Below are positions 1 to 22,634 of a stretch of DNA of 22,634 nucleotides, one piece after another. How positions within the stretch are numbered: position 1 is the stretch's first letter; every line of letters begins with the position of its first letter. Below the pieces are notes generated by a model, which worked only from the letters and a program-made list of their open reading frames with translations, had not been told where the DNA came from and did no database searches. Made by a program: the position numbers and the translations under genes. Source of the stretch: a virus; the IMG/VR virus record IMGVR_UViG_3300044684_000111, positions 1 to 22,634 of that record, one strand, 5' to 3'.

Positions 1-782
1 GTGGCCGGGCTTCCAACAACCCGCGCCTCATGCCGCACTACGCCGCGATCGCGCATCCGTTCGTTATTGCGGACTTCGCCAATGCGTCGGACGTTAAGAC
101 GGCGTGGAGCTACAGCGACATCAACCGTCTCTACAACTTCGAGGTCGGTGAGTGGCGCGGCCTGCGCTTCTGCGAGAGCAACATGGTTCCGACGTGGACC
201 GGCGTTGCCACTCTCGGCGGCACTGCGGCCACCACGGGTTCGCTGGCGACCGGGACGTACTTTGTGCAGGTCACTGCTTCCGACACGCAGAACCAGTACG
301 AGAGCCGCGTCTATCAGGTCTCGACCGGAATCGCGGTTACGGGTCCAAACGGCTCTGTCACCGTCACTCTGCCCTCGCTTCCCGGGTTCACGTTCAACGT
401 GTACATCGGCACGACTTCGAGCCCGGCGAACCTTGGCCTCTGCGCCCTTGGTCCGACCTACGGCCCGCTGTCGGGACAGGCGACGCAGCTTGCCGGCGGC
501 CAGACGGTCACGATCACCGGAACCGGCGTCGCTCAGGTTCCTCCGGCGGCTCCTGCCACTGGCGTTACCGTCTACCCGACCTACGTGTTCGGGCGCGGCG
601 CCTACGGCCAGGTCAAGCTCGACAACGCGAAGTTCGCGCTGTTGAAGGACGCCGACAAGAGCGATCCGATGAACCAGATTCGGGTGCTGAGCTGGAAGCT
701 CATGTACTCGACCATCATCCTCAATACGACCTTCGCGGCGCGTATTGAGTCGTCGAGCGCAATCTCCGGCACGTTCGGCTGA
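1..782 (+). CDS. Major capsid protein, N4-gp56-like family (3' part, with inserted Ig-like domain)
   Basis: Partial at the window edge: the frame is open from nt 3, and the residues before the first ATG (nt 30) continue the protein sensibly, so that ATG is internal. The product would form the icosahedral shell. The C-terminal block from about nt 570 (VYPTYVFGRGAYGQVKLDN, then SDPMNQIRVLSWKLMYSTII and AARIE) resembles the end of N4-gp56-type major capsid proteins. The assignment rests on remembered family features, not a search. Between about nt 189 and 569 lies a ~125-residue Gly/Thr/Val-rich beta segment, resembling a bacterial Ig-like domain, set into the capsid fold. Stop TGA at 780-782 is followed by a hairpin terminator. 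Portal and terminase are expected upstream, outside the window. Confidence 0.75.
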   Translation, partial: GRASNNPRLMPHYAAIAHPFVIADFANASDVKTAWSYSDINRLYNFEVGEWRGLRFCESNMVPTWTGVATLGGTAATTGSLATGTYFVQVTASDTQNQYESRVYQVSTGIAVTGPNGSVTVTLPSLPGFTFNVYIGTTSSPANLGLCALGPTYGPLSGQATQLAGGQTVTITGTGVAQVPPAAPATGVTVYPTYVFGRGAYGQVKLDNAKFALLKDADKSDPMNQIRVLSWKLMYSTIILNTTFAARIESSSAISGTFG

Positions 783-798
783 TAGCGTTCCTTGGGGG

Positions 799-831
799 CT
801 GACGGGGCTAGGCAACTAGTCCCGTCAGTTT
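799..831 (+). terminator. Hairpin terminator after the capsid gene
   Basis: A 13-nt arm (799-811) pairs with 816-828 with one G-T wobble around a GCAA tetraloop (812-815), followed by TTTA. The stem is strong and the U-tract short, so termination may be partial. The position, 16 nt after the capsid stop, parallels the terminator that follows gene 10 in T7. Confidence 0.75.
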
Positions 832-912
832 ACTGCGCTTCACACTCTGCCCCTGATGTGTCATTGTCCGCGGCGGGGGCAATCCCGCTCCTGAACAACA
901 GACGAGACCCCA

Positions 913-1365
913 ATGGAAAACCTCGACACCGAAGCTCTGTTTGGAGATGGCGAGGAGGCCGGAACCGGCCCGCGCCCGATCCTGTCGAAAAAGGAAATCG
1001 AAGAGGCCAAGCGCATTGCCCGCGAGCGCGTTGCGAAAGCCCTTCAGGAAGCCGAGCGCGAGCGCATTATCGCCGACGAGATGGAGCGCCTGCGCCGCGA
1101 GGAAGGAAAGCGCACCGGAGCAGTTGACCAGGACGAGCCGGTTACGTTCACCGTCGACCTTGCCGAGTTCTCCGACCGCCTCCGCATCAACGGCAAAGAG
1201 TACTTCCACGGATACACGTACACAGAGCCGCGCCACGTCTTCAACTCGCTTCGCGAAATCATGTTCAAGGGGCACCTGCACCAGGCGAACCTCGACGGCA
1301 AAGACCTCTCGACCTTCTACCGCAGCAAGTCGCAGCCTCAACTCAGCGGGAAGGAGGCCGCGTAA
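913..1365 (+). CDS. Hypothetical phage protein, 150 aa
   Basis: No family recognised. Residues ~25-65 are a highly charged Glu/Arg/Ala-rich stretch likely to be one long helix. Residues ~75-140 look globular (FTVDLAEFSDRLRINGKEY, then FNSLREIMFKGHL). The start at 913 has only a weak purine-rich stretch (GACGAG, 901-906) in front. The stop TAA overlaps the next ATG as TAATG (1363-1367), so the two genes are probably translationally coupled. Its place between capsid and adaptor suggests a virion or assembly role, but this is context only. Confidence 0.7.
   Translation: MENLDTEALFGDGEEAGTGPRPILSKKEIEEAKRIARERVAKALQEAERERIIADEMERLRREEGKRTGAVDQDEPVTFTVDLAEFSDRLRINGKEYFHGYTYTEPRHVFNSLREIMFKGHLHQANLDGKDLSTFYRSKSQPQLSGKEAA
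1351..1357 (+). promoter_or_regulatory. Strong ribosome binding site
   Basis: AAGGAGG lies 7 nt before the ATG at 1365, inside the end of the preceding gene. It fixes the start of the 186-aa protein and is one of the best Shine-Dalgarno matches in the window. Confidence 0.7.
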
Positions 1366-1925
1366 TGGCGGAAGACATCGCCGCTCCCGCCCTCGGCTAC
1401 TCTATCCTTGCCAACCTCGGCGATGAGAAGCAGCTCACGGTGCAGTGCTTCGTTGATAGCGAGGAATCGCTGCCCTCTATCCACGCCAAGCTCGACAAGG
1501 CGATGGCCGTGGTTGATCGTCAGAAGGCGAAGTATCGCCTCAAAGACCTCGCCAAAGAGCTTGCCGAAACCGAGGCCGCTCTCGGCCGCCAGCAGGACGA
1601 CCTCGCGCGCATCGAGGATCAGTTCGTCGCGGGGCAGGAAGCTCGCGCAGAGCAGGTTCGCCAACTGGCGGAAGCCCGAGAGGAGATTGCCAAAGCGGCC
1701 TACGGCAAAGGCCGCTCCGGTCCTGTCGGCCACGACAAGCAGCGCTCCGAAGCTCTGAAAAAGCAGATCGAGCATCTCCGGGAGGAAGGTAATAAGGCCG
1801 AGGCCGAACGGGCACAGGCGCGGCAGAACATGGCCGTCAACATCGGCCGGTTCAACGACCATATCGAGAAGCTCGCCAAGCAGATTGACGAGTGCAACGC
1901 GCTCATCACGGGCGACGGAAGCTAG
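1365..1925 (+). CDS. Coiled-coil hypothetical phage protein, 186 aa
   Basis: Not recognised. After a short N-terminal region (~35 residues), residues ~40-110 and ~120-180 are dense in Ala/Glu/Lys/Arg/Gln with hydrophobic spacing typical of coiled coils (KDLAKELAETEAAL, LAEAREEIAKAA). A short Gly-rich hinge around residues 113-122 separates the two helices. It has a strong ribosome site and overlaps the previous stop by 1 nt. The adaptor gene follows 3 nt after its stop. An elongated structural or assembly protein is plausible. The usual scaffold position is upstream of the capsid gene, so a scaffold assignment is not supported. Confidence 0.75.
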   Translation: MAEDIAAPALGYSILANLGDEKQLTVQCFVDSEESLPSIHAKLDKAMAVVDRQKAKYRLKDLAKELAETEAALGRQQDDLARIEDQFVAGQEARAEQVRQLAEAREEIAKAAYGKGRSGPVGHDKQRSEALKKQIEHLREEGNKAEAERAQARQNMAVNIGRFNDHIEKLAKQIDECNALITGDGS

Positions 1926-1928
1926 GCT

Positions 1929-2627
1929 ATGCCGTTGCAGGCGCAACAGATTGTTTCGCTTGCGACACAGGCCGCAGGTGTGCCCGGCTTCACTTCGCAA
2001 GCCGGGCAGCTCCTCAACTCGATCCTGTCGGACCTCTGCCAGGGCTACGACTTCGACCTTGCGAAGAAGACGACGACGATCAACCTCGGAGCTTCGTCGG
2101 GGCCTTACAATCTCCCGAGCGACTACCTCAGGGCGCTCCGAGACGACATATTCTACACCTTCGACGGGGTGCCCTACCCGCTCGTCAACGTCGACCTCGC
2201 GGAGTACGATGGCTACCCGCAGCAGGCCGGGTTCAACGCCTACCCGCTGAACTACGCCACCGATATGTCGCAGTCGCCACCGGTCATGTACGTGTGGCCG
2301 CCGGCGAACGGGACGTTGCCGCTCACCGTCCGTTACTTCTGCCAAATGCCCGACATCGCGACGCCGGAGACCTCTTCCGTCGTGCCCTGGTTTCCGAACC
2401 AGAACTACCTCATCACTCGCCTTACCGGGGAGCTGATGCGAATTGCCGACGACGAGCGGACCGCACAGTTCCTCGGCGACGGACCCACTGGTGCGGAAGG
2501 AATCCTGCGCCGCTATCTCGACCTCAAGGACGACAAGGAGACGCGAGCAGCCCGAGTCACGCTCGACAAGCGGTTCTTCCGGCCCCGATGGGGCAGCTTG
2601 AAGAACACCAAGTCGATCGGGTTCTAG
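1929..2627 (+). CDS. Head-tail adaptor protein, 232 aa
   Basis: Likely forms the ring between portal and tail nozzle of a short-tailed phage. Evidence: about 230 residues; N-terminal helices that open with VSLATQAAGVPG and run into LLNSILSDLCQGYDFDL; a Tyr/Pro-rich middle (GPYNLPSDYLRAL and a VMYVWPPANGTLPLTVRYF strand pair); and a C-terminal helical part ending in an Arg-rich tail. This arrangement resembles the SU10/phiEco32-type adaptor family. The family call is from memory of such proteins. It starts 3 nt after the preceding stop with GGAAG 7 nt upstream, and the nozzle gene follows after 2 nt, which is the expected adaptor-nozzle order. Confidence 0.65.
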   Translation: MPLQAQQIVSLATQAAGVPGFTSQAGQLLNSILSDLCQGYDFDLAKKTTTINLGASSGPYNLPSDYLRALRDDIFYTFDGVPYPLVNVDLAEYDGYPQQAGFNAYPLNYATDMSQSPPVMYVWPPANGTLPLTVRYFCQMPDIATPETSSVVPWFPNQNYLITRLTGELMRIADDERTAQFLGDGPTGAEGILRRYLDLKDDKETRAARVTLDKRFFRPRWGSLKNTKSIGF

Positions 2628-2629
2628 TC

Positions 2630-5590
2630 GTGCCTCTCCGCAACAGGCAGGCGGTCACGATCCGGCCGCAAGGCGTGAGCGATGCACAGGACGGCACCAA
2701 CGCCTTTCCCGGCGCAATGGTGGCGCTTCAGAACCTTGTCCCGGCCTACCACACCGCGAGCGTGTTCGTACCTCGGCCGGCGGCGGTCAAGAAAATCGAC
2801 TTCACGAACTTCGGCTCGGGTGTTCTTGATCTTAATTTCGCAACACAATCCTATTCCAGCCAAGGGGTCAGTTACGCGCTCACCAGCTTGCCGGGATACT
2901 CGTACGCCCGCACAGGCTCGGTCGCTTATGCGAACGGCACTGTCGGGACCGCGATGCTCGACAACTTCGCCGCCAACGTTGCGCCCGTGGTGTCGAATGG
3001 AACCGGATATGAAGCCTACGGAGCCGAGACGAACTACGCCGTAGCGTCAGGCGATATTTCGTCCGCGTCGTGGACGGTATTTGGCGGTGCGGCGAAAGGT
3101 GTGGCCGATTCAGCCGTCGCTCCAGACGGAACCACGACCGCAGATGCGATCACCCTCGCTTCTGGAGGGACGCCGACAACAGCCAGTTCACAAATATATC
3201 AAAACGTCTCTCTCGCCGTAAGCACCACATACACGATTTCCGCCTACGTCAAGAGCAACACGGGCGCAAATCAGACGTTCAGGTTGAAGGGCAACGATAA
3301 CAGCATAGGCGATTATCTGTCTCCGGACCTTACTGCCACGACACAGTGGCAGAGATTCGTCTTTGTGTTCACTACCGCCGCCGGCGCGACGGGGTTTAAC
3401 GTGGCTTACAGTAATCCTGGAGATGGCTCAGCCACGAGCCTGAACGTGTGGGGCTTCCAGGTTCTGCAAGGGAATTTCCCTGACGGTGGCCCTGTCATTG
3501 CCACAACCACGGCGACAGCGAGCATCGGTGCGCCAACATTGAGCATGAGTTGTCCGAACGGCTCGTACACCGCGACTTACACTTTCGACGACAACTCGAC
3601 GCAGCAGATACCCACCACGATCAGTGGCGGCGTCTTCACCATGCCGACGCTAGGAACCTTGAACCGGGCGACTGTGAAGCATCTTCAGCTAGGATCGTCA
3701 AACCCCAACGGTATCGTCTCCGAGATGCTGGTGGTCGGGTCGCGCGTATACGGCATGGTGTCGTCGGCACAGTACGCAGGCAAGGACGAGCCGTTCTGCT
3801 TTGATTTATCGACTAATGCTTTTGTTCCGATTGCGGGGGTTACGAGTGCGCTGCTCCCCAACTCTCCGGCCTCCACCGGGGATTGGGTTCCGCCAGTGAT
3901 GCGGGCGGTGACGAACACTTACATTCTCTGCACCCATCCCGGTTTTCCCGGTGGCGCGTCGCCTTCGCCTTACTTCGGCTGGATAGACACAAGCGGCTAC
4001 AACCAAACGGTTATCGGCCAAATCACCAGCGGCTCGAATATCATTACGTCGCTCTACACGACGGTCGGTAACAGCGCCCCGATCCTTCAAGGGGTGCAGC
4101 CGGGGCAGCTCGTCACTCACGCCGATTTCCCGGCCGGAACCTACGTCGTCTCCTGCGCTGATGGGGCTTTCAGCGGCAACACGACCGGCAACACCCACGG
4201 TAACACGACGCTGGACGGCGTGGGGTCTACGACCGGGGTGCTGCCAGGTATGACGGTTAGCGGGCCGATGTTCGCCTCTGGAACCTACGTGGCTTCGGTA
4301 AGCGGCTCTGCCGTCACCTTGAGCCAGGCGGCGCTCGGAACCGCGACGGGAACAGCAGTAAACTTCTCCGGTGGCGGGTCTATCACGGTGAGCGCCAACG
4401 CGACGGCGAGCGCAGCCAACGCCACCATAACAATCTCCGGAGGCACCGTTTCCTCACCGCGATGGGGCGCAGGAAACTTTAATACCAACCAGCTCACTTC
4501 CGTTCCGAAGTGTTGTTACGGGTTCAACAGCCGCGCCTACGTGAGCGAAGGGCCGTACCTGGTCTACTCCGACCCACTAATGCCGCTTCAAGTGAGCTTC
4601 GCCACGCAAGCGGTACTCGTAGGTGACAGCACCGATATAACCGCGATCGCAGGGGTGCCGCTGGCCTCGCAGTTCATAGGCGGCGTTCAGCAATCCATGA
4701 CCGTCTTTAAGGGCGCGGGAACGCTCTACCAGGTCACGGGTGACGCTGCCTCGGGGAACCTGTCGATTAATGCCGTGGCGGGATCCGTAGGGACGCTGGC
4801 GCCGCGCTCGATCGTTGGCATTCCGAACGGCCTCATGTTCATGGCGGTTGACGGTTTGAGGATGCTCGGGCCGACCGGCTCGCTTTCCGACCCCCTCAAT
4901 ACCGATGGCCGCGGCGTAGCAACTCCGTTCCTGAACGCGCTTTACCCGTCGAGGATAGTCTCCGCCTACTCGGAAGACATTTACCGGGTGACGACGCAGG
5001 ACGCTTCGCAGTCCGGCAACCCGATGAGCGAGTACTGGTTCAGCATAAGTGGCAACCGGTGGACCGGGCCCCATACGATCCCCTGCCGGGCGGCCTCGGG
5101 CTACCCGGCAGGCGGCTCGTTCCTTGTCGTTCCGTTCAACGTTAACGCGCAGATTTGGCAGAGCGACGCAATCCCCAACTACAGCTCGGGGTACACCGAG
5201 AACGGCACCCGGCTTCAATGCGAGTACCGCACTGTACTTCTCCCTGACAACCAGGCGGGGCGGTGGAACAAGATCAACCAGGCCACACTGGTCGTCTCGT
5301 TGGCGAACGCCGACACTGTGAACGTACAGGTCGACGACGACCGGGGCGACATTCTCGGCGCCTGCTCCTTCAACGGACAAGCAGGCGTCGCGTCGCAGTG
5401 GGGGTCTTTTTTGTGGGGTGCCGGAACGTGGGGCGCTCCGGTCTCCCCCATGCGCGAGTATTTCCTGAATTTTCCGAACCCACTGGTGTTCCGGCAGGCC
5501 CGCTGCACCGCGACCTTTCAAGCCTCCTCGGGGCAGGCGATCGGCAACCTCTACACCGTGATCCAGCCCGTCAACATGAACGACGTGTGA
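2630..5590 (+). CDS. Tail nozzle (stabilisation-type) protein with inserted carbohydrate-binding-like and repeat modules, 986 aa
   Basis: Probably the nozzle at the distal end of the short tail. The start is GTG at 2630 (VPLRNRQAVTIRPQG), 2 nt after the adaptor stop. The frame stays open upstream inside the adaptor, but that reading is out of frame with a convincing gene. Residues 1-52 and ~360-460 plus ~610-986 carry the nozzle-like beta-propeller sequence (SRAYVSEGPYLVYSD, IPNGLMFMAVDGLRML, ISGNRWTGPHTIP). Residues ~54-283 are an insert of the type found on phage fibres: a short lead, then TNYAVAS...SSASW, VAPDGTTTADAITL and YTISAYVKSN, resembling a carbohydrate-binding jelly roll. Residues ~464-605 hold two copies of a Gly/Thr/Val repeat (PGQLVTHADFPAGTYVVS and PGMTVSGPMFASGTYVAS). 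The protein is much larger than a bare nozzle. Confidence 0.7.
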   Translation: MPLRNRQAVTIRPQGVSDAQDGTNAFPGAMVALQNLVPAYHTASVFVPRPAAVKKIDFTNFGSGVLDLNFATQSYSSQGVSYALTSLPGYSYARTGSVAYANGTVGTAMLDNFAANVAPVVSNGTGYEAYGAETNYAVASGDISSASWTVFGGAAKGVADSAVAPDGTTTADAITLASGGTPTTASSQIYQNVSLAVSTTYTISAYVKSNTGANQTFRLKGNDNSIGDYLSPDLTATTQWQRFVFVFTTAAGATGFNVAYSNPGDGSATSLNVWGFQVLQGNFPDGGPVIATTTATASIGAPTLSMSCPNGSYTATYTFDDNSTQQIPTTISGGVFTMPTLGTLNRATVKHLQLGSSNPNGIVSEMLVVGSRVYGMVSSAQYAGKDEPFCFDLSTNAFVPIAGVTSALLPNSPASTGDWVPPVMRAVTNTYILCTHPGFPGGASPSPYFGWIDTSGYNQTVIGQITSGSNIITSLYTTVGNSAPILQGVQPGQLVTHADFPAGTYVVSCADGAFSGNTTGNTHGNTTLDGVGSTTGVLPGMTVSGPMFASGTYVASVSGSAVTLSQAALGTATGTAVNFSGGGSITVSANATASAANATITISGGTVSSPRWGAGNFNTNQLTSVPKCCYGFNSRAYVSEGPYLVYSDPLMPLQVSFATQAVLVGDSTDITAIAGVPLASQFIGGVQQSMTVFKGAGTLYQVTGDAASGNLSINAVAGSVGTLAPRSIVGIPNGLMFMAVDGLRMLGPTGSLSDPLNTDGRGVATPFLNALYPSRIVSAYSEDIYRVTTQDASQSGNPMSEYWFSISGNRWTGPHTIPCRAASGYPAGGSFLVVPFNVNAQIWQSDAIPNYSSGYTENGTRLQCEYRTVLLPDNQAGRWNKINQATLVVSLANADTVNVQVDDDRGDILGACSFNGQAGVASQWGSFLWGAGTWGAPVSPMREYFLNFPNPLVFRQARCTATFQASSGQAIGNLYTVIQPVNMNDV

Positions 5591-5597
5591 GAAGACA

Positions 5598-6770
5598 ATG
5601 GCAATAGCAAACGGCCTCGCGCTCCCGAACCCGCTCTCCAACGGCACCACGGCCGATGCCGTCCCTGTCATGGCGGATCTCAACTACTTGCTCACCGCGC
5701 TCAATCGCGCGCTGCTCGACCAGGGCGGCACGGCGGGAATTAACGCGAACTCGACACAGATTCACAACCTCGCCAACGGCACCGCCGGGAACGACGCGGT
5801 GAACTTGTCGCAGCTTCAGGTTTACCTGCCTCTTGCCGGGGGGGCGCTTACCGGGGGGCTCACCGGCACCACGCTAAACCTAAGCTCCACGCTTGGAGTG
5901 ACAGGGGCGGCGACGCTCGCAACGCTCACTGCCTCCGGCCTAATTACCGCAAACGCCGGAGTGAGCGGCACCACTGCGACGTGGAGCGGAGCTGTTACCG
6001 CAAACGGCGGAATCACCACCACGTCGCTAAATGCGTCGGGTTTGTTGACGGCCGGCGCTAATCTGCTTCTCAGCGTGAACAGCTCCTTGCTTCAGTTCAC
6101 CGACCTTTCTGGAACCCACCCCTATTTCATAAGTCAGAACGACAACAATTTCGCTTTTTACGGGACCGACGCGACCGGCAATCCGCGTATCATTTGGTGG
6201 GTCGGGATGCGTAGCAGCACGTCCGTGTTTCAGGTGAATCCGGGCGCACAGCTTAACAGCACTCTCTCGGTCACTGGAGCGACGGCAGTAGCCGCATTGA
6301 CGGCCTCGGGGCTCATCACGGGCAACGCCGGGTTCAGCGGCACGACTTTGAGCCTATCGGGCGCGGCGACTTTGAGCGGCGGCGGCACCTCGACTACGCC
6401 GAGCGCTGGCGACAACAGCACCAAGATTGCCACCACGGCCTTCGTGCAGACATCCAGGGCCCCTAACGTACAGTCGGTTACATCGGCAGGAACGGTCACG
6501 CCGACGTTCTCGAACGACGCGGTGGACATCACCGCGCAGGCTGCGGCGCTCACGCTCGCCAATCCGAGCGGGACAGCGGTGAACGATTGGGGCTGGCTGA
6601 TCCGCATTGTCGACAATGGCACCCCGCAGACGATTGCCTACGGTACTCAGTACGTCGGGATCGGCTTCACCCTTCCTTCGACCACCGTGGCCGGAAAGGC
6701 ATTGGTGCTCGGGTGCGTCTGGAATGCGAACAAGACCCGCGTCGAGGTCGTCAGCATGGCGCAAGAATAA
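5598..6770 (+). CDS. Tail fibre protein with repeats, 390 aa
   Basis: Likely receptor-binding or fibre shaft protein. Residues 1-78 are a virion-attachment-like head ending in QIHNLANGTAGNDAVNLSQL, a motif seen at the start of many phage fibres. Residues 97-137 and 221-261 are two copies of one Ser/Thr/Gly/Ala-rich repeat (STLGVTGAATLATLTASG versus STLSVTGATAVAALTASG), typical of a trimeric beta shaft. Between them is a distinct segment with FISQNDNNFAFYGTDATG. PSAGDNSTKIATTAFVQ (269-285) is a recurrent fibre motif. The C-terminal ~100 residues are beta-rich. ATG at 5598 follows the nozzle stop by 7 nt; stop TAA overlaps the next ATG (TAATG). Confidence 0.75.
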   Translation: MAIANGLALPNPLSNGTTADAVPVMADLNYLLTALNRALLDQGGTAGINANSTQIHNLANGTAGNDAVNLSQLQVYLPLAGGALTGGLTGTTLNLSSTLGVTGAATLATLTASGLITANAGVSGTTATWSGAVTANGGITTTSLNASGLLTAGANLLLSVNSSLLQFTDLSGTHPYFISQNDNNFAFYGTDATGNPRIIWWVGMRSSTSVFQVNPGAQLNSTLSVTGATAVAALTASGLITGNAGFSGTTLSLSGAATLSGGGTSTTPSAGDNSTKIATTAFVQTSRAPNVQSVTSAGTVTPTFSNDAVDITAQAAALTLANPSGTAVNDWGWLIRIVDNGTPQTIAYGTQYVGIGFTLPSTTVAGKALVLGCVWNANKTRVEVVSMAQE

Positions 6771-7153
6771 TGATCCCGCGACGCGCCATGTTCGCCTCTC
6801 CGGGGCGTGTAAACATCTTCAACGCTACCGTCAGCGCGTCGGGTGCCGGGGCGCAGGGTGTGAGCTACACTTTGTCCAGCACCGGGCAGGGGTCGGGAAC
6901 GGGCATAGCGAACTGGACCTGGCTGATTCAGGGGCTGCCCGCGAACTTCCAGGCCAAGGCGACCCTTATCAGCGGTACGCAGGGGGGCGGCACGTATGGC
7001 TCCTGGGTGTCGCTCTCGACGAGTCCGAATTGGGGCCTCACCGAAAGTTTGGTCGGTACGCTCACCAACGTCACTCAGATACAAATCCGGAACAACAACG
7101 GGGCGATCATCGCCACCGCCAATATCACCATGACCGCAACGAGAACGTCATAG
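6770..7153 (+). CDS. Small beta-rich fibre-associated protein, 127 aa
   Basis: Not recognised at family level. The start is the ATG at 6770, overlapping the fibre stop by 1 nt; longer readings upstream run inside the fibre gene. The protein is Gly/Ser/Thr/Asn-rich with alternating hydrophobic residues and two Trp-containing strands (GIANWTWLIQGLPANFQAK, TSPNWGLTESLVGTLT), ending in TANITMTATRTS. This composition suits an all-beta virion surface protein or fibre partner. No catalytic motif is seen. Position directly after the fibre and before the lysis genes supports a tail role. Confidence 0.65.
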   Translation: MIPRRAMFASPGRVNIFNATVSASGAGAQGVSYTLSSTGQGSGTGIANWTWLIQGLPANFQAKATLISGTQGGGTYGSWVSLSTSPNWGLTESLVGTLTNVTQIQIRNNNGAIIATANITMTATRTS

Positions 7154-7164
7154 GAGTACCGTGG

Positions 7165-7413
7165 GTGGACATCGCGTCTTTGATAAAGTCCCTCTCCGAC
7201 TTCGGCGGCCTCGGGATCGTCATTGCGTTCCTCATCTGGTGGAATGTCCGGTGCGACCGCCAGCGCGAGAAGTCTTACGAAGCGCATCTCGCAGAGAAGC
7301 GGCTCGAAGACGAGCGGCGCCTTGCCTACGACAAGGAGCGCCTCGCGATGGATCGAGAGCTTTCCGCGAGTCTCCAGGCACTCACATCTGCAATCCAGGC
7401 TCGGGGGAGATGA
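7165..7413 (+). CDS. Single-span membrane protein of the lysis cassette (holin- or inner-spanin-like), 82 aa
   Basis: Start is GTG at 7165, preceded by AGGAG (7152-7156) at 8 nt spacing. Residues ~13-27 (DFGGLGIVIAFLIWWNV) form one membrane span. The remaining ~55 residues are very charged and helical (KSYEAHLAEKRLEDERRLAY), a probable coiled coil. A small N-terminally anchored protein just before an endolysin fits either a holin or an inner-membrane spanin; the sequence alone does not decide. It lies in a frame where a longer ORF opens upstream inside the previous gene; that extension is a shadow. Its stop overlaps the next ATG (ATGA at 7410-7413). Confidence 0.65.
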   Translation: MDIASLIKSLSDFGGLGIVIAFLIWWNVRCDRQREKSYEAHLAEKRLEDERRLAYDKERLAMDRELSASLQALTSAIQARGR

Positions 7414-7598
7414 TGATTTCGCAAGAGCATTTCGACGCTCTCAAGTCGATCCAGCAGGAAGCGAAGAACCTAACACTCGCCTGCACCACGATAACCGGCG
7501 CGGCGGCGCTCATCCACCAGTCGTTCGACCGCGAGGCGTCGCCTCGATTGTCACCAACCGAAGAGGCCCTTGTGGGTAAGTTGAGGCGCGTAAAATGA
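7410..7598 (+). CDS. Small hypothetical protein in the lysis cassette, 62 aa
   Basis: Begins MMISQEHFDALKSIQQEA and ends EEALVGKLRRVK. ATG at 7410 overlaps the previous stop by 4 nt and has a GGGGGAGA ribosome site directly upstream. The stop TGA overlaps the endolysin ATG in the same way (ATGA at 7595-7598), so three lysis-region genes are stop-start coupled. A mildly hydrophobic stretch at ~22-36 (TLACTTITGAAALIH) could be amphipathic rather than spanning. No family recognised; a regulator of lysis is possible but unproven. Confidence 0.6.
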   Translation: MMISQEHFDALKSIQQEAKNLTLACTTITGAAALIHQSFDREASPRLSPTEEALVGKLRRVK

Positions 7599-8122
7599 AT
7601 AGCAATTTCGAGGCATCGCTCGCCGCACTGGAAAGCGCTCGCGATGAAGGCGGCTACGTCAACAATCCGCACGATACCGGCGGCGCGACCAACCACGGAA
7701 TTACGCAGGCGACCTACGATAAGTACCGGCAGTCGCATGGGCTCTTGAAGCAGGACGTTCGCGACATCACCCAGGAGGAAGCGGCCGCGATATACAACAG
7801 CGGCTACTGGCTTCCCGCCTACTGCAACGAGCTTCCGGTCGGCGTCGACTTCTGCGTGTTCGACTTCGCAGTGAACAGCGGCGTCTACCGCTCGGTGTTC
7901 TGCCTCCAGCAAGTCGTCGGCGCACTTCAGGACGGGCAGGTAGGGCCGAAGACACTGGCGGCAGTGGCCGCTATGACGCCGGCCGACATCATAGACGGTG
8001 TGTGCAACGCGCGGATGCGCTTCCTTGAGGGGCGCTGGAATTTCAGCATATTTGGTGATGGCTGGAAAAACCGTGTCGATTTTGTGCGGGAGACCGCAAA
8101 GCAAATGGCGGGCGCCCCATGA
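7595..8122 (+). CDS. Endolysin, glycoside hydrolase family 108 type (N-acetylmuramidase), 175 aa
   Basis: Predicted to cut the glycan backbone of peptidoglycan at lysis. The N-terminal signature DEGGYVNNPHDTGGATNHGIT (residues 17-37) matches the GH108 pattern, with Glu18 as the expected catalytic acid. The family's C-terminal peptidoglycan-binding-like region follows: FDFAVNSG near residue 90, and DGQVGPKTLAAV around 114-125. Length near 175 residues is usual for this family. No signal peptide is seen, so it would depend on the holin. It overlaps its neighbours by 4 nt on both sides (upstream ATGA; next ATG at 8119). Confidence 0.88.
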   Translation: MNSNFEASLAALESARDEGGYVNNPHDTGGATNHGITQATYDKYRQSHGLLKQDVRDITQEEAAAIYNSGYWLPAYCNELPVGVDFCVFDFAVNSGVYRSVFCLQQVVGALQDGQVGPKTLAAVAAMTPADIIDGVCNARMRFLEGRWNFSIFGDGWKNRVDFVRETAKQMAGAP

Positions 8123-9735
8123 CGCAGTTAGTCGCAATCACCCCCGCGGGCCTGGCGCTGGCGCCTCAATCGAGCAGCGTTCCTGTTGCATCGACGCGCT
8201 CGGCGCTTGCCGGTTTCTCTTCCGCCCTCGGTGTAGCGTTCCTGAAGGAAAGCGGGAGGGAGGGCGTGTTTGTATGGGAGTCCAGTAACCTCTCCACTCA
8301 AGTTTCCGCCGACCCGGCCCAAGCCGTCTATATTGCTCCTTCGTTGAAACCGAACGGTTCGGCAGGCGCGTGGGTTCGCGAATTTTCCGGTGCGGTGAGC
8401 CTTCTGTGGTGCGGGGCTGTTGCCGACGGCAACACAAACAACAATGCCGCGTTTGCCTCCGCCATAGCTCTCGTTCAAATGCTTGGTGGCGGCGACCTGT
8501 TGGTTCCTCCGGGCGTATTTTGTGCGACGGCGGTTTCTATTCCTAGCGGCCCCGCTGTCCGCATTGTCGGCGAGGGCGAGCAGAGCGTCATAGAGACAAC
8601 TTCCCCCACCGCTAATTTGCTTTCCGTTTCCGCCTGGTATTCATCGGTCGAGCACGTCAAATTCACTTCGTCTGTCACCAGGACCGGGGGGAGTTTTGTT
8701 CAACTTATAGGTGCCTACAGCTACGCGCAGGACTGCCATTTCGACGGCGATTTTATCGGCATTTATATGTCGGGAGTGGGGTGCAAAGCTCTCCGCAACA
8801 AGTTCTCCAACGGTGCCCCCGGAGCGAAGCGAATATGGGCTTCCGGCGGCGACACGTCGCAAACGATCGAAAACAATCTTATGGCCTCGCAGAGCGCTGG
8901 TGTCGCCGCGGGGGTATTTGTTGACAACTCCTCTGCGTTGAAGGTTATCGCCAACGACATAATCGGCCAGGGCCGCTGCCTCCATATAGCGCCACAAACG
9001 GGGCAGTCGGTTTACAGTCTAAAATCCCTCGGCAATTTTTACGACACGGCCACTTACGGCGTCGCGGTCGAGCCGTCCGGAAGCGGGGTGGTCAGGCGAC
9101 TCACCTGCACCGACGACTGGATGGGGAGCCACACCAGCGACGGTGTGCTGGTGAATCCTAGCGGAACAGCGGTTGTCGACGGGGCCGACTTCCTGAATTG
9201 CTCGGTAAACGGGAATGTCGACGGGTTCGCATTGAACGGCGGCTCGCTAACAACGAACATTCGAATCTGGACCTCGCGTTCGCGCAATAACAGCAACGCG
9301 GCGGTGTCGGTTGGGAGCAGCGTCACCAAATTCATAATAGACCGTCTCCAGTGCCAGGCTTCGGACGGCTTTACCGCGAACGCCTACGGGGTGTTCCTCG
9401 GTGCCGGGGTCGACAACTACGAGATTCGCAACTGTGATTTCACCGGGCAAACTACCGGAAGCGTCGTCGGTCACACTCAGACAGCCACGGCCGTTGCCTA
9501 CGGCAATAAAGGCTTTGTCACCGAATCGTGGGGCACTGCGACAATTCCGAGCGGCTCAACCAACGTAGTCGTCAATCACGGATTGGAGACAACACCAAAT
9601 CGCGTCTTCATCTCGGCGCAAAACGATTACACCTACCGGGTTTGGGCCGACACATTCGGCTCGACCGGATTCAACATCAACGTCACCGCCACGGTCGGAT
9701 ACCCGCTAACCTTTAGCTGGCGAGCAGAAGTGTGA
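8119..9735 (+). CDS. Tailspike with pectate-lyase-like beta-helix, 538 aa
   Basis: Likely a trimeric receptor-binding spike that binds or cuts host surface polysaccharide. Residues ~38-90 form a head-binding-type module (FLKESGREGVFVWESSNL, AGAWVREF). Residues ~95-135 carry the usual opening of phage pectate-lyase-fold spikes (CGAVADGNTNNNAAFASAI, then GGGDLLVPPGVF). A long series of short Asn/Gly/Asp-rich strands to ~450 is consistent with a right-handed beta-helix (IENNLMASQSAGVAAGVF, YEIRNCDFTGQT). The C-terminal ~65 residues (GTATIPSGSTNVVVNHGLET) look like a terminal beta module. Catalytic residues cannot be assigned by eye. The start ATG overlaps the endolysin stop by 4 nt. Confidence 0.8.
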   Translation: MTQLVAITPAGLALAPQSSSVPVASTRSALAGFSSALGVAFLKESGREGVFVWESSNLSTQVSADPAQAVYIAPSLKPNGSAGAWVREFSGAVSLLWCGAVADGNTNNNAAFASAIALVQMLGGGDLLVPPGVFCATAVSIPSGPAVRIVGEGEQSVIETTSPTANLLSVSAWYSSVEHVKFTSSVTRTGGSFVQLIGAYSYAQDCHFDGDFIGIYMSGVGCKALRNKFSNGAPGAKRIWASGGDTSQTIENNLMASQSAGVAAGVFVDNSSALKVIANDIIGQGRCLHIAPQTGQSVYSLKSLGNFYDTATYGVAVEPSGSGVVRRLTCTDDWMGSHTSDGVLVNPSGTAVVDGADFLNCSVNGNVDGFALNGGSLTTNIRIWTSRSRNNSNAAVSVGSSVTKFIIDRLQCQASDGFTANAYGVFLGAGVDNYEIRNCDFTGQTTGSVVGHTQTATAVAYGNKGFVTESWGTATIPSGSTNVVVNHGLETTPNRVFISAQNDYTYRVWADTFGSTGFNINVTATVGYPLTFSWRAEV

Positions 9736-9809
9736 CCCCTATGGATTACGCAGGCGAAATCTAGTACCACTACCGCGTTGCACACATTGACCCCAACGGG
9801 AGGCCACCC
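9736..9809 (+). other. Short non-coding gap before the 49-aa ORF
   Basis: A 74-nt gap after the tailspike. Apart from the GGGAGG ribosome site near its 3' end (9798-9803), I see no convincing promoter pair, hairpin or repeat. Confidence 0.5.
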
Positions 9810-9959
9810 ATGAAGAATTCCAGCGGCGACATTTTGAGCGGTCTGAAGACCAAGAACCCGGAGTTTCCGAGTGAGAAGGTCAAGGCGGCTTCGATGAACA
9901 GCGAAGCGACCCGCAGCTCGGTCGCGAAGTCGCACTCGATCGGTGGCCGCACGGCCTAA
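9810..9959 (+). CDS. Small basic hypothetical protein, 49 aa
   Basis: A short ORF starting MKNSSGDILSGLKTKNPEF and ending SHSIGGRTA. Support: GGGAGG lies at 9798-9803, 6 nt before the ATG, and the stop TAA overlaps the following ATG as TAATG, the same coupling used repeatedly in this late region. The protein is rich in Ser, Lys and Ala, with no membrane span or known motif. Context between the tailspike and the ejection genes suggests a minor virion protein; nothing in the sequence gives a function. Confidence 0.6.
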   Translation: MKNSSGDILSGLKTKNPEFPSEKVKAASMNSEATRSSVAKSHSIGGRTA

Positions 9960-10465
9960 TGCCGCGCTTCGCCGGCATCGGGTACTACGACCTTTCGAGC
10001 CTCTACACTTCGTACATCGCCAAGCAGAAGCAGCACCTGGTCGAGAGCCCCGCTCCCCACGACCACAAGGTTCGGGTTCTGGAGCTGCTTCACGACCGCG
10101 AAGAGAGCGAGGTCTTCAAGGGCTGGAAGTCAGCGCAAAGCCTGCTCCACAAGGTAGGCCAGCGGCTTACCGCGCTCCCGCAGCCGGCGGAAATCGTCTT
10201 CGCCTACATTCGTGCGTTCGAGCCCGGCGCGTACAGCGCGTGGTTCCGTGACGACATGATCGACCCCGCAGGTTTCATGCGGGTGCATGCCCTCTTGAAC
10301 CCCTCCCCGAGCTTCCGCCTCTACTCTGATGAAGAGGTGCTGGCGCCGCAGCCGTGGGTCGCAACGGTAGTCGACCACAAGGGCATGGTGTCCGCCTCAA
10401 ACCTGAACGCACCGAACACCGCTCACGAGCTGGTGCTGGAGCTGGCGCTCGATGTTGAAGGTTGA
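9959..10465 (+). CDS. Hypothetical protein before the ejection cassette, 168 aa
   Basis: Not recognised. The N-terminal half is mixed helical (YYDLSSLYTSYIAKQKQHL, LELLHDREESEVFKGWKSA). The second half has a Trp/Phe-containing segment (AYSAWFRDDMIDPAGFM) and ends in beta-like APNTAHELVLELAL. ATG at 9959 overlaps the previous stop by 1 nt and the end overlaps the next gene by 14 nt (10452-10465). It precedes a GNAT-like gene, as small proteins do at the start of T7-like internal-virion modules, but no similarity can be claimed from sequence. Confidence 0.65.
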   Translation: MPRFAGIGYYDLSSLYTSYIAKQKQHLVESPAPHDHKVRVLELLHDREESEVFKGWKSAQSLLHKVGQRLTALPQPAEIVFAYIRAFEPGAYSAWFRDDMIDPAGFMRVHALLNPSPSFRLYSDEEVLAPQPWVATVVDHKGMVSASNLNAPNTAHELVLELALDVEG

Positions 10466-10907
10466 GTCTTCTTCTCTTGACCGGATGATCGAGGACGGCC
10501 TCGAAACCCTGATGTACGCGCACTGGATCGAGTGCTCTATCGACCGCGAGGCGGTGCCTTTCGATCCTGACTGGAACCTCGGGCGGACGATGGAGCGCTG
10601 CGGAGTTCTCAAGTGCTTCGCGTTGCGCGACGACGGCGAGCTGGTCGGTTACTCGATCTTCGAGGTATCGTCACACCTGAATTTCAAGACCACCACCTAC
10701 GCATGGAACAATGGCATCTATGTTCGGCCCGAGAGCCGCAAGGGCAACGCCGGGATCAAGCTGATCGTCGAGAGCGAGAGGTGGCTCAAAGCCGATGGCG
10801 TTAAAAAGTTCGTCTACCTCGCCCCCAGCAACTCGGCGCTGAACGATCTTCTCGTCAAGGACGGCTACCGGCCTTCCGAGACCTATTACACGAAGCTGGC
10901 GGAGTAG
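10452..10907 (+). CDS. GNAT-like acetyltransferase / gp13-type internal virion protein, 151 aa
   Basis: Fold features of the GNAT superfamily: a strand-strand pair (LKCFALRDDGELVGYSIFEV, 53-72), then NNGIYVRPESRKGNAGIKLI (86-105), which matches the beta4 strand and acetyl-CoA pyrophosphate loop, then a helix (ESERWLKADGVKKF) and a late strand with LAPSNSALNDLLVKDGYR. The loop KGNAG is only an approximate match to R/Q-x-x-G-x-G/A, so activity is uncertain. In many T7-like phages the first internal virion protein (gp13 position) is GNAT-like. Here it likewise precedes three large ejection-type genes. It overlaps the upstream gene by 14 nt. Confidence 0.7.
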   Translation: MLKVESSSLDRMIEDGLETLMYAHWIECSIDREAVPFDPDWNLGRTMERCGVLKCFALRDDGELVGYSIFEVSSHLNFKTTTYAWNNGIYVRPESRKGNAGIKLIVESERWLKADGVKKFVYLAPSNSALNDLLVKDGYRPSETYYTKLAE

Positions 10908-10911
10908 AGCG

Positions 10912-12189
10912 ATGGGCGGGGGGCAAAAGGCGCCACAGGCTTACACGCCGCAGTATCAGGGGCAATCGGACCAGGCGTACAACAGCACGTTGAACGCGCT
11001 GACGCAGCAGAACCAGGCTGCGGCGTCGGCCATCAACACGGGCTACAACAACACCTACAACGCGATCGTCAACAACCCTTACGACGCTTCTATGCTGGCG
11101 GGCATCAACGCCGCCGCGAACAGCGCCGCCGGGGTTGGCGCCAGCGACCTCGCCCAAGGCGCCGCGCTCACCAACCAAGCCGACCAGGGGTACGCTGACG
11201 CGAACACAGTTCGGGGGTACGCGCCCACCGTCGCCGGGTATGCGGACCAGATAACCGCGCAGGCCGCCCCCATGACCGCCGACGCCAACGCGGTAAGCGG
11301 CTACGGCGACACGGTGGCGAGCTACGCTCCGGGGCTACAGGCTCTCGCGAGGCAGGCGGCGGGGTATGCGAACCCGATGGCGGCCGACGCGAACACCCTT
11401 CGCTCCTACGCGCCCTACCTCGCCGAAATGGGCTTCGACCCCAACAACTCCGAGTACAATTTCGGGTTGAAGCAGACACAAGACGCTCAGAACGTCCAGA
11501 ACGCCGAGAGCGGTCTGTCGGGCTCGCCGTTCGCGGCCGGTGCCACTGGCGACGCGATGGCCGCTTACAAGCGCAATTGGGATGCGGCCAAGTTCGGCAA
11601 GGGGATGCAGGCGATTGCCGCGCTGCAAGGGCTCTACTCCGGCGCTGGCGGGCTTGACATGAACGCTATCCAGGCGCTCCTCAGCTCGGGCCAGCTTACC
11701 GGGGAAAGCGCCGACGCGCTCAGTACGGCTGCGGGCATGAAAGGCCAGTCGGCGAACATTCGCAACCTGGTCGCGGGGCTTTATCCGCAGGCGGCCGGAA
11801 TGTACAACGACGCGGCGGGGCTCTACGGTGACGCCAACAGGATCGCGAGCAACGCGGGCAACATGGCGATTGCCGGGTCCGACCTGTCGCACAGCGGGTA
11901 CGAGACGCAGGCCGAGGCGGCGGCAATGCCCTATTCTGCCTACAACCAGATTTACGGCGATCAGGAAGCCGCGCTCAATAATTGGGCCAGCGGCAACGCG
12001 GCCGTCAGCGCTCCGCTCGCTAGCGATGTTCAGGGCTACGGCAACTATATGGACATCGGCCAAAACGCGACTTCGCTCGACCAGCGAGCCGCGCAGATAA
12101 ACAATCAAAACAGCTTCATGGGGCAGCTCGGCCAAGTGATCGGGCTCGGGCTCGGAATCGGCGCGCACTTCATTCCGGGGTATCAATAA
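10912..12189 (+). CDS. Internal virion / DNA-ejection protein, gp14 position, 425 aa
   Basis: Very rich in Ala, Gly, Asn, Gln and Tyr with no Cys. The N-terminus (MGGGQKAPQAYTPQ) resembles the start of many small ejection proteins. Residues ~90-170 contain three imperfect repeats around ADANTVRGY (95), ADANAVSGY (123) and ADANTLRSY (158). The C-terminus has a short hydrophobic Gly-rich segment (GQVIGLGLGIGAHFIPGY). The overall profile fits a membrane-interacting ejection protein released from the virion core to build the trans-envelope channel. GGAG overlapping the preceding stop serves as ribosome site (7 nt spacing). Stop TAA overlaps the next ATG (TAATG). The assignment is by order and composition. 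Confidence 0.6.
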   Translation: MGGGQKAPQAYTPQYQGQSDQAYNSTLNALTQQNQAAASAINTGYNNTYNAIVNNPYDASMLAGINAAANSAAGVGASDLAQGAALTNQADQGYADANTVRGYAPTVAGYADQITAQAAPMTADANAVSGYGDTVASYAPGLQALARQAAGYANPMAADANTLRSYAPYLAEMGFDPNNSEYNFGLKQTQDAQNVQNAESGLSGSPFAAGATGDAMAAYKRNWDAAKFGKGMQAIAALQGLYSGAGGLDMNAIQALLSSGQLTGESADALSTAAGMKGQSANIRNLVAGLYPQAAGMYNDAAGLYGDANRIASNAGNMAIAGSDLSHSGYETQAEAAAMPYSAYNQIYGDQEAALNNWASGNAAVSAPLASDVQGYGNYMDIGQNATSLDQRAAQINNQNSFMGQLGQVIGLGLGIGAHFIPGYQ

Positions 12190-13244
12190 TGGTCGGGTTT
12201 CTTGGAGGACTGGCGCAGGGCGCCGCGGGGCTTCCCGACGAAATCGGGCAACTCATCGCCTTAAAGAAGCTGAACCAGGCCAAGGCGGCGAACTTCAACG
12301 CGCTCACCGCCCAAGGCGGCGGCGCTCCCGCCCCGCAGGCCGCACCTCCTCCCCCTGCTGCCGCGCTCGCCGCAATAGGCAAGCAGCCGATGGCTGCTGG
12401 TCCGCAACCGGCGCCGCAGCGCGACCCGCTGGCGCCTCTCCCCGCTGCTCAACCCGCTCCTGCGCCCCCGCCGGGACAGTCGCAGGGAACGGGTGGCGCA
12501 GAAGACCCCACCGGAATGTCGGCCGATCCGCGAGTGACGGACCCGTGGAAAGAGGGGCAGAGCATCCTCACCAACATGGCGCAGAGCCTCAAGCGGGCGA
12601 ACCCGAAGGCCGACCCGCGAACACTGGCCGATGCGCTCGAGATGCAAATCGAGGAGGTCAAGGGAATCACCCCGACGACGAAAGCGTACATGGGCGCGCA
12701 GGTAGGGATGCTGAAGCAGCAGGCCGATTTGCAGTTCAAGATGTCGAAGCTGCAATCCGAGAACGACTATCACATGAAATACCTGCTCCAGAAGGGCCTC
12801 ACGGCGCAGCAGGTGGAAGCGGAGCGCGAGCGGCATGATCGAGCGGTCGAAAGCATCTGGTCGGATCGCGAGGACGCTTACCAGCAGAGCGTCGACTACC
12901 AGCACGAAGACCGGCAAAGCGCGGAAGCCGGCCGCAACACGCGCAACGCGGCCAACATCGGCAGTCGCGAGAACATCGCCGCTGGTCGCAACGCCACTCA
13001 GGAAGACATCGCCGGCCGCCGGTCGAGGGACAGCAAGTACCGCGCCGATCAGGGCTTCCGCGGCGCGCAGGCTCGAAGCGGCATCCCTGTGGACCCTGCC
13101 CCCGATGCGGGAGACACTGGCGGTGGCATCCCCGCGAACGTGCAGCAGTTCGCCAAGCAGCACGGGCTCACCATCATCCGGCGTCGCGCCGATGGGAAGT
13201 ACGACGCCAAGGACAAGAACGGCACGGTAGGCGTCATTGGCTGA
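12189..13244 (+). CDS. Internal virion / DNA-ejection protein, gp15 position, 351 aa
   Basis: Three zones are visible. Residues 1-40 are a helical start (MVGFLGGLAQGAAGLPDEIG). Residues ~42-105 are a disordered Pro/Ala/Gly-rich linker. Residues ~115-300 are long charged helices (LKQQADLQFKMSKLQSENDY, then Arg/Asn/Glu-rich). The C-terminal ~40 residues form a small beta unit (HGLTIIRRRADGKYDAKDKN). Position between a gp14-like and a gp16-like protein suggests a second ejection protein. No enzymatic motif is seen. It overlaps its neighbours by 1 nt upstream and 8 nt downstream. Confidence 0.55.
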   Translation: MVGFLGGLAQGAAGLPDEIGQLIALKKLNQAKAANFNALTAQGGGAPAPQAAPPPPAAALAAIGKQPMAAGPQPAPQRDPLAPLPAAQPAPAPPPGQSQGTGGAEDPTGMSADPRVTDPWKEGQSILTNMAQSLKRANPKADPRTLADALEMQIEEVKGITPTTKAYMGAQVGMLKQQADLQFKMSKLQSENDYHMKYLLQKGLTAQQVEAERERHDRAVESIWSDREDAYQQSVDYQHEDRQSAEAGRNTRNAANIGSRENIAAGRNATQEDIAGRRSRDSKYRADQGFRGAQARSGIPVDPAPDAGDTGGGIPANVQQFAKQHGLTIIRRRADGKYDAKDKNGTVGVIG

Positions 13245-16200
13245 TGGGCTTACCTTTACCCCGACGAAGCAACCGGACACGGGCTTAAAGTTCACGAAAT
13301 TCTCGTCGGACGGTAGCGCCGCCGTTCGCTCCGTCTTCCCTAACGCCGTTATCACCAGCGGTCATCGGACCAACGGCGTCGGCTCTCCCTACGACGACCA
13401 CCACTTGTCGAACGGGGCCGTGGACGTTGCGCCGATCAAGGGCATGACCTTCGATCAGTTCGTTAGGAAATTGAAGTCGGCGGGCTACCCGGTCATTCAG
13501 GCAATCGACGAAGTGAACCACCCGTCGAAGTGGTCGACCGGCCCCCACTGGCACGTCGCACTCGGCGAGCATCCGAGCGGCCTTTCGTTCACACCGACAC
13601 AAAAGCCCGACAAAGCCCCGCAGAAAGCGTTGAGCTTCACGCCGGTCAATCATACCACCCCGGCCCCGAAACCTTCTCCACGGCCCGCAAATCAAGCCCC
13701 AGCGGCCGATCCAAGCCTAATCTCGTCGCTGGAGACCGGCGCGGGCAATGCGCTCCACTCCGTTTGGGACACGGTACGCCACCCGATCGCGTCGGCTGAG
13801 AGCGCGGCGAAGGCGGGCTACCAGGCGATCCGCCACCCGGGCGAGACCCTCAAGAACGTTGTCGAGCCGGTCGCAGGGGTCGGCATGGCGGCGATGGACG
13901 CGGCGAGCCGAAAGCTGGAGGGCCACGACTTCGCAACCGGCCCTCACGCGAAAGCACTGGCGGAACAGTACCGGCCCTGGGTCGACAAGCCCTGGTCGCA
14001 ATTCAAGAAAGAGGTTCGCGAGCATCCGATCGCAACCGCCGCTACGGTTATCCCAGGCGGTCGGATGCTTGGGAAGCTCGGCGCTCGTGGCGTCGAGGCC
14101 GCGCGGCTCGCTTCTCTATCGCCCGAGGAGCGGGCCGCGTGGCGAGCGCGACGGGCCGAAGAGGCGAAGCAGGCCGAGGCCTACCGAGCGATCCAGAGGC
14201 AGACGGTGGGCCGCCATTCGCTCGACCGCGACCGGGCCATCGCCACCTTGCAGAAGCACCAAAGGGTGATCGGCAACGCACCTGTCGCCGACCAGCGTTC
14301 GATCGTTGCCGCGATCGAGGCGGGACCGCGCGCCATCGCCAAGCTCCCCGAGCAGTACCGGCCGGCGGCGATGGACTTGCGGAAGGTGGCGAAGACCTAC
14401 CGCGCCAAGATCGAAGACGTGATGAAGAAGGACAAGGACGCGGGGCCGAACTTCATCGACAACTACTACGCCCACCTGTGGAAGCAGGACGGCAAGGCCA
14501 AGGCGTTCTTCTCGGGCAAGCAGGGGCATGGTGCGAACCTCAAGGGCCGCAAGTTCGCGACACTGGCGGAAGGGCTCGAACACGGGCTGACGCCGATCCA
14601 CGAGAACCCCCTCGACCAGATGTCGGCCTACGTCGACAACATGTCGAAGTTCCTGCAAGCCCACGACATTCAACGGCACATGCGGAGCGCCGGGCTCGCC
14701 AAGTGGGTGCCCGAGCGCGCGATCCCCGACAACCACATCAAGCTCGAAGGCATCAACACGACGCGCGAGGCGCGGACGATCCCCGGCAGCGTGGAAAACG
14801 ATACGCTCGACCGCCAGCTGGGCCGCCGGGTACTGGTCGCGCCCCGCAAGGCGGCGCTTATGTATAACCGTTTCGTCGATCCCGGCGCCGAAGCGAAGCT
14901 ACGACGAGCGGGCAAGACCGAGCAGGCCAACGCCTTCCGCTTCGCAAAAAGGGCAACCAATGCAACCTCTAACCTGGTCCTTTCTTTCTCGGGCTTCCAC
15001 CCGACGCTGGTGGCGGGCAAGGCAGTGGCGTCGGACCTCGGGAACGCGATCACTCACACGTTCCGAGGGGAGCCCGTCAAGGCTCTGAAGAACATCGCCC
15101 ACGCCCCGATCGCTCCAATCGCCCCGGTAATCGACAAGCTCCGCGGCAAGATCAGCATGAAAGGGCGGCTGCTCTCCGGCGACCAGGCGCTGACACAGGT
15201 AGACAAACTTTGGAGGGACGCGGGCGGCAGGCTCAAGAACGACTCGGGCTACCGCGCGTCGCTCCGGCCGAACCTGTGGACTTCCTTCCGGCGAGGCACG
15301 TTCAAACGTGATGTGACCGACATGGCGAAAGCTATCGCCGGGAAAGACAAGCACTGGACCGAGCGGGTGAGCGCCACCGCCGACGCCGCCGGCCGGATCA
15401 TGGACACGATGAGCAGCGCCATCTTCGACCACTTCGTTCCGGCGATGAAGCGGCAGGCGTTCGAGCGCGAGATGGCGGCGCAGCTAAAGCCGGGGATGAG
15501 CGAGGCCGCGCAGAAGGCTCTCGCGCGCAGGGTTATGGACAACATCTCGGGCCGCATGGGCGAGCTGGAGCGCGACAACATATTCTGGTCGCAGACCCGC
15601 TCCGACATCATGCGGCTGCTGGTGCTGTCGCCGTCGTGGCAGTACGGCGACTGGAAGCTCCTCACCGATGCGGCGGGGCCGAACAGGACCGGCCACGGGC
15701 TTGCGCAGGCGGCGGCAATCGTCGGCTCTTACTACCTGATGAACGGCATCGCTAATTACCTTCACACCGGCGAGCGTCCACAGGGGCAGGACTGGATCGC
15801 GTACCGTACCGGGGGGACGACCAGCGACCGCACCGGGGAGCATCCCGAGCGCGCCACCTTCCCGAGCGTAATGAAAGACGTGTTCAGCTTCTCCGACGAT
15901 CCGGTGAAGGAGGCTGAGAACAAGCAGGCTCCGCTCCCCCGTGCGATCGAGGAGCTGCTGACGAACAGCGACTGGCGCGACCAGCCGATTTACCGGCCTT
16001 CAGCGCTAAGCCCCGAGGAGCTTCCGGCCGGAGCGCCTGACAATCTCAAGGAGAACCGGGGACTGGCGGCGCTCGGGCACCTCGCCGGATCGTTCCTGCC
16101 AATCGGGACGCAGGACAACCCGAACGGCAAGCACTCGGGAATCAGCCGCACTGAGCAAATCCTGTTGGGTACGCGGCCGGCGGGGCAGAGGTTCTACGAT

Positions 16201-16299
16201 CCCGAGGGGTACGAGAGCTTCCAGAAGTACGCAGCGAAGAAGCGCGTCGAGGCCGAGATAAAGGCCAAGCGCCGCGACGACGCTAAGAAGAACCAATAG
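13237..16299 (+). CDS. Large ejection protein with N-terminal M15-like peptidase domain, gp16 position, 1020 aa
   Basis: Start is TTG at 13237: the frame closes at 13228-13230, and no ATG or GTG follows before the peptidase domain. Residues ~17-112 resemble Zn peptidases of the VanY/M15 group: ITSGHRTNG (39-47), HHLSNGAVDVAP (55-66, giving His56 and Asp63) and GPHWHVALG (102-110, giving His104/His106). This would cut peptidoglycan cross-links as DNA enters the cell. FTPT-type repeats flank it (LTFTPT, LSFTPTQ, LSFTPV), followed by a Pro-rich linker to ~160. The remaining ~850 residues are helical, with amphipathic and hydrophobic stretches (AAIVGSYYLMNGIANYL), typical of the largest internal virion protein. 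The end is Lys/Arg-rich. Confidence 0.75.
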   Translation: MADGLTFTPTKQPDTGLKFTKFSSDGSAAVRSVFPNAVITSGHRTNGVGSPYDDHHLSNGAVDVAPIKGMTFDQFVRKLKSAGYPVIQAIDEVNHPSKWSTGPHWHVALGEHPSGLSFTPTQKPDKAPQKALSFTPVNHTTPAPKPSPRPANQAPAADPSLISSLETGAGNALHSVWDTVRHPIASAESAAKAGYQAIRHPGETLKNVVEPVAGVGMAAMDAASRKLEGHDFATGPHAKALAEQYRPWVDKPWSQFKKEVREHPIATAATVIPGGRMLGKLGARGVEAARLASLSPEERAAWRARRAEEAKQAEAYRAIQRQTVGRHSLDRDRAIATLQKHQRVIGNAPVADQRSIVAAIEAGPRAIAKLPEQYRPAAMDLRKVAKTYRAKIEDVMKKDKDAGPNFIDNYYAHLWKQDGKAKAFFSGKQGHGANLKGRKFATLAEGLEHGLTPIHENPLDQMSAYVDNMSKFLQAHDIQRHMRSAGLAKWVPERAIPDNHIKLEGINTTREARTIPGSVENDTLDRQLGRRVLVAPRKAALMYNRFVDPGAEAKLRRAGKTEQANAFRFAKRATNATSNLVLSFSGFHPTLVAGKAVASDLGNAITHTFRGEPVKALKNIAHAPIAPIAPVIDKLRGKISMKGRLLSGDQALTQVDKLWRDAGGRLKNDSGYRASLRPNLWTSFRRGTFKRDVTDMAKAIAGKDKHWTERVSATADAAGRIMDTMSSAIFDHFVPAMKRQAFEREMAAQLKPGMSEAAQKALARRVMDNISGRMGELERDNIFWSQTRSDIMRLLVLSPSWQYGDWKLLTDAAGPNRTGHGLAQAAAIVGSYYLMNGIANYLHTGERPQGQDWIAYRTGGTTSDRTGEHPERATFPSVMKDVFSFSDDPVKEAENKQAPLPRAIEELLTNSDWRDQPIYRPSALSPEELPAGAPDNLKENRGLAALGHLAGSFLPIGTQDNPNGKHSGISRTEQILLGTRPAGQRFYDPEGYESFQKYAAKKRVEAEIKAKRRDDAKKNQ

Positions 16300-16417
16300 G
16301 GTCGGCGCAGATGCTCGTCGAGCACAGGCGGTTCCCCGCGGCGAAGCCCCAAAGGATCGCAAAGCCGATGATCGCGGCCAGCACCCACCGGGCAACTCGA
16401 ACCCCAAGCGCTTTCAT
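16283..16417 (-). CDS. Candidate antisense small membrane protein, 44 aa
   Basis: Reads MKALGVRVARWVLAAIIGFA, continues ILWGFAAGNRLCSTSICADP and ends IGSS: a basic start, one convincing membrane span (residues ~11-29) and two Cys near the end. It fills the only sizeable gap (136 nt) in the 3' part of the late region, on the strand opposite to all neighbours, and overlaps the end of the preceding gene by 17 nt. No Shine-Dalgarno is visible. An extended -10-like TGTTATACA just upstream would give a leaderless message. A competing 42-residue plus-strand ORF (16311-16439) exists; its sequence is less protein-like. Confidence 0.35.
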   Translation of the reverse strand: MKALGVRVARWVLAAIIGFAILWGFAAGNRLCSTSICADPIGSS

Positions 16418-16426
16418 GGCGGGAGT

Positions 16427-16435
16427 GTATAACAG
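16427..16435. repeat. Left inverted 9-mer flanking the PurD-like cassette
   Basis: GTATAACAG lies directly before the ATG at 16436. Its exact reverse complement CTGTTATAC is at 18071-18079, directly after the stop of the second gene of the pair. Read on the minus strand it gives TGTTATACA, an extended -10-like element pointing left. Confidence 0.45.
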
Positions 16436-17773
16436 ATGAGGCTGCTGCTTGTCGACAACGCCGGGCTTATGACCGACTTCGCCCTGCGCTGTCAGGACGC
16501 AGGCCACGAGATTCGCTGGTACATTCGCCAGACGCGAACGACCGAAGGAATCGGCAAAGGGCTGCTCGTCGGCAAGAACCGGATGGTCGACGATTACCAG
16601 CCATGGGCTAGGTGGGCCGACCTCATCATGCTCGCCGACAACGTGCGCTACCTTCACGACATGGAGCGCTGGCGGCAGGAGGGGATTCCGGTCGTCGGCG
16701 CCTGTGTCGAGAGCGCCGCCTGGGAGACTGACCGCCACGCGGGGCAGAAGATATTGAAGTCGGTCGGGATCAAAGTTCCCCCCTACAAGATGTTCGACGA
16801 CTACGACCGCGCCATTGCCTACGTGAAGCGCGAGGGGCGCGCGTTCGTCTCCAAGCCCTGCGGCGATGAGGAGGACAAGAGCCTCTCCTACGTCGCGAAG
16901 TCGCCGGCCGACATGGCGTACATGCTGGAGCGGTGGAAGAAGAACCATCGCCACAAGGACGCTTTCATCCTGCAAGAGCGTGTAAACGGCATCGAGATGG
17001 CCGTGGGCGGCTGGTTCGGCCCCAACGGCTTCCTCCCCGGCTGGCACGAGAATTGGGAATTCAAGAAGCTCATGGCCGGAGACACCGGCCCGGCGACCGG
17101 CGAGATGGGTACGATCATCCGTGCGGTACCGAAGTCGAAGCTCGCCGACCTGGTGCTGAAGCCGGTCGAGCAGAAGCTCGCCGACCTCGACTACGTGGGC
17201 TACGTCGATGTCAACTGCATCATCGGCGAAGACGGTACGCCGTGGCCGCTGGAATTCACCATGCGACCGGGGTGGCCCACCTTCAACATTCAGATGGCGA
17301 TGCTGAAGGATGGCGAAGACCCTGCGAACTGGCTTTTCGAGCTGGCCGAGGGCCAGTCATGCGACCCCTTCAGGATGAACGAAGTGGCCTGCGGCGTAGT
17401 GATGGCGATACCCGATTTTCCGTTCAGCCGATTCACTCGCAAAGACGTTCATGGTATCCCTATTTACAAGCTCAACAATAAGAACCGCTACCGCCGCAAC
17501 CTGCACCCCTGCGAGGTGCAGCAGGGTGAAGCGCCAACCGATGTAAATGGAAAGGTGGTGACGCTGCCATGTCTGACGACGGCCGGAGATTACTTACTCG
17601 TAGGGAGCGGCGTCGGCTTGAGCGTGAGGGAAGCGCGGCAAAGAGCGTACCGAGCCCTCGAAAGTCTCGAAGTACCAAACAGCCCGTTCTGGAGACCCGA
17701 CATCGGGCAGCGCCTGAAGAAGCAGCTACCGACCCTTCAATCCCTGGGCTTCGCGAAGGGCTTGGCCTTCTAA
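16436..17773 (+). CDS. PurD-like ATP-grasp ligase, 445 aa
   Basis: Resembles phosphoribosylamine-glycine ligase (PurD) in length and order. There is a Rossmann-like N domain (MRLLLVDNAGLMTDF) and ATP-grasp blocks: EGRAFVSKPCGDEEDKSLS (133-151), FILQERVNGIEMAVGGWF (177-194), TGEMGTI (221-227) and PLEFTMRPGWP (271-281). A PurD-type C-terminal end follows (REARQRAYRALESLEV and FWRPDIGQRL). PurD joins glycine to phosphoribosylamine using ATP. Deviations: the N-terminal GGREHAL-type motif is absent, the Gly-rich loop after Lys140 is acidic, and the metal-site EFNxRxGDPE is EFTMRPGWPT (Asn to Thr, Asp to Trp). The substrate may therefore differ. GGGAG (16421-16425) is the likely ribosome site. The last 205 nt overlap the next gene. 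Confidence 0.75.
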   Translation: MRLLLVDNAGLMTDFALRCQDAGHEIRWYIRQTRTTEGIGKGLLVGKNRMVDDYQPWARWADLIMLADNVRYLHDMERWRQEGIPVVGACVESAAWETDRHAGQKILKSVGIKVPPYKMFDDYDRAIAYVKREGRAFVSKPCGDEEDKSLSYVAKSPADMAYMLERWKKNHRHKDAFILQERVNGIEMAVGGWFGPNGFLPGWHENWEFKKLMAGDTGPATGEMGTIIRAVPKSKLADLVLKPVEQKLADLDYVGYVDVNCIIGEDGTPWPLEFTMRPGWPTFNIQMAMLKDGEDPANWLFELAEGQSCDPFRMNEVACGVVMAIPDFPFSRFTRKDVHGIPIYKLNNKNRYRRNLHPCEVQQGEAPTDVNGKVVTLPCLTTAGDYLLVGSGVGLSVREARQRAYRALESLEVPNSPFWRPDIGQRLKKQLPTLQSLGFAKGLAF

Positions 17774-18069
17774 GCGACACCCCCGACTTCAACCTGCTGG
17801 TCCAGTCCAGCCTCGCGTTCGCGCGCGAGGTGATGGAGATGGTGCTCCCCGAGGACGCTCCAATCGCCGAACGGCTGAAGCTCATGGGGCTCAAGAAAGA
17901 GGTGATGGCCTCGGTGCTGTCGGCGGGGGTGCGCGTCAACGACGCGGCGCTCCGCAAGCAGGACAAGGATAAAGTCGGCGAGTTGCTCGCCAAGGTAAAA
18001 GGCAAGACCAGCCCCGAGCCGGAACCGGAGGTGTCCGAAAAGGTTACGATGAGCGACCTCTTCAACTAG
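17569..18069 (+). CDS. Hypothetical protein overlapping the ligase gene, 166 aa
   Basis: Not recognised. Residues 1-68 are read out of frame within the ligase gene and are Arg/Ser/Pro-rich and probably disordered (RRLLTRRERRRLEREGS). Residues ~69-166 are unique and look like a folded helical domain (SDTPDFNLLVQSSLAFAREV, RLKLMGLKKEVMASVLSAG, DKDKVGELLAKVKG) with an acidic tail. ATG at 17569 has GGAAAGG about 13 nt upstream. The next in-frame ATG is near 17833, which would cut into the helical domain. As last late gene it could be a small DNA-packaging protein, since T7 has its small terminase near this end of the late region, but no motif proves it. Confidence 0.65.
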   Translation: MSDDGRRLLTRRERRRLEREGSAAKSVPSPRKSRSTKQPVLETRHRAAPEEAATDPSIPGLREGLGLLSDTPDFNLLVQSSLAFAREVMEMVLPEDAPIAERLKLMGLKKEVMASVLSAGVRVNDAALRKQDKDKVGELLAKVKGKTSPEPEPEVSEKVTMSDLFN

Positions 18070-18070
18070 A

Positions 18071-18079
18071 CTGTTATAC
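18071..18079. repeat. Right inverted 9-mer flanking the PurD-like cassette
   Basis: CTGTTATAC, reverse complement of 16427-16435, starting 2 nt after the stop at 18067-18069. On the plus strand it forms TGTTATACT, a good extended -10 (TG-N-TATACT) pointing toward attP and antisense to the integrase. No convincing -35 element is seen at normal spacing. Confidence 0.45.
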
Positions 18080-18131
18080 TTTAAAAAACTATGCGCTCCA
18101 CGCGGTAAGCGCGCGGCAAACGACCCCAAAC

Positions 18132-18197
18132 GGTCCCTCTGCGGTACTAGCATAAGTTAGGAAGGAGCGCGGTCGGAATGCTGGTTTCAGAGGGAAC
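18132..18197. repeat. Inverted repeat beside attP (possible integrase arm sites)
   Basis: GGTCCCTCTG (18132-18141) and CAGAGGGAAC (18188-18197) are inverted copies matching at 9 of 10 positions. In addition, GCGGTA occurs at 18102-18107 and 18141-18146, and twice beyond attP at 18313-18318 and 18324-18329 inside the integrase 3' end. Tyrosine integrases usually bind short arm repeats on both sides of the core; these are candidates only. Confidence 0.35.
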
Positions 18198-18212
18198 AGT
18201 GTGTGGGGCGCA

Positions 18213-18260
18213 GTGTTGACATCGCAGGGGTCGCAAGTTCAATCCTTGCCACGCCCACCA
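18213..18260 (+). other. Probable attP core: 3' part of a tRNA-Val(GAC)-like gene
   Basis: Reads as the last 48 nt of a tRNA. It contains anticodon loop TTGACAT (18216-18222, anticodon GAC), 3' anticodon stem CGCAG (18223-18227), variable GGGTC, T-stem GCAAG/CTTGC with loop TTCAATC (18233-18249), acceptor 3' strand CACGCCC, discriminator A and CCA (18258-18260). The matching 5' acceptor strand, D arm and a well-paired 5' anticodon stem are missing upstream, so it is not a working tRNA. Such fragments restore the host tRNA when a phage integrates. The integrase gene ends 15 nt downstream and phage genes lie on both sides, which marks attP rather than attL or attR. Confidence 0.8.
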
Positions 18261-18275
18261 TTCCTTTTCAAAGAG

Positions 18276-19484
18276 TTAGGCCGCTTTTCGGCCGTGCGTG
18301 TCGGGGTCTTGCGCGGTATCCGCGCGGTAAAAGGCCCCCGGCACCTTCGCCTCTATCTCGTCGATTATTTGCTCAATACTTGCGCGAGCGTTCGCGAGGT
18401 AGTCGGGTCGGAGCGGCGCATAAAGCTCTGAGACCGAATCGAATTTGCGGTGCCCCAGGAACGCCTCGACCTCCGGCCAGTCGGTCGACCGCATCCGGCT
18501 GCGAAGCAAATCGGCCATCGAACGGCGCACCAGCTTGGCACCCGATTCGCGATCACCGGGGAGGCCGATGTCGGCGGCCATTGTGTCCCATGCCTTGCGA
18601 ATCGAGTTGACGGGGATGATCGGCCCCTTGGGGAGCGAGTTGAGCCAGTCGACGCCCTGCTTGGCGACCGGCACCACCGCGCGGTACTTCTTCGTCTGCC
18701 TGCGGTTCTTCGGGTTCAAATTGAAGATGTTGGCACCGGGGTGCCATTGGTCGCGAGCAGGATCGGTGCTCGCCTCCAGCACCGCGTCAGGGCGGCCGAG
18801 CGTCAGCACCGACAACCGGAGGAAGTAGAGGAGGTTCTTCCGTTTCTCGCCTTCGAGCGCGTAGGCGAACATCTGCGCCAGCGTGTCGACGTTTGCGCGG
18901 TAAAGCGGGGTCCGGTTGACCTCCTTGGCAGGGATCGGCCGGAAGCGCGCTCCGTGGTCGTCAGCGTAGTTGATGGCCGCGGCGAGCTGGAGGACGCTGT
19001 TCTCGATCGTCGACAATGCCCGCTCGCGCTCCGCGTCCCCGGCTTTGACCGGCTTGGCCGCCAACCAGCGGCGGAACTTGTCGATCCAATCCTTGTCGAC
19101 CTGGTTGCAGCGCACCTCCTCCTGCTCCGTCTCCTCGATGTAGTCGGTGACGTGCTTGAGGCGGTGGCGGATCGCGTCGGCGCCGGGCAGCAGCTCCTTC
19201 GAGGCTGCGTACCGGGACATAGCGTCGAGGACTAGCGGACTGCGGACCCCTTGGATCGGTTGACCACAGGTCGGGCAAAAGGAACGACCTTGCGATTCGT
19301 CGAACATTTTGTCGACGACTTTGGCGGCTTCTCCAAGGTCCGTCGTGCCCGAGCTAATGCTTCTTTCCCGTTTTCGCTCGGGGTCGTACCAGGTGATGAT
19401 GAGGGAGTCGCGTCCGTCCCTCGGCGGGTCGAGCCGATATTTCCCTCGCTGGTAGAGGGGCTTGGGGCGTTTCGCTCTCGGCAT
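18276..19484 (-). CDS. int: Tyrosine recombinase (phage integrase), 402 aa
   Basis: Catalyses site-specific integration at the adjacent tRNA-derived site. Residues ~12-60 look like an arm-binding domain (YRLDPPRDGRDSLIITWYD). A lone CPTC (70-73) follows. A core-binding helical region spans ~85-180. The catalytic domain has Arg231 (LTLGRPDAVL), the Lys region KNRRQTKKYRAVVPV (259-273), Arg320 in AKLVRRSMADL, His345 in AFLGHRKF and the probable nucleophile Tyr355 (VSELYAPL). The usual His of the H-x-x-R motif is Lys317 here. It is the last gene of the minus-strand replication operon and overlaps the upstream small gene by 253 nt. The start ATG at 19484 has only a weak ribosome site (GAAGC). Confidence 0.88.
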   Translation of the reverse strand: MPRAKRPKPLYQRGKYRLDPPRDGRDSLIITWYDPERKRERSISSGTTDLGEAAKVVDKMFDESQGRSFCPTCGQPIQGVRSPLVLDAMSRYAASKELLPGADAIRHRLKHVTDYIEETEQEEVRCNQVDKDWIDKFRRWLAAKPVKAGDAERERALSTIENSVLQLAAAINYADDHGARFRPIPAKEVNRTPLYRANVDTLAQMFAYALEGEKRKNLLYFLRLSVLTLGRPDAVLEASTDPARDQWHPGANIFNLNPKNRRQTKKYRAVVPVAKQGVDWLNSLPKGPIIPVNSIRKAWDTMAADIGLPGDRESGAKLVRRSMADLLRSRMRSTDWPEVEAFLGHRKFDSVSELYAPLRPDYLANARASIEQIIDEIEAKVPGAFYRADTAQDPDTHGRKAA

Positions 19485-19645
19485 CTTTGCTTCAGATATT
19501 CGGCAGCTCGTTGCTGGATCAGTTCGTAGCCGCCGATCGCTGCCAGCAACGCCAGCGAATCGGGGTCGAAGAACATACCTTTTCCAAGCTCTAGCTGTCT
19601 AGTTATACGTCTGCATAACGGAACGACCCGGGATTCATCAATCAT
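19232..19645 (-). CDS. Small hypothetical protein overlapping int, 137 aa
   Basis: The first ~53 residues (19485-19645) are unique and look folded and helical: SRVVPLCRRITRQLELG, then FDPDSLALLAAIGGYELIQQ and RAAEYLKQR. The remaining ~84 residues are read out of frame with the N-terminal part of int and are Ser/Thr/Pro/Arg-rich, probably a disordered tail dictated by the integrase frame. The ATG at 19645 lies 17 nt after the primase stop with GAGGG in between, supporting a real gene. Position directly upstream of int would suit an excision factor, but no helix-turn-helix or Xis motif can be identified. Confidence 0.55.
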   Translation of the reverse strand: MIDESRVVPLCRRITRQLELGKGMFFDPDSLALLAAIGGYELIQQRAAEYLKQRCRERNAPSPSTSEGNIGSTRRGTDATPSSSPGTTPSENGKEALARARRTLEKPPKSSTKCSTNRKVVPFARPVVNRSKGSAVR

Positions 19646-19662
19646 TTACTCGATCCCTCTTA

Positions 19663-21519
19663 CTAATAAACAGTCTCGGTTATGAGCGGGCCCGAAGGGT
19701 TTTCCTCAATCGTTACCATTTCGTTATCTTTGGCCCACCTAAGAAGCTCGCGCCACGACTGCTCGGGGCTACCTCGCCTGTTTCTTACGAGTTCTTTGTA
19801 TCTGCTTTCGAGCTTTGCCAGCGGTACGGGCGAAACCTTGGCCTCTAGTTTCAATTCGGCCCGCAAATCTTCAAACGCACCAAGGAAAAGCTCGATGCGA
19901 GAGTCGGGTGGTTGCTTGTCTTTACCGCGTTTTTGCCGCGCGAGTGTGCCATAAATGACACGCTGAGTCGTCACGTCTCGGCCTTTTCCGGTGAAGTCGG
20001 GGAGCACGGTGACGGGCTCCAGAACGAAGCTGCCCCACGATCCGGTGGGCGCGTCGCGGCTTTTCGTGCACTCGACGAACCGCTCGTTGCCCTCTTGAAA
20101 TATCTCGGCCACGACATCGAATCCCGCGTGAAGTGCGTAGCCGCCGCGCAGCCCGTGTCCGGTCTTCGGTGGGTGGTGCGTCACCAGCACAAGGCACTGG
20201 AACGCGACGGCCATCTGTTCGAGATAATTGAGCGCTCGGCCGATTTCGCTGTTGTCGTTCTCGTTCTCTAGGAGACCCGAGGCCGTGAGCGTGTCGATCA
20301 CAACAACGCCAAGTCGAACGCCCTTGGCACGGAGTAAACGGTTAGCCTCTTCAAGCGTGTCCGTCACCTCTTTGTAATTGTCTTTCATCAATTTGACGGT
20401 GGTGGCGACCACTGGTCCCGGCTGGTCGTAGCCGGCCATTCGGGCGGGCAGACCGCCGATCCCTTCAGCGGTGAGAATTACCGTCCCAACTTCCTCATCG
20501 CACTTGACGCCAAGCCACGGTTCGCCGGAGCCCAGGCAGGCCCCGAGGTCGAGCGCGAGAAAGGTCTTGCCGCTGTTCGAGGGGCCGACCAGTGCTGCGG
20601 TGCCAATCCTCGGGAAGCGATTGAACATCAACCACTGCTGCGAGAGGTCGAGCGTCTTGTCGCCGAGCCACAGGAATTTAGGCTTGGGCTTTGGCGGCAC
20701 CTCGGGCACAACCACGCCATCGAATTCCGCCTCGATCGACTGCGACCCGGCTGGTGTCAGGCGGTTACGCCAGGCGCTGTCGGCAATCCGGCGTATCGCC
20801 TCCTCTTCGAGCGGAGGGTCGTTCTTCGCATCGTTCCACTCAAGCAGGAGGTCGAAGCACATCTCCGACGACACGCCGCGGTCTATGACTTCGCAAGCGG
20901 TAACGTAGGTCCAGTTGTCGCGATTGCCTTCGGGCGAGCCCTTGCGGCCTTCAAGGTACGCTGTCGCCATCGCCAGCGCTTCGTCGGTGTCGAGTTCGCC
21001 GACCGCCTGCCTGTCGGCCTTCCTGCGGCGCTGCTGGCAGTGCTTTGCCAGCTCGGCCGGCGCGGGAATAAGCGGAAGATCCTTGAGGATCGTGTACTCT
21101 TTGCCGTCGACCACGGAGCCCGGCGCGAGCACGTAGCCGAGACCGCCCGCGCGAACGTCTATGCTCTTGGTGAGCGCCGCCTGGCCGACCGCGGTATCAT
21201 CCCTGTAGTAGATGTGGCGCCCGCCCGATGGTGTCTGCACCGTCAGAGTCTCGTCGGGGAAGCTTAGCAGTTCCCAATCCGCCGAACCTGTCTTGCCGTT
21301 CTTGTCGTCGAGGTCGGCGACGATCAGCCCGTCAGTGGCAACGCCGACGTTGTACTCGTGCTTGCCCCACAGGCTGCGGATTCGATCAGCGTCGCGGGTG
21401 GCGAGGTCTTTCCAGTTTCCCTTGAGCGCGGGCTCCTTCGAGCCTTCGCGTAAGGGGAAGACGGCGAACCCCCTCCCCGCCCATTCCAGGGCACAATCCA
21501 CCATGCGGCGCTCGGGCAT
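19663..21519 (-). CDS. Primase-polymerase / RecA-like helicase fusion, 618 aa
   Basis: Likely makes primers and unwinds DNA for phage replication. Residues ~1-160 resemble the bifunctional primase-polymerase N domain: YNVGVATDGLIVADLDDKNG (56-75, acidic pair Asp69/Asp71), TPSGGRHIYYR (96-106) and GLGYVLAPGS (126-135). A helical linker with DNWTYVTACEVIDRGV follows. Residues ~300-500 are a RecA/AAA ATPase: Walker A GPSNSGKTFLAL (312-323), Walker B GVVVIDTLTA (404-413), sensor region LVLVTHHPPKTG (443-454) and LRGG. A charged C-terminal ~100 residues could be a DNA-binding helical unit. It starts 6 nt after the upstream stop. Confidence 0.85.
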   Translation of the reverse strand: MPERRMVDCALEWAGRGFAVFPLREGSKEPALKGNWKDLATRDADRIRSLWGKHEYNVGVATDGLIVADLDDKNGKTGSADWELLSFPDETLTVQTPSGGRHIYYRDDTAVGQAALTKSIDVRAGGLGYVLAPGSVVDGKEYTILKDLPLIPAPAELAKHCQQRRRKADRQAVGELDTDEALAMATAYLEGRKGSPEGNRDNWTYVTACEVIDRGVSSEMCFDLLLEWNDAKNDPPLEEEAIRRIADSAWRNRLTPAGSQSIEAEFDGVVVPEVPPKPKPKFLWLGDKTLDLSQQWLMFNRFPRIGTAALVGPSNSGKTFLALDLGACLGSGEPWLGVKCDEEVGTVILTAEGIGGLPARMAGYDQPGPVVATTVKLMKDNYKEVTDTLEEANRLLRAKGVRLGVVVIDTLTASGLLENENDNSEIGRALNYLEQMAVAFQCLVLVTHHPPKTGHGLRGGYALHAGFDVVAEIFQEGNERFVECTKSRDAPTGSWGSFVLEPVTVLPDFTGKGRDVTTQRVIYGTLARQKRGKDKQPPDSRIELFLGAFEDLRAELKLEAKVSPVPLAKLESRYKELVRNRRGSPEQSWRELLRWAKDNEMVTIEENPSGPLITETVY

Positions 21520-21525
21520 GGCGGC

Positions 21526-21756
21526 TCAAGCGTAGACGAGGGTGTAGTGGTAGTGCTTGCCCGTAGGGCGAACATCATTCCCGGTTCGGTTGGCGTAGCG
21601 CGTCAGCGCCGGGCCGACCCGCTGAGAAAGCTCGCGATCGGTCTTGCCTTCGGGGTCGCCGTAAAGCGCTTCGTAAAGCTCCCGCACGGTCGCGACTTCT
21701 TTTAGAAGGAACACCCCCTCTATCACCTGAGACTGGCGCGACTTTCTACTTGGCAT
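21526..21756 (-). CDS. Small hypothetical protein in the replication operon, 76 aa
   Basis: Start is ATG at 21756 (MPSRKSRQSQVIEGVFLLKE), not the longer upstream reading, because the preceding gene ends 10 nt inside it and GAGG lies just upstream. The protein is mixed helical (ATVRELYEALYGDPEGK, ELSQRVGPALTRYANRTG) and ends in a beta strand (KHYHYTLVYA). The alternation of helices and a C-terminal hairpin recalls a small winged-helix domain, but this is only an impression. It overlaps the upstream gene by 11 nt and precedes the primase by 6 nt, pointing to a DNA-metabolism or regulatory role. Confidence 0.6.
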   Translation of the reverse strand: MPSRKSRQSQVIEGVFLLKEVATVRELYEALYGDPEGKTDRELSQRVGPALTRYANRTGNDVRPTGKHYHYTLVYA

Positions 21757-22012
21757 GGTTAGCCTCGATCCACTCACGCACCTCGCGAGCGGCTTCAATA
21801 TAAGCAGCGCTCGGGGTCTTGGTTTCTTCTTGCCCGGGGCGGAAAGCCGCCCAAATTTTGTTGCGGAGGCGAAGGGGAAGCTTGAACCAGTGCTGCCTGC
21901 ACCCCCACTGCGCGGGCGGAACGTTCTTCTCGCAGCCCGGCCAGTGGCAATGGTGGTTGCCTGCGCGACCCTCGACCATTTTCGCACGAACGTAGTCTGC
22001 TTTACTTGGCAT
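21746..22012 (-). CDS. Small Cys/His (zinc-binding-like) phage protein, 88 aa
   Basis: A probable single zinc site is formed by Cys22, Cys27, Cys38 and His41 (HCHWPGCEKN and WGCRQHWFKLP). The helical C-terminal half is Trp-rich (LRNKIWAAFRPGQEETK, AREVREWIEANHAK). It resembles a conserved hypothetical found in replication regions of phages; the function is unknown to me. It lacks the His-Asn-His residues of an HNH nuclease. ATG at 22012 has a strong ribosome site (GGGAGGG on the minus strand, 22021-22027, 8 nt away) inside the polymerase gene. It overlaps polymerase by 11 nt and the next gene by 11 nt. Confidence 0.75.
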   Translation of the reverse strand: MPSKADYVRAKMVEGRAGNHHCHWPGCEKNVPPAQWGCRQHWFKLPLRLRNKIWAAFRPGQEETKTPSAAYIEAAREVREWIEANHAK

Positions 22013-22634
22013 ACCTTGGTCCCTCCCACGCTCCCACCGCGACGGGCAGGCCCTCGGCCCACTCCGCCTCCGGCACCATCAGCCGTTCAAATTCTTCCAC
22101 GCTGCCAAAGCCTTCAGGCACTTCGCACAGGATTTCGTCGTGGACCGTCAGCACGATCGGGTAGTTCGCAGCCTCCAGCCGGAACATGCCCTCAACGAGA
22201 AGGTCGTAGGCAATGGCCTGCACCACGTTCTCGCACTGGAGCCCGCCGTAGAGGCGCTGCACCTTCCACTGCTTCGTGGTGCTGTCGACGCCCATGAACG
22301 CCACTTGCGGCCGGTCGGTCTCTTCCTCGTTGCCGTCCTCGTCGATGAACACCTGGTTGGTGATGCGGGGCTGCACATAGGCAAGGCACCGGCCTGAAGG
22401 CAGGCGGCACCAGAGAATGTTGCGGTCGACCTTGTACTGGATGCGGTCGTTTAAACACTTCACCGTATGGCCGGGGTAGCGCACCGCCTCGATCGCGGCG
22501 TCTTGCAGCTCGTACCATGACGACCGGATCGCCGGGTGAGCCTCACGCCACGCGAATTTCAAATCCTCGGCCACTTCGTCGGTGACGAACAGGCCGTAGT
22601 TGGCGGCCATCTTCTGAAAGGCGCGCTTGCCGCC
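22002..22634 (-). CDS. DNA polymerase, family A (C-terminal part)
   Basis: Partial: the frame is open to the window edge, and the residues before the first ATG (GGKRAFQKMAANYG across nt 22634-22593) continue a pol A fingers region, so that ATG is internal. Motif C is clear: IVLTVHDEILCEVPEG (His-Asp-Glu around nt 22130-22145) supplies a catalytic Asp of the palm. QCENVVQAIAYDLLVEGMFR just before it is the helix that usually precedes motif C. The product replicates the phage genome with the primase-helicase encoded downstream in the same operon. The stop at 22002 overlaps the start of the Cys/His gene. Confidence 0.88.
   Translation of the reverse strand, partial: GGKRAFQKMAANYGLFVTDEVAEDLKFAWREAHPAIRSSWYELQDAAIEAVRYPGHTVKCLNDRIQYKVDRNILWCRLPSGRCLAYVQPRITNQVFIDEDGNEEETDRPQVAFMGVDSTTKQWKVQRLYGGLQCENVVQAIAYDLLVEGMFRLEAANYPIVLTVHDEILCEVPEGFGSVEEFERLMVPEAEWAEGLPVAVGAWEGPRYAK
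22021..22027 (-). promoter_or_regulatory. Strong ribosome binding site for the Cys/His protein
   Basis: GGGAGGG on the minus strand with 8 nt to the ATG at 22012, embedded in the last codons of the polymerase gene. It supports the short start of the 88-aa protein. Confidence 0.65.

Follow-up and report, generated by a model that had tools for sequence, protein, structure and literature searches.

The window, which is the whole IMG/VR virus record of 22,634 bases analysed here, encodes an ATP-grasp protein of PurD architecture that, judged from its profile score, residues and tree position, appears not to be PurD (GAR synthetase). It belongs instead to a separate family recognisable by the motif PLEFTxRxG[WY]P, and we put at about 60% the probability that it is a carboxylate-amine ligase whose substrate is not a purine and whose gene is tied to the ejection module of the phage. 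An earlier, sequence-only reading of this DNA had suggested that the protein is not PurD and is an amide ligase acting on a different substrate. The first of these claims is borne out by a tree position outside PurD, by changed glycine-pocket residues and by relatives that occur either without PurD and PurF or beside a true PurD, and the second would fit the retained ATP-grasp residues and the biosynthetic-looking clusters in which some cellular relatives lie.

Table 1. Features of the ligase gene and of the surrounding phage genes in the window.
Feature	Position	Strand	Basis
GNAT acetyltransferase, first gene of the conserved module	10452..10907	+	profile matches, gene clustering
Internal virion protein (gp7/needle-like position), 425 aa	10912..12189	+	cluster cl3 in 7/8 compared phage sequences; position as in Pam1
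Injectosome protein, gp20-like position, 351 aa	12189..13244	+	position only, versus VSN-002 and Pam1
gp16-like ejection protein, 1020 aa, TTG start	13237..16299	+	cluster cl2 in 7/8 compared phage sequences; ~90 aa at the N-terminus give matches to the translocase gene of VSN-002 and to the injectosome region of Pam1
PurD-like ATP-grasp ligase ('PLEFT' family), 445 aa; ATG at 16436, stop at 17773	16436..17773	+	profile matches, PDB matches, alignment, model
Loop after strand 1, residues 8-14: NAGLMTD replaces the PurD GGREHA loop	16457..16477	+	alignment with true PurD, model secondary structure
ATP loop, residues 140-149 KPCGDEEDKS: K140 and K148 invariant in phages, acidic run variable	16853..16882	+	alignments
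Residues 203-226 WHENWEFKKLMAGDTGPATGEMGT: E208 for the glycine-binding Asp, K210 kept, GEMG for GGMG	17042..17113	+	alignment; residue roles from PMC8880213
Family signature, residues 271-286 PLEFTMRPGWPTFNIQ, replaces EFNxRxGDPE; E273 and R277 retained; N>T275, D>W280, E>T282	17246..17293	+	alignments
C-domain end RPDIG, residues 420-424, common to PurD	17693..17707	+	alignment
attP core: tRNA-Val(GAC) 3' part, anticodon arm to CCA	18213..18260	+	ARAGORN calls a tRNA-Val(gac) once this part is joined to the L089 junction; sequence also found in relative G437
Integrase	18276..19484	-	phrog_1 E=8e-7, Phage_int_SAM_5

Homology to PurD and predicted fold

The PurD homology of the window protein, as claimed in the sequence-only reading, is well beyond chance. 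Except for its first ~75 residues, the full protein matches the PurD profile TIGR00877 with 87.3 bits (E=9e-25), which does not reach the curated PurD cut-off of 288 bits. The match to Pfam GARS_A lies above the family cut-off (40 bits; cut-off 27) and that to GARS_C below it (22 bits; cut-off 34.8), the top PDB matches are all PurD, and the C-terminal RPDIG is shared. An AlphaFold2 model built with 29 sequences (pLDDT 91.3, pTM 0.90) has PurD as its best fold in Foldseek (E 3e-28, TM 0.75), and in VIA-align it superposes on PurD 2yw2 over 392 residues (Z 33.8, rmsd 3.2, 21% identity), with Z well under this, about 23.8, for PurT and PurK. On this model the protein is predicted to carry the complete PurD fold. 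The fold of the ATP-grasp superfamily is likewise present in the model, and K140, E187, K210 and E273 are invariant in the alignment.

The open reading frame is real and under strong purifying constraint, with dN/dS of 0.11-0.12 against three close relatives. A PHROGs search with the ligase protein returned no family, a structure search of BFVD returned no high-TM-score match over the whole model, and megablast of the window against phages returned no match.

Active-site residues

Residues were compared by aligning 42 phage proteins with 36 cellular relatives and 20 true PurDs. Since the PurD rows were selected on the GGRE[HS] motif, its conservation among them is by construction; switches other than that motif are unaffected by the choice. 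Phage, cellular and PurD rows have in common E97, K140, K148, E187, K210, E273, R277, P281 and the C-terminal R420, D422 and I423. In Aquifex PurD, ATP is bound by K103, K143, E185, E192 and K214 and glycine by D212, R287 and E292, and the PRA-binding mode of PurD is not known (PMC8880213). The ATP residues correspond to R100, K140, Q180, E187 and K210 in the window protein, and the glycine residues to E208, R277 and T282. The comparison that the sequence-only reading had recommended finds the ATP residues K140, E187, K210, E273 and R277 retained and one of three glycine-site residues kept in the A. aeolicus alignment.

The phages, Micrarchaeota and Patescibacteria share six switches: K>R100, E>Q180, D>E208, G>E223, Y>D258 and N>T275. 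The first reading had overlooked four of them (D>E208, E>Q180, G>E223 and Y>D258), which are just as fixed among the phage proteins. The sphingomonad clade does not retain K148, Q180 or D258, so these three are not universal. The GGREHA loop is present in the PurD rows and absent from all phage and cellular family rows, which extends to every relative the loss first noticed in the window protein. The other replacement noticed there, EFTMRPGWPT for EFNxRxGDPE, is general too, E-F-T-x-R-x-G-[WY]-P being strictly or almost strictly conserved across the phage and cellular relatives. The acidic CGDEEDKS run fared differently: it does align with ADGLAAGKG of PurD, the Gly-rich loop that the first reading expected there, but it was rejected as a family signature because relatives have YDESDKS, GNEDKA or GEADKT at this position, with K148 the sole invariant residue.

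Family-specific residues of the N-terminal domain are D14, W60, D62 and D68, of which D14 and D68 lie just behind strands, where PurD has its loops, in the secondary structure of the model. These extra acidic side chains would point to a substrate of cationic or amino type.

Relatives and phylogeny

Relatives of the window protein occur on 344 IMG/VR contigs and in one GenBank phage record (MW202796, 42.5%); genome scans also gave phage copies borne on MAGs. Cellular relatives were found in 29 of 146 genomes of the Micrarchaeota group, in 11 of 287 of the Patescibacteria group and in 10 of 397 of the Sphingomonas family group, the last besides a prophage copy in genome G004 (contig L089). These groups are named after the record titles of L089, L094 and L095. 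Plasmid-borne relatives are present in Sphingomonas daechungensis, Roseomonas haemaphysalidis and Halarchaeum. A 398-genome sample of the phylum added no match at E<=1e-50, which suggests that the clade is rare in proteobacteria, though weaker matches may exist. The cellular relatives score about 56-127 bits with TIGR00877, against the cut-off of 288. Three matches were set aside as ordinary PurD: the phage matches Y11 and MT838306, which have an intact GGREH, and a twelfth match in the Patescibacteria group (G215/L119).

In a maximum-likelihood tree (quick search, SH-aLRT; unrooted, with long branches meeting at the PurD join), the PurD rows stand together on one side of a branch with support 100*, so that in the phylogeny proposed as a check the protein does not lie inside the PurD clade. 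The phage proteins form one clade (98*), and the relatives from CPR/Micrarchaeota, Sphingomonas/Roseomonas and Halarchaeum fall outside PurD.

Several cellular copies have unusual forms. A PurD-like ORF of ~790 aa in the Micrarchaeota group (L180 6216-8585, G435) contains an insertion of roughly 1 kb at the GxxTGExG loop that may be an intein, and some proteins of this group (L094, L153, L173-L177 and L179) have long KE-rich N-terminal extensions. A Patescibacterium (L131 7202-9946, G140) carries two PurD-like genes in tandem.

A true PurD over the cut-off is present beside the relative in 19 of the 40 Patescibacteria and Micrarchaeota carrier genomes, where the relative is therefore a paralogue. 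In another 19 of the 40, neither PurD nor PurF reaches its cut-off, a number that falls to about 15 without the near-threshold G075, G079, G093 and G398 and that may include incomplete MAGs. One of these genomes, G311, is about 0.8 Mb in size and carries the gene on a 771-kb contig. G270 has PurF and no recognised PurD, and here the PurD-like protein might stand in for PurD.

Gene neighbourhoods of the cellular relatives

The eleven sphingomonad loci (L376-L385 and L387) encode, all within about 3 kb, a class-I methyltransferase (9 of 11), a haem-oxygenase-like oxidase (8 of 11; PF14518, E about 1e-42) and a SET domain protein (8 of 11). This conserved four-gene arrangement is possibly an undescribed biosynthetic cluster. 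The Roseomonas gene adjoins genes for a type III PKS, an aminotransferase, a methyltransferase and an FAD monooxygenase. ATP-grasp amino-acid ligases encoded next to oxidases of the haem-oxygenase-like kind form a known arrangement and make small peptides such as mangotoxin (PMC13185094). The sphingomonad and Roseomonas neighbours suggest small-molecule biosynthesis, although the sphingomonad clusters need not mirror the role of the protein in phages.

The neighbourhoods compared in Patescibacteria and Micrarchaeota revealed no function because they are not conserved. The one exception to this lack of conservation around the PurD-like gene is an M28/M20-like hydrolase gene, which adjoins it in several Micrarchaeota (L153, L158, L159, L160 and L165). 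A polyamine link, considered for a Patescibacterium locus (L130) with neighbours that by eye resemble a decarboxylase and saccharopine dehydrogenase, was dropped since it was unseen elsewhere.

Place of the gene in the phages

In phages the PurD-like ligase is the last gene of a podoviral GNAT/injectosome module, and many phages of soil and freshwater have it immediately after the genes of their DNA-ejection proteins. It follows the internal virion proteins on the same strand in six near-complete relatives, in MW202796 and in the window; the BLASTP overlap of MW202796 with the other phages is limited to terminase, GNAT and the PurD-like gene, and the gene order is nonetheless the same. Among 57 gp16-like loci, the PurD-like gene lies behind the gp16-like gene in 30, a very diverged relative in one and neither in 23, and three loci are too short; the scan lists closer relatives first, so that 30 of the 54 informative loci is not a population estimate. 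The gene overlaps the gp16-like stop by 4 nt in 10 of the 30 and by 1 nt in two, and the others are gapped, some with small ORFs between. Since 24 of the 54 have no close relative at this place, the gene is an accessory member of the injectosome module, and since 8 of 25 TerL-related records of at least 40 kb are without it (17 have it), it is not essential to the phage lineage. The very diverged protein (L357 8527-9774) has an altered active site, lies in the same place behind the ejection gene and has an unreliable tree position (branch 5.4). The gp16-like protein of the window starts (13237-13560) with SGHRTNG...DDHHLSNGAVDV, which is common to the Pam1 and VSN-002 sequences and by eye has the look of an M15-type peptidase.

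The position assigned earlier, at the end of the virion genes, holds: the gene comes after the GNAT and injectosome genes, is among the last before the attachment site and converges on the integrase and replication genes. The first reading had missed both the gp16-like ejection gene directly upstream and attP directly downstream. On L089, a MAG contig labelled Sphingomonas, the matching 5' half of tRNA-Val(GAC) lies behind the PurD-like gene, and the junction, at about 6190, crosses in the anticodon arm. This prophage ends at the tRNA about 0.45 kb behind the gene, and the attP of the window is 0.44 kb behind. The junction points to a Sphingomonas host for the closest relatives, and because the window has attP and an integrase and the L089 half completes the tRNA, its phage is probably temperate in sphingomonads. 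In G440, G441, G448 and G453 no integrase was recognised adjoining the gene, and its position is unchanged. A small ORF behind the gene in the window (17569-18069), similar to one after the gene in L089, has no Pfam match.

Proposed mechanism and alternative explanations

We propose that MgATP, held by K140, E187, K210 and E273, would phosphorylate a small carboxylic acid, probably resembling an amino acid and bound by R277 and E208, and that the acyl phosphate would then be attacked by an amine. Formation of an acyl phosphate and then an amide is expected from ATP-grasp chemistry and the retained residues. The amine would be other than phosphoribosylamine, because the GGREHA loop is gone and family-specific residues (D14, W60, D62, D68, E223 and D258) are found instead. 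With R277 and an acidic side chain retained at 208, glycine might serve as the acid as well. The ligase, produced together with the ejection proteins, would make an amide-linked small molecule or amidate a target, acting either late in the cell that produces it or, should it be packaged, on entry.

It is highly improbable that the protein is a functional PurD, that is, a purine-boosting auxiliary metabolic gene product diverged only because it is viral. The full PurD fold and the GARS_A match would suit such a role, and 'purD'/GART has been counted among viral purine-synthesis auxiliary metabolic genes in snow and ocean viruses (PMC11097641, PMC11360552). However, the protein scores 87 bits against a cut-off of 288, has lost the GGREHA loop and the conserved Asn, Asp and Glu of EFNxRxGDPE, has most of its replacements in common with cellular paralogues, lies outside PurD on the tree, and has relatives beside true PurD or in genomes without PurF and PurD. 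The earlier argument that a late gene would not serve purine synthesis is weak by itself. Purine-enzyme paralogues do have a precedent in phage DNA modification, PurZ being a PurA relative used for 2-aminoadenine genomes, and the phage group has its own polymerase and primase. A PurZ analogue making a modified nucleotide or DNA base, late or before packaging, is nevertheless very unlikely, and this suggestion of the sequence-only reading finds no support: the ligase gene travels with the ejection module rather than with replication genes, the scanned early genes of the closest near-complete relative (G437) gave matches to helicase, exonuclease, SSB and polymerase with no modification gene recognised among them, and Micrarchaeota, Patescibacteria and sphingomonads carry the gene on chromosomes.

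The conserved place behind the gp16-like gene, often overlapping it, would also accord with modification of a protein or envelope target, either the ejection proteins or, late in infection, the wall or surface of the host cell (for superinfection exclusion), the kind of role suggested for the phiEco32 amidoligases; cell-wall modification has been put forward for other phage amidoligase/GATase genes (PMC10580990, citing Iyer et al. 2009). This possibility is doubtful, as PurD and then PurK/PurT, the nearest relatives of solved structure, have small-molecule substrates and the sphingomonad and Roseomonas neighbours point to small-molecule chemistry. The proximity of the gene to the prophage edge in L089 and to attP in the window is what would be expected of a lysogenic-conversion (moron) gene that serves the host and not the virion; such a role is improbable, given the same placement in the four genomes with no integrase recognised next to the gene, the location on the late strand and the overlap with the gp16-like stop in many phages. 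A non-purine ligase attached to the ejection module could finally be packaged with the ejection proteins and injected at entry, where it might produce or use up a small molecule with an amide link, perhaps disarming a signal of the host or preconditioning the cell. Late expression would then be no obstacle to early function, and the family is common to Micrarchaeota and Patescibacteria, but this remains a long shot. Many members of both groups live attached to host cells.

Comparison with known systems

A search of the open-access literature, with subscription papers outside its scope, gave no description of the ligase family or of its phage synteny. The family, the synteny and the implied misannotation of 'purD' auxiliary metabolic genes are apparently new, in that we found none of them described in the open literature. 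Viral 'purD' genes of the PLEFT kind should not count as purine metabolism and, because this large group appears not to be PurD, some published counts may be wrong. One unexplored ligase family links phage ejection modules, Micrarchaeota, Patescibacteria and sphingomonad biosynthetic-looking clusters, of which the small four-gene clusters offer a practical route to the substrate.

The ligase resembles PurD (TIGR00877; PDB 2yw2, 2qk4 and 1gso) in length, domain architecture, K140, E187, K210, E273, R277 and the C-terminal RxDIG. Unlike PurD, to which it is about 20% identical, it has no GGREHA loop, carries the switches K>R, E>Q, D>E, G>E, Y>D, N>T and D>W/Y, scores below the family cut-off and has relatives that also occur where no de novo purine genes are recognised. 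Its cellular counterparts are the uncharacterised 'phosphoribosylglycinamide synthetase C domain-containing proteins' of sphingomonads, Roseomonas, Halarchaeum, Micrarchaeota and Patescibacteria, which belong to the same PLEFTxRxG[WY]P family at about 30% identity. These differ in being chromosomal or plasmid-borne and in lying singly or in methyltransferase/oxidase/SET clusters, not beside ejection genes. Mangotoxin MboC/MboD-type ATP-grasp amino-acid ligases are alike in amide chemistry, and the sphingomonad neighbourhood is of the same kind; the likeness is one of chemistry and genome context and implies no membership. Pseudanabaena phage Pam1 and Sphingopyxis phage VSN-002 have tail-spike/pectate-lyase-type genes behind the large protein and no annotated PurD-like gene; in the order of portal, coat, GNAT (in Pam1), needle/gp7, translocase and large ejection protein, their P22-type injectosome module is like that of the window.
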